64,000 nt of DNA, taken from contig BPGE01000001.1 of assembly GCA_026002875.1 (NCBI GenBank), forward strand, positions 3,162,001 to 3,226,000. The letters are read 5' to 3'. Shown here piece by piece: positions 1-64,000 of the stretch; position 1 is the first letter of the stretch, and each line of letters opens with the position of its first letter. A program made the position numbers and the translations under genes. Below the pieces are notes generated by a model, which was given only the letters and a program-made list of their open reading frames with translations, ran no database searches and was not told the origin of the DNA. This stretch comes from Bryobacteraceae bacterium. GTDB lineage: Bacteria > Acidobacteriota > Terriglobia > Bryobacterales > Bryobacteraceae.

Positions 1-85
1 GCTGCGTTGTATGATGAAAGCGTAGCCCCGTTCCAAAGGGGACCATCAAGTCACAGACTCAGGGTCAACTCTGATCCACGTGGCG

Positions 86-120
86 AACGGCGAGGCCTGC
101 GGGCCTCGCCGTTCTCCTTT
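86..120 (+). terminator. Intrinsic terminator of a gene upstream of the window
   Basis: A perfect 12-bp inverted repeat (arms 86-97 and 102-113, tetraloop TGCG) is followed by CTCCTTT. It lies about 40 bases before the first recognisable gene, so it probably ends a transcript whose gene lies mostly outside the window. Bases 1-85 contain a possible CDS end (in-frame TAG at 23-25) and small inverted repeats; I could not assign them to a known protein or RNA. Confidence 0.7.
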
Positions 121-150
121 CAGGGCGGGACTTGCGATAGGATTTCCTGC

Positions 151-1389
151 ATGCCGGGAACCCGCCGCAGCTTCCTCGCCTCGTCGTTCGCGCTGCCCTC
201 GCTGGCTCGCGCCATTCAGGAGACCGCCTCTCCCTACCGCCGCCCGAAGCTGAAGATCACCGACGTGCGCACGGCGCAGATCCTGGGCCACGGGCTGCAG
301 CTTCACGTGCGCATCTACACCGATCAGGGCATCTACGGCCACGGAGAAGGCACGGACGCCGTGCAGGGCGGCGCGGGCCTGGTGCGCATGTTCCGCCGTT
401 TTCTCGTCGGCCAGGATCCGCTGAACATCGAAGCCCTGTGGGAGCGCATCCGCACGGCGGGCATCTTCGCCGGGGCGCAGGGCGGGCAGTACACCGCCGC
501 CCTGAGCGCTGTCGAGATCGCCCTGTGGGATCTGGCGGGCAAAGCGCTCGGCGTGCCCGTCTATCAGCTGCTCGGCGGCAAGGTCCGCGACCGCGTGCGC
601 CTGTACTGCGACTCGGCCAATCATCACCCGGACGACCCGCAGGCGAAGCCAAAGCTGAAAGAGCTGGAGGCGATGGGCTTCACCGCGGTGAAGATCGACA
701 TCGACGAGGCCAACGATCCCAACCGCTGGGACCGCGTGAACTGGACCGCTTCGAACGCCGAAATCGACCGGATGGTGAAAGAGGTGGCCTTCGTCCGCGA
801 GACTCTGAGCCCGCGCGTCGATCTCGCCGTCGACATGCACGGGCGCTATGACGCGACGACGGCCAAGCGGGTGGCGCGGGAGATGGAGCGCTTCCGCCTG
901 CTGTTTCTGGAAGAGCCGGTGCCGCCGGAAAACATCGATGTCATGCGCGACATCCGGGAGTCGACGGTGACGCCGATCTGCGCAGGCGAGAACCTGTTCC
1001 TGCGCCATGGATTCCGCGAGCTGCTCGAGAAGCGCGCCGTCGACATCGTCATGCCGGACCTGCAGAAGTGCGGCGGGCTGCTGGAGGGCCGCAAGATCGC
1101 CGACATGGCGCACGTCTACTACACGCCGTTCGCGCCGCACTGCGTGGTGTCGCCCATCGGCACGATGGCCTCGTGCCATGTCTGCGCCGCGGTTCCCAAC
1201 TTCCTGGTGCTCGAGTGGCACTGGATCTCGAGGCTGGAGCTGTGGCGCAACTTCGTCCGCGAGGGCGACATCATCGAGAAGGGATTCGTCCCCCTGCCGG
1301 ACCGTCCGGGGCTCGGCGTCGAGATGAACGAAGAAGCCGCCCGCAAGGTGCAGGTGAAGGATACGCCCTGGTTCGAGCCCGGCCTGTAG
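151..1389 (+). CDS. Exported mandelate racemase/muconate lactonizing enzyme family protein
   Basis: Member of the enolase superfamily, whose enzymes abstract the alpha proton of a carboxylate using Mg2+. The product is 412 aa when started at the ATG at 151, which gives a twin-arginine-type leader (RRSFLASS, residues 5-12) and so suggests export. The N-terminal lid domain covers about residues 35-150 and the TIM barrel follows. Expected metal ligands are visible as D228, E254 and E280, with a likely catalytic H330 in APHC. The barrel lysine K181 sits in KID, not the K-x-K of the classical racemase and MLE groups, which fits the sugar-acid dehydratase subgroups better. The substrate cannot be read from the sequence. 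An upstream in-frame TTG would add 48 residues that look non-coding, so 151 is preferred. It converges on the sulfatase gene with 7 bases between the stops. Confidence 0.85.
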   Translation: MPGTRRSFLASSFALPSLARAIQETASPYRRPKLKITDVRTAQILGHGLQLHVRIYTDQGIYGHGEGTDAVQGGAGLVRMFRRFLVGQDPLNIEALWERIRTAGIFAGAQGGQYTAALSAVEIALWDLAGKALGVPVYQLLGGKVRDRVRLYCDSANHHPDDPQAKPKLKELEAMGFTAVKIDIDEANDPNRWDRVNWTASNAEIDRMVKEVAFVRETLSPRVDLAVDMHGRYDATTAKRVAREMERFRLLFLEEPVPPENIDVMRDIRESTVTPICAGENLFLRHGFRELLEKRAVDIVMPDLQKCGGLLEGRKIADMAHVYYTPFAPHCVVSPIGTMASCHVCAAVPNFLVLEWHWISRLELWRNFVREGDIIEKGFVPLPDRPGLGVEMNEEAARKVQVKDTPWFEPGL

Positions 1390-1396
1390 GCGCGAA

Positions 1397-2743
1397 TCAG
1401 CGCTGCGCCGGACCGCGCTCGATCTTCGCTCCGCGCTCTTCCATCATCGCCGACAGCCGCTGCACCACGTCCGGGTGCGCGGCGGCCACGTCGTACTTTT
1501 CGGAAGGGTCGTGCTCGAGATGGAACAGAAGAGGCGGATCGTGTTTTGATGTTCCGCTCTTCCACTCCGCCGTGTTCGAGATGCGGTGGAGCTTCCATGG
1601 GCCGTGGCGCACGGCGCAAAGCTGCTCGGCGTTCCAGTAAAACAGCGTCCGTTCGCGCGGCGGCGCCTCCGTGCAGAGCTCGCGCGACAGGTCCTCTCCA
1701 TCGAGGGTCCTCGAAGGCAGTCCCGCTCCGGCCATCGCCGCGAATGTGGGCAGCAGATCGAGCATCGAGCCCACCTGGCCGCTGGTCCGCCGCGGCTGCA
1801 CGCGCCCGGGCTGCCGGACAATGAAGGGCACGCGCACCCCGCCTTCCCAGGTCGTGGCCTTGCCTTCGCGGAGCAGCCCCGCCGAGCCCGCATGAATCTG
1901 GCGCTGGAGCCATGGACCGTTGTCGGAGGTGAACACGACCAGAGTGTTGCGTTCCTGGCCTGTTTCTGCGAGAGCCCGCAGGATCTCGCCCACGCTCCAG
2001 TCAATTTCTTCCACGACGTCGCCGTAAATGCCGCGCGCGCTGCGCCCCCGGAACCGCGGGCTCGCATACAGGGGCACGTGCGGATAGGTCTGCGCGTAAT
2101 ACAGGAAAAACGGCCGGCCGCGGAACGCACGAATCTTCCGCACCGCTTCCTCCGTGTAGCGCGGAGTGAGCATGGCCTGATCCGGCTCCGTCTCGATCAC
2201 CTTCTCGTCGCGCATCAGCGGCAGCGGCGGATATTTCGCCGCGCCCGGCGCGCCGGGACCGTCCAGAGGCCGCATATCGTTCGAATAGGGGATTCCGTAA
2301 TAGGAGTCGAATCCGTGCCGCGTGGGCAGATATGGCGGCAGATGGCCCAGATGCCACTTGCCGATCGCCGCCGTCTGATAGCCGGCGCCTTTCAACACCT
2401 CGGCGATCGTCGTTTCGCTGTCCGGAATGCCGCCCGTGGAATCCGGGAACAGCACTCGCGTCAGCCCGCTCCGCACCGCATACCGGCCCGTGAGCAGCGC
2501 CGCGCGGCTCGGCGTGCACAATGGCGCCGCCGAATACCATTGCATGAACTTCGCACCTTCGGCGGCCATGCGGTCGAGGTTCGGCGTGCGGATCGTGGGA
2601 TGGCCGTAACAGCCGAGATCGCCGTAGCCGAGGTCGTCGGCATAGATGAGCACGAAATTCTGACGCCGCCGCGCGGCATGCACAAGGCCTGCGCTGCAGG
2701 CGCCGGCCGCTGCTCCAAGGAACGTCCTTCTGTCGAGCCTCAC
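1397..2743 (-). CDS. Exported arylsulfatase-type sulfatase (S1 family)
   Basis: Hydrolyses sulfate esters, probably outside the cytoplasm, on an unknown substrate. The protein is 448 aa and starts at GTG 2743. The leader carries RRTFLG at residues 5-10, a Tat-like signal. The formylglycine motif CTPSR is at residues 76-80, with C76 the residue modified to formylglycine. Asp36-Asp37 are the metal ligands of the DDLGYGD motif, and GKWHLG and SDNGP further on complete the active-site set. The GTG start overlaps the stop of the preceding propeller gene (GTGA, 2740-2743), so translation is probably coupled. It is the last gene of a minus-strand run that begins near 7509. No sulfatase-activating enzyme is in the window. 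Confidence 0.9.
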   Translation of the reverse strand: MRLDRRTFLGAAAGACSAGLVHAARRRQNFVLIYADDLGYGDLGCYGHPTIRTPNLDRMAAEGAKFMQWYSAAPLCTPSRAALLTGRYAVRSGLTRVLFPDSTGGIPDSETTIAEVLKGAGYQTAAIGKWHLGHLPPYLPTRHGFDSYYGIPYSNDMRPLDGPGAPGAAKYPPLPLMRDEKVIETEPDQAMLTPRYTEEAVRKIRAFRGRPFFLYYAQTYPHVPLYASPRFRGRSARGIYGDVVEEIDWSVGEILRALAETGQERNTLVVFTSDNGPWLQRQIHAGSAGLLREGKATTWEGGVRVPFIVRQPGRVQPRRTSGQVGSMLDLLPTFAAMAGAGLPSRTLDGEDLSRELCTEAPPRERTLFYWNAEQLCAVRHGPWKLHRISNTAEWKSGTSKHDPPLLFHLEHDPSEKYDVAAAHPDVVQRLSAMMEERGAKIERGPAQR

Positions 2744-4950
2744 CGGAGGAGCACCTTCCGGACTGCCACGTTATCACGTTCGTCGGCGGCCCGGACGGCG
2801 ATGACAAACTCGCTGCCCGCGGGTTTGGGCAGCGAGACCTCGTAGTCGTGCTGGGGCGAATCCGTGATGCGGGTGGTCGGCTCGGCGTCGAGCCAGTCCC
2901 CGCCGTTGACGGAAAGTTCCGCGTACTGCAACGCGGACAGGGCATCTTTCACGCGGAATTTCACAACGATGCGGTCGCCCTCGGCCCGCGCCGACAGGTC
3001 CAGAATCTCCGGCGGGGTGTTGTCAATCAGGAAATCATCGCTCTCCATCTGCGCCGAAAGGTCGCGGCCGGGATAGTTGTCTGGCCTGTCGCTCAGGGTC
3101 AGCCGCAGGCGGTAGCGGCCGTCGGCGAAGGCGGTGCTGTCCCAGCTGTAGCGGCTCTCGCGCAGCGAGTCTTTCAGCAGTTTCCATTCGCGCTCGCCTT
3201 CGCCGCGGATTTCGAGCCGCGCTTCCATCCCGTCGTTGTTCGGATCCAGCGCCCGCCAGCGGACGCCGATCCATCCCTTCTCGTAGTTCATGGTGACCGA
3301 TCCGCTCTCGGTCGCCGTGGGCTGCTGCGGTCCGCTCTGTCTTCTTTGCGCGGGCTGGCCGAGGCCTGGCAGCGTGAGGTTCTTCGACGCCGTCAGGGTA
3401 GTTCCCGCGGCTGGGAACCGGTAATTGAAGGGAGTGATTTCGATCTTTTCGATGACCGGCGCGAGATTCTTGGCCTGATAAGCGGCCTCGACGAGGCGCA
3501 GCTGCGGCGAGGCGCCGCCAGGCGCAGCCTCCAGAACGGCGCGGTATTGCAGGAAACGCGCCGGCGGCGAAGCGATGCGCTCGCCCCCGTCGGGCACTTC
3601 CTGCCACGCGCTCCAGTTCTTGTTGGGATCTTCCAGATTGCCGCTGCGCGTCTCGATGCGGATGCGGCCGCCGTTCAGTTCGCCTTCATGCCGCAGACGG
3701 CCCCAGTAAGTGAACGCTCCCGCATCAAGCACCTCGCTTTCGATCGAACCGGATTTCTCAAGCTCCGGCCCGAGCCGGAACACCATGCCCGGATTGGCCG
3801 TCGCGGCAAGAAGTCCTCCTCCGGGCGCCGCCATCAGCGTGGTGATCTGCTGCGGCTCCGCGCGCACCAGCGTGGTGTGCGCGCTGGGCGAATCGATCCG
3901 GTAGACGACACCCTCCGCGCCCGTGCCCGCGATCAGCGCTCCCTGCGCGTCGAGAGCGAGCGAATAGACGACCGCCGTGTTGCTGGACCAGATGAGCCGC
4001 GGCTCGCCGTCCGGCGCGATGCGGTAGATGTCGCTGCCGGCCGCGAGCGCGGCCACGCCGATGGCCGGAGGCGGCGCCGCTGCGGGCGCCCGCTGGGCCT
4101 GCGCCTGCTGCGGCTGGGGCTGCGGCTGCTGCGCCGCGCCTTGCGCCTGCGGCTGCGGCGCCTGGGATGGAGCCGTGGAAGGAACAGCTCCGGCGGATGC
4201 GGGCCGCCGCGTCCCGACGGCCGCGGCGTAGACGGTTCCGTCGGCCGCTGCCGCCAGCGCCGTCACCTCGCGCTTCGCCGTCTGGTGCAGAACAAAACCC
4301 TGGCCCTTTGCATCAATGCGCAAAACCACTCCGCCCGGCTCCGTGCCGGCAATCCACGTCCCCTGCGGCCCGCGCACGAGCGAGCGCACGTGCGACTCGG
4401 CGGCGTCGAAGAAGACGTTGACGCCTCCGTTGGGCGCGATCCGCAACACCTGCCCCGGGTCGCCGGTGGCCGCAAACAGCGTTCCGTCAGGCTCGGCGAT
4501 CAGCGCCCAGACGTAGCGCGGCTCGATCTGTGCATGCAGAACGGGCTTGCCATCGGCGCCGATGCGGAAGACCTTGCCTTCCGGCGACAGCGCCGCGTAG
4601 AGAGCGCCTCCGGGCGCCGGGGCGAGGGCGTGAACCGAGCCGCTGCCCAGATCGGCAAAGACCGCGCTCCTGCCCTGCGCGTCGATCCGCAGAACTTTGC
4701 CGTCACCGCTGCCCGCGAACACGGTCCCGCCGGGACCCGGCAGCAGCGCCCAGACAAAGGACGTTTCCGCGTCGGCGACGCGCTTCCAGACGGGCGCCAG
4801 CGCCAGGCGGCCGTCGCTCGACAGGGCGAGCCTCTCGATTTTGCCTTTCTCGAAATCCGCCGCTTCGCTCTGCTTCCAGAGCTTCGTCTCGACGGCGTAC
4901 GCAACGCAGACGGCAAGAGCCGCCGCGGTCCAGGTGGGGATCGGTTTCAT
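2740..4950 (-). CDS. Secreted beta-propeller protein with proline/glutamine-rich insert
   Basis: Function unknown. The 736-aa product begins with a signal peptide (about residues 1-20) and then has repeated blades of the form 'G.V.RID..G' with spaced Gly-Thr/Ala-Gly turns, typical of NHL/PQQ-like propellers (about residues 65-390). The propeller is interrupted near residues 258-300 by a low-complexity stretch of Pro, Gln and Ala. The C-terminal part (about residues 400-736) looks like beta-sandwich modules, the last resembling an Ig/FN3 fold (PEILDLSA onward). It lies 14 bases after the S55 protease gene and overlaps the sulfatase start by four bases, so the three are probably one operon. It could be a scaffold or a ligand-binding exported protein. 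Confidence 0.75.
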   Translation of the reverse strand: MKPIPTWTAAALAVCVAYAVETKLWKQSEAADFEKGKIERLALSSDGRLALAPVWKRVADAETSFVWALLPGPGGTVFAGSGDGKVLRIDAQGRSAVFADLGSGSVHALAPAPGGALYAALSPEGKVFRIGADGKPVLHAQIEPRYVWALIAEPDGTLFAATGDPGQVLRIAPNGGVNVFFDAAESHVRSLVRGPQGTWIAGTEPGGVVLRIDAKGQGFVLHQTAKREVTALAAAADGTVYAAAVGTRRPASAGAVPSTAPSQAPQPQAQGAAQQPQPQPQQAQAQRAPAAAPPPAIGVAALAAGSDIYRIAPDGEPRLIWSSNTAVVYSLALDAQGALIAGTGAEGVVYRIDSPSAHTTLVRAEPQQITTLMAAPGGGLLAATANPGMVFRLGPELEKSGSIESEVLDAGAFTYWGRLRHEGELNGGRIRIETRSGNLEDPNKNWSAWQEVPDGGERIASPPARFLQYRAVLEAAPGGASPQLRLVEAAYQAKNLAPVIEKIEITPFNYRFPAAGTTLTASKNLTLPGLGQPAQRRQSGPQQPTATESGSVTMNYEKGWIGVRWRALDPNNDGMEARLEIRGEGEREWKLLKDSLRESRYSWDSTAFADGRYRLRLTLSDRPDNYPGRDLSAQMESDDFLIDNTPPEILDLSARAEGDRIVVKFRVKDALSALQYAELSVNGGDWLDAEPTTRITDSPQHDYEVSLPKPAGSEFVIAVRAADERDNVAVRKVLLR

Positions 4951-4964
4951 GGGTCTGTGTGGTC

Positions 4965-6839
4965 CTATTGAACGGCGAGGCGAAGCACCGCGCTGCCGGT
5001 GACAAGGCTGTCGAGCTCAAGCTCCGCCAGGGGCAGCACGGTTTCCGGCATGGCCAGAGCGCGGGAGGACGTCCGCGGATTCTGCATCGCCGCCAGAACC
5101 GAGGGCGGCACGTCGCGCATCGCCTGGTCTTCGACGTAGACGGTGGGCTTGTTGGTCACCAGAGAAAGGTAAATCCGGTCGTTCCTGCGTTCCTGCGCCA
5201 GCAGCGAAGCCGTCTGCGCCAGGTTCATCTGGCGGTTCACCATGCCCGCCATGGCCTGGGGGCGGTTGAGAACATCGGCGTTGCTCAGCAGAATCCGGTA
5301 CTCGCCCCGGGGGAGATTGGAGGGCACGCGGAAACGGAACTCGCGCGTGACACGATCTCCGCGCCACTGCCGCAAGGCGACGCGTCCGGTGATCTCTTCG
5401 CCCGGCAGAGCTTCGCTTCTGTCGAGCCAGGCGCTCTCGATCGCCGTCTCGAGCTTCTGCGGGCGCATCTCAAGCACCGCGTCCACCCGCTTCACCCGCG
5501 GCTCTTCCTGCTGGTTCTGGAACAGGCGGTTGAACTTGTCGGCCCACCACGCGGCGATCTGCATCGGCGCCGGCGCAGGGCCTGACCCGGAGGCGATCAT
5601 CGTGGAAAGACGCAGCGGCGGCAGCCCCGCGCACTCGATCGAACCCTCCAGACGGTAGGTGGCTTCGTCGGCAGCGCTGGAGTTCAGGTCCTGCAGGGTG
5701 TTGTACGTGGTCAGCATCATGAGGAAGGGCGTCCAGCGCGGGTGCACGAAGACGTTGAAGCGGTAGTCCTTCTCTTCCACGGGTCCTCCAGGCAGCGGCT
5801 GCGTGCGCACTTTCAGCTTGACCGGGATCGTCTCCGCCGTGGCGCCCAGCTCGCCCATGATGCCCGAGTGGCGGTCCTGCCGGAGGGCTCCGACGATCTC
5901 GGTCATGTTGGCGAACTTGTTGGGCTGGAACTGCGAACTGAGCACCATCAGCACTTCGCCCTTCGCCATGGGCATGTCTACCGGGCCCAGATTGAAGAAG
6001 CTGTGGCCGAAGCCCAGCACACGCCTGCCGTCGTTGTAGGTGACGGTGCCGAGTCCCGTGACGGTCATGTCTCCGCTGACGAGCACTCCGGCGATGGCCT
6101 CTCCGGGCTGCAGCGCGTTCTGCCAGCCTTGCGCGGGGCGCGTGTCATACACCGCCCCCGCCGCGCCGCCATGCACGGCGGTCACGCCCATCTGCTCGAA
6201 AAACGGGCGGAAATCGCGCAGGGTGGATTCGTGGAATCCGGCCAGGGCCAGCGGCGTTTCGATCGGCATCAGCCGCACGCCGCCCCCGAGCAGCGAGGCT
6301 GGCGGAACGAGTTCAGCCCGCTCTACCATGGTCTGCGGCGTCTTCGGATTGACGGGCCGGGAGGCGTCAATCGCGCTGATTTCGAGCATCTGCTCGATGG
6401 GCGTGATGCCGCAGATGGCGTCCGGGGAAAACACGCTGATGCGCAGCGCGATGGCGCCGATCAGTTTGCCGTCCACATACACCGGGCTGCCGCTCATGCC
6501 GCCCGCCACGTTGGTCTGCGCCGCCTTGCCCCCCAGCTTGGCGAGGATCACGTCCTGGCGCGGTCCCCACGCGTTCTTCCACAGCCCGATGATCTCCACG
6601 GGCACCGGCTCCGGCTGGGCGCCCTGAAAGACGGTCCACGCCACGCCTTTCATGCCGGGGCGCACATCGGCCGACTTGAGGATCTGCACCGGACCCGCCG
6701 CGGGACGCGGCGGCGCTTCGCCATGCCACGCCGGCGCCTCGCCGTACGGACTGTGACGGACAGCCGCGACCGCTCCATCCGTGCTCTGCGCCGACGCGCC
6801 TGCCGCCCAGGCGCACAGCAATGCCCCGAAGATTCTCAT
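4965..6839 (-). CDS. SpoIVB-like peptidase S55 domain protein
   Basis: Predicted serine protease of the S55 family, known from the sporulation signalling protease SpoIVB. The protein has 624 aa with a signal peptide at about residues 1-18. The S55 domain follows directly: residues 113-119 read GGMSGSP, the motif holding the catalytic serine, and ITPIEQML follows at 145-152 as in other S55 proteins. The C-terminal 350 residues are beta-rich and of unknown role. Nothing else in the window suggests sporulation, so this is probably an envelope or secretion-related protease. It is preceded by a small Spy-like gene (gap 91 bases) and followed by the propeller and sulfatase genes. The best mechanistic guess is processing of an exported partner; the substrate is unknown. 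Confidence 0.8.
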   Translation of the reverse strand: MRIFGALLCAWAAGASAQSTDGAVAAVRHSPYGEAPAWHGEAPPRPAAGPVQILKSADVRPGMKGVAWTVFQGAQPEPVPVEIIGLWKNAWGPRQDVILAKLGGKAAQTNVAGGMSGSPVYVDGKLIGAIALRISVFSPDAICGITPIEQMLEISAIDASRPVNPKTPQTMVERAELVPPASLLGGGVRLMPIETPLALAGFHESTLRDFRPFFEQMGVTAVHGGAAGAVYDTRPAQGWQNALQPGEAIAGVLVSGDMTVTGLGTVTYNDGRRVLGFGHSFFNLGPVDMPMAKGEVLMVLSSQFQPNKFANMTEIVGALRQDRHSGIMGELGATAETIPVKLKVRTQPLPGGPVEEKDYRFNVFVHPRWTPFLMMLTTYNTLQDLNSSAADEATYRLEGSIECAGLPPLRLSTMIASGSGPAPAPMQIAAWWADKFNRLFQNQQEEPRVKRVDAVLEMRPQKLETAIESAWLDRSEALPGEEITGRVALRQWRGDRVTREFRFRVPSNLPRGEYRILLSNADVLNRPQAMAGMVNRQMNLAQTASLLAQERRNDRIYLSLVTNKPTVYVEDQAMRDVPPSVLAAMQNPRTSSRALAMPETVLPLAELELDSLVTGSAVLRLAVQ

Positions 6840-6930
6840 GCCAGGTCTCTTTTCCGAAGTGCCGGTATCCAGCTCTGCTTCAATTATCGGCTACTTTCTT
6901 GGATGCCGGAGACCTGGGCCGTGTTCCGCC

Positions 6931-7509
6931 TCAATTTTCCGGCCCAGCGCCCTCGTCTGCGCCGTTCGGCCCCGCCGGCTGCGGCACAGGCGCGCCGAAC
7001 CGGCAGCCCGGATACGCCCGCGCTGAAGCCGCGCCCAGCATCGCCAGATTCAGCCCCGGCAGTGGCGCATCCACCAGCTTGGCTGCGTTCGCCTCGGCGA
7101 TGACGGGCAGGAGCCGGTAGGCCTGCTCAAGCGCGGCCAGCCGCGACATCTGCTGCGCCGTGAGCAGCTTCCGCGCCTGCTCGTGATACTTCCGGTCGGT
7201 GTCCCGGCTCTCCCGGCAGATCGCCTCCAGCTCCAGATACCGCACGCCCAGCGCCATCGGATCCACGACGGGCGCAAGCGTCGCCTGGCGGATTTCGCTC
7301 TCCACCTGGGCCACGCGCCGGCTCTTGGTGTTCAGATACCGGCTCCACTCCGCCTGGATCCGGGCCAGCTCCAGCACCTGCTGCGGGGTCAGTTCCAGAT
7401 AGCGGATCAACTGCGGCCACATTCTTCCGGGCGCCGGATCTCCGGGCCCCTGGGCCGCCGCCGGCCACGCCAGCAGCGCCAGCGTCAGAAAAGCCGCTGC
7501 ATACTTCAT
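6931..7509 (-). CDS. Small periplasmic Spy/CpxP-like helical protein
   Basis: A 192-aa protein with a signal peptide (cleavage near residue 20 after WPAAAQ), followed by a charged helical region. Two LTxxQ-type motifs are visible, LTPQQ at 40-44 and LTAQQ at 116-120. This spacing resembles the LTXXQ signature of Spy/CpxP chaperones and of the related heavy-metal sensor family, which are usually about this size. The last 40 residues are Pro/Gly-rich and probably disordered. A strong ribosome binding site (GGGGAGGAG) lies 7 bases before the ATG. It may head the operon leading to the S55 protease. The family assignment rests on motif and length only. Confidence 0.6.
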   Translation of the reverse strand: MKYAAAFLTLALLAWPAAAQGPGDPAPGRMWPQLIRYLELTPQQVLELARIQAEWSRYLNTKSRRVAQVESEIRQATLAPVVDPMALGVRYLELEAICRESRDTDRKYHEQARKLLTAQQMSRLAALEQAYRLLPVIAEANAAKLVDAPLPGLNLAMLGAASARAYPGCRFGAPVPQPAGPNGADEGAGPEN

Positions 7510-7556
7510 GGGCTCGCTCCTCCCCTGCCGGCCGGAGCCCGCTCCAGCCGCGCGGG

Positions 7557-7562
7557 TACAAT
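7557..7562 (+). promoter_or_regulatory. Candidate -10 element for nadE
   Basis: TACAAT lies 21 bases before the NadE start codon, so the mRNA leader would be only about 15 nt. No convincing -35 hexamer is visible. The same arrangement recurs before several other genes in the window. Confidence 0.4.
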
Positions 7563-7583
7563 GAAAGTCTCTCCTCCATTACT

Positions 7584-9233
7584 ATGCGCATCGCTCTGTG
7601 CCAGATCAACCCCACGGTGGGCGATCTGGCAGGCAATCTCGACCTGGTCATCAAAACCGCCCGCCGCGCCGCCGAACGCGGCGCCGGCCTCGCGATTTTT
7701 CCGGAACTGGTTCTCACGGGCTATCCCCCGCGGGACCTGCTCGAAAAAGAGTCCTTCCGCCGGCGCTCGCTGGAATCGCTGCAACAGCTGATCGCCGCAA
7801 GCGCGGAGATCCCCTGCGGCATCGTGGCCGGCTACGTCGGCGCAGCTCCGGAAGGCTCGCGCCGCAGCGCGACGAATTCCGCCGCCCTGATTGAAAAGGG
7901 CCGCCTGCTGGCGGCGCAGTCCAAGATGCTGCTGCCCACCTACGACGTCTTTGACGAAGGCCGCTATTTCCAGCCCGCCGCCTCGCAGCGGGTCTGCGAA
8001 TTCCGCGGCATGCGGCTCGGCATCACCATCTGCGAGGACGCCTGGAACGACAAGCAGTTCTGGGAGCGCCCGCTCTACGACAGCGACCCGGTCGAATCGC
8101 TTGTCTCTCAGGGCGCGGAAATCATCGTTTCCATCAACGGTTCTCCGTACGACATGACCAAACGCGCCCTGCGGCGGCAGATGTTCACCGCCATGGCGCG
8201 CCGGCACCGCCTGCCGCACGTGTACGTGAACATGGTGGGCGGCAACGACCAGCTCATTTTTGATGGATCCAGCTTCGCCGTCGACGCGGAGGGCCGGATC
8301 GCCGCCGCAGCGCCCTCGTTCCGCGAGGACATCATTCTGTTTGACGCCGAAACCTGCCAGGGCGAACTGCGCGAATCGCACGCGGACGAAGTCGAGGCCG
8401 CCTATGACGCGCTCGTTCTGGGCACGCGCGACTACATTGCAAAATGCGGCTTCCGCAGCGTCATCATCGGTCTGAGCGGCGGCATCGACTCGACGCTGGT
8501 GGCCTGCATCGCCGCCGATGCGGTCGGCGCGGAGAACGTCACCGGCGTCTCCCTGCCTGGCCCGTATTCGTCCGATCACAGCCTCTCGGACGCCCGCGCT
8601 CTGGCCGAAAATCTGGGCATCCGCTACGAGGTCATCCCCATCACTCCGGCTTACGAAACGCTGCTCGCCACATTCGCGCCCGTTTTCGCGGGCGCCGCGC
8701 CGGACGTGACCGAGGAAAACATCCAGTCGCGCCTCCGGGGCCTCACCCTGATGGCGCTGTCCAACAAGTGGGGGGCGCTCGTCCTCACCACCGGCAACAA
8801 GAGCGAAGTCGCCGTCGGCTACTGCACGCTCTACGGGGACATGGCCGGCGGACTCGCCGTCATCAGCGATGTGCCGAAGACGATGGTGTACGAGCTGTGC
8901 CGCCGCGTCAACGCGCGCCGCCCGGGCACGATCCCCGAGAACGTCTTCGTCAAACCGCCGTCCGCGGAGCTGCGGCCGAACCAGAAGGACTCCGATTCCC
9001 TGCCCGAGTACGAAATCCTCGATCCGATCCTGAAGGCCTACATCGAAGAGCTGAAATCGCCCGCTGAGATCTCCGCCGAACTCGGCCAGCCGCTCGATCT
9101 GGTCCGCAGCATCATCAACCGCGTCGACCGGAGCGAGTACAAACGCCAGCAGGCCGCTCCCGGCCTCAAGGTCACGACAAAGGCGTTCGGCATGGGACGC
9201 CGCTATCCCATTGCGCAGAGGTTCTTTGAATGA
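7584..9233 (+). CDS. nadE: Glutamine-dependent NAD+ synthetase
   Basis: Catalyses the last step of NAD+ synthesis: deamido-NAD+ is adenylated by ATP and amidated with ammonia released from glutamine. The 549-aa protein has the two expected domains. The N-terminal nitrilase-type glutaminase has its triad at E41, K114 and C150 (GITICEDAW). The C-terminal synthetase has the pyrophosphatase loop SGGIDS at 298-303. Length and order match two-domain bacterial NadE enzymes. The start ATG at 7584 is divergent from the Spy-like gene (74 bases between starts). The stop codon overlaps the ATG of the downstream phosphoesterase gene (ATGA), which suggests coupled translation although no metabolic link is obvious. 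Confidence 0.96.
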   Translation: MRIALCQINPTVGDLAGNLDLVIKTARRAAERGAGLAIFPELVLTGYPPRDLLEKESFRRRSLESLQQLIAASAEIPCGIVAGYVGAAPEGSRRSATNSAALIEKGRLLAAQSKMLLPTYDVFDEGRYFQPAASQRVCEFRGMRLGITICEDAWNDKQFWERPLYDSDPVESLVSQGAEIIVSINGSPYDMTKRALRRQMFTAMARRHRLPHVYVNMVGGNDQLIFDGSSFAVDAEGRIAAAAPSFREDIILFDAETCQGELRESHADEVEAAYDALVLGTRDYIAKCGFRSVIIGLSGGIDSTLVACIAADAVGAENVTGVSLPGPYSSDHSLSDARALAENLGIRYEVIPITPAYETLLATFAPVFAGAAPDVTEENIQSRLRGLTLMALSNKWGALVLTTGNKSEVAVGYCTLYGDMAGGLAVISDVPKTMVYELCRRVNARRPGTIPENVFVKPPSAELRPNQKDSDSLPEYEILDPILKAYIEELKSPAEISAELGQPLDLVRSIINRVDRSEYKRQQAAPGLKVTTKAFGMGRRYPIAQRFFE

Positions 9234-11725
9234 GACCCGTTCTCCGATTTGCGGTTCCGGCTCTGCTGCTGTTGTCCGCCGGCTGGCTTGTCTCGCAACA
9301 GGCCTCTCCGGAGCGCGTCGGCCCGCTGCCGGGCGGCGGCTTCCTGCTGAACTCCGGCTGGCTCCTCCGCCCGGCGGGCGAGCAGATTCCGCTCAGCACC
9401 ATGCCAATGGCGAGCGCGATGTCGCCCGGCGGGAAGTTCCTCGCCATCCTTCAGGGCGGCTACCTCCCCCCCACGGTCAGCATCCACGACGCCGCCACGC
9501 TGCGGAAGATCTCCGAAATCACGCTGCCTGACGCCTGGCTGGGGATGGCTTTCGCGCCCGAAGGCGGCCTGCTGTACGTCAGCGGCGGCTCGCGCGCCAC
9601 GATTTATGAGCTGGCGCTGCTGCCTGAGGGCAAGCTCGAAAAGCGGCGCGAATTCTCCGTGGTGGAGGAAAAGGAGCGGAAGCACGCGGACTTTCTGGGC
9701 GATCTGACGCTGTCGCCCGACGGCCGCCTGATTTATGCGGCCGCCCTGCACCGCGACATGATCTACGTGATCAACCCGCAGTCGGGCATGGTCATCGAGC
9801 GCTGGAAAACCGCCCACCGCCCGTACCGCATCCTCTTCCACCCCGACGGGAAGAGCTTCTTCGTCACGGGCTGGGGCGATGGAACGCTGCGGCAGCACTA
9901 TGCCGACTCGGGCGAAGAGGTGGCGCGCTACTCTACGGGTCCGCAGCCCATGGACATGCTGTGGCGGCTGAAGCCCGTCGCCGTCGAACAGGGCGAGGAA
10001 CCCCTGCCCTACACGGCGCGGCTGTTCGTCGCCGTTTCCGGCTCGAATCTGGTGCAGGTGTTCGGCCTTGGGCCGGGCGGCCTGCTGCGCCGGGCCGAAT
10101 CGATCAGCGTCGCGCTGTACCGCGACTTTCCGGAAGTGGCCGGCATGACGCCGAGCGCGCTGGCGCTCTCGCCGGATGAAGACCGCCTGTACGCTGTCTG
10201 TTCGGACGCCAACGCCGTGGCGCGCGTCAACATCAGCGAGCGCCGCAGCGTGGTGGAGGGGTTCATCCCTGTCGGCTGGTACCCTCTGGCGGCGCGCGTC
10301 CTGCCCTCCGGAAAGCTGATGGTGCTGAACGGGCGCGGGGCGCGCTCCTTCCCGAATCCGCAGGGGCCCAATCCGCTGGTGCGCCGCGCGGTGCTGCACG
10401 AGGGCAACGTCGCGGTGGAATATGTCGCCGCCATCCAGCGCGGCAGCGCTACTCTGCTTGATGAACCGCAGCCGGCGCAGATGGCCGCGCTCACGGAACA
10501 GGTGCTCGACAACGCCCCCTGGCGCCGGACGCGTCCCATGCAGTCGCCGCCGCAGGGTCATCCACTGGAGAAAGGCGGCGAAGAGTGTCCGCTCCGCCAC
10601 GTGATTTATGTGGTGAAGGAGAATCGCACGTTCGATCAGGTGCTGGGCGATCTCGGCATCGGCAACGGCGACCCGTCCCTGACGCTGTTCGGCGAAGACG
10701 TGACGCCCAACCATCACAGGCTGGCGCGCGAATTCGTTCTTCTCGACAATTTCTACGTCAACGCCGACGTCAGCGCCGACGGCCACAACTGGTCGAGCGC
10801 GGCCATTGCGCCCGCGTACGTGCAGCGCATGTGGCCGAACTCCTACGCCGCCCGCCGGAGACACTATGATTACGAAGGCGGCGAGCGCGCCGCCCTGCCT
10901 CCGGCGGGCTACATCTGGAGCAACGCCCTCCTCGCCGGCCTCAGCTTCCGCAACTACGGCTGGTGGGTGACGAACATTACGCCCGCGCCCGCCTCGGGGC
11001 GCCAGATCGCCGCCGTGCGCGATCCGTCGCTGGCTCCGCACACGAACATGGACTACCGCGGCTTCGACATGGACTACCCGGACGTAGAGCGCGTGAAGGT
11101 GTTCCTCAGGGATCTCGAAGAATTCCAGCGCCGCGGCCAGATGCCCCGCTTCATGACCATCCGGCTGGGCAACGATCACACGTCGGGCGTCTCGCCGGGC
11201 AAGATCGCGCCGAAGTCCGCCATGGCCGACAACGACCTCGCGCTCGGCATGCTGGTCGAGGCGGTCTCGAAATCGCGGTTCTGGCCCGCCACGGCGATCT
11301 TCGTTCTGGAAGACGACGCCCAGAACGGCGCCGATCACGTCGACAGCCACCGCGCCCCCGCCTACATCCTGTCGCCCTACACGCGCGGGCGCGGCATCGA
11401 TTCGACGATGTACAACACCGTGAGCATGCTCCGCACGATGGAGCACATTCTCGGCCTCCGGCCCATGACCATTCACGACGCCACGGCACGGCCCATGTGG
11501 GCCGCGTTCCATTCGAAACCCGACCCGCGGCCTTACTTCGCCGAAAAGCCCCGCGTTCCTCTCGATGAGCGCAACCCGCAGTCCTCGCCTCTGGCCGCGC
11601 GCTCGGCAAGACTCGACCTCAGCGAAGCCGACCGCATCGACGACGAAGAAATGAACGAGATTCTCTGGCGCGCGCTGCGGGGCACCGAGCCGCCGCCGCC
11701 CGTGCGCAGCTACTGGGGACGCTGA
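9230..11725 (+). CDS. Exported beta-propeller/phosphoesterase fusion protein
   Basis: The 831-aa product starts with a signal peptide (about residues 1-25). Residues of roughly 40-400 form a YncE-like seven-bladed propeller (LSPDGRLIY, ALSPDEDRLY repeats). The C-terminal half (about 450-800) is a phosphoesterase-family domain related to acid phosphatases and phospholipases C. It is recognised by HVIYVVKENRTFDQ, in which the E-N and T residues form the start of the metal site, and by later acidic motifs including LEDDAQNGADHVD and a conserved SPYT. The architecture is that of bifunctional YncE/alkaline-phosphatase-superfamily proteins, and the substrate is unknown. The ATG overlaps the nadE stop; the TGA shares one base with the next ATG (GH57), so three genes are translationally linked. 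Confidence 0.85.
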   Translation: MRPVLRFAVPALLLLSAGWLVSQQASPERVGPLPGGGFLLNSGWLLRPAGEQIPLSTMPMASAMSPGGKFLAILQGGYLPPTVSIHDAATLRKISEITLPDAWLGMAFAPEGGLLYVSGGSRATIYELALLPEGKLEKRREFSVVEEKERKHADFLGDLTLSPDGRLIYAAALHRDMIYVINPQSGMVIERWKTAHRPYRILFHPDGKSFFVTGWGDGTLRQHYADSGEEVARYSTGPQPMDMLWRLKPVAVEQGEEPLPYTARLFVAVSGSNLVQVFGLGPGGLLRRAESISVALYRDFPEVAGMTPSALALSPDEDRLYAVCSDANAVARVNISERRSVVEGFIPVGWYPLAARVLPSGKLMVLNGRGARSFPNPQGPNPLVRRAVLHEGNVAVEYVAAIQRGSATLLDEPQPAQMAALTEQVLDNAPWRRTRPMQSPPQGHPLEKGGEECPLRHVIYVVKENRTFDQVLGDLGIGNGDPSLTLFGEDVTPNHHRLAREFVLLDNFYVNADVSADGHNWSSAAIAPAYVQRMWPNSYAARRRHYDYEGGERAALPPAGYIWSNALLAGLSFRNYGWWVTNITPAPASGRQIAAVRDPSLAPHTNMDYRGFDMDYPDVERVKVFLRDLEEFQRRGQMPRFMTIRLGNDHTSGVSPGKIAPKSAMADNDLALGMLVEAVSKSRFWPATAIFVLEDDAQNGADHVDSHRAPAYILSPYTRGRGIDSTMYNTVSMLRTMEHILGLRPMTIHDATARPMWAAFHSKPDPRPYFAEKPRVPLDERNPQSSPLAARSARLDLSEADRIDDEEMNEILWRALRGTEPPPPVRSYWGR

Positions 11726-13872
11726 TGGCCCACACCTATCTCGTCTTCGTCTGGCACATGCACCAGCCTTTCTACAAGGACCTGGCCACGGGAGAATACC
11801 AGCTCCCGTGGACGCGCATGCACGCCCTGAAGGACTACTACGGGATGGCGGCCATCCTGGACGAATTTCCGAAGATCCGGCAGACGTTCAACCTCGTGCC
11901 TTCGATGCTCGTGCAGATCGAGGAGTACGCCGAAGGCCGCGCCGCCGATCCGTTTCTCCGGCTCGCTCTCAAGCCGGCCGAGGAGCTGACGGGACCGGAA
12001 ACCGAGTTCATCCTGAAGTATTTCTTCCAGGCCAACCCGGGCCGGGTGATCCAGCGTTATCCGCGCTATCACGAGCTGTACGAACAGTGGCGCGCACATC
12101 ATGCGGATCCTGCCGGTCTGGCCCGCCGGCTGGGCGTGGCCGGACTGCGCGATCTGCAGGTGCTGTCGCAGCTGGCCTGGTTTGACGAAATCTTCCTGGA
12201 AACCGACCCGGAAGTCCGGGCGCTGGTCGCCAAGGGCCGCAACTATACGCGCGAGGACCAGCTGCTGATCGGGAGGAAAGAGCAGCAGATCTGCGGACTG
12301 GTGATCCCGACCTACAGGCGCCTGGCGCAGGCAGGGCGAATCGAGCTGTCCGTGACGCCCTTCTACCACCCCATCCTGCCGCTGCTGTGCGATTCCAACA
12401 TCGCCAGCGTCAGCCAGCCGGGCGCGCCGCTGCCGCGGCGGTTCCGTTATCCGCAGGATGCGCGGGTGCAGATGCAGTCCGCGCTGGACTACGCGCGGGA
12501 GAAACTCGGCATCCGGCCCGCGGGCATGTGGCCGAGCGAGGGCAGCGTCTCCGACGAAGTGCTGGCGCTGGCGGCGGAGCTGGGCGTCGAGTGGATGGCC
12601 ACCGACAACGGCGTGCTGGGGGCGACGCTGGGGCGGCTGGCCGGAGTGTCCGAGACCTGCCGCCCGTATGTCTGGCGCCAGGAGGGCCGCGAGATGAAGA
12701 TGATCTTCCGCGACCATTTCCTGAGCGACCTGATCGGGTTCGTCTACTCGCGCATGGACGCCACGGCGGCCGCGCATCACTTTCTGGACCGCATCCGGGA
12801 AAACGCGCGCATCGTGCACCGCGAGGGCCGCGACGCCCTGATCCCCGTCATCCTCGACGGCGAGAACGCATGGGAGTATTACGAGCGCAGCGGCCGCCCC
12901 TTCCTCCGCACGCTGTACCAGCTCATCAGCCAGGATCCCGGCATCTCCGCCGTGACCGTCAGCGAAGCCCTGCGGAAGCTGCCCGCCGCCGACATCCCGC
13001 GCATCCATCCCGGCTCGTGGATCAACGCCAACTTCGAGGTCTGGATCGGCCATGAAGAAGACAACACGGCCTGGGAGTATCTGCTGGAAGCGCGCGAAAC
13101 CTACGACCGCGTCACGCGGGGCCCCGAGGGAGCCTCGCTGACCGAAGCGGAGAAGCAGCTGGCCTATCAGGAGCTCCTGATCGCCGAAGGCAGCGACTGG
13201 TGCTGGTGGTACGGCCCGCACCATCATACGGAGAACCGCGCCGAGTTCGACCAGCTGTTCCGCTCGCACCTGGCCCAGTGCTACCGCGCTCTCGGCAAAA
13301 CGCCGCCCGCCGCGCTGTCGCGCCCCATCGCGCATGTCGCCGCCGAGGCGTTCTCCCAGGCGCCCTGCGGCCTGATCGAACCAAGCGTGGACGGCGAAGT
13401 GTCGTCTTACTTCGAGTGGCTCGGCGCCGGAGTGTACCGTCCGGACCACCGCCAGGGGGCCATGCACGGCCGCGCCGCCCTGCTGCGCGAGCTGCGCTTC
13501 GGCAGCGACGGTGTGCGCCTGTTCGTGCGCGCCGATATGGAGCAGTCGAGCCCCGGCGCGATGGCCGGGCTCGAGCTGCGCCTCACGGTGCGGGCGTCGA
13601 ACGCCGAGACGGAATTCCGCTTCACGCTCGCGCGCGATGGCGCGCATCTGTCTTCGATGTCGGGGCGCGGCACGCGCCATGCCCTGCCGCACCCCGCCTG
13701 CGCCTACAACCGCATCTTCGAGTGTGCTGTCGATCTGGCGGGCATCGACGCATCCGCTTCCGCGCCGCTGCAGATCCAGGTCTCGCTGTGGCGCGAGGGC
13801 TTGCCTCTGGAAGCCGCCCCGCCGCACGGCTGGATCGAGTTCACCCCCGGCGAGCCCGCCGAGTGGGAGTGA
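11725..13872 (+). CDS. Glycoside hydrolase family 57 protein
   Basis: Predicted retaining alpha-glucan-active enzyme, 715 aa, without an obvious signal peptide and so probably cytoplasmic. The first GH57 motif is WHMHQP near the N-terminus. The catalytic nucleophile is probably E272 in MWPSEGS, and the acid/base is probably D294 in ATDNGV. TPFYHPILPLL is another family landmark. The C-terminal third is a helical and beta-rich extension typical of the large GH57 proteins. The family includes amylases, branching enzymes and glucanotransferases, and I cannot tell which activity this has. The gene starts within the stop codon of the phosphoesterase gene and ends 4 bases from the convergent SYLF gene. 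Confidence 0.9.
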   Translation: MAHTYLVFVWHMHQPFYKDLATGEYQLPWTRMHALKDYYGMAAILDEFPKIRQTFNLVPSMLVQIEEYAEGRAADPFLRLALKPAEELTGPETEFILKYFFQANPGRVIQRYPRYHELYEQWRAHHADPAGLARRLGVAGLRDLQVLSQLAWFDEIFLETDPEVRALVAKGRNYTREDQLLIGRKEQQICGLVIPTYRRLAQAGRIELSVTPFYHPILPLLCDSNIASVSQPGAPLPRRFRYPQDARVQMQSALDYAREKLGIRPAGMWPSEGSVSDEVLALAAELGVEWMATDNGVLGATLGRLAGVSETCRPYVWRQEGREMKMIFRDHFLSDLIGFVYSRMDATAAAHHFLDRIRENARIVHREGRDALIPVILDGENAWEYYERSGRPFLRTLYQLISQDPGISAVTVSEALRKLPAADIPRIHPGSWINANFEVWIGHEEDNTAWEYLLEARETYDRVTRGPEGASLTEAEKQLAYQELLIAEGSDWCWWYGPHHHTENRAEFDQLFRSHLAQCYRALGKTPPAALSRPIAHVAAEAFSQAPCGLIEPSVDGEVSSYFEWLGAGVYRPDHRQGAMHGRAALLRELRFGSDGVRLFVRADMEQSSPGAMAGLELRLTVRASNAETEFRFTLARDGAHLSSMSGRGTRHALPHPACAYNRIFECAVDLAGIDASASAPLQIQVSLWREGLPLEAAPPHGWIEFTPGEPAEWE

Positions 13873-13876
13873 ATTC

Positions 13877-14551
13877 TTACTTGTTGCGGTAGGCCGAATA
13901 TTTATTGAGCAGGCTGATCAGCTCCTGCGCCGCCGGAGGAGTGTTCCGCTTGCCCCGCAGGACTTCCTTGCGGTCCACGCCCGCTCCGTAGAGCGCCTCG
14001 TCGACGCTCCGGTCTTCCCGCATCGTGGTGCCCTGAAGGGTCAGCCCTCCGAACACGCCGCGCGAGCGCGACCAGGAAAGAATCTCAGCCCTCATGGTGG
14101 CGTCGGTCTGCGCGCTCGTCGAACGGCCCACCGGCCCCGCGGCGCCGGTGGCGTCGGCGCCGAGCGTGAACTTGCTCGACAGCAGCCGCTCCATGCCGCT
14201 CTGGTTCATCACCAGCATCACGATGTCCACTTCCGCCCCGCCGATCTGCAACCCGAACGTGCCTCCCTCGATCCGCACGCCCACCGGCGCCGTCCATCCC
14301 TGCCCGTCCGGCATGCGGCAGGAAGCGAAGCCCCGCCCGTACTTGCCTCCGAAGACAAAACCGGCCTTTTTGGCCCCGGGGATGATGATCGCGCACTGGG
14401 CCTTCGAGAAAAGGTCCTGGGGAATCGCCTTGTCTTCGATCGCCATGATCTCCTGCAGCACCGTCGCCGCAGCTTTCAGCCGTTCATCCTCCGCCTTGCC
14501 CGCCCAGGCGGCGGCGCTCAGGCACACGAGAAGAAGAGTGAGTTTTCGCAT
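13877..14551 (-). CDS. SYLF (Ysc84-type) lipid-binding domain protein
   Basis: A 224-aa protein with a cleavable signal peptide (about residues 1-17) and a single SYLF domain filling the rest. Landmarks are AIIIPGAKKAGFVFGGKYGRG (read here from about residue 55) and the later RGVFGGLTLQG motif. In eukaryotes the fold binds phosphoinositides; bacterial versions are periplasmic or outer-membrane-associated and of unknown function. The length of about 200-230 aa is usual. It lies downstream of the TonB receptor on the same strand but a strong hairpin separates the two, so it is probably transcribed on its own. Confidence 0.88.
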   Translation of the reverse strand: MRKLTLLLVCLSAAAWAGKAEDERLKAAATVLQEIMAIEDKAIPQDLFSKAQCAIIIPGAKKAGFVFGGKYGRGFASCRMPDGQGWTAPVGVRIEGGTFGLQIGGAEVDIVMLVMNQSGMERLLSSKFTLGADATGAAGPVGRSTSAQTDATMRAEILSWSRSRGVFGGLTLQGTTMREDRSVDEALYGAGVDRKEVLRGKRNTPPAAQELISLLNKYSAYRNK

Positions 14552-14568
14552 GGGATCTCCAGTCCTTC

Positions 14569-14608
14569 AATGATAACGCCCTGCCGCGCGCGGAGGCGCG
14601 GCAGGGCG
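14569..14608 (-). terminator. Terminator-like hairpin after the TonB receptor gene
   Basis: A 13-bp inverted repeat (arms 14577-14589 and 14596-14608, 6-base loop) lies 24 bases after the receptor stop codon. On the minus strand it is followed by TTATCATT, a weak T-tract. The stem is very stable, so it is a probable terminator despite the poor tract. Confidence 0.6.
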
Positions 14609-14631
14609 GGATGGTTCGCGATGGATGCGGC

Positions 14632-17600
14632 CTAGAACGTATAGCGGAGGCCCATCACGATCCGGCGGTTGCCGCCGTCCGTGTTGCCCTCCAGGCCGAA
14701 GGCGGTGCTGTTCACGCGCGACTCGGGGATGCCGTAGTTGCGCGTGTTCGACGTGTTGTAGAACTCGCAGCGGTACTGCAGCGTGTTCGACTCGCTGATG
14801 CGGATGTTTTTCACCACGGCAAGGTCGAGGTTGTTGATGCCGTCGGCGCGGAGAATGTTGCGGCCTGCGTTGCCGATGGGCGCCGCCGCCGTCACGTTCG
14901 AGAAGAGGTTGCGGCCGCCAGCCTGCAGGATCTCGCGCAGCGTCATCCGCGACAGGTCGAGATCCGTGGCCACGTTCGGCCGGATGGCGTTGCCCACCAG
15001 CGCATCGATGCCCGACAGCCGGAAGCCCGGGTCGATGCCGGCCAGCGGGCTGAACGGAGCGCCCGACTGGAACGTCAGGAAGCCCGACACCTGCCAGCCG
15101 CCCGCGATTTTGCCCAGCACGCCCTGCTGCTCGCGGAAGAAAGGCAGCTCATACACGCCATTCACCGCGAAACGGTGCGGCCGGTCGTAGGTCGAGCGGC
15201 CGCGGTCGGCGCGCCAGTTGTAGCTGTCCTGCGGCACCGCGACTTCGCCCGACACGGACGGGTTGAAGATCTCGCTGGCCAGGTCGATGAAAGAGCTCCA
15301 CGTATAGTGGGCGGCCATCGTGAAGTTGTTCGAGAGCCGCTTCTCGAGGCTCGCCTGCAGCGAGTGGTAAATGGAGTTGGCCGCATTGGCGCGCAGCCGG
15401 CGGACGCCCTCGTTGGCGAACAGCCGCTGCCGCCCCTGCGAACCCGGAATCGTCGGATTGCCGTCGAGCGTCTGGAACAGAGCGGTGCCCTTGGTGGCGA
15501 TGTAGCCCAAAGTCGCGATCCAGTCCCGGGCCACTTCGCGCTGCACCTGGAAAGAGAACTGCTCCGCCAGAGGCGCGCGGAAGTCGCTCGCCACGAGAGT
15601 CCGCGGCACCTGCAGCGGATCAGGCGGCGGCGGAATCACGCCCTGGAAGCCCAGCGAGTACACGTACTGGTAGCTGTTCGGAGAGCGCGCCGGCAGGTTG
15701 TTCACCTGCGTGAACGGGAACGCGCTGAAGATGTTCAGGTAGATGTTGTTGAAGATCAGGTCGTAGGTGCGCGAGTAGCCTCCGCGCAGCACCGTGCGGT
15801 CCGTCAGCCGGTAGTTGAAGCCGAACCGGGGCGCCCAGTTGTTTTTGTCCCGCGGCGGCACCGGCGTGAACAGGAACCGCGGATCGTTGTTGTTGGCCGC
15901 CACCACGCGCTTGTTGATGTCGGCCAGCCACTGCGCCGGATTGCCCGGCGTCTCGTAGCGCAGCCCGTAGGTCAGCGTCAGCCGCCGGTTCACGCGCCAC
16001 TCGTCCTGCACGTAGAAGAAATAGTCGTAGTAGCGGTAGGCCTGCCAGCGCGGCACGCCGGGCAGGAACGTGTTGATCGACGCCGTCTGCGCCACGTCGT
16101 CCACCAGGTCCTGCAGCGTGTTGTACGCCAGACGCCCGCGGATCGTCGGGTTGAAGTCCTGGATCTGGTCCTGACGGCGGAAATCGAGGCCCATCTTGAT
16201 GGTGTGCGAACCCTTCAGGATCGAGAAGTTGTCCGCGATCTGGTAATTGTTCAGGATCTGCGCTTGCGGCAGATTCACCGCCAGGCCGAACGCCGTGCGC
16301 GAAGCCGCCGCGTTGAAGCCCGTCATGCCCAGCTCCGCAATTTCAATGTTGGGAATCGATTCCGCCCGCGGATCCTGGGCGTTGGTGGCCGAAGCCAGCC
16401 GCTGATAGCTCAACCGCAGCTCGTTGTACATCTGCGGCGTGAGAGTCGAATTCACGCCGGCCGTGGCCGCCTGGCGCCGCGCCGGGGACGTCGACAGCAG
16501 GCCCGGCGGCACCGCCTGCCCGCCCACCGTGATCCGGTCGTCGAACATGAACCGGCCCAGCAGCGTGTGCTTGTCATTCAGCTTGTGATCCACGCGTCCC
16601 ATCCACTGCCACACGTCGCTCATGTTGGCCGCTGCGCCGCTCAGCGTGCCCAGCGGAACGTTGTACGTCTGGCCGCCCAGCGTGAACGTCACCGTCCGGC
16701 CGGTCGGCGTCTGCGCCGCCGGCACGAAGTCGAGCAGCGCCTTCACCTGCGGGCGCGTGCCCGCGGCGTTGCGCAGAATCGTCTGCCCTTCGGCCGTCGG
16801 CGCCGCGCCGATCGCCGTGCCGCTGGCGAACCGCCGGTCCGTCCACCGCAGGATCGATCCGAAGAAAAACGTCTTGTCCTTCACGATCGGCCCGCCCAGC
16901 GTCCCCGCAAACTGGTTCTCGACGCGCCACGGCGCGCGCGTGAAGGTCCGCTTGTCCAGGTTGCTCCGCGCGTTCAGTTTGTTGCCGTTGTAGAACCAGT
17001 AGGCCGAGCCATGGAACTCGTTCGTGCCGCTCTTGGTGACGATGTTGACCACAGAGCCGGCCGCGCGGCCGTATTCAGCCGCAAACTGGTTCGTCACGAT
17101 CCGCATCTCGGCCACCGTGTCCGGGTTGTTGATCTCCTGGACCAGGCCGCCGATGCTCGCGTTGTTCGAGTCCTGCCCGTCGATCTGGAAGTTGTTCGAC
17201 CGGGTCCTCATGCCGTTGACCGAGAACGACACGCCGCCGCTCGTGAAGGCGCTGTTGCCCGAACTCAGCTGGCTCACGCCGGGAATCTGCAGCGCCAGGT
17301 TGAGGATGTTCCGGCTGGGCGCCATCGGCAGGTCGCCGATCCGCTTCACGTCGAAGTTGGTGCCCACTTCCGCGTTCGTCGTGTTGATCAGGCCGGCGTC
17401 GGCGGACACGGTGACGACTTCAGTCAGTCCGGCCACCTCCAGCCGGATGTTGAGGTCGACGTCCTGCCCCACGCGCAGCGTGATCGGACCCTGGATATAG
17501 CGGCTGAAACCGCTCCTCGACACCGAAACCTCGTACGGCCCGGGAGGCAGGTTCGGCACGCGGAAAACGCCCTCCGCGTTGGTCGTCGTCTCCCTCGAGA

Positions 17601-17766
17601 CGTTGGTGGACAGGTTTCGCACGCGCACCTCCGCACCGCTCACTGCAGCGCCGGAGGGGTCGCGCACCGTTCCCAGAATGTCGGCCAGCGTGGCCTGGGC
17701 CCACGCCGCAGGCGCCAGACCCAGGACAACACTGGCCAGTGTCAGAATCGAAACCAGCTTGTACAT
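14632..17766 (-). CDS. TonB-dependent receptor with carboxypeptidase-regulatory-like domain
   Basis: Large outer-membrane protein of 1044 aa. It has a signal peptide (about residues 1-24), then a carboxypeptidase-regulatory-like beta-sandwich (about 28-110, with GTVRDPSGAAVSGA at its start). A plug domain follows (about 120-250, with NNFQIDGQDSN), then a beta-barrel ending in the aromatic C-terminal strand GLRYTF recognised by the BAM machinery. The Oar-like architecture is abundant in Acidobacteria and is usually linked to uptake of glycans or other large molecules. No cognate surface lipoprotein or degradative enzyme lies next to it. A Shine-Dalgarno-like GAAGGGG precedes the ATG. The gene is divergent from a VWA gene; the two starts are 176 bases apart. 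Confidence 0.92.
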   Translation of the reverse strand: MYKLVSILTLASVVLGLAPAAWAQATLADILGTVRDPSGAAVSGAEVRVRNLSTNVSRETTTNAEGVFRVPNLPPGPYEVSVSRSGFSRYIQGPITLRVGQDVDLNIRLEVAGLTEVVTVSADAGLINTTNAEVGTNFDVKRIGDLPMAPSRNILNLALQIPGVSQLSSGNSAFTSGGVSFSVNGMRTRSNNFQIDGQDSNNASIGGLVQEINNPDTVAEMRIVTNQFAAEYGRAAGSVVNIVTKSGTNEFHGSAYWFYNGNKLNARSNLDKRTFTRAPWRVENQFAGTLGGPIVKDKTFFFGSILRWTDRRFASGTAIGAAPTAEGQTILRNAAGTRPQVKALLDFVPAAQTPTGRTVTFTLGGQTYNVPLGTLSGAAANMSDVWQWMGRVDHKLNDKHTLLGRFMFDDRITVGGQAVPPGLLSTSPARRQAATAGVNSTLTPQMYNELRLSYQRLASATNAQDPRAESIPNIEIAELGMTGFNAAASRTAFGLAVNLPQAQILNNYQIADNFSILKGSHTIKMGLDFRRQDQIQDFNPTIRGRLAYNTLQDLVDDVAQTASINTFLPGVPRWQAYRYYDYFFYVQDEWRVNRRLTLTYGLRYETPGNPAQWLADINKRVVAANNNDPRFLFTPVPPRDKNNWAPRFGFNYRLTDRTVLRGGYSRTYDLIFNNIYLNIFSAFPFTQVNNLPARSPNSYQYVYSLGFQGVIPPPPDPLQVPRTLVASDFRAPLAEQFSFQVQREVARDWIATLGYIATKGTALFQTLDGNPTIPGSQGRQRLFANEGVRRLRANAANSIYHSLQASLEKRLSNNFTMAAHYTWSSFIDLASEIFNPSVSGEVAVPQDSYNWRADRGRSTYDRPHRFAVNGVYELPFFREQQGVLGKIAGGWQVSGFLTFQSGAPFSPLAGIDPGFRLSGIDALVGNAIRPNVATDLDLSRMTLREILQAGGRNLFSNVTAAAPIGNAGRNILRADGINNLDLAVVKNIRISESNTLQYRCEFYNTSNTRNYGIPESRVNSTAFGLEGNTDGGNRRIVMGLRYTF

Positions 17767-17915
17767 CGGAAACCCCTTCGCGCGGATTGACCGCTGAGAT
17801 CGAATGTCGGGTAGGTTAACACATTTTCAGCCATCCGGCGGAAGTTTCCGGCTCGGGAGACGCGGCCGGGCTCAACCGTCCCGTGCTGTGCTGTCCCGGC
17901 CGCCAGCCCGCGCCG

Positions 17916-17921
17916 TATAAT
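17916..17921 (+). promoter_or_regulatory. Consensus -10 (TATAAT) before the first VWA gene
   Basis: A perfect TATAAT lies 21 bases before the ATG at 17943. The -35 region (around 17893) is not recognisable. The predicted leader is about 15 nt. Confidence 0.5.
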
Positions 17922-17942
17922 CAAGGCAGGGCTTGCACTCCG

Positions 17943-19010
17943 ATGAGGAAATTCCTCCCGACGGCACTGGCTCTCCGGGCTTTCATCGCGCTTCTGGCCC
18001 CCTGCTTCGCGCAGGAGGCGCGTCCGCCCATGCGCGCGCCGGAGGCCAAGCCCCCCCTTCGCTCTGAAGAGGCTTTCAGGACTTCGGTGTCCGAGGTCGT
18101 GGTCCCCGTCACGGTCACGGACGACAGGGGCCGCTTCGTCTCTAACCTTGAGGAAAAGGACTTCCTTCTGCTGGACGAGGGCGTTCCGCAGAAAATCACC
18201 TATTTCACGCGCGAGCGGAACCAGCCGGTCGTGATCGGCTACCTCATCGACCTGTCCAACCGCACCCGTCTCCATTGGGACAAGTTCCGCGAGGCCATCA
18301 TCGAGCTCGTCGACGCCACCATGGAGCCCGACGGCAAGCCGGACAAGCGCTTCTCGGGCTACCTGATCGGTTACTCGACCGAAGCCGAGCTGCTCGTCAA
18401 CACGACCGACGACCCGGAGAAGATCATCGACCGCGTCCGCAAGCTGAAACCAGGCGGCAGCTCCGCGCTGTTCGACGCCGTCTACATGGCTTGCACCAGC
18501 CGCACGCTCGTGCAGGGCGAGCCCATCGAGCCGCGCCGCGTCATCGTCATCGTCGGCGACGGCACCGACACGAGCAGCAAGAAAACCCTGGAAGAGGTGG
18601 TCGAGGTCGCCCAGCGCAACCTGGTCACGATCTACGGCGTGTCCACGGTGGCCTTCGGCTTCCACAGCGCGGGCGACGCCAACCTGAAGCGCTTGTGCGA
18701 ATCCACCGGCGGCCGCGTCGTCTATCCGCTCGAAAACGTCTACTCCGACGTCAGCGGCTACCTCTCCACTCCTTCCGACGAAGGCAACTTCGCCCTCAAG
18801 GTCGGCACCGGCGGCTATGCCGCGGCCATCATGCGCGGCATCGTCAACGCCGTCGCCGCCACCGCCGGCGAGATCACCACCCAGTACATCCTCCGCTACG
18901 TGCCCTCCGACCTCGACACGCGCCGGTCCTTCCGCCGGATCGAAGTCCGCGTCAACCTCCCCAACGTGAAGGTCCGCGCCCGCGAGGGCTACTATCCATT
19001 CAACCCCTGA
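17943..19010 (+). CDS. Secreted VWFA-domain protein of the acidobacterial type
   Basis: A 355-aa protein with a signal peptide (about residues 1-24, ending CFAQEA). The next part is a short beta-rich segment with 'VPVTVTDDRGR' and 'LLDEGVPQKI', characteristic of the acidobacterial VWFA-related family (TIGR03436-like). The von Willebrand A domain follows from about residue 95. The first aspartate of its metal site has become the YLIDLSNRT region, and later VGDGTDTSS may supply other ligands, so the MIDAS is not canonical. The members are thought to be envelope or secreted adhesion-type proteins, but function is unproven. The start at 17943 is chosen because it gives the signal peptide and sits just after the -10. 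Another member of the family is at 43403-45472. Confidence 0.85.
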   Translation: MRKFLPTALALRAFIALLAPCFAQEARPPMRAPEAKPPLRSEEAFRTSVSEVVVPVTVTDDRGRFVSNLEEKDFLLLDEGVPQKITYFTRERNQPVVIGYLIDLSNRTRLHWDKFREAIIELVDATMEPDGKPDKRFSGYLIGYSTEAELLVNTTDDPEKIIDRVRKLKPGGSSALFDAVYMACTSRTLVQGEPIEPRRVIVIVGDGTDTSSKKTLEEVVEVAQRNLVTIYGVSTVAFGFHSAGDANLKRLCESTGGRVVYPLENVYSDVSGYLSTPSDEGNFALKVGTGGYAAAIMRGIVNAVAATAGEITTQYILRYVPSDLDTRRSFRRIEVRVNLPNVKVRAREGYYPFNP

Positions 19011-19038
19011 CCCTTCCTTCCGATATGCCCATTGAGCC

Positions 19039-19830
19039 ATGACTGCCGTCCGCACGCACAGGGTCGAGTACAGAATCCTTCAGGCCCTGGGCGAAAACTG
19101 CGGCGTCATCGTGGCCGATCCCGAAACCGGCGAGTGCGTCTTCCGGTTCCGAGAAGATTTCGACGAATTCGCCGGCGAGGAAGCCGCGGTCCTTTCCGCA
19201 CTCGCCGCCCAGCTGCCGGAGCTGCAGCGGGAAATGGGCACGGAGGCGTTTCTGCGCTGGATCGACGAGACCCTCTCCAACACCCTGCGGGTTTCAGAAC
19301 CCGCCCAGTCTCTCGCCATCGACCTGGAGCGCACGGCGCAGGCCCTGTACCGCAGGCACGTCGCCTCCCGGGTCCGGCCCTACGAAACCCATCTTCCGCT
19401 GATTCCCATCGAGCTCGCCGCCGGCGGCTTTGGCGCCGACAAGGCAAGGGGCGCAGAGGAGTGGATCGAGGCCCGCGTCCCCGGACGCCGCCGCCTCTCC
19501 GACGATCTGTTCCTGGTGCGCGTCTCCGGCCGCTCCATGGAGCCCGACATCCCCGACGGATCGATCTGCGTGTTCCGTTCCTACTACGGCGGCTCCCGGA
19601 AAAACGGCATCTTCATCGTCCAGCGCATCGCCACCCTCGACGAGGGCGGCGAGTTCACCCTCAAGCGCTACTCGTCTTCCAAGGAAATCCGTGGCGAGGA
19701 GTGGCGCCACACCCAGATCACCATGCACCCGGAAAACCCGGAATATCAGGACTGGGATCTCCGCGAGGACGAACAATACATCACGATCGCCGAATTCGTC
19801 TGCGTCCTGGAAGATCCGCTGCCCGACTGA
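19039..19830 (+). CDS. S24/LexA-fold peptidase with a non-HTH N-terminus
   Basis: A 263-aa protein whose C-terminal half is a LexA/UmuD-like S24 protease domain. The nucleophile is S166 in SGRSMEP and the general base is K209 in FTLKRY, the standard Ser-Lys dyad. The N-terminal 130 residues have no recognisable helix-turn-helix. They read as a mixed alpha/beta segment rich in acidic residues (CVFRFREDFDEF, EEAAVLSAL). S24 proteins usually either regulate transcription and autocleave, or act as UmuD or type I signal-peptidase relatives. The absence of an HTH and of an obvious Ala-Gly cleavage site makes both unclear. It follows the VWA gene with a 28-base gap and has no clear ribosome binding site. 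The role is unknown; a stress-linked or phage-repressor-derived origin is possible. Confidence 0.75.
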   Translation: MTAVRTHRVEYRILQALGENCGVIVADPETGECVFRFREDFDEFAGEEAAVLSALAAQLPELQREMGTEAFLRWIDETLSNTLRVSEPAQSLAIDLERTAQALYRRHVASRVRPYETHLPLIPIELAAGGFGADKARGAEEWIEARVPGRRRLSDDLFLVRVSGRSMEPDIPDGSICVFRSYYGGSRKNGIFIVQRIATLDEGGEFTLKRYSSSKEIRGEEWRHTQITMHPENPEYQDWDLREDEQYITIAEFVCVLEDPLPD

Positions 19831-19881
19831 TCCCCTTCCCCCGGGCAGCCGCTTTCCGCCCGCTGCGATATCATCGCAAGC

Positions 19882-20724
19882 ATGATGTCCGACGCCACCC
19901 GCAGAGCTTTTCTCCACACGATCCCCGCCGCAGCCGCCGCAGCAGCCGCTTCCCCGAACGCTTCCGCCGCCGCATCTTCTGCGCCCGCCATCCGTTTCGG
20001 CATCGCCAGCTACTCCTTCCGCGAGTTCAGCCGCCGCCTCTGCATCCAGTACACGAAACAGCTCGGCATCTCGCTGCTCACCATCAAGGAATTCCACGCC
20101 CTCTACCGCTCCACCCCGGAAGAGCTCGACCGCGCCCGCCGCGAGTTCGCCGCCGCCGGCCTCACCCTCACCGGCGGAGGCACGGTCTACATGCTGAAAG
20201 AAGATCCCGAGGACGTGAAGTTCTACTTCGAGTACGCCAGACGGCTCGGCCTGCCGATGATGAATGTCGGTCCGACGGCGAAGACCCTGCCCATCATCGA
20301 GAAATTCGCCCGCGAGTACGACATCAAGATCGCCGTCCACAATCACGGTCCCGAGGACAGGCACTTCCCCGCCCCCTCCGACGCGCTGAAGCTGATCAGG
20401 GACATGGATCCCCGCATGGGCGTCTGCGTCGATGTCGGCCACACGACGCGCACGGGCAAGGATCTGCTCGAAGAGATCGAAATGGCCGGCCCGCGCCTGC
20501 TCGACGTGCACATGAAGGACCTGCGCGACCTCAAGCAGGCCGCCAGCCAGTGCGACGTCGGCGACGGCCAGATGCCCGTCCCGCAGATCTTCCGCCTTCT
20601 GATGAAGATGAACTATTCAGGCGTTGTCCATCTCGAATACGAAATCAACGCCGACAATCCGCTGCCCGGCATGCACCGCAGCTTCGCCTATATGCGGGGC
20701 GTGCTTGCCGGCCTCCAGAGCTGA
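19882..20724 (+). CDS. Sugar phosphate isomerase/epimerase family TIM-barrel protein
   Basis: A 280-aa xylose-isomerase-like TIM-barrel protein. The first 30 residues contain TRRAFLH followed by a long alanine-rich hydrophobic stretch, a Tat-like leader, so it may be exported. The barrel motifs FGIASYSF, IAVHNHGPED, GVCVDVGHT and LLDVHMKDL supply the Glu/His/Asp metal ligands typical of the family, and EYEIN lies near the end. Members range from sugar epimerases to inosose dehydratases and hydroxypyruvate isomerases; the substrate is not predictable here. The start has two adjacent ATG codons; 19882 is used. A TATCAT-like -10 is 12 bases upstream, implying a very short leader. Confidence 0.8.
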   Translation: MMSDATRRAFLHTIPAAAAAAAASPNASAAASSAPAIRFGIASYSFREFSRRLCIQYTKQLGISLLTIKEFHALYRSTPEELDRARREFAAAGLTLTGGGTVYMLKEDPEDVKFYFEYARRLGLPMMNVGPTAKTLPIIEKFAREYDIKIAVHNHGPEDRHFPAPSDALKLIRDMDPRMGVCVDVGHTTRTGKDLLEEIEMAGPRLLDVHMKDLRDLKQAASQCDVGDGQMPVPQIFRLLMKMNYSGVVHLEYEINADNPLPGMHRSFAYMRGVLAGLQS

Positions 20725-20764
20725 ACCGCCGCAGGCGCAGACACCGTGTGCAGAGGCAAGGGCA

Positions 20765-23071
20765 GTGGAAACCACTGAGCAACACCGGCGCATCAGCCAG
20801 GCCCGGCGGGATTTCGCGGCCGGCAGGCTGTCGGCGAAAGAGTACGACCGCCTCATCCGCTCTCTCGGCGTCGAAGATGCTCTCGCTCTCCTTCTGGAGG
20901 GCTATGAGCTCCGCCGGCAGGGCCGTCTGGCCGAGGCGGAAGATGCTTTCTGGCGGTCGGCGGACCTGGCCCCATACCAGCCGCAGGCATTCATTGCGCT
21001 CAGCGAGCTGCGCCTCCTCCATCCTCCGCCCGAGGACATGGCCAGCCGGACCGCTCTGAAGGCTCTCTGTCTTCTGAAAACCGCCTACCAGCCGGAGATG
21101 TGGAAAGATCCGGGGCTCAGTCCCGTTCCCGAAGATCTCTTCCGCGATCTCCCTCTGCCGGAAGCTGCAAAGAAATCACCATCGCCGGCCGACCGTGCGG
21201 AAATGGCAGGCGAGCTGCTCCTGCAGCTTGTCCTGGAATCCGAAGACGTCCGGGACTCCCGCCTCTGGCGGCACGTCCTTCTGACGACGGTTTTCAATCG
21301 CCCGATGATGGATGAGAACGTCGAGTGGCTGCTCGATCACAGCGATGAAACCATGCCTCTGCTGGCAGCCATCGTCGACGGTTACCGCGAGGGAATGCTT
21401 GGCATTTGCGCCGAAATCGCGCTGGAAAATGCTCTGGCCCTTCTCGGCGAGGGAGGCGGGCCGCGCTATCTGGAAAACGTCCTCACTGTCTTTCCCCGCC
21501 TGGAGCAGGACCACACCCAGGCGGCCGAGTGGGCGCTGAGCCGCTGGATGGCCCACGAGCCGGGCGCCTTCGCCGCCGAGCTCTACCGGCTCCAGCCGCG
21601 CCTGGGGGCGGATGACCTCGGATGGCTTGTCATCGCTCTGGGCAGGGCCGCGCGCGGCGCCGGGATGGCCCCCGTCTGGGAGGCGCTCTTTGAGATTGGC
21701 TGCGGCGTCGGCGACAGCAGAGGAACCTGGTCAGCCGGCCTCGCCGTGGCGGCCCATCTGGTTTTCGGACCCAGGGATAAAGGCAACAGAGCCGCCAGGG
21801 CAGAGAAGCGCTTCGCGAAAAACTGGAATGCGGAAACCCGGATCCATGTGCATGAACTCCTGAAAGTGGACGGCGCCGAAATCGATTCGTACTGGGCTGC
21901 GAGCGAGGAACGGATGCCCTCTGTGCATGAGATCTGCACCGGATGCGCCGACTGGCATGAAGACGCGGAGGAAGACGGCAACGGGGAAGAGATCCCGGGC
22001 AGCGCCCTGGAGGCGGAGGTCCGGCTCCGCGCGACGGGACGCAACGATCCCTGCTGGTGCGGCAGCGGCAGGAAATACAGGAAATGCCATCTGGAAGAAG
22101 ACGAGGCCCTTGCGCGCGGGGAGCAGGTCCGCAAAGAGGCCGCGCCCTCTCCGGATCCATACAGAGACGTCCGCAGGGACCTTCCCTCGTTCACGCTTGC
22201 CGGTCTCTCGCCGTCCCAGCTGCAGGAATGCATCCACGACTTCTTCGGCCCCGAAGGAGAAGTCAGTGAAGACCATATGCAGGGCTTCGTGGATTGGCTC
22301 GTCCATGACTGTCGCCCCGCCGGCGGCGGGCCAACGTTTCTGGAAAGGTTCCTCCGCGCGGAGGGGGCCCGCCTCGACCCCGCCGTCCGCGAGTCTCTTG
22401 GAGCCTGGGTCTCGGCCGCGATGGACCTGTACGAAGTCCGGAATATCGAAGAGGGCAAGGGCTTGCGCCTGCGCAGTTGCGAAACAGGCGAAGAGATTTT
22501 CGTCCACGATGTTTCTCTCTCCCGCCGGTTGACCCGCGGCGATTCTCTGTTCTGCAGGATCCTGCGGGAGGGAGAGCTGAACGTCGCCAGCGCCTACTGC
22601 CTCGCAGTGGCCCGCGACCTGGCGGCCGATCTGCAGGAATGGATGAGGGAGGACCGCCGCAGGACCGGCCTCGGCCGCGCAGCCCACCTGAAGGCCCGCT
22701 GGCCTGCCCTCCGGCGATTCGCACTCGAATTGGCGGAACGCGGCCGGCGGCACCTTCGCCTGAATGCCGACGGCGAACCGATCGAACTCCACAGGGTGGT
22801 GTTCGAGGTTCTGAACGGGCAGGCCGTGTCCGAGGCGCTGGCCTGCTGTCCGTCGCTGACCGATGACGGCGGGGGCTGCTTCACGTGGCTGCGCACCGTC
22901 CCGGGCAGCGCGAACAGCACGATTCTCGGCTCGCTGCGCCTGTCGGAAGAACGCCTCGTGCTGGAGTGCGACTCGCGCAACCGCGCGGCCGCAGGCAGGC
23001 AGCTCCTCGAAAAGATCGCCGGCGCCCACGTCCGTTACATCGCCGATGAAACGCGGCTGTCGATGGATTGA
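20765..23071 (+). CDS. Large SEC-C metal-binding motif protein
   Basis: A 768-aa protein that starts at GTG 20765 (AGAGGCAAGGG upstream); the ATG further upstream lies inside the preceding gene and gives unlikely sequence. The first 350 residues are helical and look like divergent TPR-type repeats (YELRRQGRLAEAEDAFWRSA). Residues of about 426-440 form a SEC-C zinc motif (NDPCWCGSGRKYRKCH), the zinc hook otherwise seen at the end of SecA. A nearby CTGC (about residue 390) may add a second metal site. The C-terminal 300 residues have no recognised domain. SEC-C proteins outside SecA are usually of unknown function, some in nucleic-acid or protein-quality contexts. It follows the sugar isomerase gene with 40 bases between. 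Confidence 0.7.
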   Translation: METTEQHRRISQARRDFAAGRLSAKEYDRLIRSLGVEDALALLLEGYELRRQGRLAEAEDAFWRSADLAPYQPQAFIALSELRLLHPPPEDMASRTALKALCLLKTAYQPEMWKDPGLSPVPEDLFRDLPLPEAAKKSPSPADRAEMAGELLLQLVLESEDVRDSRLWRHVLLTTVFNRPMMDENVEWLLDHSDETMPLLAAIVDGYREGMLGICAEIALENALALLGEGGGPRYLENVLTVFPRLEQDHTQAAEWALSRWMAHEPGAFAAELYRLQPRLGADDLGWLVIALGRAARGAGMAPVWEALFEIGCGVGDSRGTWSAGLAVAAHLVFGPRDKGNRAARAEKRFAKNWNAETRIHVHELLKVDGAEIDSYWAASEERMPSVHEICTGCADWHEDAEEDGNGEEIPGSALEAEVRLRATGRNDPCWCGSGRKYRKCHLEEDEALARGEQVRKEAAPSPDPYRDVRRDLPSFTLAGLSPSQLQECIHDFFGPEGEVSEDHMQGFVDWLVHDCRPAGGGPTFLERFLRAEGARLDPAVRESLGAWVSAAMDLYEVRNIEEGKGLRLRSCETGEEIFVHDVSLSRRLTRGDSLFCRILREGELNVASAYCLAVARDLAADLQEWMREDRRRTGLGRAAHLKARWPALRRFALELAERGRRHLRLNADGEPIELHRVVFEVLNGQAVSEALACCPSLTDDGGGCFTWLRTVPGSANSTILGSLRLSEERLVLECDSRNRAAAGRQLLEKIAGAHVRYIADETRLSMD

Positions 23072-23185
23072 AGCGCCAGGCCTCCACGCGCGCGCCGGCC
23101 GGGCGGCGGGAACCCGTCTGTCTGGAGGAGCGCCGCGCAGGCCAACCCGCGTCTGGAGTGAGCCGCATCCCGCGCGACCCCGGCC

Positions 23186-24598
23186 TTACCTGAACGCCTC
23201 GGCCGCGATCACCTGCGCCCGGAACACCCACAGCCTGGCCTCCGGGTTGCGCCACGCGCCCGCCGGCAGCCCCGCCTTGTGCGCCAGCGCTTCCAGGAAC
23301 CATTCCCGCGTCGCTCTCCTCTCCCGCCCCACCTGCGGCAGCAGCAGCCCGCGCCTGCCCCAGCACTCCAGATACCCGCCATGCTCGCCGGTGCGGAACC
23401 GCTCCGGATGAACCAGCCGCTTGAACGGCGTCAGAATCGAAATCTCGATCTCCAGATCCTCCGGCGCCGTCACGCGCGTCGGAAACCGCGGATCGTGGAG
23501 CGCCGAGAGCGCCAGCTCGGGCACGGCCGCGCGGTAGCTGTCTTCATCTCCGATCCGCCCGATGCAGCCGAACAGCTCGCCCTGCCGGTGCAGGCTTACA
23601 AACACGCCGCCCCGCCGGTCCAGTTCGTCGATCTCCGCCCCGCTCTCCACCGGCCGCTCTACGCCCCTTTCCCGCACCTGCTCGAGCGTCGCCTCCACGC
23701 TGCGCACGAGCTCCCGCTGCGCCGCTTCGCTCAGAGAAAACGAGCTCTCCCGGAAATACCCCAGCGCCGCGTAGCCCACTGACAGAGTGTAGTCCCCGTT
23801 CAGATCGCCCGTCGTCATGTAATCGAGCTGCGCCTGGAAGATCTCCTCTTCCCCCTGCAGCAGTCCCAGAATCTCCAGCAGCAGGCTCACGGGCGCCACG
23901 CCGCAGGTTGTCGAGCCATTCCTTTTCAGCTCGGCCAAGAAAAACGCCGGATCCAGGCTCGACGCCGCGTCGATCACCTCCCGGTCCAGAGCGTGCAGGT
24001 TCGATGCCGTCTCGCCATCCAGCGGGAACGGCGTGAACCCGAACCTCCGCCCGTAGTGCGTCAGATCCGTGCTCGCCAGCAACACATCCCCCGGCCGCAG
24101 CCCTGCCGCAATCCTCCGCGCCGCCTCCTGCCGCACGCGCTCCGCCGCCGAGCCGATGTAGATCGGCGCCACCGGCACGCCCGGCAGCAGCTTCTGCGCC
24201 AGCGGCAGCTGGATCTCCAGCGAGTGGTCGCACGCCATGTCCGGCGGAAGCGACGGGAAGTCGAACCCCGAGGCGTCCACGGGCACGCGGCCGAGCGGCG
24301 TCTCGTAGGCGCTGATCCGCGGCATCACGGGCCCGGCCGGCCCGCCCGCATGCAGGAACCCCAGCATCACCACCCGCGAAGGGCGCGCCGCCGCCGCGTG
24401 CCGCCACGCCGCCGCCGCCACCCGGCCCGAATACTCGAGCCCCGCATGCGGCGCCACCACGGCCAGCGCGCCGGGCAGCACGGGCGCGCCAATTCTCTGC
24501 TCCGATGTTTCAATCAATTCCTCCAGCAATTGTTCCAGCCTGGAGGCGCTGCCCGGATACCAGGTTCCTGCGTAAGGAGTGGCGAATGTCGCGCTCAT
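23186..24598 (-). CDS. amrB-amrA fusion: AmmeMemoRadiSam system protein: Memo (B) fused to AMMECR1 (A)
   Basis: A 470-aa fusion of two proteins usually encoded separately. Residues of about 1-280 are a Memo domain, with the metal or redox-type positions H51 in PHAG, D124-H125 in DHSLE and C232 in STTCGV. Residues of about 290-465 are an AMMECR1 domain. The AMMECR1 signature is normally LRGCIG; here it reads LFGCIG (residues 342-347), so the usually invariant arginine is phenylalanine. The ATG at 24598 overlaps the stop of the radical SAM gene (ATGA, 24595-24598). Genomic context studies predicted these three parts to form one modification system, perhaps acting on RNA or a peptide, with the reaction still unknown in bacteria. 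A longer in-frame extension upstream reads through the neighbour gene and is ignored. Confidence 0.9.
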   Translation of the reverse strand: MSATFATPYAGTWYPGSASRLEQLLEELIETSEQRIGAPVLPGALAVVAPHAGLEYSGRVAAAAWRHAAAARPSRVVMLGFLHAGGPAGPVMPRISAYETPLGRVPVDASGFDFPSLPPDMACDHSLEIQLPLAQKLLPGVPVAPIYIGSAAERVRQEAARRIAAGLRPGDVLLASTDLTHYGRRFGFTPFPLDGETASNLHALDREVIDAASSLDPAFFLAELKRNGSTTCGVAPVSLLLEILGLLQGEEEIFQAQLDYMTTGDLNGDYTLSVGYAALGYFRESSFSLSEAAQRELVRSVEATLEQVRERGVERPVESGAEIDELDRRGGVFVSLHRQGELFGCIGRIGDEDSYRAAVPELALSALHDPRFPTRVTAPEDLEIEISILTPFKRLVHPERFRTGEHGGYLECWGRRGLLLPQVGRERRATREWFLEALAHKAGLPAGAWRNPEARLWVFRAQVIAAEAFR

Positions 24599-25674
24599 GA
24601 AGCCTCCTTCTCCGCCTTCCGCGCCGGGGGTTCCCAGAATCCCGCGATCCGCGCCCCGCACTGCGGGCACACCCCGCCCGGCCGGAGCCGGTTGGCCAGA
24701 ACCCGGAACCCGTGCCGCTCCACCACCGCCGCGCCGCACTGCCAGCAGCGCGTGCTCTCCAGGTCTCCCATCCGGCCGGGCAGGTTCCCCGCATACACAT
24801 ACCGCAGCCCGGCTCGCCGTCCCGCCTCGACCGCCCGCAGCAGGTCGCCGGCCGATGTTGGCCGCGGGCCCGTCATCCTGTAGTCCGGGTGGAAGGCGGT
24901 CGCATGCCACGGGATGTCCACGGAAACCGACGCCAGAAACTCCGCGATTTCCCTGAGCTCTTCATCCGAATCATTGAAGCCCGGCACCACCAGCGTCACC
25001 ACTTCCAGCCAGAACCCCATGGCATGGATCCGCCGGATCGATTCCAGTATCGGCTCGAGCCGCCCGCCCAGCTTGCGGTAGTTCGCGTCCCGGAACGACT
25101 TCAGATCCACCTTGAACAGGTCGAGCCACGGCCTCAGATAGTCAAGCACCTCGGGCGTGGCGTTGCCGTTGGAGACGAAGCCCGTCACAAGCCCGTGCCG
25201 CCGCGCCTCGCGGAACACCTCCGCCGCCCACTCCGCCGTGATCAGCGGCTCGTTGTACGTGCTCACCACGCACTGCGAGCCCGTCAGCAGCGCCTGCTGC
25301 ACGATCTCGCGCGCGCTCACCGGCTGGAAATACACATCGGCGCGCGGATCCCGCAGCGCCTGCGAGCTCAGCCAGTTCTGGCAGTAATCGCAGTGCAGGT
25401 CGCAGCCCAGCATGCCGAAGCTCAGCGCCCGCGCCCCGGGCAGGGCGTGGAAAAACGGCTTCTTTTCGATCGGATCCACGTGCAGCGCGTTCACATAGCC
25501 GTGCGGCGCCATCAGCCGCCCGCCCTCGTTGAAGCGCACCTTGCACACGCCCGGCAATCCGGGAAAAATCGGGCACCGGTGCCCGCAGGCCAGGCACCGG
25601 ACTCGGCCGTCCCCCAAAGGCTCGGCCAGCGGCGACTCCCGGACATGCCGCGCAAGTTCCTCTGCCAGCGTCAT
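24595..25674 (-). CDS. amrS: AmmeMemoRadiSam system radical SAM enzyme
   Basis: A 359-aa radical SAM protein. The 4Fe-4S cluster motif CDLHCDYC is at residues 91-98 (C91, C95, C98) and is followed by a normal radical SAM barrel. The N-terminus has four extra cysteines (C27, C30, C34, C44) and the C-terminus a CxxC...CxxC ribbon from about residue 316 (CWQC and CPQC), both typical of the AmmeMemoRadiSam radical SAM group. It is the first gene of a two-gene operon and its stop overlaps the start of the Memo-AMMECR1 fusion. The reaction and substrate are unknown; the family resembles pyruvate formate-lyase activating enzymes. Confidence 0.9.
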   Translation of the reverse strand: MTLAEELARHVRESPLAEPLGDGRVRCLACGHRCPIFPGLPGVCKVRFNEGGRLMAPHGYVNALHVDPIEKKPFFHALPGARALSFGMLGCDLHCDYCQNWLSSQALRDPRADVYFQPVSAREIVQQALLTGSQCVVSTYNEPLITAEWAAEVFREARRHGLVTGFVSNGNATPEVLDYLRPWLDLFKVDLKSFRDANYRKLGGRLEPILESIRRIHAMGFWLEVVTLVVPGFNDSDEELREIAEFLASVSVDIPWHATAFHPDYRMTGPRPTSAGDLLRAVEAGRRAGLRYVYAGNLPGRMGDLESTRCWQCGAAVVERHGFRVLANRLRPGGVCPQCGARIAGFWEPPARKAEKEAS

Positions 25675-26073
25675 CGCTGTCCGCCGCCTTCATTGTAGGG
25701 CTGCAGGAAACTCTTGGGAAGCCCTCCCGGCCAGGGCGGCCGGAATCGCGCCGCAACGGATGCAATCCCGCCGGCCGTTTCCGTTGTCATATATGGAGGA
25801 CCGCATCCGGGGGGAACCGGCTGGAACTGCCAGGGATTCCACCCGAATCAGTACTATGCCGTCTTCGGGAGCAGGCGAGGGTCGACGCGCCGGCCAGGCC
25901 GTGGCTCAGGCAATCGGATCCGCGGCCGGCCTCCGGCTCCAAATACTCAACTAACTCGCAGAAAATATGACACTTGTCTCCGCCGATTCCGATTCTGCAT
26001 GGGGGCTGCAGCAGGGGGCTTGGGAGCCGGTTTTACGCCTGAGAGCGGCCTGGATTTTGCCGCCAAAAAACCC
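25675..26073 (+). other. Intergenic region without a supported gene
   Basis: About 400 bases between the divergent amrS gene and the PEP-CTERM gene. No open frame with a start, ribosome binding site and credible composition is present. One short plus-strand stretch near 25790-25865 reads like coding (YGGPHPGGTGWNC and NQYYAVFG), but it has no start and soon degrades into low-complexity arginine-rich sequence. It may be a remnant or chance. Confidence 0.5.
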
Positions 26074-26102
26074 TTGCATGGGCATAGGACTACTGTTATA
26101 CT
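26074..26102 (+). promoter_or_regulatory. Near-consensus sigma-70 promoter of the PEP-CTERM gene
   Basis: TTGCAT (26074-26079) and TATACT (26097-26102) are separated by exactly 17 bases. An AT-rich CCAAAAAA run just upstream could act as an UP-like element. It is the best -35/-10 pair in the window, with a predicted start near 26109 and a leader of about 60 nt. Confidence 0.75.
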
Positions 26103-26167
26103 CGGTGGTACTTAGGACGATTCTCTGTGACATGGGTGTACAGTAAACTTTCTGGAGGAGATAGGAC

Positions 26168-26920
26168 ATGATGCGACGTTGGGCTGGAATCTCCATTCTG
26201 CTTGCTTTCATGGCTCTGGGGTTGCAGGCGACCCCGATTCCCGGACTTGTCAGCACGGGGACGGCCGCGCCAGGCAGCCCTGATCCTGCGTGGCAGGTTT
26301 TCTACTCGGCGGTGCCTGTGGGTTCTGGCTTTAGTTTCACCCCGGCCAACGTGACGAACGACTCGGGCTATCCTTTTCCCTACTGGGTGGCCAATAACTC
26401 AACGTCGCGATGGATCTCGCCTCAGGCCGGCTACGGCACCCCGTTCGGCGTTTACGACGACCCGATCGGGTATTATTATTTCCTTCTGCAGTTCAACCTC
26501 GGACCGGGATACGTTCCCTCGACGGGAACCTTCACGTTCCGGATGTCCGTGGACAACTGGCTCAACTCGGTGTGGCTGAACGGAACCTACATCGGCACCG
26601 GCTACGAAGGCGACTTCGTGATGAGCCACACCACGTGGACTGACCCGATCACGGTCGGACCGGGGCCGACGTCGGGGCTGGTGCCTGGCCTGAACAACCT
26701 CGTTGTCGTCGTATACAACAAGGACGTCCCCGGCGGCACGAATCCCTCGAACCCTGGCACCTGGAACCCGGCCGGGCTGCGTTTTGAAATCCTTGAGTCG
26801 GACATCCTCTACATTCCGCCCCCGCCTCCGAACGGAGAAATTCCGGAGCCTGGCACGCTGCTGATGCTCGGTTCCGGCCTGCTGGCTGTCGGCCTCATGA
26901 AGTTCCGCCGCAGCAGCTGA
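26168..26920 (+). CDS. PEP-CTERM sorting domain protein
   Basis: A 250-aa exported protein with a signal peptide (about residues 1-21) and a C-terminal sorting signal. The signal is a PEP motif (IPEPGTLLML, from about residue 224), a transmembrane helix and a short basic tail (KFRRSS). This signal is processed by exosortase in bacteria that make extracellular polysaccharide. The middle is a beta-sandwich-like domain with many aromatic and glycine residues (TFTFRMSVDNWLNSVWLNG), resembling a jelly-roll. A strong ribosome binding site GGAGGAG (26154-26160) is 7 bases before the ATG. With the promoter and terminator this is a clear single-gene transcript. The exosortase itself is not in the window. 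The lower G+C around the gene is a little unlike its neighbours. Confidence 0.88.
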   Translation: MMRRWAGISILLAFMALGLQATPIPGLVSTGTAAPGSPDPAWQVFYSAVPVGSGFSFTPANVTNDSGYPFPYWVANNSTSRWISPQAGYGTPFGVYDDPIGYYYFLLQFNLGPGYVPSTGTFTFRMSVDNWLNSVWLNGTYIGTGYEGDFVMSHTTWTDPITVGPGPTSGLVPGLNNLVVVVYNKDVPGGTNPSNPGTWNPAGLRFEILESDILYIPPPPPNGEIPEPGTLLMLGSGLLAVGLMKFRRSS

Positions 26921-26949
26921 TTCGCCCCGGTCAATTGGAAGTTTTCCAG

Positions 26950-26979
26950 CCCCCGGCGGTTCTCCGCCGGGGGTTTCTC
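26950..26979 (+). terminator. Intrinsic terminator after the PEP-CTERM gene
   Basis: A perfect 10-bp stem (26950-26959 and 26964-26973, loop TTCT) is followed by TTTCTC. It lies 30 bases after the stop codon. Confidence 0.85.
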
Positions 26980-27049
26980 GTTGGATTCGCGCCCCGCCGG
27001 TTTACTCCGCGCACGCGAGCGGATACTGTAGAGTCGGAGGCGCTGCCTG

Positions 27050-28324
27050 ATGCGTGCTGCATGCTCCGTTGGCGTGCTGATGCTGTGCGCCACCCTGTCC
27101 GTGGTTGCTTCCAGTCCTCCTGCGGTTTCCGTCAATTTCCAGTCCGTCATCCATCCGGTTTCCGTTGAAATCCTGCGCAACGCGATAGAACAGGCCAAAC
27201 GGCAGCAGGCGCCGTTTCTGCTCATCCGGCTGAACACGCCCGGCGGCCTGCTGGAGGCGACGCGCGAGATCATCGAGATCATCGAAGCCTCGCCCGTCCC
27301 GGTCGTCACATTCGTGACGCCCTCGGGCGGACGCGCTGCCTCCGCTGGATTCTTCATTCTGCTCAGCGGCGACGTGGCCGCCATGGCCTCGGGCACGCGC
27401 ACCGGCGCCGCCTCTCCCGTCACGCTGGGCGAGCCGATGGATCCGGTCATGCGCAAGAAGGTGGAAAGCGATGCGGCGGCGGCGCTGCGCAGCATCGCCT
27501 CCCGGCACGGGCGCAATCTCCAGGCGGCCGAGGCCGCCGTGCTTCAGGCGAAATCGTTCACCAGCGAGGAGGCGCTCAAAGAAAAGCTCGTCGATCTCGT
27601 CGTGCGCGACGAGCAGGAGCTCTGGGCCCGGCTCGATGGATGGCAGGTGAAGCGCGCCGACGGTTCCACCGCCGTTCTCAAGACCGCCGGCGTAGCCCTG
27701 CAACCTTACGAACTGACGCTGCGGGAAAAAGTCGTCCAGGCGTTGGCCGATCCAAACCTCGCTTTTCTCATTCTCGTGGCCGGCGGACTGCTGCTGTATA
27801 TCGAATTCACGCAGCCGGGGATGATCCTGCCCGGCGTCTCGGGCGCCATCCTGCTGGTGCTCGGACTGCTGGCTCTTTCCGTGCTGCCGATCAATTTCGC
27901 TGCCGTGGGCCTGCTGGTGCTGGCCGTGGTGCTGTTCGTTCTGGAGGCCAAGATCGTGTCCCATGGAATTCTCGCAGCCGGAGGCGTGGTGTCGATGGTC
28001 CTCGGCGCCGTGTTGCTGGTCGAGGGCCCGCCGGAACTCCGCATTCACTGGGCCACCGCGCTCGCGGTGAGCATTCCCTTCGGCATCATCACCGTCTTCC
28101 TGCTTTCGCTGGTGATCCGCGCCCGCCTGAGGCCCCCGGCCACGGGCGTGGAATCGCTGGCGGGCGAAGTGGGCGTGGCTCAGACCGCCCTCGATCCTAC
28201 AGGAACCGTTTTTCTTCGCGGCGAATACTGGACCGCCACGGCCGACGAGCCCGTCGAGGCCGGCGCGCGGGTCCGCGTCGTCGCCGTGGAAGGCTTGCGT
28301 CTCAGGGTAAAACGCGCGCTATAA
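27050..28324 (+). CDS. NfeD-type membrane serine protease
   Basis: A 424-aa member of the NfeD family that is normally encoded next to a stomatin/slipin. The first residues are a signal or membrane anchor. The N-terminal ClpP-like serine protease domain has its nucleophile at S98 in AASAGF, and K136 or K137 fits the general base; this spacing matches the Ser97/Lys138 dyad of the archaeal PH1510 protease. Several transmembrane helices follow (about residues 235-340), and the C-terminal 60 residues form the small OB-fold NfeD domain. GGAGG lies 9 bases before the ATG, and a GATACT -10-like hexamer is upstream. It is followed after 21 bases by the slipin gene. It probably cleaves the hydrophobic tail of the slipin at the inner membrane. 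Confidence 0.9.
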   Translation: MRAACSVGVLMLCATLSVVASSPPAVSVNFQSVIHPVSVEILRNAIEQAKRQQAPFLLIRLNTPGGLLEATREIIEIIEASPVPVVTFVTPSGGRAASAGFFILLSGDVAAMASGTRTGAASPVTLGEPMDPVMRKKVESDAAAALRSIASRHGRNLQAAEAAVLQAKSFTSEEALKEKLVDLVVRDEQELWARLDGWQVKRADGSTAVLKTAGVALQPYELTLREKVVQALADPNLAFLILVAGGLLLYIEFTQPGMILPGVSGAILLVLGLLALSVLPINFAAVGLLVLAVVLFVLEAKIVSHGILAAGGVVSMVLGAVLLVEGPPELRIHWATALAVSIPFGIITVFLLSLVIRARLRPPATGVESLAGEVGVAQTALDPTGTVFLRGEYWTATADEPVEAGARVRVVAVEGLRLRVKRAL

Positions 28325-28345
28325 GCGCAGGAAAGGATAACTGCC

Positions 28346-29113
28346 ATGCTGCCTGTCCCGATGATTGTTCTCTTCATCCTCATCCTCTATCTGCTGTCGG
28401 CGGTGAAGATCCTCAACGAGTACGAACGCGGCGTCATCTTCCGCCTCGGGCGCGTCCTGCCGAAACCGAAGGGCCCCGGTTTCATCCTGGTCTTCCAGCC
28501 CATCGACCGCATGGTCCGTGTCTCGCTCCGCATCGAGACGCTCGACGTGCCGCCGCAGGACGTCGTCACGCGCGACAACGTCACCGTGAAGGTGAACGCC
28601 GTCGTCTTCTTCCGCGTCGTCGACCCGCAGAAGGCCGTGCTCGAGGTGTCCAACTATCTCTACGCCACTTCGCAGCTCGCGCAGACGACGCTGCGGAGCA
28701 TCCTGGGCGAAGTCGAGCTCGACGAGCTGCTCAGCCAGCGCGAAAAACTCAACATGCGCCTGCAGTCCGTGCTCGATCAGGATACGGATCCCTGGGGCGT
28801 CAAGGTCGTCAAGGTGGAAGTCAAACAGGTCGACCTGCCTGACATGATGGTCCGCGCCATCGCCCGCCAGGCCGAGGCCGAACGCGAGCGCCGCGCCAAG
28901 ATCATCCACGCCGATGGCGAGTACGCCGCCGCCGAGAAGCTCGCCATGGCCGCCGCCACCATCCAGAAAGAGCCGGTGGCCATCCAGCTCCGCTACCTGC
29001 AGACGCTCATCGAGATCGGCTCGGAAAAGAACACCACGGTGGTCTTTCCCCTGCCCATCGACATCATTTCCGGCGTCAAGAAGGTCCTCGAATCGGGCAG
29101 GAACGAGGGCTGA
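28346..29113 (+). CDS. Slipin/stomatin (SPFH/band-7) protein
   Basis: A 255-aa SPFH-domain protein. The N-terminal hydrophobic segment (residues 1-20) anchors it in the inner membrane. The band-7 domain then runs from [12 protein letters not shown] to about residue 190, and a helical coiled-coil region rich in Ala, Glu and Arg follows ([13 protein letters not shown]). Length and motif order match prokaryotic slipins. The AGGAAAGGA ribosome binding site sits 10 bases upstream. The partner is the NfeD protease encoded immediately upstream. The two likely assemble into membrane microdomain complexes. Confidence 0.92.
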
Positions 29114-29154
29114 GACGCCTCGCCCGGCCGCCGGTCTCCGTGCCTCCCGGCCGG

Positions 29155-29160
29155 TACAAT
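29155..29160 (+). promoter_or_regulatory. Candidate -10 before the outer-membrane-like gene
   Basis: TACAAT lies 23 bases before the ATG at 29184, with no clear -35. Confidence 0.35.
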
Positions 29161-29183
29161 AGAGAGCAGATCCCCTTCCTGCC

Positions 29184-29921
29184 ATGCGGTTGCTTCCTGG
29201 ATTCCTGTTCGTTCTCTGTGTCTCCGCCAGCCTGCTTTCCGCTTCCCCGCCCCACGACCCCGACGAAGGCACGCTGGCAAGCGGTGCGCCTCGCATCCCG
29301 GAACCCATGGTGTACGATCTCGTACGCCCTCTGGGAGCGGTAAAAGGCGAGCTGGAGATCAACTCGCTGTTCCTCCGCCCGCTGCGGCGCGGCCGCTCTC
29401 TGGAATGGGCGCCCGAAATCGAGTACACCTTCGCCCGCGGCTACGGCTTCGAGCTGGAAGTGCCGATGGAAGGCAGCCGGCAGGAGAGCTGGAAGGCCGC
29501 CCTCCAGGGCACTCTCGGCCTCACGCATCAGGGCAAGACCATTCACGGGTGGCAGGCTCTCAGTGAACGATGGCGCCTCGAAGACCGCGGCAAAATCGAT
29601 CTGCTGTACCTCACCGGCACGCGCTGGCACAACCGCTGGTCGACTTTCACCATGCTGGGCCCCCGTCTGGAAACGGAGCACGGGCGCCACCGCGGCGGCC
29701 TCGTCTGGAACCAGAGCGTCTTCTATCACCAGTCGAAGAAGCTCAACCTCGGGCTGGAGTCGAACTGGGCTTCTCCCGCCGCCGGCAGCGGTTACTGGCT
29801 GGCGGTGCCGCAGTTGACCTGGCGCAAGTCCCGCTACAACATCCAGCTCGGCGCCGGCAGCCGCATCGCCGAGAAACGGGTCAAGCCTGTCGCCGCATGG
29901 CGTATCAGCCGCGAATTCTGA
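29184..29921 (+). CDS. Putative outer-membrane beta-barrel or porin-like protein
   Basis: Not recognised as a named family. The 245-aa product has a signal peptide (about residues 1-20, ending SLLSAS). After a proline-rich linker it shows alternating amphipathic strands with many aromatic residues (FARGYGFELEV, LLYLTGTRWH, YWLAVPQLTWRKS) and ends in a strand with a terminal phenylalanine (WRISREF). That pattern suggests a beta-barrel outer-membrane protein, perhaps a small transporter or a surface-exposed component. It is monocistronic, 70 bases after the slipin gene and 150 bases before a thioredoxin-like gene. Confidence 0.5.
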   Translation: MRLLPGFLFVLCVSASLLSASPPHDPDEGTLASGAPRIPEPMVYDLVRPLGAVKGELEINSLFLRPLRRGRSLEWAPEIEYTFARGYGFELEVPMEGSRQESWKAALQGTLGLTHQGKTIHGWQALSERWRLEDRGKIDLLYLTGTRWHNRWSTFTMLGPRLETEHGRHRGGLVWNQSVFYHQSKKLNLGLESNWASPAAGSGYWLAVPQLTWRKSRYNIQLGAGSRIAEKRVKPVAAWRISREF

Positions 29922-30071
29922 GCCCGGGACCCCTCCGGCTCGACACGGTTTTCATCGTCCTGTGACAGACGGCCCGGCAGCCGGACGCTAAACTGAAAGT
30001 TTGAACCCGCCGGGCGCTGGAAACGATCTGCCAGCGTCGCCGGTTCATTCCTTTCACTGGAGTCGATCCCC

Positions 30072-30635
30072 ATGGCGCTGACCGAATCAACGATGAAAGA
30101 GCTGGGCTCCGCCCTGCCCCAGTTCACGCTCCCCGATGTGGTTTCCGGCCGGATGGTTTCGCCCGCGGACTACGCGGACCGCAAGGCGCTGCTGGTCATG
30201 TTCATCTGCCGCCACTGCCCGTACGTGAAGCACGTCGAGCAGGAACTGGCCCGCATCGGCCGCGATTACGCGGACAAGCCTCTCGGCATCATCGCCATCT
30301 CCTCCAACGACGCCGTCCAGTACCCCGATGACGCGCCGGAAAGCCTGAAGGAACAGGCCCTGCAGCTCGGCTTCGTCTTCCCGTACTGCTTCGATGAAAC
30401 GCAGGAAGTGGCCCGCGCCTTCCAGGCCGCCTGCACGCCGGACTTCTTCCTGTACGATGCGGAGCGCAAGCTCGTCTACCGCGGCCAGCTCGATGACAGC
30501 CGCCCGGGCAACGGAAAGCCGGTCACGGGACGCGACCTGCGCACCGCCATCGACGCTGTTCTGGAAGGCAGGCCCGTCGCCACGGATCAGCGTCCCAGCG
30601 CCGGCTGCAACATCAAATGGAAAGCAGCGCGCTGA
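30072..30635 (+). CDS. Thioredoxin-fold (AhpC/TSA-type) protein
   Basis: A 187-aa thioredoxin-like protein without a signal peptide. The active-site motif CRHC is at residues 46-49 (MFICRHCPYVK), and PDFFLY at about residue 130 carries the cis-proline. The short proline-rich DVVSGRMVSPADYADRK start and the CxxC are typical of a cytoplasmic redox-family that includes peroxiredoxin-like proteins of unknown substrate. The start is preceded by CTGGAG ten bases upstream. There is no linked disulfide partner. Confidence 0.85.
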   Translation: MALTESTMKELGSALPQFTLPDVVSGRMVSPADYADRKALLVMFICRHCPYVKHVEQELARIGRDYADKPLGIIAISSNDAVQYPDDAPESLKEQALQLGFVFPYCFDETQEVARAFQAACTPDFFLYDAERKLVYRGQLDDSRPGNGKPVTGRDLRTAIDAVLEGRPVATDQRPSAGCNIKWKAAR

Positions 30636-30716
30636 CCGTGCGTGCGGTCTGGGGTTCTCCGGCTCGTTCGCGCTATGATGAAAGAACCGTCATCACCGTA
30701 ACGGGGCAGACAAGTT

Positions 30717-31823
30717 GTGAGCTTGACAATTGGAACGCCGGTTGAGGCTTGCGGCGAGATTCTGAAGAACGCCGGCGCGTGGTTCCTGTGTTCCGGCATT
30801 CAGGAACCAGGCGGCGGAGTCGCCCGCTATCACTGCATCGCCGAGCGCCGCAACGCCCGCGTCTCGACGGAGATCACCGGGTATGCCGTCTCGGTCCTGC
30901 TGGAGCTGCATGATCGCACCGGAGAGGATCGCTACCTGGCTGCCGCCCGGCGGGCAGGGGACTTCCTCTGCTCTGCCTGGGACGAACGGGCCGGCGCGAT
31001 GCCGTTCGAATGGAGTCCCGATGGCGACGCTCCGCCGTTGAGTTACTTCTTCGACAACGGCATCATCGCCCGGGGGCTGCTGCGGCTATGGCGCGCCTGC
31101 GGCGATGACCGCTACCGCCGGACCGCCGAGCTGTGCGCGGACTCCATGCTGCGCGACTTCCTCAACTCGCACGATATCCACCCCATCCTGATGCTGCCTT
31201 CGAAGCAGCCGATGGAACGCGACAGCCGGTGGTCCCGTTCCGGGGGCTGCTACCAGCTGAAATCCGCGCTCGCGTGGCTGGAGCTGACCGAACTCAGCGG
31301 CGACAGGCAGCTCGCCCGCGCTTTCGGCAAGGCGCTGGACTTCGCTCTCTCGACGCACGAATCCTTCCTCGATGCGGCCAGCGACGACCACGCCCGCATG
31401 GATCGTCTGCACGCGTATTGTTACTTCCTCGAGGCGCTGCTCGCCATGCCGGACACGCACCGCATGCGCGAAGCCCTGCGCAGCGGCATCGCCCGCACCG
31501 CGGCCGAACTGCGCCGCATCCGGCCCCTGTTCGAGCGCTCCGACGTGAACGCCCAGCTCCTGCGCGTGCGGCTCTGGGCTGATGCAGCCGGCGTCGCTCC
31601 CCTGGACGAGGCCGCGGCTGCAGAGGAGGCGCGCCAGGCCGCTTCGTATCAGATGGCCTCGGACAATCCCTGCGTCGACGGGGGATTCAATTTCGGTTCG
31701 CGCGAGGGCGTCCTGACCGACTACGCCAACCCTGTCTCGACGGCCTTCTGCCTCCAGGCCCTGGCAATGTGGGATGAATACGCCTCCGGCGGCCTGAAAA
31801 CTCACTGGCACAGGCTTGTCTGA
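30717..31823 (+). CDS. Putative alpha/alpha-toroid carbohydrate-acting protein
   Basis: A 368-aa protein of unknown function with a GTG start at 30717 and a weak ribosome binding site. The sequence consists of amphipathic helix pairs with repeated 'YFFDNGIIARGLLRLW' and 'CYQLKSALAWLELTEL' motifs. They resemble the six-hairpin toroid fold of glycoside hydrolase and epimerase families (GH88/AGE-like), and this is only a fold-level guess. It has no signal peptide. The downstream glycosyltransferase gene starts within its last codons (TTG at 31816), indicating a two-gene operon and supporting a role in glycan metabolism. Confidence 0.55.
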   Translation: MSLTIGTPVEACGEILKNAGAWFLCSGIQEPGGGVARYHCIAERRNARVSTEITGYAVSVLLELHDRTGEDRYLAAARRAGDFLCSAWDERAGAMPFEWSPDGDAPPLSYFFDNGIIARGLLRLWRACGDDRYRRTAELCADSMLRDFLNSHDIHPILMLPSKQPMERDSRWSRSGGCYQLKSALAWLELTELSGDRQLARAFGKALDFALSTHESFLDAASDDHARMDRLHAYCYFLEALLAMPDTHRMREALRSGIARTAAELRRIRPLFERSDVNAQLLRVRLWADAAGVAPLDEAAAAEEARQAASYQMASDNPCVDGGFNFGSREGVLTDYANPVSTAFCLQALAMWDEYASGGLKTHWHRLV

Positions 31824-34560
31824 CTTGCCCGCCGAGCGTCCCGTCCTTCTCGCCTTCGCCTCCACGTGGGAGGATCGCGCGGCGGCATTCCTCGATCGCC
31901 TGCAGACGGTTCTTCCCGGCGCCGACATCATCCTCGTCGCCGAGTTTCCGCCGCCCCGCGAGTTCGCCGGCGTCCGCTGGATTCCGTGGTTCCCGCGCCG
32001 CACTTTGCGGCAGAACATCGCCCGCATCCGCGATGAACTGCGCGGCTGCCGGCTGGCCTGGGCTGCGCTCGTCCTCGACCGGCTTCTTCCTTACTGGCCG
32101 ATGCGCGCCGCCGCGCTCTGGATCTCCCGCGGCCGCCTGCTGCTGTTCAACGAGCAGATGAACCACTTCGCCCTGCGGCCCGGAGACGCGCCGCAGGCGC
32201 TACGCTTCCTCCGCTGGAGGCTGCGCGACTGGATCCACCGCCAGACCCATCCGGGCGGCTGGCTGTACACGCAGCTCTGGCGCGTACGGCATCCACGCGC
32301 TTACCTCCGGCCGCTGTTCGCCAGCATCGCGCTCGCTGCGGGCTTCCATGCCCGGTTCTGGAAGTCCCTCCGCCGCGCGCCTCCGCTGCGCCTGCCCGAT
32401 GGCGGGCTGCCGGATGGCGTCAGCATCGTGATCCCCTCGCGCGACGGAAGGCCGCTTCTCGAAAAACTCCTCCCCGCGCTGGAACGCGAGCTCGGGCAGA
32501 TCCCCGGGGAAATCCTCGTCGTCGACAACGGCAGCGCCGACGGCACCGCCCGGTGGCTCGCTCAGGAGCACCCGGCAGTCATTGCTGAAATCAGCTCCGA
32601 GCCTCTCAGCTTCTCCGCCGCTGTGAACCGCGGCATCGCCCGCGCCCGCTTCCGTCATGTGCTGCTGCTGAACAACGACATGGAGCCCGAGCCCGGCTTC
32701 CTCGCTCCGCTGCGCGCGGCATTCGAAGAGGTGCCGGAGCTGTTCTGCGCCACGGCGCAGATTTTCTTCCCGCCCGGCAGGCGCCGCGAGGAAACAGGCA
32801 AAGCGGTCTGGCGCAGGAAACGCGCCCGCCCCGACTTCTTCGTCCATTGCATCGAGCCTGTCGAAGGGGAGAACCTCTCGCCCGTGCTCTATGGCAGCGG
32901 CGGCTGCTCGCTGTTTGACACGGCGAGGCTGCGCGCTCTGGGCGGGCTGGACGAGGAGCTGCGGCCTGCCTATGTCGAAGACCTCGATCTCGGCTTCCGC
33001 TCCTGGCGCATGGGCTGGCCCACGGTCTTCGTCTCCGCATCCCGCGTCGTCCACCACCACCGCGCCACGACGTCGCGTTTCTTCAAACCCGAGGAGCTGC
33101 AGACCTGGGTCGAAATCAATTTCCTGCGCTTCCTGCTGCGCGGCGCCGGCGATGCTGGCCTGTTTGGAGAGCTCTGGCGGACGGCGGTCGACCGCCTCAA
33201 CTGGCACGCCGCCCAGGAGCCGAAACGCCCTTGGGCGATGTTCGCCCTGCGCGCCGCCTGCCGGGCTTACCGCTACCTGCGCCCGCTGCCGCCCGCGCGC
33301 ATGGACGAGCGGCTGATCCTCGCCGCCGGCTCCGGCGCCATCGCCGTGTTTCCCGGCCGGCGCCGCGATCCTTCAAAACCGCTCGTTTTTGTTTTAAGCG
33401 CCTACACCCCGTGGCCGCTCTCCCACGGAGGCGCCGTCCGCATGTACAACCTCATGCGCCGCGCCGCGGAAGACTTCGACCAGGTGCTCATCGCGTTCTG
33501 CGCCGGCCATGCCGCGCCTGCGCGCGAAATTCTGGACATCTGCACCGAAGTGATCCTTGTCGAGCGCGAGGGGTCGCACCTGCGCCCGATGACGGACAGG
33601 CCGGAAGTGGTCGAGGAGCACGACGAGCCCGCCTTCCACGCCGCTCTGCAACTGGCGCTCCGGCGCCATCAGCCGGATCTGGTGCAGATGGAGTTCACGC
33701 AGATGGGCCTGTATGCGGACGATTGCCGCGGCGTGCCCACGGTGCTGGTGGAGCACGACATCACGCTCGACCTCTACCGCCAGCTGCTGGCCGAGCGCAA
33801 CGGCTGGGAGACCCGCCAGCAGTGGCAGCGGTGGGAGCGTTTCGAGCGCCAGCTCTGGCGCAAGGTCGATTGCGTCGTCGCCATGTCGCAGCGCGATGCC
33901 GCCATGATGGAGGGCGCGCGCCGCGTGGAAGTGATCGCCAACGGCGTCGACCTGGAGCGCTTCTCTCCTTCCGCGGAGGCGCCCGAACCGCGCCGCCTGC
34001 TTTTCATCGGCTCCTTCGCCCATCTGCCCAACCTGCTCGGTCTCGAAGCGTTCCTGCGCCGCGCCTGGCCGCGCCTGCGCGAGGCCGGGTCCGTTCTCCA
34101 CATCATCTCCGGCGCCAACCCGGAACACTTCCTCGACCTCTACAAAGACCGCGTGCAGCTTTCCCTGCGTGAGCCGCAGATCGAGTGGGAGGCCTATGTC
34201 TCCGATGTCCGCCCCGCCTACCGCCGCGCGGAGATCGTCATCGCGCCGCTGCTCGCGTCGGCTGGCACGAACATCAAGATCCTGGAGGCCATGGCCATGG
34301 GCAAGGCCATTGTCGGCACGCCCGCCGCAGTCAATGGCCTGGAGATCGAGCCGGGCGCCGACGCACTCATCGTTCCCTCGGTGGAAGCGATGGCGGACGC
34401 CGTGCTCGGCCTTTTCGAAAACCGTGAAGCCCGCACGGCGCTGGAACGCTCCGCCCGCCGCAAAGCCGAGGCCTGCTATGGCTGGGACGCGATCGCCCGC
34501 CGCCAGGCGGCGCTTTACTGTTCGCTGATCAACCGTCCGCCGCGCGCCGCCGCCTCGTGA
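31816..34560 (+). CDS. Fused GT2-GT4 glycosyltransferase
   Basis: A 914-aa protein with two glycosyltransferase modules. The first 195 residues have no named family but contain a helical, tryptophan-rich segment. The GT2 module covers about residues 198-445 and shows VVDNGSADGT, the metal site NNDME and VEDLDLGFR. The GT4-type module covers about residues 530-900, with ANGVDLERFSP and the nucleotide-sugar motif near GTNIKILEAMAMGKAIVGTP. The TTG start at 31816 overlaps the end of the upstream toroid-like gene by 8 bases; TTG 31825 is an alternative. It has no signal peptide or clear membrane segment, so it is probably cytoplasmic. Such dual enzymes commonly add two sugars in succession to an exopolysaccharide or lipopolysaccharide chain, but the acceptor is unknown. 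Confidence 0.85.
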   Translation: MSDLPAERPVLLAFASTWEDRAAAFLDRLQTVLPGADIILVAEFPPPREFAGVRWIPWFPRRTLRQNIARIRDELRGCRLAWAALVLDRLLPYWPMRAAALWISRGRLLLFNEQMNHFALRPGDAPQALRFLRWRLRDWIHRQTHPGGWLYTQLWRVRHPRAYLRPLFASIALAAGFHARFWKSLRRAPPLRLPDGGLPDGVSIVIPSRDGRPLLEKLLPALERELGQIPGEILVVDNGSADGTARWLAQEHPAVIAEISSEPLSFSAAVNRGIARARFRHVLLLNNDMEPEPGFLAPLRAAFEEVPELFCATAQIFFPPGRRREETGKAVWRRKRARPDFFVHCIEPVEGENLSPVLYGSGGCSLFDTARLRALGGLDEELRPAYVEDLDLGFRSWRMGWPTVFVSASRVVHHHRATTSRFFKPEELQTWVEINFLRFLLRGAGDAGLFGELWRTAVDRLNWHAAQEPKRPWAMFALRAACRAYRYLRPLPPARMDERLILAAGSGAIAVFPGRRRDPSKPLVFVLSAYTPWPLSHGGAVRMYNLMRRAAEDFDQVLIAFCAGHAAPAREILDICTEVILVEREGSHLRPMTDRPEVVEEHDEPAFHAALQLALRRHQPDLVQMEFTQMGLYADDCRGVPTVLVEHDITLDLYRQLLAERNGWETRQQWQRWERFERQLWRKVDCVVAMSQRDAAMMEGARRVEVIANGVDLERFSPSAEAPEPRRLLFIGSFAHLPNLLGLEAFLRRAWPRLREAGSVLHIISGANPEHFLDLYKDRVQLSLREPQIEWEAYVSDVRPAYRRAEIVIAPLLASAGTNIKILEAMAMGKAIVGTPAAVNGLEIEPGADALIVPSVEAMADAVLGLFENREARTALERSARRKAEACYGWDAIARRQAALYCSLINRPPRAAAS

Positions 34561-34574
34561 ACCAGTCCGGCCCC

Positions 34575-34997
34575 CTACCGCCTGCGCGTCCGGCCGCGGA
34601 CATAATCAGCCGTGATCGTTGAATACACGCCCCCGCGCGGCGTGAACTCTCCCGTCACCGTCATCTCCCGCGGACGGCACGCTTTCACGCAGTCGTCGAG
34701 AATGCGGTTCACGGCGTTCTCCTGGAAGATGCCCATGTTGCGGTAGGCGAGCAGGTACATCTTCAGCGATTTCAGCTCCAGGCACAGCCTGTCGGGAACA
34801 TAGCGGATCGTGATCGTGCCGTGATCCGGCAGCCCCGTGCGCGGGCAGACGCTCGTGAATTCGGGAGAGCTGATCTCGATCCAGTAATCGCGCTGCGGAA
34901 ACTGGTTCGGCCAGCACTCGATCTCCGGCAGCGGCGCGGCGACTCCCGAAGCAGCGTGTTCATCGGTATACAATTTCTGCGTTTTCTGTTTCGGCAT
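34575..34997 (-). CDS. queF: NADPH-dependent 7-cyano-7-deazaguanine reductase
   Basis: Reduces preQ0 to preQ1 in queuosine biosynthesis, using NADPH. The 140-aa single-domain protein has the thioimide cysteine C51 in TSVCPRTGLPDHG with D58, and the QueF motif ELKSLKMYL (from residue 74). In the B. subtilis enzyme a His-Glu pair (His96-Glu97) lies in FHE; the corresponding position here reads FQE (residues 91-93), so the histidine is glutamine while E93 is kept. The ATG at 34997 shares one base with the stop of the TIGR00300 gene (TGATG). It is the last gene of a four-gene operon. No other queuosine genes are in the window. Confidence 0.93.
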   Translation of the reverse strand: MPKQKTQKLYTDEHAASGVAAPLPEIECWPNQFPQRDYWIEISSPEFTSVCPRTGLPDHGTITIRYVPDRLCLELKSLKMYLLAYRNMGIFQENAVNRILDDCVKACRPREMTVTGEFTPRGGVYSTITADYVRGRTRRR

Positions 34998-36256
34998 CAG
35001 CGGTTCTCCTCGCGGCGGTTTTCCGGCAGGTGACGGTCGAGCTGCTCGAGAAACACGCCCGCGTCGGTCACCACGCCCACGGCCTGTCCCGTGCCCCGGT
35101 CGCCCAGCTTGGTCACGACGGCCGGATTGATGTCCACGCACACGGTCTTCACCCACCCGGGCAGCATGTTGCCCGTGGCGATCGAGTGCAGCATCGAGCC
35201 CAGGCACAACACCAGCCCCGCGCCGCGCAGCTGCTCCGCGTAAGCGTCCTGTGCGGCGTTCATGTCGGTGATCGTCTCCGGCAGCGGCCCGTCGTCCCGC
35301 AGGCTGCCGGCCAGCACGAACGGAACGCCCTGCGTCACGCACTCATACAGGACGCCCTTCTTCAGCACGCCCTGCTGCACGGCCTCTTTCACGGAGCCTG
35401 CGTGATAAATCCGGTTGATGGCGCGCATGTGATTGCGGTGGCCGTGCTCTTCCTGCCGCCCGTCGGCGAGCCGCACGCCAAGCGACGTCCCGAACAGCGC
35501 CGACTCGATGTCATGCACCCCCAGCGCATTGCCTGCGAGCAGCGCGCTCACGTACCCCTTGCGGATCAGGGACGCCAGCGGCTTTGCGCCCCCCGTGTGG
35601 ATCACCACCGGCCCGGCCACCACCACGACCTTCTGGCCTGCATCAAGGACGCTGCGGATCAGCGCCGCCGTCTGGCGCACCGCCGTTTCCACCTGGCGCT
35701 CGCTCGAAATGCCGTTCGACATGAAGGCGAACGCCAGGCGGTCGCGTTCCTTGGATTCCGGAATCACGCGGATGCCGCGCATGCCCACCACGATCTCGTC
35801 GCCGGCGCGGATGTCGCGCAGCCGCCGCGCCCACGGCTTGCCGTCCTGCCACACGATCACCGCGTCCATCCGCTGGTTCTGCACTTCGTGCCAGGCGCCG
35901 CCGCGCCGCACCAGCGTGCGGTGATTCGTCGTCGAGTAGAAATCCTCGGGCGCGCAGCGGTCGCGCTCCACGCGCGCGAACGCGGCGTCCTGCTCCTCGA
36001 CCGGCGCGCACCCGAGCGCATGGAGCTGGCTGAGCATTTTCTCGAACGACGCCCGGTCCGGCGCCTCCACCCGCAGCCGCAGCCGCGACGGGTCCGCGTT
36101 GGTCCGTCCGATATGAAAGTGCTCGACCTCGAACCTTCCGTGATATTCGATCACGGTGTCGAAGATCTGCTCCATGATGTGCGAGTCGATCAGGTGGCCT
36201 TCGGCCTCCACGACTTCCTCAAGGGGGCGTGATTCGGTCTTTCGTTTCGTCGTCAT
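34997..36256 (-). CDS. TIGR00300-family ornithine cyclodeaminase-like protein
   Basis: A 419-aa protein of the TIGR00300 group, whose archaeal members include an unusual ornithine cyclodeaminase and whose C-terminal domain is shared with LOR/SDH-type saccharopine enzymes and cyanobacterial ArgZ/AgrE. The N-terminal half (about 1-190) contains the family region EVEHFHIG and 'NHRTLVRRGG', and the C-terminal half shows a nucleotide-binding-like VVVAGPVVIHTGG. NAD+ is the cofactor of characterised relatives; the substrate here may be ornithine or a related amino acid but is unproven. The ATG at 36256 overlaps the methyltransferase stop (ATGA), and the gene is directly coupled to queF downstream. 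Confidence 0.8.
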   Translation of the reverse strand: MTTKRKTESRPLEEVVEAEGHLIDSHIMEQIFDTVIEYHGRFEVEHFHIGRTNADPSRLRLRVEAPDRASFEKMLSQLHALGCAPVEEQDAAFARVERDRCAPEDFYSTTNHRTLVRRGGAWHEVQNQRMDAVIVWQDGKPWARRLRDIRAGDEIVVGMRGIRVIPESKERDRLAFAFMSNGISSERQVETAVRQTAALIRSVLDAGQKVVVVAGPVVIHTGGAKPLASLIRKGYVSALLAGNALGVHDIESALFGTSLGVRLADGRQEEHGHRNHMRAINRIYHAGSVKEAVQQGVLKKGVLYECVTQGVPFVLAGSLRDDGPLPETITDMNAAQDAYAEQLRGAGLVLCLGSMLHSIATGNMLPGWVKTVCVDINPAVVTKLGDRGTGQAVGVVTDAGVFLEQLDRHLPENRREENR

Positions 36257-36900
36257 TTCACAGCGGTCCAGCAGAGGAACAGCCCGTCCGGGGCCACATC
36301 TTCCCAGTATGAGATGGGACGGCAGGCCGCGTCGCGGCAGTGCCGGCGGAGAAGCCCCAGCAGTTCCTCTTCCCGGAACCACTTCTCCCAGGGAGGCGTC
36401 TCCAGCCGCCCCCACTGCCGCGCGTTCTTGTCGATGATCACCAGCCTCCCGCCGGGCTTCAGGACGCGGCAGAGTTCGGCCACGGCGGCTTTGATATCGA
36501 CGGCGTGCTCCAGCGACTCGGTCGCGTAAACAGCCTCGAATGCCGCCTCTCCGAATGGCAGTTCCAGCATCGAGCCCGCCACGCGCCGCAGCTCCGGCGG
36601 CGCGCTCCGCAGCATCGCCGTGGCCAGGTCCAGCGCCACCACCTGCGCCTCCGGGTAGGCGCTCTTCACATGAACGGCGAAACGCCCCTTCCCGCAGCCC
36701 GCGTCCAGCACGCGAGCGCCCTGCCCCAGCGGCGCGATCCCTTCGACCACGGCCCGGACATGCAGAATCCGCGGATCGATCGTCGACGGAAAATGCTCCT
36801 CGTCGGCAGCAGCTTCCTCAAACGAACGCCGGATCTCGGCGGCGAGATCCGGCGTCAGGGAGGCTCTCCGCCTCCGGAACAGGCGTGCAAACAGGCTCAT
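36253..36900 (-). CDS. Class I SAM-dependent methyltransferase
   Basis: A 215-aa Rossmann-fold methyltransferase. Motif I is VLDAGCGKGRFA, followed by VVALDLATAML (adenosine-binding acidic strand) and a VYATESLEHAVD motif. The pattern is of the type 11 small-molecule/ubiquinone-like group; the acceptor is unknown. The ATG at 36900 shares one base with the phosphofructokinase stop (TGATG); TTG 36903 is a possible alternative. Its stop overlaps the next gene. Its position between a glycolytic enzyme and an amino acid enzyme gives no obvious substrate. Confidence 0.8.
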   Translation of the reverse strand: MSLFARLFRRRRASLTPDLAAEIRRSFEEAAADEEHFPSTIDPRILHVRAVVEGIAPLGQGARVLDAGCGKGRFAVHVKSAYPEAQVVALDLATAMLRSAPPELRRVAGSMLELPFGEAAFEAVYATESLEHAVDIKAAVAELCRVLKPGGRLVIIDKNARQWGRLETPPWEKWFREEELLGLLRRHCRDAACRPISYWEDVAPDGLFLCWTAVK

Positions 36901-38081
36901 CAAAGCTTGCTGAGGAACACCGGCAGGCCGCGCTTGCCGTTGTAGCTGGGCCGGTAGCGCTCCGTGTTGTACATCGTCGCCACGTCCACCTTGCGCGGCC
37001 CCAGCTTCGGATCCGGGATCTCCACCAGCTCGAAGCAGCCATTGACGATGCCCGTCATCAGACCGCTCTTGCCCTCCTCAAGCGCATCCATGGCCATGTT
37101 GCCGAACGTGCAGGCCACCAGCTTGTCGACGAAATCGGGGTCGCCCGAGCGCAGGTCGTAAGTCAGGTCGCTGACGATCGTCTCCTCGCCTGCGCGCGCC
37201 TTGATCTCCGCCGCAAGGTCGTCGCCCACATTGGCCTTCTTGCGGTGGCCGTAGGCGTCAGCTTCGCCGTAGTGCTTCACCTGATAGCCTTCCCACTCGG
37301 CGCCTTCCGACAGGATCACCAGCGAGTAGTTCGACGGATTGTTCCGCTTGTCCTCTACCAGCAGGCTGATCAGCTTGTCGAGGTTCACTTTGTACTCGGG
37401 AATCACGCAGCGGATGTTGGTGACGTAAGCCGTGTAGAGCGCCGTGAAGCCCGCATCACGGCCGAAAACCCGGAAGATGCCGATGCGCTCGTGCGAGCCG
37501 ACCGTCGTCCGCTGCCGCTGGATGGCCGAGTCGGCGCGCGTGATCGCCGTCGAGAAGCCGATGCAGTACTCCGTGTTTCGCACGTCGTTGTCCATCGTCT
37601 TCGGGATGGCCATGATCTTCACGCCTTCATCGTGCAACCGCCGCGCGTAGCTCAGCGTGTCGTCGCCGCCGATGGCGATCACCGTGTCCGCTCCCAGCCG
37701 CTCGAGGTTCTTCAGCACGGCGCTGGTCACGTCGTAGGTGACCATCTTCTGCCCGTCCTTCTCCGTCTCCCGCGTCGGGAAGCTCATGCCCTTCAGATGC
37801 TCGGGCAGGCTCTTCATCCTGGCCGGATTCGTCCGTGAAGAGTGGAGGAATGTGCCGCCCGTGCGGTCGATCGTGCGCGTGTTCAGCGGCGTCAGCTGCA
37901 GCGTGTAGCGGGACACGCTGGCCGGATCGTCCATGTTCAGATGGGTAAGTCCTTCCCATCCGCGGCGGATGCCGAGCACTTCGTAACCGATCGAGCAGCC
38001 GCGATAGGTGACCTGCTTGATGACGGCGTTCAGTCCGGGAACGTCGCCGCCGCCGGTGAGGATCGCAATTCGCTTGGCCAT
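36900..38081 (-). CDS. pfp: 6-phosphofructokinase, probably pyrophosphate-dependent
   Basis: Phosphorylates fructose 6-phosphate to fructose 1,6-bisphosphate. The 393-aa protein has the PFK fold with GGGDVPGLN near the N-terminus. The donor-selecting positions are informative: GGDDT at 138-142 has Asp141 where ATP enzymes have Gly, and PKTMDND at 160-166 has Lys161 where ATP enzymes have Gly. Asp plus Lys is the signature of PPi-dependent phosphofructokinases, so the reaction is probably reversible and PPi-linked. The start at 38081 is the conserved MAKRIAIL, with AGGAG 7 bases upstream; a 14-codon extension is possible but unlikely. It heads a four-gene overlapping operon. I rate the donor assignment as strong but indirect. 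Confidence 0.88.
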   Translation of the reverse strand: MAKRIAILTGGGDVPGLNAVIKQVTYRGCSIGYEVLGIRRGWEGLTHLNMDDPASVSRYTLQLTPLNTRTIDRTGGTFLHSSRTNPARMKSLPEHLKGMSFPTRETEKDGQKMVTYDVTSAVLKNLERLGADTVIAIGGDDTLSYARRLHDEGVKIMAIPKTMDNDVRNTEYCIGFSTAITRADSAIQRQRTTVGSHERIGIFRVFGRDAGFTALYTAYVTNIRCVIPEYKVNLDKLISLLVEDKRNNPSNYSLVILSEGAEWEGYQVKHYGEADAYGHRKKANVGDDLAAEIKARAGEETIVSDLTYDLRSGDPDFVDKLVACTFGNMAMDALEEGKSGLMTGIVNGCFELVEIPDPKLGPRKVDVATMYNTERYRPSYNGKRGLPVFLSKL

Positions 38082-38127
38082 TCTGTCTCCTGGTCCTGAA
38101 AAAAGATGAAGGGGGTCGGTCAAAATC

Positions 38128-38133
38128 AGTATA
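38128..38133 (-). promoter_or_regulatory. Candidate -10 of the pfp operon
   Basis: TATACT on the minus strand, 46 bases before the ATG at 38081. The -35 region is not recognisable. Confidence 0.4.
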
Positions 38134-38159
38134 ACTGGTCTGATATGCGCGGCGCGGCT

Positions 38160-39503
38160 TCAGCGCCGCAGGAGCTCCTCAAACGCCGCCGCCAGAAGCG
38201 GAGCCGCTTCCGGCCCCGTCGAGTTCACCTCCCCGTACCACGGCTTCGTGGCGCCGAAGGTGTACGGGGGCTTTTCGTCCCACTGGCACTTCGGCAGAAT
38301 GTAGCCGATCTCGTCGTTGGCCAGCCCGAACAGCATCCGGTACGGCGCCGACAGCATCTTTTTGAGCGGCTTCTCCACGGGCGCATCGGGGAAATCCGCG
38401 TTCGGATCGCACACCGCCCCGCCCACGCTCAGCTCCGGATACAGCTCGCCGGGCACGAGCGCCGCTTCCACTACCGCGCGCGCGCCGCGCGCGAACCGAA
38501 GGTAACCAACCGGCGACTCCGTCCCTGCGTTCTTCATCGGCTTCCGGCCGCTGAACAGGCCGATCTTCGACGCCATCAGGAACAGCGGATTCGACACCGG
38601 GAAAGACACCAGCTTCTCGCGGTACTCGATCGTGTCGATCCGCTCGGCCCGGGCTTTCTTCTGCGACTCCATGACATGCCGCGCCGCATACCGCCCCACC
38701 AGCTCCGCCATGCGGAAGCTGTCTTCCGGCGCGGGCCGGCCTGTCTCGGGATCAGGGATCTTCGCCCCCAGCGGCGACTGCATCCCGCCCAGGGCGCCGT
38801 TCACAAAGACGACGGTCCCGAAGCCCGCCGCCTCCAGCGCCTCCCGCGTGTAGTGCACGTAATCGGACGTGATCAGCGTGTTCCTGCTCCCCAGCGCCTC
38901 CGGATGGTTGTTCCAGTTCACCAGCGTGGCGATGGCGCGCCCGCGCCGGTCGCGGAACACAAGCGAGAGGATCTCGGGATCGTGCACGACGGGCGGACGC
39001 GAGTCGTCATAGTAAGTGGCGACGTCCGGCGGGGTCGCCGCCGCAGGAAACATCCTCGCCGGCTGCAGCCTCGCGATCGCCTCCCGCGCCGCCGCCGCAG
39101 TTTCCTCGATCACGAACCGGTTGTAAGACTCGTCCAGCCCGCTCACCGTCTGCTTCGGCCCCCACTGCCCCATCGTGTCGGGGCCTTCATGCACATGGGT
39201 GGCGGCAACGATCACGCGCGCGCCGGGCACCGCGGCGCGAATCCGCTCGACGTCGTCGTGGAACAGCCCGATCAGGTCGACCGCGCAGATCGCCGCCGGC
39301 TCGCCGCCTGCGCGCACCGCCACGCACCGCGCCCACAGGTCATCGTGAACGCCCGTGGCCACGCGGTTGTTGCCGAAGCCCGCCATGTACACGGGCCGGT
39401 CGAGAGAGGGCGTGATCTTCCGCGCCGCCGCACCGGCTTCCAGGCGGCCGGCGGCGCTGACGGGGAAACACCCGGCGAGGGCGAGCAGAGCCAGCTTCCG
39501 CAT
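38160..39503 (-). CDS. Neutral/alkaline ceramidase N-terminal-like exported protein
   Basis: A 447-aa protein with a signal peptide (about residues 1-17) and homology to the N-terminal zinc domain of neutral ceramidases. The first family landmark is 'AGAAARKITPSLDRPVYMAGFG', and the zinc site appears as 'ATHVHEGPD' and 'NWNNHPE' (His and Asn ligands). It lacks the C-terminal immunoglobulin-like domain of true ceramidases. Such short members are common in Acidobacteria and Planctomycetes, with substrate unknown, perhaps glycosylated or N-acylated lipids. It is separated from the pfp gene by 78 bases and lies downstream of the EF-G-like gene. Confidence 0.8.
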   Translation of the reverse strand: MRKLALLALAGCFPVSAAGRLEAGAAARKITPSLDRPVYMAGFGNNRVATGVHDDLWARCVAVRAGGEPAAICAVDLIGLFHDDVERIRAAVPGARVIVAATHVHEGPDTMGQWGPKQTVSGLDESYNRFVIEETAAAAREAIARLQPARMFPAAATPPDVATYYDDSRPPVVHDPEILSLVFRDRRGRAIATLVNWNNHPEALGSRNTLITSDYVHYTREALEAAGFGTVVFVNGALGGMQSPLGAKIPDPETGRPAPEDSFRMAELVGRYAARHVMESQKKARAERIDTIEYREKLVSFPVSNPLFLMASKIGLFSGRKPMKNAGTESPVGYLRFARGARAVVEAALVPGELYPELSVGGAVCDPNADFPDAPVEKPLKKMLSAPYRMLFGLANDEIGYILPKCQWDEKPPYTFGATKPWYGEVNSTGPEAAPLLAAAFEELLRR

Positions 39504-39569
39504 ACACCGATTGTGCCCTGCCCGGCCCTCCGTCTGCAGGCCGTGTCAAAGCACTGCCAGTGCAGGCTC

Positions 39570-41666
39570 TTACTCTTCTTCCTCCGCCACGCCCGCCGCC
39601 GCGGCTTTGTAGGCGGCGATGATTTTCTCCGCCTGCGCCTGCGGCACGAAGTCGTAGTGCGAGAACTCCATCGTGTAGGACGCGCGGCCCTGCGTGATCG
39701 ACGTCAGGTCGTTCTGATACGTCAGCATCTCCGCCATCGGCACCTGCGCCCGGATGATCTGCGTCGAGCCCTTCGTGTCCATGCCGGTGATGCGCCCGCG
39801 CCGCCCGTTCAGGTCCGACATCAGGTCGCCGGCGAACTCCACCGGCGCCTGCACCTCCACCTTCATGATCGGCTCCAGCAGCGCCGGCTTGGCCTGCTCC
39901 ATCGCCAGTTTGAACGCTTTGCGCCCGGCGATCTTGAAGGCCATTTCCGACGAGTCGACTTCATGGTAGGAACCGTCGTACAGCGTCACCTTGAAGTCGA
40001 CCACCGGATAGCCCGCCAGATAGCCCTTCGCGGCAGCTTCCAGAATGCCCTTCTCCACCGCCGGGATGAACTGCTTCGGAATCGCGCCGCCGAAGATCGA
40101 GTTGACGAACTCGAACCCCTTGCCGCGCTCCAGCGGCTCCATCTTGATCTTGCAGTCGCCGAACTGCCCGTGGCCGCCCGTCTGCTTCTTGTGGCGCCCG
40201 TGCACGTCGGCGAACCCGCGGATCGTCTCCCGGTACGGAATCTTGGGCGCCCGCAGCTCCACTTCGACGTTGTAGCGCCGCTTCAGGCGGCTCACCGTGA
40301 TCTCCACGTGCTGCCCGCCCATGCCTGCCAGCAGGAACTCGTTCGTCTGCGGGTCGCGATAAAACCGCAGCCCCGGATCCTCTTCCAGAATCCGTGCCAC
40401 GGCGTTGCCCATGCGGTCTTCGTCATTGCGGCTCTTGGCGGCAATCGCATACGCAATGGAGGGCTCCGGGATCTGCACCCGCGGATACTCGATCGAGTCG
40501 CCCTTCTCGCACAGCGTGTCGCCGGTGAGCACGTCCTTCAGCTTCGCCACCACGCCGATGTCGCCCGCATGCAGCTCGTTCACCGGCAGCAGCTGCTTGC
40601 CGAACGGCACGCTCAGGTGCGACAGCCGCTCCTGGCTCTTCGACCGCATGCAGATCAGGTTCGCGTCGTTCTTCAGCACGCCGGTGCATACCTTGAAGTA
40701 CGACAGCCGCCCGGCGAACGGATCGGCCACGGTCTTGAACACGTACGCCGTCACATGGTCCTTGTCCGTGATCGCCTTGAACTCTTCGTGGTCGCCCACC
40801 ATCGCGCGGATCGCCGGATGCTCCGTCGGATTCGGGCAGAAGGCCAGCATGAAATTCATCGCCAGGTCCGCGCCGATGTTCAGCAGCGACGAGCCGCACA
40901 GGATCGGGAAGATCCGGTCTTCCTTCACGGCGTCATGCAGGCCGGACATGATGTCTTCCGGAGGCAGCGTGCCCTGCTCGAAGAACCGCTCCATCAGCTC
41001 GTCCTTGCCCTCGGCGATCATCTCGATCAGAGCCGCGTGCGCTTTCTCCGCCTGCTCCTTCAACGCGTCAGGAATCGGAATCTCTCTGCCCTTCCCGTCC
41101 CCCTCAGGCGTGTACTCGAACGCCTTCATCTCGATCAGATCGACGATGCCGCGGAAGTCCCGCTCCGCCCCGATCGGCAGCTGCACCGGAATCGCGTGCC
41201 GCCCGAACACCTCCACGATGTTGTCCACCACGCGCTGGAAGTCCGCCCGCTCCCGGTCCAGCTTGTTGACGAAAAACGCCCGCGGCAGCTGGAACCCTTC
41301 GGCGTACTCCCACACCTTCTCCGTCACCACCTCCACGCCCGCCACGCCGTCCACCAGGATCAGCGCCGAATCCGCCGCGCCCATCGAGATCTTCGCGTCG
41401 TATGTAAAAAGGCTGAAGCCGGGCGTGTCGAACAGATTCAGCTTCTTCTTGTTCCACTCCACCGCCGCCAGCGACGTCGAGATGGTGATCTTCCGCGCGA
41501 TCTCCTCGTCGTCGTAATCGGTGACCGTGTTGCCCTCGTCCACCCGGGTCAGGCGGTTCGTCGCCCCAGCCGTGTACAGCATGGCCGCCACCAGCGACGT
41601 CTTCCCGCTGTTGCCGTGGCCGACGAGGGCCACGTTTCGGACATCGGTGCTTTCGTAGATCTTCAC
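39570..41666 (-). CDS. fusA2-like: Elongation factor G-like protein
   Basis: A 698-aa translational GTPase of the second EF-G type. The P-loop is GHGNSGKTS, with DTPGF and NKLDRE as the further G motifs, and the remaining domains II to V are present at usual length. The P-loop differs from classical EF-G (AHIDAGKTT), and the C-terminus lacks the usual residue pattern of the tRNA-like tip. This subgroup is often a second copy with poor activity in ordinary translocation. The start is GTG 41666, with GGAG 8 bases upstream; an upstream in-frame methionine would add a 16-residue stretch with no homology. A GGCCCC-TCA-GGGGCC hairpin lies in the leader. Confidence 0.85.
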   Translation of the reverse strand: MKIYESTDVRNVALVGHGNSGKTSLVAAMLYTAGATNRLTRVDEGNTVTDYDDEEIARKITISTSLAAVEWNKKKLNLFDTPGFSLFTYDAKISMGAADSALILVDGVAGVEVVTEKVWEYAEGFQLPRAFFVNKLDRERADFQRVVDNIVEVFGRHAIPVQLPIGAERDFRGIVDLIEMKAFEYTPEGDGKGREIPIPDALKEQAEKAHAALIEMIAEGKDELMERFFEQGTLPPEDIMSGLHDAVKEDRIFPILCGSSLLNIGADLAMNFMLAFCPNPTEHPAIRAMVGDHEEFKAITDKDHVTAYVFKTVADPFAGRLSYFKVCTGVLKNDANLICMRSKSQERLSHLSVPFGKQLLPVNELHAGDIGVVAKLKDVLTGDTLCEKGDSIEYPRVQIPEPSIAYAIAAKSRNDEDRMGNAVARILEEDPGLRFYRDPQTNEFLLAGMGGQHVEITVSRLKRRYNVEVELRAPKIPYRETIRGFADVHGRHKKQTGGHGQFGDCKIKMEPLERGKGFEFVNSIFGGAIPKQFIPAVEKGILEAAAKGYLAGYPVVDFKVTLYDGSYHEVDSSEMAFKIAGRKAFKLAMEQAKPALLEPIMKVEVQAPVEFAGDLMSDLNGRRGRITGMDTKGSTQIIRAQVPMAEMLTYQNDLTSITQGRASYTMEFSHYDFVPQAQAEKIIAAYKAAAAGVAEEEE

Positions 41667-41697
41667 AGGGCACGCTCCAGGAATGTTCGTACTGTAC

Positions 41698-41712
41698 GGC
41701 CCCTCAGGGGCC
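41698..41712 (-). promoter_or_regulatory. Perfect hairpin in the EF-G-like leader
   Basis: A 6-bp perfect stem (GGCCCC / GGGGCC) with a TCA/TGA loop, 31 bases before the GTG start of the EF-G-like gene. TATGCT and TACGAT lie about 15 to 25 bases further upstream and could be -10 elements. It may influence translation initiation, but no regulator is known. Confidence 0.3.
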
Positions 41713-41840
41713 ATCTAGGCCGCATCGTAGCATAATTGACATCCTGAATTCTGGACGGAAGTGTCTGGAAATCCGCGCGCTCTCCGCTCCGGCCGGAAAC
41801 CGCCTCGCGAAGCCGGGAATACACTGAAGGCGGTGACGCC

Positions 41841-43187
41841 ATGAAGACCATCATCGAGCCGTTCCGCATCAAGAGCGTCGAGCCGCTGCGCCACACGACC
41901 CGCGAAGAGCGCCAGGAGGTCCTCCGCCAGGCGGGCTACAACCTGTTCCTCGTGCCCGCCGCCGAGATCCTGATCGACCTCCTCACCGACTCCGGCACCT
42001 CTGCCATGTCCACCGAGCAGTGGGCTGCCATGATGCGCGGCGACGAGTCCTACGCCGGCAGCGAATCCTACTTCCGCCTCAAACGCGTCGTCGAGAACCT
42101 CACCGGCTTCCGCCACGTCATCCCCACGCATCAGGGGCGCGCCGCCGAGCGCATCCTCTTTACCTGCCTCTGCAAGCCCGGCCACGTCGTCCCGAACAAC
42201 ACCCACTTCGACACCACCCGCGCCAACATCGAATTCACTGGCGCCGAAGCCGTCGATCTCCCTCTCCCGGAAGCCGCAGACACCCAGGCGCCGCTCCCAT
42301 TCAAAGGCGGCATGGACGTTGCCGCGCTCGAGCGGCTCATCGAAGAGCGCGGCCGCGGGCGAATCCCCCTCATCATGCTCACCGTCACCAACAACAGCGG
42401 CGGGGGCCAGCCTGTTTCCATGGCCAACATCGAGGCCGTCAGCCGCGTCGCCCGCGGCCACGGAATCCCGTTCTACATCGACGCCTGCCGCTTCGCCGAA
42501 AACGCCTGGTTCATCCGCGAGCGCGAGCCCGGCTACCACGACTGGTCCCCGTTCGACATCGCCCGCAAGATGTTTTCCCTCGCCGACGGCTGCACCTTCT
42601 CGGCCAAGAAAGACGCCTTCGCCAACATCGGCGGCCTGCTCTGCACCAACGATGACGCGCTCGCCCGTCAGGAAAAGGACCTGCTCATCCTCACCGAAGG
42701 CTTCCCGACCTACGGCGGCCTTGCCGGCCGCGATCTGGAAGCCATCGCCGTCGGTCTCCAGGAAGTGCTCGACCCCGATTACCTCCGCTACCGGATTGCC
42801 TCCACCACATACCTCGGCCGTCACCTCGCTTCAGGCGGCGTGCCCATCGTCGAGCCGCCCGGCGGCCATGCCATCTACATCGACGCCGGCCGCATGCTGC
42901 CCCACATCCCGCGCCACCAGTTCCCCGGCCAGTCTCTCGCTGTGGAGCTCTTCCTCCACGCCGGCATCCGCAGCGTCGAGATCGGCTCCGTGATGTTCGG
43001 CGAGCACGCCCGCAACGAACTCCTCCGCCTCGCCATCCCGCGCCGCGTCTATACCCAGAGCCACATTGATTACGTCGTCGAAGCCATCCTTGAGGTCAAC
43101 GCCCGCAAACACGAACTGCGCGGCTACCGCATCGTCGAACAGCCGGAGTTCCTCCGCCACTTCTCCTGCCGCTTCGAGCCTCTCTGA
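41841..43187 (+). CDS. tnaA: Tryptophanase-type beta-eliminating lyase
   Basis: A 448-aa PLP-dependent lyase of the tryptophanase/tyrosine phenol-lyase family. The PLP lysine is K257 in FSAKKDA. The residues that separate the two enzymes point to tryptophanase: the region reads VEIGS, as in TnaA, where tyrosine phenol-lyase has MERG with the substrate-binding arginine. YTQSH also matches TnaA's YTQTH. It would cleave tryptophan to indole, pyruvate and ammonia. No tryptophan transporter or TnaC-like leader peptide is visible upstream. The start at 41841 follows GAAGGCGG; TACACT (41820-41825) is a possible -10. Confidence 0.85.
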   Translation: MKTIIEPFRIKSVEPLRHTTREERQEVLRQAGYNLFLVPAAEILIDLLTDSGTSAMSTEQWAAMMRGDESYAGSESYFRLKRVVENLTGFRHVIPTHQGRAAERILFTCLCKPGHVVPNNTHFDTTRANIEFTGAEAVDLPLPEAADTQAPLPFKGGMDVAALERLIEERGRGRIPLIMLTVTNNSGGGQPVSMANIEAVSRVARGHGIPFYIDACRFAENAWFIREREPGYHDWSPFDIARKMFSLADGCTFSAKKDAFANIGGLLCTNDDALARQEKDLLILTEGFPTYGGLAGRDLEAIAVGLQEVLDPDYLRYRIASTTYLGRHLASGGVPIVEPPGGHAIYIDAGRMLPHIPRHQFPGQSLAVELFLHAGIRSVEIGSVMFGEHARNELLRLAIPRRVYTQSHIDYVVEAILEVNARKHELRGYRIVEQPEFLRHFSCRFEPL

Positions 43188-43402
43188 GAAATGAGCCGGC
43201 GCCCCTGTTCGATGCACGGGGGCGGCCTGTCCGGTTGGTTCCTTACCCTTGCTTGTCCCCGCTCGGAACTGGCAATGAATGCTGCCATGGTCCTTCCGGC
43301 ATCCACAGCAGCTGCGGCGCGCTCGCCTCTGCAAGGTGGTAGGAAAAGGATTTCGACACCGGTCTCATCCACGCGGGCGTCCCACATCTCCCCCGGCCCG
43401 CG

Positions 43403-45472
43403 TCAGGGCGCGATCAGGAACTCCGCCCACTGCTCCGCGTATCCGCGCCGGCGGCCCTGCCGGTTCTCGACTGCCACCTGGAGCGCGTAAGCGCCCGGCG
43501 CAATGTTCTCGCGCAGGCGGAGGGCGCCGGACACCACGATCCCGCTTTCCGCATTTCGAAACGGGACAGCGCCCTCATGAACCAGCTCGCGCTCGCGCCA
43601 CAGCCGCACGGTTGCCTTCAGCCTTGCCGGGTCTCCCTTCACCAGCGAGGCGGCGAATTCCACCGTGTCACCCGGCCGGAAGCAGTGCGTGTCGAGGCCC
43701 AGCCAGCGATCCTGCTCCTCCCGGCCTCCGGCCAGAACTACGCTGGACAGCACCACGCGGTCCTTCTTCGGATCCGGGATCACGACGAATCGCGCGGCGC
43801 TGCCCACGCGTCCCGTGGCTGCGTCCCGCACCACGGCCCGCACCATGTGCGGCCCGCGCTTCTCGATGGGCATGTCCAGCACATAGCGCAGGCCGGCTTC
43901 TTGCACCTGTGCGCTCTGCTCGTCTCCCACACGGATTTCATAGCGCTTCGCGACAAAACCGGAAACCTCGTCGAGGCCGCGGATGGCGAAGACAAGCACT
44001 TCCAGCCGCAGCAGGCCGCTGCCGCTGGCATCCGAGTCCCAATGGAGCGCTTCGGCGCCGATGTGCAGCCAGCAGCGGATCACTGCTGCCTGCGGCTTCG
44101 CCTCTGAGTACAGCGCCCTCAGCGTCAGCGGGAATTGCCGCCAGGGAGCAGGACTCTGCGCCGCCGCGCGCAGCAGTTCGAGCGCCGGGCGCGGCGGCGC
44201 GGGCGTGTTCTCCAGCTCGGGTTCCAGGAATCCGGCCCGGGAGCGCACGCGCAGTCCGGGCCGCTTCACACGGACCTCGATCCTGCGGAACGCACCAGAA
44301 GCGTGGTCCCGGCGGCTCTCCAGAGGCGGGCGGCAGGTGATCAGGTAATAGCCATCCTGGTCTTCCAGAATCCGGTCCACGGCCCAGTTCAGGTCGTTTG
44401 TGTTCTCCATCGCACGGCCGCCGGTGGCTTCTGCCAGCAGGGCCAGCGTCTGCTGCTTCGCAAAGAATCGCTGCCGTGGGCCGCTCTTGATGCCGGAGAG
44501 CAGTTGTTCCAGTTGAAGATGGACCAGGTAGGGGGAAGGCGTTTCAACAAGACGCGCGTCGGCGCCGGCTTGCAATGGGAGGAGTCCCTCCGCGTGGACG
44601 GTGTTCAGAATGACGCCGGCGCGGTTGGCTCGGTCGATCACGCGGCGGAAAGCCCTCTGGAACTCCTCGTAAGTTGACTGCCCAGCGGCTGGAGGTTCAA
44701 TCCCATCGGAGAAGATCACCACGGCTTTTCTGCCGGGCAGCGGTTCGAGGAGATCGATGACCGACGTCACAGTTGCAAACAAAGCGAAGTGGGCTCGGCT
44801 GGCGCCCTGCGGGCCGGCCCAGGCGGCCAGCCGCTCCAGCGGAAAACCAGCCGAGGCAGACGTGCCCGGCTGGGCCTCACGCGGCTGGAAGGCTCGGAGA
44901 TTCCATGTCAGGCGGTCCGCCACAGACTCGAGCCACCGGCGGTCGTCAGTAAATAGGAAGAAACCGCCGCTGGAACGGCAGATCGCCACGGCATCGCCGT
45001 CCTGCATCTGCCTTTCGACGAATTGCCGCAACGCATGGCGCACGGCGTGGGCACTCTTGAAGGACAGGTTTAGGTCATCGGCCAGAAGAACGATCACCCT
45101 TTGCGGCAGACCGCGCAGGACCGGTTGCAGATTGGCGAGGGCTGGCTGTGGCGCGCGCGGCGGAGCGGCCTCCCGCGAAGTCCTGGATGGGCGGTGCTGC
45201 TCGATGTACGCGGCTTCGGTGACCGGCAGCGGCACACCGTCCAGAAAGACCTCGAAATCGGCGGCGGCGAGATCTTTCACTTTGCGGCCCTGCCGGTCGG
45301 TGACGACTGCGTCCACCTGCACCAGCGCCGTCTCGACACGGAACACAGGCGGGGAGGGCGGCGGTGTCACGGTCTGACCGTATCCAGCCAGCCCGGCAGC
45401 ACACAACCACAGAACGAGCCGGGATGAACCAGATCCGCGAAATCCCGCGCGTGGATGATCCATGCCTTCCAT
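43403..45472 (-). CDS. Secreted VWFA-domain protein, large form
   Basis: A 689-aa protein of the acidobacterial VWFA-related family (TIGR03436-like). A signal peptide is visible after about 10 residues (LVLWLCAAGLAGYGQ). The N-terminal segment has 'VQVDAVVTDRQGRKVKDLAAADFEVFLDG', and the VWA domain follows at about residues 115-380, with 'IFSDGIEPP' as a metal-site region. The C-terminal part has several beta-sandwich-like repeats. Starts at 45472 and 45463 are both possible; 45472 is used because it has an AGAG ribosome binding site. It lies 119 bases downstream of the cysteine-rich gene on the same strand, so the two may be cotranscribed. Confidence 0.8.
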   Translation of the reverse strand: MEGMDHPRAGFRGSGSSRLVLWLCAAGLAGYGQTVTPPPSPPVFRVETALVQVDAVVTDRQGRKVKDLAAADFEVFLDGVPLPVTEAAYIEQHRPSRTSREAAPPRAPQPALANLQPVLRGLPQRVIVLLADDLNLSFKSAHAVRHALRQFVERQMQDGDAVAICRSSGGFFLFTDDRRWLESVADRLTWNLRAFQPREAQPGTSASAGFPLERLAAWAGPQGASRAHFALFATVTSVIDLLEPLPGRKAVVIFSDGIEPPAAGQSTYEEFQRAFRRVIDRANRAGVILNTVHAEGLLPLQAGADARLVETPSPYLVHLQLEQLLSGIKSGPRQRFFAKQQTLALLAEATGGRAMENTNDLNWAVDRILEDQDGYYLITCRPPLESRRDHASGAFRRIEVRVKRPGLRVRSRAGFLEPELENTPAPPRPALELLRAAAQSPAPWRQFPLTLRALYSEAKPQAAVIRCWLHIGAEALHWDSDASGSGLLRLEVLVFAIRGLDEVSGFVAKRYEIRVGDEQSAQVQEAGLRYVLDMPIEKRGPHMVRAVVRDAATGRVGSAARFVVIPDPKKDRVVLSSVVLAGGREEQDRWLGLDTHCFRPGDTVEFAASLVKGDPARLKATVRLWRERELVHEGAVPFRNAESGIVVSGALRLRENIAPGAYALQVAVENRQGRRRGYAEQWAEFLIAP

Positions 45473-45591
45473 CCGGCCGGTCTCTTGCCTGTTTCGGTCC
45501 TCTCGCGGCACGGGCACATTCAATGCCGAATCCTCATCCGGCCAAGGACAACAGGACTCCAGCCACGAAGACGCGCCGTCCTCGCAACCCG

Positions 45592-45972
45592 TTACGGCTG
45601 GCAGCCCGCATAACACCCCGAACGTGCCTGCTCGCACGCGGACAACCGGGCCTGCAGGGCACCATCGCAGGCGGCAACTTGATCATTGTATGCCCTCTGG
45701 CAACTGGAGAGCGCTTGTGAATATCCATAATCGCACTGTTGCAGGCACATTCCAGCGTTGTTTGGAGGGCAGTTGTTTCTGCAGTGCTCCCGTCCCGTCC
45801 AGGCCAGAAGATCACACTGAGTCTTTCGGACATTGGCGTTTTGAGGGCATTGCAGGTCGTCAGTATGCCCTGCAGTCAGACAGGCGGCATGCATCGATTC
45901 ACACTCGCTGCACGGCGTTTCCAGAAGCAGCAGGCCGGCCTCAATGACGAGGGCGGCAGAGAGACGAGTCAC
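45592..45972 (-). CDS. Small cysteine-rich secreted protein
   Basis: Not a recognised family. The 126-aa product starts at GTG 45972 (GAGGA about 11 bases upstream) and has a signal-peptide-like start (residues 1-19, LSAALVIEAGLLLLE). The remaining 107 residues contain 14 cysteines, an even number that would allow seven disulfides. They are spaced as if along short helices (CQRAYNDQVAAC and CDGALQARLSAC), with a C-x9-C-like period in the last 35 residues. Asn, Gln and Ala are frequent. It lies upstream of a VWA protein on the same strand. A secreted stable protein is likely; function unknown. No other reading frame of this interval looks coding. Confidence 0.55.
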   Translation of the reverse strand: MTRLSAALVIEAGLLLLETPCSECESMHAACLTAGHTDDLQCPQNANVRKTQCDLLAWTGREHCRNNCPPNNAGMCLQQCDYGYSQALSSCQRAYNDQVAACDGALQARLSACEQARSGCYAGCQP

Positions 45973-46441
45973 GAAATCAGGTGTCCTCAGTCGGAGGGTC
46001 TCATGGGGTGATCATGGTGCCGCGTCTTGGCGCGTCCTCAGAATACCCCCAGAGAGAAATTGTCAATGGGTAAATCGGGTTCCACAACACAGACAAATCC
46101 GACAGGATTTCCAGCGCGGTGCTCGCAACCATGACACAGACGGCCCATCCAGGTGGGACAGGACTCTGAACAAGCATGGCTCCACGATGGCTGGATCCAT
46201 GCCTGTGCTCAACCGCCCTGAAACGCGTGACCAGGGGGCAAGAGCCGGGAGACCCTTTTCACGCGATCCAAGCCTCAGGTCAAAGAGTGAGAAAGAGCCG
46301 GAATCACCGGCCAGGAGTCTGGCCTCCGGCGCATCGGCGCAGGATCGAGACCATTCTGCACAGTCCGCAGGAACGCCCGCGGATACGAACAAGCCAGGGT
46401 GAAGACGGAGGTCCCCTTCTCGCCCGCCACTGCCTGGACAC
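45973..46441. other. Non-coding interval without an assigned feature
   Basis: About 470 bases between the cysteine-rich gene and the minus-strand terminator at 46442. Open frames on both strands have no ribosome binding site, no family resemblance and unlikely composition. I see no tRNA, riboswitch or repeat that I can name. Confidence 0.5.
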
Positions 46442-46480
46442 AAAAAGAGGGCGGATGCCGGAGGAGAAAACACCCGCCCT
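46442..46480 (-). terminator. Strong intrinsic terminator on the minus strand
   Basis: A 10-bp stem (arms 46471-46480 and 46448-46457, one G-T wobble, 13-base loop) is followed on the minus strand by CTTTTTG. It lies about 255 bases past the cdsZ stop, and the earlier terminator at 46659-46704 should already end that transcript. Confidence 0.75.
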
Positions 46481-46578
46481 TCCAAAGGCAGGCCGGCCTG
46501 CCCGGGGGACGGGAGGCGGGCCTGCAGTGCTTGTCTGCCTTGTTAGACGCTCGGCAATGGCTAGGTGTTTCGTTTCTT
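46442..46578 (-). ncRNA. Candidate small RNA between two terminators
   Basis: The minus strand between the two terminators has no credible open frame. It contains a 16-bp perfect palindrome GGCAGGCCGGCCTGCC (46487-46502) just before the second terminator. A weak promoter-like pair TTGCGC (46600-46605) and TATTCA (46578-46583) with 16 bases between could start a transcript of about 130 nt. No known RNA family was recognised. Confidence 0.2.
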
Positions 46579-46658
46579 GAATATTGTGTGAAGCCATTAG
46601 CGCAACCGCATGAAGGCGGCTCTGCGCCCGCCCGGCTGCCACCCGGGAGCTTGAGGCG

Positions 46659-46704
46659 AAAAAACATCGCACAGCCGGCAAAAATCCGGTTCTCCCCCGT
46701 GCGA
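46659..46704 (-). terminator. cdsZ terminator: Terminator after the zinc-ribbon gene
   Basis: On the minus strand, TCGCAC (46699-46704) pairs with GTGCGA (46667-46672), with an inner CCGG/CCGG segment and two bulges. TGTTTTTT follows. It lies 34 bases after the cdsZ stop codon. Confidence 0.65.
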
Positions 46705-46737
46705 GTCTTCAGACCCGGGCGAAGTCTCCCGCCCCTG

Positions 46738-47481
46738 TCAGACGTTCATCTCCCCTTCGACATCCCGCGGCGCTTCTTCCACATAGAGGATCCGCCGGCA
46801 CGTCTCGCAGAACACCACCACAGATCCCGACTTTACATCCTGAAACAGTTGCGGGCGGATCGTCATCATGCACCCCATGCACCGCCCGTCGCGCGCCTCC
46901 GCCATCACGTCGCCGCCGGGATAGTGGCGCGTCCGCAGCCGCTCGTAGGCGGACAGCACCTCGGGCGACAGTTTCGCCGCCAGCTCCTTCCGCTCCGCTT
47001 CGAGCCGCTTCAGCTCTTCTTTGTCCGCCAGCGTCCGCGCCTTCGCCTGGTCCTTCTCCGCGTCCACGCTCTTCTTCTCTTCCCGCAGGTCCGCCTCCGC
47101 TTTGCGCACGTTGGCTTCCAGCGTCTCCGCCTCCGCCATCAGGTCCAGAATGTGATCTTCGGCCTTCCGGATCGCGTCTTCGAAGTATTTGATTTCTTCC
47201 TGGAATGCCCGGTATTGCTCGTTCGTTTTCGCCTCCATCATCTGGTCCCGCAACCGGGAGATTTTCTGTTGATGGAGCTGAATATCGCCCTCGATTTTTT
47301 TCCGTTCCTTCTGGTTGGCGGAGAGAGCCGCGCGGTCCAGCTCCAGCCGCTTTGTGTGGGATTCGAGGGCTTTTTCGATTTCCAGGATCCGTTTTGGCAG
47401 CGCCGCGATCTCGCGTTTCAGCTCGTTGGCGCGCAGGTCCAGCGCCTGAAGCCGCAAAGCGTTGGCTACGTCGGGATGCAT
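46738..47481 (-). CDS. cdsZ: C4 zinc-ribbon domain protein (CdsZ/zf-RING_7 type)
   Basis: A 247-aa protein with a long coiled-coil (about residues 10-180, heptad-like Leu, Lys, Glu) and a C-terminal zinc ribbon. The ribbon has CMGC (about 200-203) and CETC (about 225-228), the four-cysteine pattern of PF02591. Family members include CT398/CdsZ, which interacts with sigma-54 and type III secretion parts in Chlamydia, and actinobacterial proteins near the RNase P RNA gene. Function is uncertain here. It is 18 bases after murJ on the same strand and followed by a clear terminator. Confidence 0.85.
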   Translation of the reverse strand: MHPDVANALRLQALDLRANELKREIAALPKRILEIEKALESHTKRLELDRAALSANQKERKKIEGDIQLHQQKISRLRDQMMEAKTNEQYRAFQEEIKYFEDAIRKAEDHILDLMAEAETLEANVRKAEADLREEKKSVDAEKDQAKARTLADKEELKRLEAERKELAAKLSPEVLSAYERLRTRHYPGGDVMAEARDGRCMGCMMTIRPQLFQDVKSGSVVVFCETCRRILYVEEAPRDVEGEMNV

Positions 47482-47499
47482 CAGTTAGGAGTGTAACAC

Positions 47500-49125
47500 C
47501 TACTCCAGGCTCAGCCGCCGCGCAATCGGAGACGCCAGCGCCCGCCGCGCCATCTCCAGTTCTTCGATCCGCAGCGCCCGCGCCACCCAGTAGAGAACGA
47601 CCAGCCCTAGCGGGATCGACACCGCCAGATCCGTCAGCCGCGCCAGAAACCCCGTGCCGGCCCAATGCCCGATGGCACGGCTCGACGAGAGCACAACCGC
47701 CGACATCACCAGCGAGGCCAGCAGCGTTTTCAGCACCACGCTCCTCAGCCGCCTGCCGTACACTCCGCCGATCCGCGCCCGCATCGCCAGAAACTGCGCC
47801 AGAAACGAAAACAGCGCCACGCACGATGTCGACAGCGCCAGCCCCGCGTGCCCCAGCCCCGCGTGCGTCACCAGCGCCCATGCCATGATGGCGTTGATCC
47901 CGATCGAGGCCAGGCTGATCGCCATCGGCGTGCGCGAGTCCTTCAACGCATAAAACGCCGGAGTCAGCACCTTCACGGCCGCGTAGCCCGCCAGCCCCAA
48001 CGAATAATACGCCAGAGCGATGGCCGTCTGATGCGTGTCATAGGCCTCGAACCGCCGCCCCTCGTAGATCGCCCCCACGATCGACGGTCCCAGCACCACC
48101 AGCCCGAACGACGCCGGCACCGTCAGCAGAAACACCAGCCCCAGCGAGCGCGCCAGCGTCTCCCGGAATTCATCCAGATCCCCGCTCGCCGCGCTCCGGC
48201 CGATCGCCGGCAGCGTCGCCGTGGCAATCGCCACCCCGAACAGTCCCAGCGGAAGCTGCATGAACCGGAACGCGTACTGCAGCCACGCCGTCGCACCGTC
48301 CAGCCCCCGCACGGGATCGACAATCGATGCCGCGAAAAACGTGTTCACCAGCACGTTCACCTGCACGCTCGCATTGCCGATGATCGCCGGCCCCATCAGC
48401 TTCGCGATGTGCCGCAGCCCCGGGTGGCCGAAATCCAGCGCCGGCCGGAACCGGAAACCCAGCCGGTACAGCGATGGCAACTGCCACACGAGTTGCAGCC
48501 CGCCCCCGATCACCACGCCCCACGCCATGCCGTCGATCGGTTCGATTCCCAGCCGCGGCCCCAGCCAGTAGCCCAGAGCCACGCCCGACGCCACGCTGCC
48601 CACGTTGAACCAGGTGGACGAAAAGGCGGGCACGGCGAACTTGTTGAACGAGTTCAGCACGCCCATCGCCTGCGCCGCCAGCGCCACCAGCAGCAGGAAC
48701 GGAAACATGATCTGCGTCAGCCGCACGGCTGCCGCCGTCTTTTCCGGCGCCTCGTGCGTCCAGTTCGGCGTCAGCAGCGGCACGAACCACGGCGCCAGCA
48801 GCATTCCCAGGACGCACAGCCCGCCCACGAACAGGATGATCGCCGTCGCCACCAGGTTCGCCAGATGGATCGCTTCCTTGCGGTCCTTCTTCTGCAGGTA
48901 GTCCACGAACGTCGGCACGAACGCCGCCGACAGCGCGCCTTCCGCAAAAAGGTCGCGCGTCAGGTTCGGAATCCGGAAGCCGATGACAAAGGCGTCATAG
49001 GCCGATCCCGCGCCGAACAGCCGGCTCATCACCCCTTCGCGCACCAGTCCGCTGATGCGGCTCAGCAGCACGGCGAACGAGGCGATGCCCGCGCTCTTGA
49101 ATACCTGTTCCGAGGGCGTGGACAA
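47500..49125 (-). CDS. murJ: Lipid II flippase MurJ
   Basis: Flips lipid II across the inner membrane in peptidoglycan synthesis. The 541-aa protein is an integral membrane protein with about 14 transmembrane segments and the MVF/MurJ signatures RISGLVREGV near the N-terminus and DLFAEGALSAAFVP following. The length matches the family. The start at 49125 is divergent from the GT2-GtrA gene with 45 bases between. The next gene is cdsZ. Confidence 0.95.
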   Translation of the reverse strand: MSTPSEQVFKSAGIASFAVLLSRISGLVREGVMSRLFGAGSAYDAFVIGFRIPNLTRDLFAEGALSAAFVPTFVDYLQKKDRKEAIHLANLVATAIILFVGGLCVLGMLLAPWFVPLLTPNWTHEAPEKTAAAVRLTQIMFPFLLLVALAAQAMGVLNSFNKFAVPAFSSTWFNVGSVASGVALGYWLGPRLGIEPIDGMAWGVVIGGGLQLVWQLPSLYRLGFRFRPALDFGHPGLRHIAKLMGPAIIGNASVQVNVLVNTFFAASIVDPVRGLDGATAWLQYAFRFMQLPLGLFGVAIATATLPAIGRSAASGDLDEFRETLARSLGLVFLLTVPASFGLVVLGPSIVGAIYEGRRFEAYDTHQTAIALAYYSLGLAGYAAVKVLTPAFYALKDSRTPMAISLASIGINAIMAWALVTHAGLGHAGLALSTSCVALFSFLAQFLAMRARIGGVYGRRLRSVVLKTLLASLVMSAVVLSSSRAIGHWAGTGFLARLTDLAVSIPLGLVVLYWVARALRIEELEMARRALASPIARRLSLE

Positions 49126-49170
49126 CCCTCACATTGTACCCGCCGTGGCATCCTGTCTTCGAGGAACCCG

Positions 49171-50226
49171 ATGCGCGCGCCCTCGCCGCTGCCGCCCGTG
49201 CTCATCCCGGCGTACAGGCCTTCGGAAGCTCTGGTGCGCCTGGTCGGGGATCTGACGGAGCGGGGCTTCCACCGCATCGTCATCGTCGACGACGGCAGCG
49301 GCCCCTCTTTCGCGGAGATCTTCGAGTCCCTCCGCCATCATCCCCAGGTCACGCTGCTCCGCCATGACGCGAATCGTGGAAAGGGAGAAGCCCTCAAAAC
49401 CGGCCTCTTCCATCTCATGCAGGCCGGTGATTGCGCGGGCGCCGTCACCGCCGACGCCGACGGCCAGCACCTGCCCGAGGATATCGAGCGCGTCGCCCGC
49501 CGGCTGGCGGAAACGGACGGCGCCACTCTTGTGCTCGGCTGTCGTCAGTTCGGCGCAGGCGTCCCCCTGCGCAGCCGCTTCGGCAATCTCGTCACAGCCG
49601 CCGCCATGCGCTGGATCGCCGGACTGGCGCTCAGCGACACGCAGACCGGACTCCGCGGCATCCCCCGCGCTCTCGCCCTCCGCCTGTTCGAAACAAAAAC
49701 CGCCGGTTATGAATTCGAGCTCGACATGCTCGTGCTGGCCAGGCACGCGGGCTTCGGCATTGCGGAAGTCCCCATCGCCACCGTCTATCTGGACGGCAAC
49801 CGCAGTTCCCATTTCAACCCGCTGCGGGACTCCATGCGCATCTACTTCGTCCTGCTGCGCTTTACCCTCGTCTCGCTGGCCACCGCGCTCATCGACAACT
49901 CGGTCTTCCGCCTCGTGCTGGCCATCACGCCCTCTCTTCCCGAGGCGCAGCTCGCCGCCCGCGCGGCAGCCCTCTCATTCCAGTACCCGGCGGCACGCCG
50001 CGCCGTCTTCCATTCGGGCGAGCCGCACCGGCGCGAGCTTCCGCGCTTCCTCTCCGTCGCCGCCGCCCACGCCCTTGTTTCGTACGCAGCCATCCACTGG
50101 CTGACGCAGATGCACGGCTTCGCCCTCTTCCCCGCCAAAATCGCCGTCGAGAGCGCGCTGTTCCCGCTGAATTTCCTGCTTCAGCGCGATTGGGTGTTCA
50201 CGCCAAGCCGCAAGTCGCCGCGCTGA
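49171..50226 (+). CDS. GT2-GtrA fusion glycosyltransferase
   Basis: A 351-aa fusion. The N-terminal module (about 1-230) is a GT2 polyprenyl-phosphate-type transferase, with VDDGSG, the metal-binding TADADGQH and 'DTQTGLRG'. The C-terminal module (about 235-345) is a GtrA-like domain with four hydrophobic helices. GtrA usually flips the polyprenyl-linked sugar, so the protein may make and translocate the donor. The start at 49171 is the ATG after AGGAACCCG (AGGAAC). An upstream open frame runs through the murJ gene and is not coding. The partner GtrC-like transferase is not in the window. Confidence 0.85.
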   Translation: MRAPSPLPPVLIPAYRPSEALVRLVGDLTERGFHRIVIVDDGSGPSFAEIFESLRHHPQVTLLRHDANRGKGEALKTGLFHLMQAGDCAGAVTADADGQHLPEDIERVARRLAETDGATLVLGCRQFGAGVPLRSRFGNLVTAAAMRWIAGLALSDTQTGLRGIPRALALRLFETKTAGYEFELDMLVLARHAGFGIAEVPIATVYLDGNRSSHFNPLRDSMRIYFVLLRFTLVSLATALIDNSVFRLVLAITPSLPEAQLAARAAALSFQYPAARRAVFHSGEPHRRELPRFLSVAAAHALVSYAAIHWLTQMHGFALFPAKIAVESALFPLNFLLQRDWVFTPSRKSPR

Positions 50227-50227
50227 T

Positions 50228-51598
50228 TCATGCCCCGTAGCGTTCAAAGAAGGCCGCCACGGTCATCGTTCCCTGATAGAAGTTCTCCAGCCGGAACTTC
50301 TCGTTCGGCGAGTGCAGCCCGTCATCCGGCAGCCCGAAGCCCATCATCACCGTGGGAATGCCCAGGTGCCGCGCAAAGTCCCCCACGATCGGCACGCTGC
50401 CGCCCGACCGGATGAACACCGTCGGCTTGCCCAGGATCTCCCGGAACGCCTCCGCCGCCGTGTGGATCGCCGGATGGTCCGGGTTCACCACCACCGCCGG
50501 GCTGGCCGATAACTTCCTGACGGAGATGCGGATGCCCTTGGGCGCGTTGGCCTGCGCCCAGCCCTCGAAAAGCTGGAACATTTTCTCCGGATCCTGATTC
50601 GGCACCATCCGCATGCTCACTTTCGCCACAGCAGCCGCCGGAATCACCGTCTTCGCGCCCGCGCCGCTGAAGCCGCCGCCGATGCCGTGCACTTCCAGCG
50701 TCGGCCGCGACCACACCCGCTCCAGCACCGTCCGGTCCGGCTCGCCGACGAGGCACGTGGAGCCGACTTCCTTCTCCAGAAATTCCTTCTCCGAAAACGG
50801 CAGCGTCTTCCATGACTCCAGCTCCGCCGGCGCCGGCTCGGCCACGTCGTCATAGAAGCCCGGAATGATGACGCGCCCCTCGCTGTCCTTCGCCTTCCCG
50901 AGCAGTTCGATCAGGCCGTACACCGCGTTCGGCGCCGCGCCCCCGTACAGCCCCGAGTGCAGGTCCCGCATCGGACCGCGCGCCTCTACCTCCATGTAAA
51001 CGAGGCCCCGCAGCCCCGTGCACAGCGTCGGCATGTCCTCGGCGTAGAGCGACGTGTCGCTCACCAGAGCCGCGTCGGCTTTCAGCTTTTCCGGATTCTC
51101 GGCGACGTACTTGGCCACGTTCGCGCCGCCCACTTCCTCTTCGCCTTCCACCAGGAATTTCACGTTCACGGGCAGCTTGCCGTACACGGCGAACAGCGTC
51201 TCGATCGCCTTCACGTGCATGTACATCTGCCCTTTGTCGTCGGCAGAGCCGCGCGCATACAGGTTCCCGTCGCGGATCGCCGGCTCGAATGGCGGCGACA
51301 CCCACTCCTCCAGCGGATCCGGCGGCTGAACGTCGTAGTGCCCGTAACACAGCACCGTCGGCTTGCCCGGCGCGTGCAGCCAGTCGGCGTAGACCAGCGG
51401 ATGGCGCGATGTCGGAATGATCTCCACGTTTTCGAGCCCCGCGGCGCGCAGCTTGTCGGCCACCCATTGCGCCGCGCGCGCCACGTCGCCCGCGCGCTCA
51501 GGATCGGTGGAAATGGAAGGAATGCGCAGGAAGTCTTTCAGCTCTTCCAGAAAACGCTCGGAATTCGAGCGGATGTAATCGTTGGCTGCCTGGGACAT
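50228..51598 (-). CDS. M20-family dipeptidase
   Basis: A 456-aa metallopeptidase of the M20/M25/M40 family. The active-site pattern has HYDVQP (zinc His, Asp), the following Asp in SADDKGQ, and the catalytic GEEEVGG. The remaining His and Asp are in later conserved regions. It resembles the dipeptidase group close to carnosinase, and the substrate specificity is unknown. AGGAG lies 7 bases before the ATG at 51598, and a perfect -10 TATAAT is at 51623-51628. It has no signal peptide, so it is cytoplasmic. The gene converges with the GT2-GtrA gene with one base between the stops. Confidence 0.92.
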   Translation of the reverse strand: MSQAANDYIRSNSERFLEELKDFLRIPSISTDPERAGDVARAAQWVADKLRAAGLENVEIIPTSRHPLVYADWLHAPGKPTVLCYGHYDVQPPDPLEEWVSPPFEPAIRDGNLYARGSADDKGQMYMHVKAIETLFAVYGKLPVNVKFLVEGEEEVGGANVAKYVAENPEKLKADAALVSDTSLYAEDMPTLCTGLRGLVYMEVEARGPMRDLHSGLYGGAAPNAVYGLIELLGKAKDSEGRVIIPGFYDDVAEPAPAELESWKTLPFSEKEFLEKEVGSTCLVGEPDRTVLERVWSRPTLEVHGIGGGFSGAGAKTVIPAAAVAKVSMRMVPNQDPEKMFQLFEGWAQANAPKGIRISVRKLSASPAVVVNPDHPAIHTAAEAFREILGKPTVFIRSGGSVPIVGDFARHLGIPTVMMGFGLPDDGLHSPNEKFRLENFYQGTMTVAAFFERYGA

Positions 51599-51622
51599 GA
51601 GGGATCTCCTGAGGACTCCCCC

Positions 51623-51628
51623 ATTATA
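51623..51628 (-). promoter_or_regulatory. Consensus -10 of the dipeptidase gene
   Basis: TATAAT on the minus strand, 24 bases before the ATG at 51598. A -35 is not recognisable. It lies directly downstream of the strong hairpin at 51649-51683. Confidence 0.5.
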
Positions 51629-51639
51629 TGCAGCCCCCT

Positions 51640-51683
51640 GAAAAAGAAGCGGGCCGGACGCTCGCCGCCATCGTCCGGCCCGC
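51640..51683 (-). terminator. Strong intrinsic terminator upstream of the dipeptidase promoter
   Basis: A perfect 12-bp inverted repeat (51649-51660 and 51672-51683, 11-base loop) is followed on the minus strand by TTCTTTTTC. No protein-coding gene on this strand lies immediately upstream, so it may end a non-coding transcript. Confidence 0.7.
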
Positions 51684-51960
51684 CCGGCTGCCGAGCTCAC
51701 TCCCGCGCGAGCCACCCCGGACAGCACGCCCACGCTGTCCCTGCCGGCGGCCCAAACGCCGGCATTCACCCGCGCGCCTCACCGGAGGAGCACACAAACA
51801 GCCGCCCAGATCAAACCCTGTCGGGAACCGGCCCCCTTCGCCGCTCCGCCCGGGGGAGGGGATCCTGAATCCGGAGCCGCTCGCGGCGGCCGGTTCTGCG
51901 CGAAGACTACCCTGCCCTGCCGCCGGCCGCGCCTGAATCACGGACCGAATTTCCTGAAAA
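51640..51960 (-). ncRNA. Candidate structured RNA
   Basis: An interval of about 320 bases between the dipeptidase promoter and the cyclophilin gene has no supported open frame but several consecutive hairpins. They are 51719-51740 (7-bp perfect stem GGACAGC/GCTGTCC), 51742-51764 (8-bp perfect stem, 7-base loop), and 51825-51896 (9-bp long-range stem closing an inner helical region). The terminator hairpin at 51649-51683 ends the series on the minus strand. Orientation is inferred from the T-tract. No RNA family was recognised and no convincing promoter is visible. Confidence 0.35.
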
Positions 51961-52029
51961 CACGGCGGATATTTTTTTCAAAGTCCTGTGACCGCCTCCC
52001 CTTGCCCCTGCGCCCCGCGCCGCGAAACA

Positions 52030-52674
52030 ATGTCAGCCATGCGACTGCTGGCCGCGGCCTGTCTTCTCCTGCTTGGCGCCTGCTCCTCGTCTCCGCCTCC
52101 TGAAAAAGCCCGCAAGCAACCTTCTCTGCCTGCGGAAATGCCCGAGGTCTGGAAAGCTCGTTTTGAAACGACACAGGGGCCGTTCGTCATCGAAGTCCGC
52201 AAGGAGTGGGCCCCGAAAGGCGCCGAGCGCTTCTGGAAACTCGTCACCTCCCGCTTCTTCGACGACTCCCGCTTCTACCGCGTCCGCCCCGGCTTCATCG
52301 TGCAGTTCGGCGTCGCCGGCGATCCGTCGGTGCAGTCTTTGTGGAACGCAGCCCCTCTCGCCGACGACCCCCGCCGCGAGTCCAACCTGCGCGGCACGGT
52401 CAGCTTCGCCCAGTCCGGTCCCGGCAGCCGCCGCACGCAGGTCTTCGTCAACCTGAAAGACAATCGTGCGCTCGACCGGGACGGCTTCGTGCCTTTCGGG
52501 CGCGTCATCGAAGGCATGGAAGTCTTCGACAAGCTGTATGCGGGCTATGGCGAGTGGTCCCCGCCCGGCCGCGGCCCCGAGGCCGCCCGCATCCAGACTC
52601 AAGGCAACGCCTATCTCGACGCGCAGTTCCCGCGCCTCGACCGCATTCTGAAAGCCCGCCCCGTGCTCGATTGA
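52030..52674 (+). CDS. Cyclophilin-type peptidyl-prolyl isomerase lipoprotein
   Basis: A 214-aa peptidyl-prolyl isomerase. A lipoprotein signal is visible near the start (LLLGAC, cysteine lipidation site, about residue 15), so it is probably anchored in the envelope. The cyclophilin core follows, with RFYRVRPGFIVQFGVAGDP and 'GTVSFAQSG' and 'FGRVIEGMEVFDKL', the typical family landmarks. It probably assists folding of exported proteins. The start is uncertain: ATG 52030 and ATG 52039 are both possible with no Shine-Dalgarno; the latter starts the lipoprotein signal at MRLLAAA. It converges with the DUF389 gene (4 bases between stops). Confidence 0.88.
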   Translation: MSAMRLLAAACLLLLGACSSSPPPEKARKQPSLPAEMPEVWKARFETTQGPFVIEVRKEWAPKGAERFWKLVTSRFFDDSRFYRVRPGFIVQFGVAGDPSVQSLWNAAPLADDPRRESNLRGTVSFAQSGPGSRRTQVFVNLKDNRALDRDGFVPFGRVIEGMEVFDKLYAGYGEWSPPGRGPEAARIQTQGNAYLDAQFPRLDRILKARPVLD

Positions 52675-52678
52675 TGAT

Positions 52679-54091
52679 CTACCGCGCTTGCCGCGGCGCC
52701 TGCGCCTTCTTCCATTCGTACGCGAATCTCAGATCGCCCGCGTTCAGCCGGCTCCGGATCGCCCGCTCCAGCACCTCGCGCGCGGCATCATCGAGCGGAC
52801 GCGGCGACTCATACGAAAGCCGCAGCACCGCCCCCGTCTCCGTGTATCCGAACTCGTAGCCGGCAAGCTGCCCGAACTGCGAAGGCCAAAGCTCCCGCAG
52901 CGGCGGCTGCACCCGTTCCAGCACCAGCAGCCGCATCGTCGCAAGATCCGGCGGCGGCGCCGCAACGGGCGCCGCAGGCTGCCTCAGCCGCTCCCGCAGC
53001 GCGGCCAGCTCTTCTTCCCCGGCCACTTTTCGCACGCTCACGGTCGCCGGTTTGCGCGTCCGCTGGATCAGGATCCGCTCCGCCTCCCGCACCTTGTCCT
53101 CCGCCACAGCCTCCGCAGCCACGACGCGCAGCGTTACGCTCTCCTGCGTGATGTCCAGCTGCTGCGTCAGGATGTTCGCCGCCCCCAGCACGCGCACGGC
53201 TTCCCGCGCCGCGCCGCGCGCCACCGTCTCCGCCGTCAGCTGGTTCAGCGAATTCCGCAGCGGAATGAAGAGCAGCACGAACGTCGCCACCAGCATCAGC
53301 ACCCGCCACCGGAGCTTGCCGATATCTCCGATCGCCGATTGCATATGGATCTTCTCGATCACCGCCCCGAACGGTCCCCGCCTCGCCTCCTCCCGTGTCG
53401 CCGGCGCCACCGCCTCCCGCACCTCCGGCTCGTCCATTCCCTCGAGATAAAACACCAGAAATGCGCTCGCCCCGATCGCCACCAGGTTTGTCAGAAACAG
53501 CAGCATCGCCCCGGAAATGATCGGCCAGTTCCACCCGCTTCCGACGCCGAATCCCACCGTGCACAACGGCGGCATCAGAGCCACTGCGATCGCCACTCCG
53601 GGCAGCGCCGTCACACCGCCGCCTCCTCCTCCGCGGCACACCACCAGCGAGCCGGCCAGCCCGGAAAACAGCGCCACGCCCAGGTCCAGCAGGTTCGGCT
53701 GAGTGCGCGCCAGAATCTCGCTCGTCGGCGATTGAAACGGCAGCATCCACACCAGAAACGCCGCGAAGAAAACCGCCGTAATCACGCTCCCCAGAATGCC
53801 GAGAAACGACTTTAACCCCAGATACAGATCAGACGCGGCAAACGCGAGTCCTGCGGCCAGAATCGGCCCCATCAGGGGCGAAATCAGCATCGCCCCGATC
53901 ACCACCGCCGGGCTGTTCAGCACCAGTCCGAACGTCGCGATTCCCGCGGAAAGGAGCAGCTCCAGCACATAGTTCGCATTCAGCACGCGCGCCGACCGGA
54001 CAAGCTGCTGATACACCGCCGGCTTCGTTGCCGGGTCGATCTCCAGCGCGCGGTGGAACCGCTCGTGAAGCGCCTTCTTCGCCGACAGCAT
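52679..54091 (-). CDS. DUF389 integral membrane protein
   Basis: A 470-aa membrane protein of the DUF389/TIGR00341 family. The N-terminal 260 residues hold six or so transmembrane helices, with the motif NSPAVVIGAMLISPLMGPILA at about residues 58-78, the family signature. The C-terminal part is soluble. Function unknown. It is the last gene of a four-gene minus-strand run, 31 bases after the acyltransferase. Confidence 0.85.
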   Translation of the reverse strand: MLSAKKALHERFHRALEIDPATKPAVYQQLVRSARVLNANYVLELLLSAGIATFGLVLNSPAVVIGAMLISPLMGPILAAGLAFAASDLYLGLKSFLGILGSVITAVFFAAFLVWMLPFQSPTSEILARTQPNLLDLGVALFSGLAGSLVVCRGGGGGGVTALPGVAIAVALMPPLCTVGFGVGSGWNWPIISGAMLLFLTNLVAIGASAFLVFYLEGMDEPEVREAVAPATREEARRGPFGAVIEKIHMQSAIGDIGKLRWRVLMLVATFVLLFIPLRNSLNQLTAETVARGAAREAVRVLGAANILTQQLDITQESVTLRVVAAEAVAEDKVREAERILIQRTRKPATVSVRKVAGEEELAALRERLRQPAAPVAAPPPDLATMRLLVLERVQPPLRELWPSQFGQLAGYEFGYTETGAVLRLSYESPRPLDDAAREVLERAIRSRLNAGDLRFAYEWKKAQAPRQAR

Positions 54092-54122
54092 GCCCTCATG
54101 CTATCAGCGGCCCCATGCGGCC

Positions 54123-55019
54123 TCAATACAGGGGCGGCTCTCCTTCGGGCCGCGTTTTCCATCGCCGGTGGATCCATAGCCACTGCTCCGGCGCCCGCCG
54201 GATGGCCGCTTCCAGCCGCGCGTGCACCGCCTGCGTGTCTGCCTGCGCATCTCCGCTCATCGGGATCTCCGGCTCGAAGTGCAGAACGTAGCGGCCTTCG
54301 CTTTCCGACCACAGCGCATACCCGGCAATCACCGCCGCCCCCGTCCGGTGCGCCAACCTTGCGAAGCCCGCATCCACGCACGCTTTCAGCCCGAAGAAAT
54401 CCACAAACACGCCGCGGTCCGCCGTCACGTTCTGGTCCACGAGAATTCCCGCCGCCCCGTTGCTTCGCAGCGTCTCCACCAACGGCCGCAGAAAATCCTG
54501 CCCCCGCCCGATCACCCGGTTGCCGGACATCGTGCGGTAGCGCGTCACCAGTTCGTCCAGCCGCGGATTGTCCATCGGCCGCGCTACCACCGCCATCGGC
54601 TCCGTCATCAGCGCATGCGCGAAGGCGGAAAACTCCCAGTTGCCCAGGTGCGCCGTCGCCACCAGCACGCCGCGCCCGCGCTCCTTCGCCCGCAGGTAAT
54701 TCTCCAGCCCCTCGTAGCGGATGAATTCGCCGATATTGTGCTTCCCGATCCGCGGAAACTGCGCCATCATCGCGACGACACGCGCCAGGTTCATCCAGCA
54801 GCCTTCCAGCAGCCGCGCGCGCGCCGCGCGGTCCAGTTCAGGCATCGCCAGCTCGAAGTTCCGCCACGCCGTCCGCCGCAGCCGGGGCGCGAACAGATCC
54901 AGCAGCGCCACGGCGCGCCTCGCCGTCCGCACCGGGTCCCGGCTCGCCCGCAAGGCCGCCAGCAGTGACTGCACAAGAGCGGCCTCGGCTGCATTGCGGA
55001 ACTTGGAACGGCGCGCCAA
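54123..55019 (-). CDS. LpxL/HtrB-family acyltransferase
   Basis: A 298-aa lysophospholipid/lipid A acyltransferase. The catalytic motif HLGNWE (H-x4-E) is visible in the central part, followed by the ARPMDNPRLD substrate region and a 'GILVDQNV' motif. It probably adds a late acyl chain to lipid A at the inner membrane. An N-terminal hydrophobic helix anchors the protein only weakly by eye. It lies 20 bases after mnmA. The tRNA thiolation genes upstream do not explain its placement. Confidence 0.88.
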   Translation of the reverse strand: MARRSKFRNAAEAALVQSLLAALRASRDPVRTARRAVALLDLFAPRLRRTAWRNFELAMPELDRAARARLLEGCWMNLARVVAMMAQFPRIGKHNIGEFIRYEGLENYLRAKERGRGVLVATAHLGNWEFSAFAHALMTEPMAVVARPMDNPRLDELVTRYRTMSGNRVIGRGQDFLRPLVETLRSNGAAGILVDQNVTADRGVFVDFFGLKACVDAGFARLAHRTGAAVIAGYALWSESEGRYVLHFEPEIPMSGDAQADTQAVHARLEAAIRRAPEQWLWIHRRWKTRPEGEPPLY

Positions 55020-55039
55020 AGCGGTATTCTAGCGCCCCG

Positions 55040-56158
55040 CTACTCGATCCACCCGCCTGCCAGCACCAGGTCCCCGTCGTACATCACCGCCGCCTGCCCG
55101 GGCGTCACCGCGCGCTGCGGTTCATCGAACACGACCTCCACGCGGCTGTCGTCCCCCGTGGGATACACGGTCGCAGCAGCAGCCTCGTGCTTGTTGCGGA
55201 TCTTCACCTCCGCGCGCCGCGGTTCGCGCAACGGCTCGATCGACACCCAGTTCACTTCTTTCGCAAACAGCCGCGCCCTCCGCAGGTCCTCGTCGCGCCC
55301 GACGATCACCTGCTGCGTCGCCGGATTCGTCGCGATCACGTACAGCGGCTCGCCTGCAGCCACTCCGATGCCCTTCCGCTGGCCCACCGTGAAATGATGC
55401 ACGCCCCGGTGCTTCGCCAGAACCCTGCCATCCAGCGTCACCACCTCGCCTTCCACCGCTTCCCGCCGGATGCCCCGGTCCTCGAAATACGCGTCGATGA
55501 ACGCCGCGTAGTCGCCGTTCGGCACGAAACAGATCTCCTGCGAATCGTTTTTCTGCGCCACCGGAACGCCCAGCTCCGCCGCCAGCGCCCGCACTTCGGG
55601 CTTGGTCAGATGGCCCAGCGGAAACAGCGTCCGCGCCATCTGCTCCTGTTTCAGCCCCCACAGAAAGTAGGTCTGATCCTTGGCCGCGTCGCGCCCGCGC
55701 CGCAGCTCCCAGCGTCCCGTGGCTTCATTGAAATCGATCCGCGCGTAGTGGCCCGTCGCAATGTAGTCTGCGCCCGCCCCCGCCGCCAGCTCCAGGAACC
55801 GGTCGAACTTGATGTAATGGTTGCACAGCGTGCACGGAATCGGCGTGCGCCCGGCCAGATACTCTTCCACAAACGGCTGCACCACCTCCCGCTCGAACTG
55901 ATCTTCAAGATTGAGCACGTAATACGGGATGCCGAGATGCGCCGCCACCGCGCGCGCGTCGTAGACATCGTCCAACGAGCAGCACCGTCCCGTTGCGCCT
56001 TCCGCCTGCAGCTGCGGCAGCCGGCGCTGGTTCCACAGCTGCATCGTGAGCCCGATGATGCGATGCCCCTCGCGCTTCAGCAGCGCCGCCGCTGTCGACG
56101 AATCGACGCCGCCCGACATCGCGACCGCGATCAGACCGTCCCGGGGAATCTCACGCAT
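55040..56158 (-). CDS. mnmA: tRNA-specific 2-thiouridylase MnmA
   Basis: Makes 2-thiouridine at the wobble position of glutamate, glutamine and lysine tRNAs, using ATP and sulfur from a cysteine desulfurase. The 372-aa protein has the P-loop SGGVDS (residues 15-20). The two catalytic cysteines are C109 in IPCTLC and C210 in SQEICFV, matching the Cys pair of E. coli MnmA. The C-terminal domains are complete. Its ATG (56158) overlaps the end of the desulfurase gene by 8 bases, so sulfur supply and tRNA thiolation are translationally coupled. Confidence 0.96.
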
Positions 56159-57248
56159 AGGCGGGACTCAGCTTCCTCAGCCGCGCCACGGCTTTCTCGA
56201 GCGCCTCTGCCAGCGCTTCCACGTCTTCCGCCGTGTTGCCGCGGCCCAGGGAAATCCGGATCGACGCCTTCGACACGGCGGGCGGCACGCCCATCGCCTC
56301 CAGCACATGCGACGGCCGCGTCGCTCCCGACGAGCAAGCCGCGCCCGTTGCAACCGCAAACCCGGCCAGATCCAGCGCAATCACCAGCGCTTCCGCCTCG
56401 ACGCCCGGGAACGCCATGTTCGTCGTGTTCGGAACCCGCGGCGCTCCCCGCCCGTGAATCACGACGTCAGGAATCCTTTCCAGCACCATCTCTTCCAGCC
56501 GGTCGCGCAGCGCCGCAGTCGCCGCGCGCGGCAGTGCCGCTGCGGCGCCCATCGCGGCGATGCCCGGGACATTCTCCGTGCCTGCCCGCCGCTCCCGCTC
56601 ATGGCGCCCGCCCACCTGCCTCGGCACGAGCTTCACGCCATCGCGCACGTACAGGGCGCCCACGCCCTTCGGTGCGTGAAACTTGTGGCCGCTGATCGCG
56701 TACAGATCCACGCCCAGCGCCTTCACGTCCACATCGATGCGTCCCGCCGCCTGCACGCCGTCGCTGTGCAGCAGCGCGCCCGCTTCGCGCGCCACGGCGG
56801 CGATCTCTTCCACCGGCTGCAGCACTCCGGTTTCGTTGTTGGCGTGCATGACGCTGATCAGCACTGTGTCCGGCCGCAGGGCCTTTCGGATCTCGTCCGG
56901 ATCCACGCGCCCCTGCCCGTCCACGCGCACGAGCGTCGCTCCCCGCCGCTTCGCCGCCTCCAGCACCGCGGGGTGCTCGATCGCGGCCGTGATGACATGG
57001 CCCTCGGGCGCGCCCAGGATCGCCAGATTGTCGGCTTCAGTGCCGCCCGACGTGAACACGACCTCTTTCGGCTGGCAGCCCAGCATGCGCGCCACGCTCG
57101 CCCGCGCCGCTTCAACCTCTTTGCGCGCCTGCTGCCCCGGCGTATGGATCGATGAGGGATTGCCGAACACTTCCGCCTGCACGCGCGCCAGCACTTCCAG
57201 CACTTCGGGCGCAATCGGACTGGTCGCGTTGTGGTCGAAGTATCGCAT
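56151..57248 (-). CDS. nifS-like: Cysteine desulfurase (NifS/IscS type)
   Basis: A 365-aa PLP enzyme that removes sulfur from cysteine as a persulfide. The PLP lysine is K189 in [10 protein letters not shown] and the persulfide cysteine is C305 in [14 protein letters not shown]. The length and the short active loop are of the NifS/IscS class I type. No IscU, IscA or IscR gene is adjacent, and the overlap with mnmA suggests a dedicated sulfur donor for tRNA thiolation, as in the B. subtilis YrvO-MnmA pair. The start at 57248 is 24 bases from the start of the divergent SAM hydrolase gene. Confidence 0.94.
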
Positions 57249-57260
57249 GGAATGCCCCGC

Positions 57261-57273
57261 TATTCTGATTGTA
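57261..57273. promoter_or_regulatory. Overlapping divergent -10 elements
   Basis: On the plus strand, TATTCT at 57261-57266 lies 6 bases before the SAM hydrolase ATG (57273), so that transcript would start at about the ATG. On the minus strand, TACAAT at 57273-57268 lies 19 bases before the nifS-like ATG. The two would compete for RNA polymerase. No -35 hexamers are convincing. Confidence 0.35.
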
Positions 57274-58067
57274 TGATGCGCGGCTCGAAGCTGATCGCGT
57301 TGCTCACGGATTTCGGATGGCGCGACACCTTCGTCGGCGTCATGAAGGGCGTCATCGCCGGCATCTCGCCCCGTGCGCGGGTCGTCGATCTCTGCCACGA
57401 CGTCGAGCCTCAGGAAATCGATCAGGCGCGGTTCCTGCTGCGCGGCGCTGTTCCGTATTTCCCCCGGGGGACCATCTTCGTCTGCGTCGTCGATCCCGGC
57501 GTGGGCAGCGCCCGCCGCGCCCTCTGCGTCGAGTCCGGCGGCCGCATCTTCATCGGTCCCGACAACGGAATCTTCACGGAAGCCCTCTCGGAAAAGGGCG
57601 CCAAAGCGCGCGAGATCACGAACCCGAAGCTCCGCCTGCCTGCCGTGAGCCAGACATTTCACGGCCGGGATGTTTTCGCCCCCGCCGCCGCCCATCTGGC
57701 CGCGGGCGTCGCGCCGTCGAAGCTCGGCCGGCTTGTCCGCGACCCCGTCCGTCTCCCGCCGCTCGACCCCGTGCGCACCGGCCGCCGCTTCTGGAGCGGC
57801 CGCATCGCCCACATCGACCGCTTCGGCAACCTCATCACCAACCTGCCCGCCGCGGAATTCCTTCCGCCCGCCGTGCGCGGCATCGCCCTCACCGCCGGCT
57901 TCCGCACCATCACGCGCGTCTGCCGGTTTTATGCAGAAGCGCCTGACGGCGAGCCGTTCCTCATCGCCGGCAGCAGCGGGACCATTGAAATCTCGGTCAA
58001 CAGAGACTCGGCGGCGAAAAAGCTCGGCATGGCCGTCGGCGCGCCCGTGGAAGTGGAGATCTGGTAA
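57273..58067 (+). CDS. SAM hydroxide adenosyltransferase (DUF62 family)
   Basis: A 264-aa enzyme that hydrolyses S-adenosylmethionine to adenosine and methionine, related to fluorinases. The family regions are present: 'IALLTDFGWRD' at the N-terminus, with the conserved Asp, and 'VVDPGVGS' and 'HIDRFGNLITN' further on. There are two adjacent ATG codons; 57273 is used. Without a halide-specific loop by eye, hydrolysis is more likely than halogenation. The next gene starts directly after the TAA. Confidence 0.9.
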   Translation: MMRGSKLIALLTDFGWRDTFVGVMKGVIAGISPRARVVDLCHDVEPQEIDQARFLLRGAVPYFPRGTIFVCVVDPGVGSARRALCVESGGRIFIGPDNGIFTEALSEKGAKAREITNPKLRLPAVSQTFHGRDVFAPAAAHLAAGVAPSKLGRLVRDPVRLPPLDPVRTGRRFWSGRIAHIDRFGNLITNLPAAEFLPPAVRGIALTAGFRTITRVCRFYAEAPDGEPFLIAGSSGTIEISVNRDSAAKKLGMAVGAPVEVEIW

Positions 58068-58859
58068 GTGCCCGAGCTGCCCGAAGTGCAGGCCGTCGCT
58101 GAACGCTTCCGCGCCGCCGCTCCATGGACGCGCATCACCAGCTTCGGCCAGTTCCGTCCCGGCACCATGTCCGGCGCGGTCCATGCCGTCGGCCGGCGGA
58201 TCGAGGGTCTGGACCGCCGCGGCAAGAACCTCCTGCTCCGCCTGAGCGGCGGCTGGTTCGCCCGCGTTCACCTGAAGATGACCGGCGACCTGCGCGTGCT
58301 GCCCGACGCGCGCCTCCGCCCTCGGACGGTCCGGGCATGGTTTGCCCTGGAAGACGGCCGCGCCGTCGTCCTCGACGATCCCCGTGCGCTCGGCCGCGTC
58401 TCGCTGCATCCGGAACAGGAAGAAGCGAATCTGTTCCGGGATCTCGGCCCCGAGCCCTTCAGCCCCGACTTCACCCCCGCCCTGCTGTTCTCTTCTTCGC
58501 GCCGCACGGCGCGCCCCGCCAAGATCTGGCTGATGGATCAGGGCACAGTCGCCGGTCTCGGCAATATCTATGCCGCCGAGGCGCTCTTCGAAGCGGGCAT
58601 CGATCCGCGCAGGCCGGCCAACACGATCTCCCGCCAGCGCCTCCAGCGCCTCCATGCCGCCATTCTCCAGGTGCTGGAAACGGCCCTCGCCTCCGTCCGG
58701 GCCGCCTATGAGAGGCCCGGCGCGTTCGCCGAGGGCGAGTTTTATCCCGTGGCTGTCTACGGCCGCGAAGGCGAGCCGTGCCGCCGCTGCGGCGCAGCCG
58801 TGCGCCGCATCCCGCAGGGCGGCCGTTCGACATACTACTGCCCGAAGTGCCAAAAATAG
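58068..58859 (+). CDS. mutM: Formamidopyrimidine-DNA glycosylase-like protein
   Basis: Base-excision repair enzyme for oxidised purines, 263 aa. The start is GTG 58068, immediately after the upstream stop. Residues 2-3 are P-E, the N-terminal proline nucleophile and Glu of the Fpg/Nei family. K53 in RRGKNL is the conserved lysine. The C-terminal zinc finger has CRRC and CPKC. The sequence is of Fpg rather than Nei type, but divergence in the DNA-reading loops leaves some uncertainty. It is in an apparent operon with the SAM hydrolase and methionine genes. Confidence 0.88.
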   Translation: MPELPEVQAVAERFRAAAPWTRITSFGQFRPGTMSGAVHAVGRRIEGLDRRGKNLLLRLSGGWFARVHLKMTGDLRVLPDARLRPRTVRAWFALEDGRAVVLDDPRALGRVSLHPEQEEANLFRDLGPEPFSPDFTPALLFSSSRRTARPAKIWLMDQGTVAGLGNIYAAEALFEAGIDPRRPANTISRQRLQRLHAAILQVLETALASVRAAYERPGAFAEGEFYPVAVYGREGEPCRRCGAAVRRIPQGGRSTYYCPKCQK

Positions 58860-58869
58860 AAGAAAGGGC

Positions 58870-60747
<1,878 letters not shown>

Positions 60748-60774
60748 ACTGGCACTTTTGCACCGGAGAAACGC

Positions 60775-61413
60775 GTGGCCACCGATCTGATCGAAATCGA
60801 CGCCGAGCAGCCGTCCGTCGAGGCGATCGAACGCGCCGCCATCGCCATCCGGCGCGGCCAGATCGTGGCCATCCCCACGGACGCGCTCTACACGCTGGTC
60901 GCCGATCCCTTCAACCTCCACGCCGTCGGCCGCGTCTTCGCCGCAAAAGGCCGCGAAACGCAGCGCTCTCTGCCTCTCCTGGTCAGCGATTTTTTCATGG
61001 CTGAGGAGCTCGCTTCGGAATTGCCCGCGCGCTTCTTCCTTCTCGCGCGCCGTTTCTGGCCCGGCCCGCTCTCCATCATCGTGCCCGCAAGCGCCCGCGT
61101 GCCGCTGAAAGTCACGGGCAATACGGGTCGCCTCGCCCTGCGCCAACCGCGCTCGCCCGTCGCCCAGGCCCTCATCGACTGGCTCGGCCAGCCCCTGATC
61201 GGCACGTCGGCCAACGTCAGCGGCCAGCCCACCTGCCGCTCCGGCATCGAGACCTTCGCCATCCTCGACGGACGCATCGACCTCGTGCTCGACGGCGGCG
61301 CCTGCATTGGCAGCGGCGCCACGACTGTCGATGTCACCGAACCTTACTGGCGCATCATTCGTGAAGGCTGCATTCCCGAACGGGAGATCGCGGAATGTCT
61401 CCACGGCGTCTGA
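60775..61413 (+). CDS. Sua5/YciO/YrdC-family protein
   Basis: A 212-aa protein of the YrdC/Sua5 fold. It likely makes threonylcarbamoyl-AMP for tRNA t6A (TsaC), although a YciO-type paralogue cannot be excluded. Landmarks are RGQIVAIPTDALYTL near residues 25-40, with the KR-type dipeptide region 'KGRETQRSLPLLV' and 'GTSANVSGQPT'. GTG 60775 has GGAG 6 bases upstream. The next gene starts 18 bases before its stop. Confidence 0.85.
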   Translation: MATDLIEIDAEQPSVEAIERAAIAIRRGQIVAIPTDALYTLVADPFNLHAVGRVFAAKGRETQRSLPLLVSDFFMAEELASELPARFFLLARRFWPGPLSIIVPASARVPLKVTGNTGRLALRQPRSPVAQALIDWLGQPLIGTSANVSGQPTCRSGIETFAILDGRIDLVLDGGACIGSGATTVDVTEPYWRIIREGCIPEREIAECLHGV

Positions 61414-62183
61414 CCCCGCTTCTTCTTCTCGCGCTGGCTGCGCCCGCTTTTCAGTCCCCGTCCCTGCCGCGCGGCGGCGAGCTGGGCCGCGAGTGGGCCG
61501 CGGAAGAATGGAACTCTTCTGCGCTGGTTCTCAAGGGCAAATGGGTCCGGGACGGCGACAGCGCGCGCTTCCGCGTCTTCTACAGCGACGCAAAAGGCCG
61601 CCCCGCGACGTGGACCACCGAGATTCTGTCCATCGAGGGCAACACCGTCCGCTTCCGGATCACCATGCCGCTCAGCAGCGGCTCGAAGGTGTATTCCGCC
61701 ACGGGCACGATCCAGAGCGACGGACGCACCATCCGCGGCAAGGCCGAGTGGTGCGGCGGAGCCGTCTCCTGCGGCTTCCGCGTCGTCGCGGACTGGAAAC
61801 CCATCGCACAGGGCGTGGCCGAAGTGGCCAAAGCGAAGCAGGCGCCCCAACCCACATCGGTGCTGCGCGAAGGCATCCGCGCCAATCCCGGCAGGCTGTG
61901 GCGCGTGACGGACCTCACCACTCCCGGCTTCCACTGGGAAGGAACCTGGACCTTCGACGGCGACTCCGTCCGCTTCTCCTACCGCGAAAAGAATTCCGGT
62001 GCGAGAACCGAAGGCACGCTGGAGCTTCAGCGCTTCGATGGCGCTTACGTCCGCCTGTACAACCGCGGTTCGGCCGATACCTACGAAGGCTGGGTCCAGC
62101 CTGACGGCAGGACTCTCAAGGGAACCGCGAAAAGCTGCGGGACCGACCCCAAGTGCCGCTGGGAAGCGGTCATCGAGAAGTGA
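61395..62183 (+). CDS. Secreted protein with two tandem beta-rich domains
   Basis: Not a recognised family. A 262-aa protein with a signal peptide (about residues 1-19) and two related halves. Each half has a 'W.G.W..DGDS.RF' opening and ends in 'QSDGRTIRGKAEWC' or 'QPDGRTLKGTAKSC', with a Cys pair near the end (CGGAVSC and CGTDPKC). An internal duplication is therefore likely. The ATG at 61395 overlaps the Sua5-like gene by 19 bases. Function unknown. Confidence 0.7.
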   Translation: MSPRRLTPLLLLALAAPAFQSPSLPRGGELGREWAAEEWNSSALVLKGKWVRDGDSARFRVFYSDAKGRPATWTTEILSIEGNTVRFRITMPLSSGSKVYSATGTIQSDGRTIRGKAEWCGGAVSCGFRVVADWKPIAQGVAEVAKAKQAPQPTSVLREGIRANPGRLWRVTDLTTPGFHWEGTWTFDGDSVRFSYREKNSGARTEGTLELQRFDGAYVRLYNRGSADTYEGWVQPDGRTLKGTAKSCGTDPKCRWEAVIEK

Positions 62184-62184
62184 T

Positions 62185-62214
62185 TTGGCGCGGACCCCGC
62201 GATCACGCTATCCT
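62185..62214 (+). promoter_or_regulatory. Promoter of the 6S RNA gene
   Basis: TTGGCG (62185-62190) and TATCCT (62209-62214) with 18 bases between. The predicted start is about 62221, where the 5' arm of the closing stem begins. Confidence 0.6.
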
Positions 62215-62220
62215 GACCCT

Positions 62221-62418
62221 CAGAGGAGCGTTCCTGCAGAACGCGTCACTGGTCTCCATAATTGATCCGATGCAAATGAATCTGGAGCCCGGCTCGTTAC
62301 TTGAGCGCCGGTGAGCATGCTCCGCAAGGAGAAGCCTGAAGGCGCGCGGCGGGCGCCCCCCGTGGTCGATCGGGGTCGATTCCGAGGCTGGAACGGTTAT
62401 TGTGGTGCGCTCCTTCTG
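62221..62418 (+). ncRNA. ssrS: 6S RNA
   Basis: Binds the housekeeping RNA polymerase holoenzyme as a promoter mimic and lowers transcription in stationary phase. The apical region matches E. coli 6S: GTGAGCATGCTC at 62311-62322 and GAGAAGCCT at 62330-62338, with a CCGCAAGG apical turn in place of the E. coli GGUCCGUCC. The 5' arm CAGAGGAGCG (62221-62230) pairs with CGCTCCTTCTG (62408-62418) with one bulged base, giving a closing stem and a length of about 198 nt, usual for 6S. The long unpaired segment between the arms is the expected central bubble. A promoter lies at 62185-62214. The gene ends 6 bases before the ymdB ATG; ORFs read through it are not coding. Exact ends are not certain. Confidence 0.85.
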
Positions 62419-62424
62419 TTCTTC

Positions 62425-63225
62425 ATGCGTATCCTCTTCATCGGCGACATCTTCGCCTCTCCCGGCCGCCGCATCACGGCTGCCTGTCTGCCCCGTCTCG
62501 TCGGCGACGAACAGATCGATCTCGTGATCGCCAACGTCGAAAACGCCGCAGGCGGCTTCGGCATCACTCCGCCCCTTGCGCAGGAGCTGTTCGCCCTCGG
62601 CGTCGACGTGATGACCTCCGGCAACCACATCTGGGACAAGCGGGAGATCTACGACTACCTCAACAACGAGCCCCGCCTGCTGCGGCCGGCCAACTACGGT
62701 TCTTCCGTCCCCGGCGCCGGCATCGTCACAGGGAAAGCCCGCAACGGCGTCCCTTACGCCGTCGTCAACCTCCAGGGCCGCGTCCACATGCCGGCCATCG
62801 AGTGCCCTTTCCGCACCGCTGACACGCTTCTGGCCGGGCTTCCGCCCGAGATCCGCATCCGCTTCGTCGACTTTCACGCGGAAGCCACCAGCGAGAAGAT
62901 GGCCATGGGCTGGCACCTCGACGGCCGCGTCACCGCCGTCATCGGAACCCATACGCACATCCCCACGGCGGACGCGCGCGTCCTGCCCGGCGGCACCGCG
63001 TATCAGACCGATTGCGGCATGACCGGTCCCTACGACTCCGTCATCGGCGTCGAGAAGCGGACGATTCTTTACCGGTTCGTGACGCAGCTTCCCGCGCGCT
63101 TCGAAGCCGCCGCCGGCATGGTTGAGCTTCACGCCACCATCGTCGAGGCTGACGAAGAGACAGGCCTCGCCCGCTCCATCCGGCCCATCACCATCACCGC
63201 AGCCGAAGTCGGCGAGCCGCTGTAA
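62425..63225 (+). CDS. ymdB: YmdB/TIGR00282 metallophosphoesterase
   Basis: A 266-aa calcineurin-like phosphoesterase of the TIGR00282 family. Metal residues are visible as D8 in GDIFASPG, the Asn-His pair in SGNHIWD and 'GTHTHIPTAD' near the end. B. subtilis YmdB is a 2',3'-cyclic nucleotide phosphodiesterase that affects biofilm switching and interacts with RNase Y. The start at 62425 is used because it begins the fold (MRILFIGD); an upstream open frame passes through the 6S gene. It follows the 6S RNA by six bases, so the two could share a primary transcript. Confidence 0.88.
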   Translation: MRILFIGDIFASPGRRITAACLPRLVGDEQIDLVIANVENAAGGFGITPPLAQELFALGVDVMTSGNHIWDKREIYDYLNNEPRLLRPANYGSSVPGAGIVTGKARNGVPYAVVNLQGRVHMPAIECPFRTADTLLAGLPPEIRIRFVDFHAEATSEKMAMGWHLDGRVTAVIGTHTHIPTADARVLPGGTAYQTDCGMTGPYDSVIGVEKRTILYRFVTQLPARFEAAAGMVELHATIVEADEETGLARSIRPITITAAEVGEPL

Positions 63226-63228
63226 GCC

Positions 63229-64000
<772 letters not shown>

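Follow-up and report, generated by a model that had tools for sequence, protein, structure and literature searches.

A 6S RNA gene adjacent to ymdB

The window (the whole 64-kb stretch of DNA analysed, positions 3162001-3226000 of the single 4,863,736-base contig that makes up the genome) carries near its end a series of genes on the plus strand. There, tsaC (60775-61413, +) is followed by a 262-aa ORF (61395-62183, +), by the interval 62221-62418 (+), which we assign to a 6S RNA gene (ssrS), and by ymdB (62425-63225, +), after which a piece of a gene for an AMP-binding enzyme lies on the opposite (-) strand. Ahead of tsaC, the segment 58888-60744 (+) codes for a fusion of homocysteine S-methyltransferase (PF02574) and methylenetetrahydrofolate reductase (PF02219). 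The 262-aa ORF that separates tsaC from 6S has no match in Pfam or NCBIfam and is a lineage-specific gene; among 80 related ymdB loci, tblastn found it only in L061-L064.

The product of ymdB belongs to the TIGR00282 family of metallophosphoesterases, with scores of 267.1 bits against TIGR00282 (cut-off 254.15 bits, residues 1-257) and 347 bits against PF13277. Its two nearest named relatives share 87-88% identity with it and both come from metagenome assemblies. Two records, L062 (Arcobacter sp.) and L075 (Acidimicrobiia), hold Bryobacteraceae-type ymdB loci under titles that look mislabelled. YmdB of Bacillus subtilis is described as a phosphodiesterase, its physiological substrate not having been known, and has been discussed in relation to RNase Y-dependent mRNA control (PMC6123443); by analogy, the YmdB protein of the window may act in a similar way.

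A scan of the window against Rfam (release 15) returned a single match at the gathering level, that of the 6S family RF00013 at 62228-62411 (+), which spans the model from end to end (1-187 of 187) with 47.5 bits (E 2.1e-6). The initial annotation had called the interval a 6S RNA gene and had proposed this very search as a check, which came out above the threshold of 46.4 bits by a thin margin of 1.1 bits. Only one 6S match was found in the whole genome. Folded on its own, the sequence is of unremarkable stability (z -1.37, with 19 of 200 shuffles reaching an equally good fold). Because of the thin margin and the ordinary folding energy, we did not rest the identity of the gene on RF00013 alone and aligned the window sequence with those of 27 of the 29 other Bryobacteraceae loci retrieved by the RF00013 search. 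The covariance model built from these 28 sequences, R1, returned 62221-62418 with 165.5 bits (E 1.5e-40), a score to be read with the window sequence being part of the training set. It also found E. coli ssrS (38.5 bits, E 1.3e-8) and detected 6S in all 19 of the acidobacterial regions from outside Bryobacteraceae that were supplied to it. The ends at 62221 and 62418, which were those of the initial annotation, exceed the RF00013 match by 7 nt per side and were returned by R1, a model built with the same ends; the exact ends are predicted, and the predicted length of 198 nt falls in the range of about 180-200 nt that is expected of a 6S RNA.

Of 396 genomes of the Acidobacteriota, 263 gave RF00013 matches at E<=0.001, and the model exceeded its cut-off in 229. 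The corresponding counts for Bryobacteraceae are 62 and 20 of 101 genomes, while R1, with the genomes of its training sequences included, raised the number matched at E<=0.001 from 62 to 82. The public model is therefore a poor detector of 6S in this family, and it is in this sense that the earlier remark on the poor annotation of 6S genes in Acidobacteria fits. R1 found no match in the remaining 19 of the 101 genomes. Since four of these (G402, G418, G451 and G459) are listed at 99-100% completeness, true absence or strong divergence of 6S is possible in genomes that R1 does not match.

Structure and conservation of the 6S RNA

The consensus structure of the 28 sequences comprises 46 pairs in nine helices, with 97.1% of cells paired, compared to 38.5-50.2% in a sliding control in which the partners were moved by 1-3 columns. 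Two-sided changes occurred in 39 cells versus 11.0 in shuffles, and none of 500 shuffles reached 39 (relatedness was ignored in this comparison). Changes on both sides were seen in 10 of the 46 pairs, and further pair types showed no excess (38 versus 38.6 in shuffles). Taken as a whole, the structure made up of the closing stem, the central bubble and the apical arm shows compensatory changes across the 28 sequences. The closing stem proposed in the initial annotation is present, its 5′ arm GGAGCG (62225-62230, +) pairing with the 3′ arm CGCUCC (62408-62413, +) in 92.3% of cells; no two-sided change was seen in it, so that it is conservation, not covariation, that supports this stem. The helix below the central bubble, formed by UUGAUCC (62262-62268, +) and GGGUCGA (62373-62379, +), is paired in 99% of cells, likewise without two-sided changes. 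The 5′ strand of the bubble lies at 62269-62283 (+), as judged by alignment with RF00013 and E. coli ssrS, and the family alignment places the 3′ strand at 62358-62372 (+).

The core of the apical arm, GUGAGCAUGCUC ... GAGAAGCCU (62311-62337, +), has the same letters in E. coli ssrS and is well conserved in the Bryobacteraceae alignment. The likeness to the apical region of the E. coli RNA on which the initial annotation had drawn is thereby borne out, GGTGAGCATGCTC and GAGAAGCCT being identical in ssrS of strain K-12. The 12-mer GTGAGCATGCTC has a second exact copy in the window at 11420-11431 (+), where the Rfam scan gave no second 6S match. Because of this recurrence the 12-mer is not diagnostic by itself, and we discarded it as sole evidence for 6S.

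A GC-rich intergenic hairpin region that merely happens to look like 6S could produce a thin RF00013 margin, an ordinary folding energy and an apical 12-mer that recurs at 11420, but it is contradicted by covariation and conservation throughout the family. Nor would it be expected to occur once in the window genome and once in nearly all Bryobacteraceae genomes with a match, behind a conserved -10 slot and in a conserved neighbourhood (see below). We rejected such a chance match on the strength of the covariation and the neighbourhood, and give it practically no credence. With RF00013 over its cut-off, the R1 score and the covariation all in agreement with the initial identification, the interval 62221-62418 (+) very probably codes for a true 6S RNA.

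6S RNA inhibits the RNA polymerase that contains the primary sigma factor, and the synthesis of a short product RNA (pRNA) releases the polymerase. The edge of the bubble reads CCGAU both in the window and in E. coli ssrS, in which we take U44 to be the start position of the pRNA. From this identity, the pRNA of the window RNA is predicted to begin opposite U62271 and would read 5′-AUCGG (5′-AUCGGAUCAAUU...; 5′-AUCGGAUC).

The predicted 6S promoter and the start of ymdB

The 6S gene is preceded by a -10-type element, TATCCT (62209-62214, +), in a conserved slot. The pattern TANNNT occupies this slot in 41 of 41 6S genes that lie upstream of ymdB, the window included, compared to 10.0 expected from shuffles and to 4 of the same 41 in an upstream control slot. 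It was also found there in 27 of the 28 Bryobacteraceae loci from the RF00013 search, a set that overlaps the 41. The putative -35 element read from the sequence, TTGGCG (62185-62190, +), is weak, agreeing with TTGACA at four of six positions, and is separated from the -10 element by a spacer of 18 nt. A consensus promoter scan of 62050-62650 found no promoter. Of the -35/-10 pair put forward initially, the -10 element is supported by its conserved slot; the -35 element is weak and the pair escapes the consensus scan.

Six bases separate 62418 from the ATG of ymdB at 62425, a distance that had been given correctly, and the YmdB profiles align from this ATG or from three codons further on. The ymdB frame stays open for 114 nt into the 3′ half of 6S, up to a GTG at 62311 (62311-62424, +), so the earlier statement that the interval lacks coding potential does not strictly hold. 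In 11 of 41 relatives this upstream frame is interrupted before it gets to 6S, and TIGR00282 aligns from the ATG at 62425, for which reasons we rejected a start of ymdB at the GTG. The open frame may lead gene-calling programs to extend YmdB into the RNA.

A Shine-Dalgarno motif is absent before ymdB in 41 of the 42 6S-adjacent loci, the window included (in six of these 42, the annotated ymdB start codon is uncertain), and in 30 of 38 ymdB loci with no 6S upstream. We considered loss of the motif as a mark of 6S adjacency and rejected it: the motif is found in 1 of 42 loci with 6S and in 8 of 38 without, and most Bryobacteraceae ymdB genes therefore lack it either way.

Association of 6S with rny and ymdB across the Acidobacteriota

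To describe the neighbourhood of 6S in the phylum, we compared 56 regions drawn from 54 acidobacterial family codes other than Bryobacteraceae (one code supplied three of them) and four regions from Bryobacteraceae. The regions were picked from the better-scoring RF00013 matches in the phylum sample and are not a random draw; neighbours were identified by Pfam analysis of one representative each of pheT, zapA and rny and by profiles built in the course of the analysis. Outside Bryobacteraceae, rny follows 6S directly in 40 of the 56 regions, with ymdB next in 31 of the 40; ymdB itself follows 6S directly in seven regions, and neither gene is next to 6S in the other nine. Upstream, zapA lies within 1 kb of 6S in 50 of the 60 regions, most often preceded by a piece of pheT.

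RNase Y, the product of rny, was matched in 246 of 396 Acidobacteriota genomes, among them all 40 in which rny follows 6S. The same phylum-wide search found no RNase Y in any of the 16 genomes that contributed the 16 regions lacking rny directly downstream of 6S, and no genome of the class to which the window belongs was among the matches. Within Bryobacteraceae, none of 74 good-quality genomes has RNase Y. Matches were obtained in two of all 101 genomes of the family, one below the cut-off and the other in a genome with 6% contamination; G442, for which 6% contamination is listed, has 6S next to ymdB and, on a different contig, a good match to RNase Y. No match to RNase Y was found in the window genome, which codes for RNase E/G. 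Its zapA gene is at 1416787, 1.8 Mb from 6S on the contig, and hence not beside it.

Both 6S and ymdB were found in 81 Bryobacteraceae genomes. In 53 of them, 6S and ymdB share a strand, with 6S 14-191 nt ahead of the start of the YmdB profile; the remaining 28 genomes have the two genes on different contigs, so their linkage is not needed. Of 80 named ymdB loci, 77 with at least 300 nt of upstream DNA, 42 have an R1 match upstream (the locus L138 is cut by a contig end and the match in L087 is partial).

The 6S gene of the window resembles E. coli K-12 ssrS in its full-length covariance match, its rod with a central bubble, its apical letters, its single occurrence in the genome and the co-oriented coding gene that follows it. 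It differs in its RF00013 score (47.5 bits compared to 139.8 bits for ssrS) and in its neighbours: the E. coli order is zapA-ssrS-fau, with fau (ygfA) 75 nt from ssrS, whereas the gene of the window is not beside zapA and has ymdB 6 nt from its predicted end. The contrast in downstream gene drawn by the initial annotation is therefore correct. A closer frame than E. coli is provided by the acidobacterial order pheT-zapA-6S-rny-ymdB, of which the window looks like a reduced form: the RNA is homologous (as judged by R1 in the 19 regions mentioned above) and ymdB lies downstream on the same strand, but rny is missing between them and zapA is not upstream. Among the RNAs known to bind RNA polymerase are the 6S-1 and 6S-2 RNAs of Bacillus subtilis and the Ms1 RNA of actinobacteria (PMC9130861, PMC11077062).

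On a plain reading of the orders compared, 6S-ymdB would be what remained after deletion of rny from zapA-6S-rny-ymdB, a direction of change that we infer, and 6S would abut ymdB in the window genome because rny is missing. In a quick YmdB tree of 47 rows, parsimony needs five changes of arrangement, suggesting repeated independent loss of rny. We did not retain repeated loss as established, since the starred (well-supported) branches of this tree force only one change. Neither 6S in Bryobacteraceae nor the order 6S-rny-ymdB came up among the titles, abstract openings and passages covered by our literature searches; PMC2864571 refers to an expanded 6S collection in an additional file.

The position of the RNA close before ymdB in 53 of 81 genomes, together with the fact that 41 of 42 ymdB genes so placed lack a Shine-Dalgarno motif, would also suit a cis-acting structured leader of ymdB, riboswitch-like in nature, that is not released as a free 6S RNA. 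We rejected this reading, which has very little probability, because the RNA also occurs away from ymdB, on another contig in 28 of the 81 genomes, and lies between zapA (within 1 kb upstream) and rny in most other acidobacterial 6S regions. The end-to-end match to RF00013 also speaks against a cis-acting leader, as does the lack of the Shine-Dalgarno motif in 30 of 38 ymdB genes that have no 6S.

Transcription of ymdB

The 6S gene and ymdB have the layout of a 6S-mRNA dicistron like that of ssrS-ygfA in E. coli, being on the same strand and 6 nt apart, with no terminator-like site found between them in a scan of 62050-62650. Of 38 loci without 6S upstream, 28 have the pattern TANNNT 5-22 nt ahead of ymdB (9.3 expected); of 43 loci in which 6S is upstream, 2 have it (5.9 expected). 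The Fisher P value for this contrast, 3e-11, ignores relatedness and concerns a motif seen before the counting. An element resembling TGnTAACnT, a pattern chosen after looking, stands close before ymdB in 26 of the 38 loci without 6S (L069, L070, L082, L085, L099 and others), and its placement suggests that ymdB transcripts are leaderless in these loci. The simplest reading of these patterns is that ymdB would be transcribed from a promoter of its own in loci lacking 6S and from the 6S promoter in loci that have it. Co-transcription of 6S and ymdB, raised as a possibility in the initial annotation, thus has indirect support and is likely.

Alternatively, the 6S RNA could be real and ymdB could be driven by an independent promoter inside the 3′ half of 6S, the adjacency of the two genes being left over from the loss of rny. 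The window does contain a candidate -10 element, TATTGT at 62398-62403, 27-22 nt before the ATG and inside the 3′ arm of 6S, which is also present in L044 and L045 (L052 reads TGTTGT), and Bryobacteraceae ymdB genes without 6S mostly have their own -10-like element near the start. However, TATTGT is missing from most of the aligned sequences, many of which show CGGC together with letters rich in C, A and G at this place, the consensus scan of 62050-62650 found no promoter, and only 2 of the 43 loci that have 6S upstream carry TANNNT within 5-22 nt of ymdB. We consider an independent promoter rather unlikely, and retain read-through from the 6S promoter as the preferred source of ymdB transcripts.

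Discussion

The explanation that best accounts for the locus, and in which we have considerable confidence, is that of a single 6S RNA with its own promoter, set in a neighbourhood shaped by the loss of rny, with ymdB expressed by read-through from 6S; the function of the RNA is deduced from its family membership. The interval would encode the only 6S RNA detected in this organism, about 190-198 nt long, whose transcription would be driven by a housekeeping-type promoter with its -10 element at 62209-62214. As in other members of the family, the RNA would fold into a rod whose central bubble mimics an open promoter, and would bind the RNA polymerase holoenzyme containing the primary sigma factor as growth slows; the polymerase would then copy the bubble into a short pRNA, leading to release of 6S. 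The arrangement pheT-zapA-6S-rny-ymdB would have lost rny in this lineage, zapA having moved elsewhere, if the direction of change is as we propose. Expression of ymdB would then most likely depend on transcripts that start at the 6S promoter and run on into ymdB, and processing of the 3′ end of 6S would leave a ymdB mRNA whose leader is very short and devoid of a Shine-Dalgarno motif.

A more far-reaching proposal, which we put forward tentatively and hold to be less likely than not, is that 6S serves as both the 5′ leader and the driver of ymdB. In this proposal, deletion of rny would have placed ymdB under a strong stationary-phase promoter, the precursor would be trimmed to a near-leaderless mRNA, and the levels of 6S and YmdB would be set jointly. 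If so, a regulator of RNA polymerase and the phosphodiesterase of an RNA-turnover module (rny-ymdB) would be set together, and the deletion of rny that led to this arrangement may have happened in several acidobacterial lineages.

The identity of the RNA is ordinary, and its neighbourhood is the informative part. Bryobacteraceae have been little studied, the public model mostly stays under its cut-off in them, and the locus contributes a further 6S RNA from this family. In the order zapA-6S-rny-ymdB, which is common in the phylum sample, a regulator of RNA polymerase lies beside RNase Y and a phosphodiesterase. The lineages without rny offer a natural test of the coupling between 6S and ymdB, and a 6S-mRNA dicistron outside Proteobacteria becomes directly testable.
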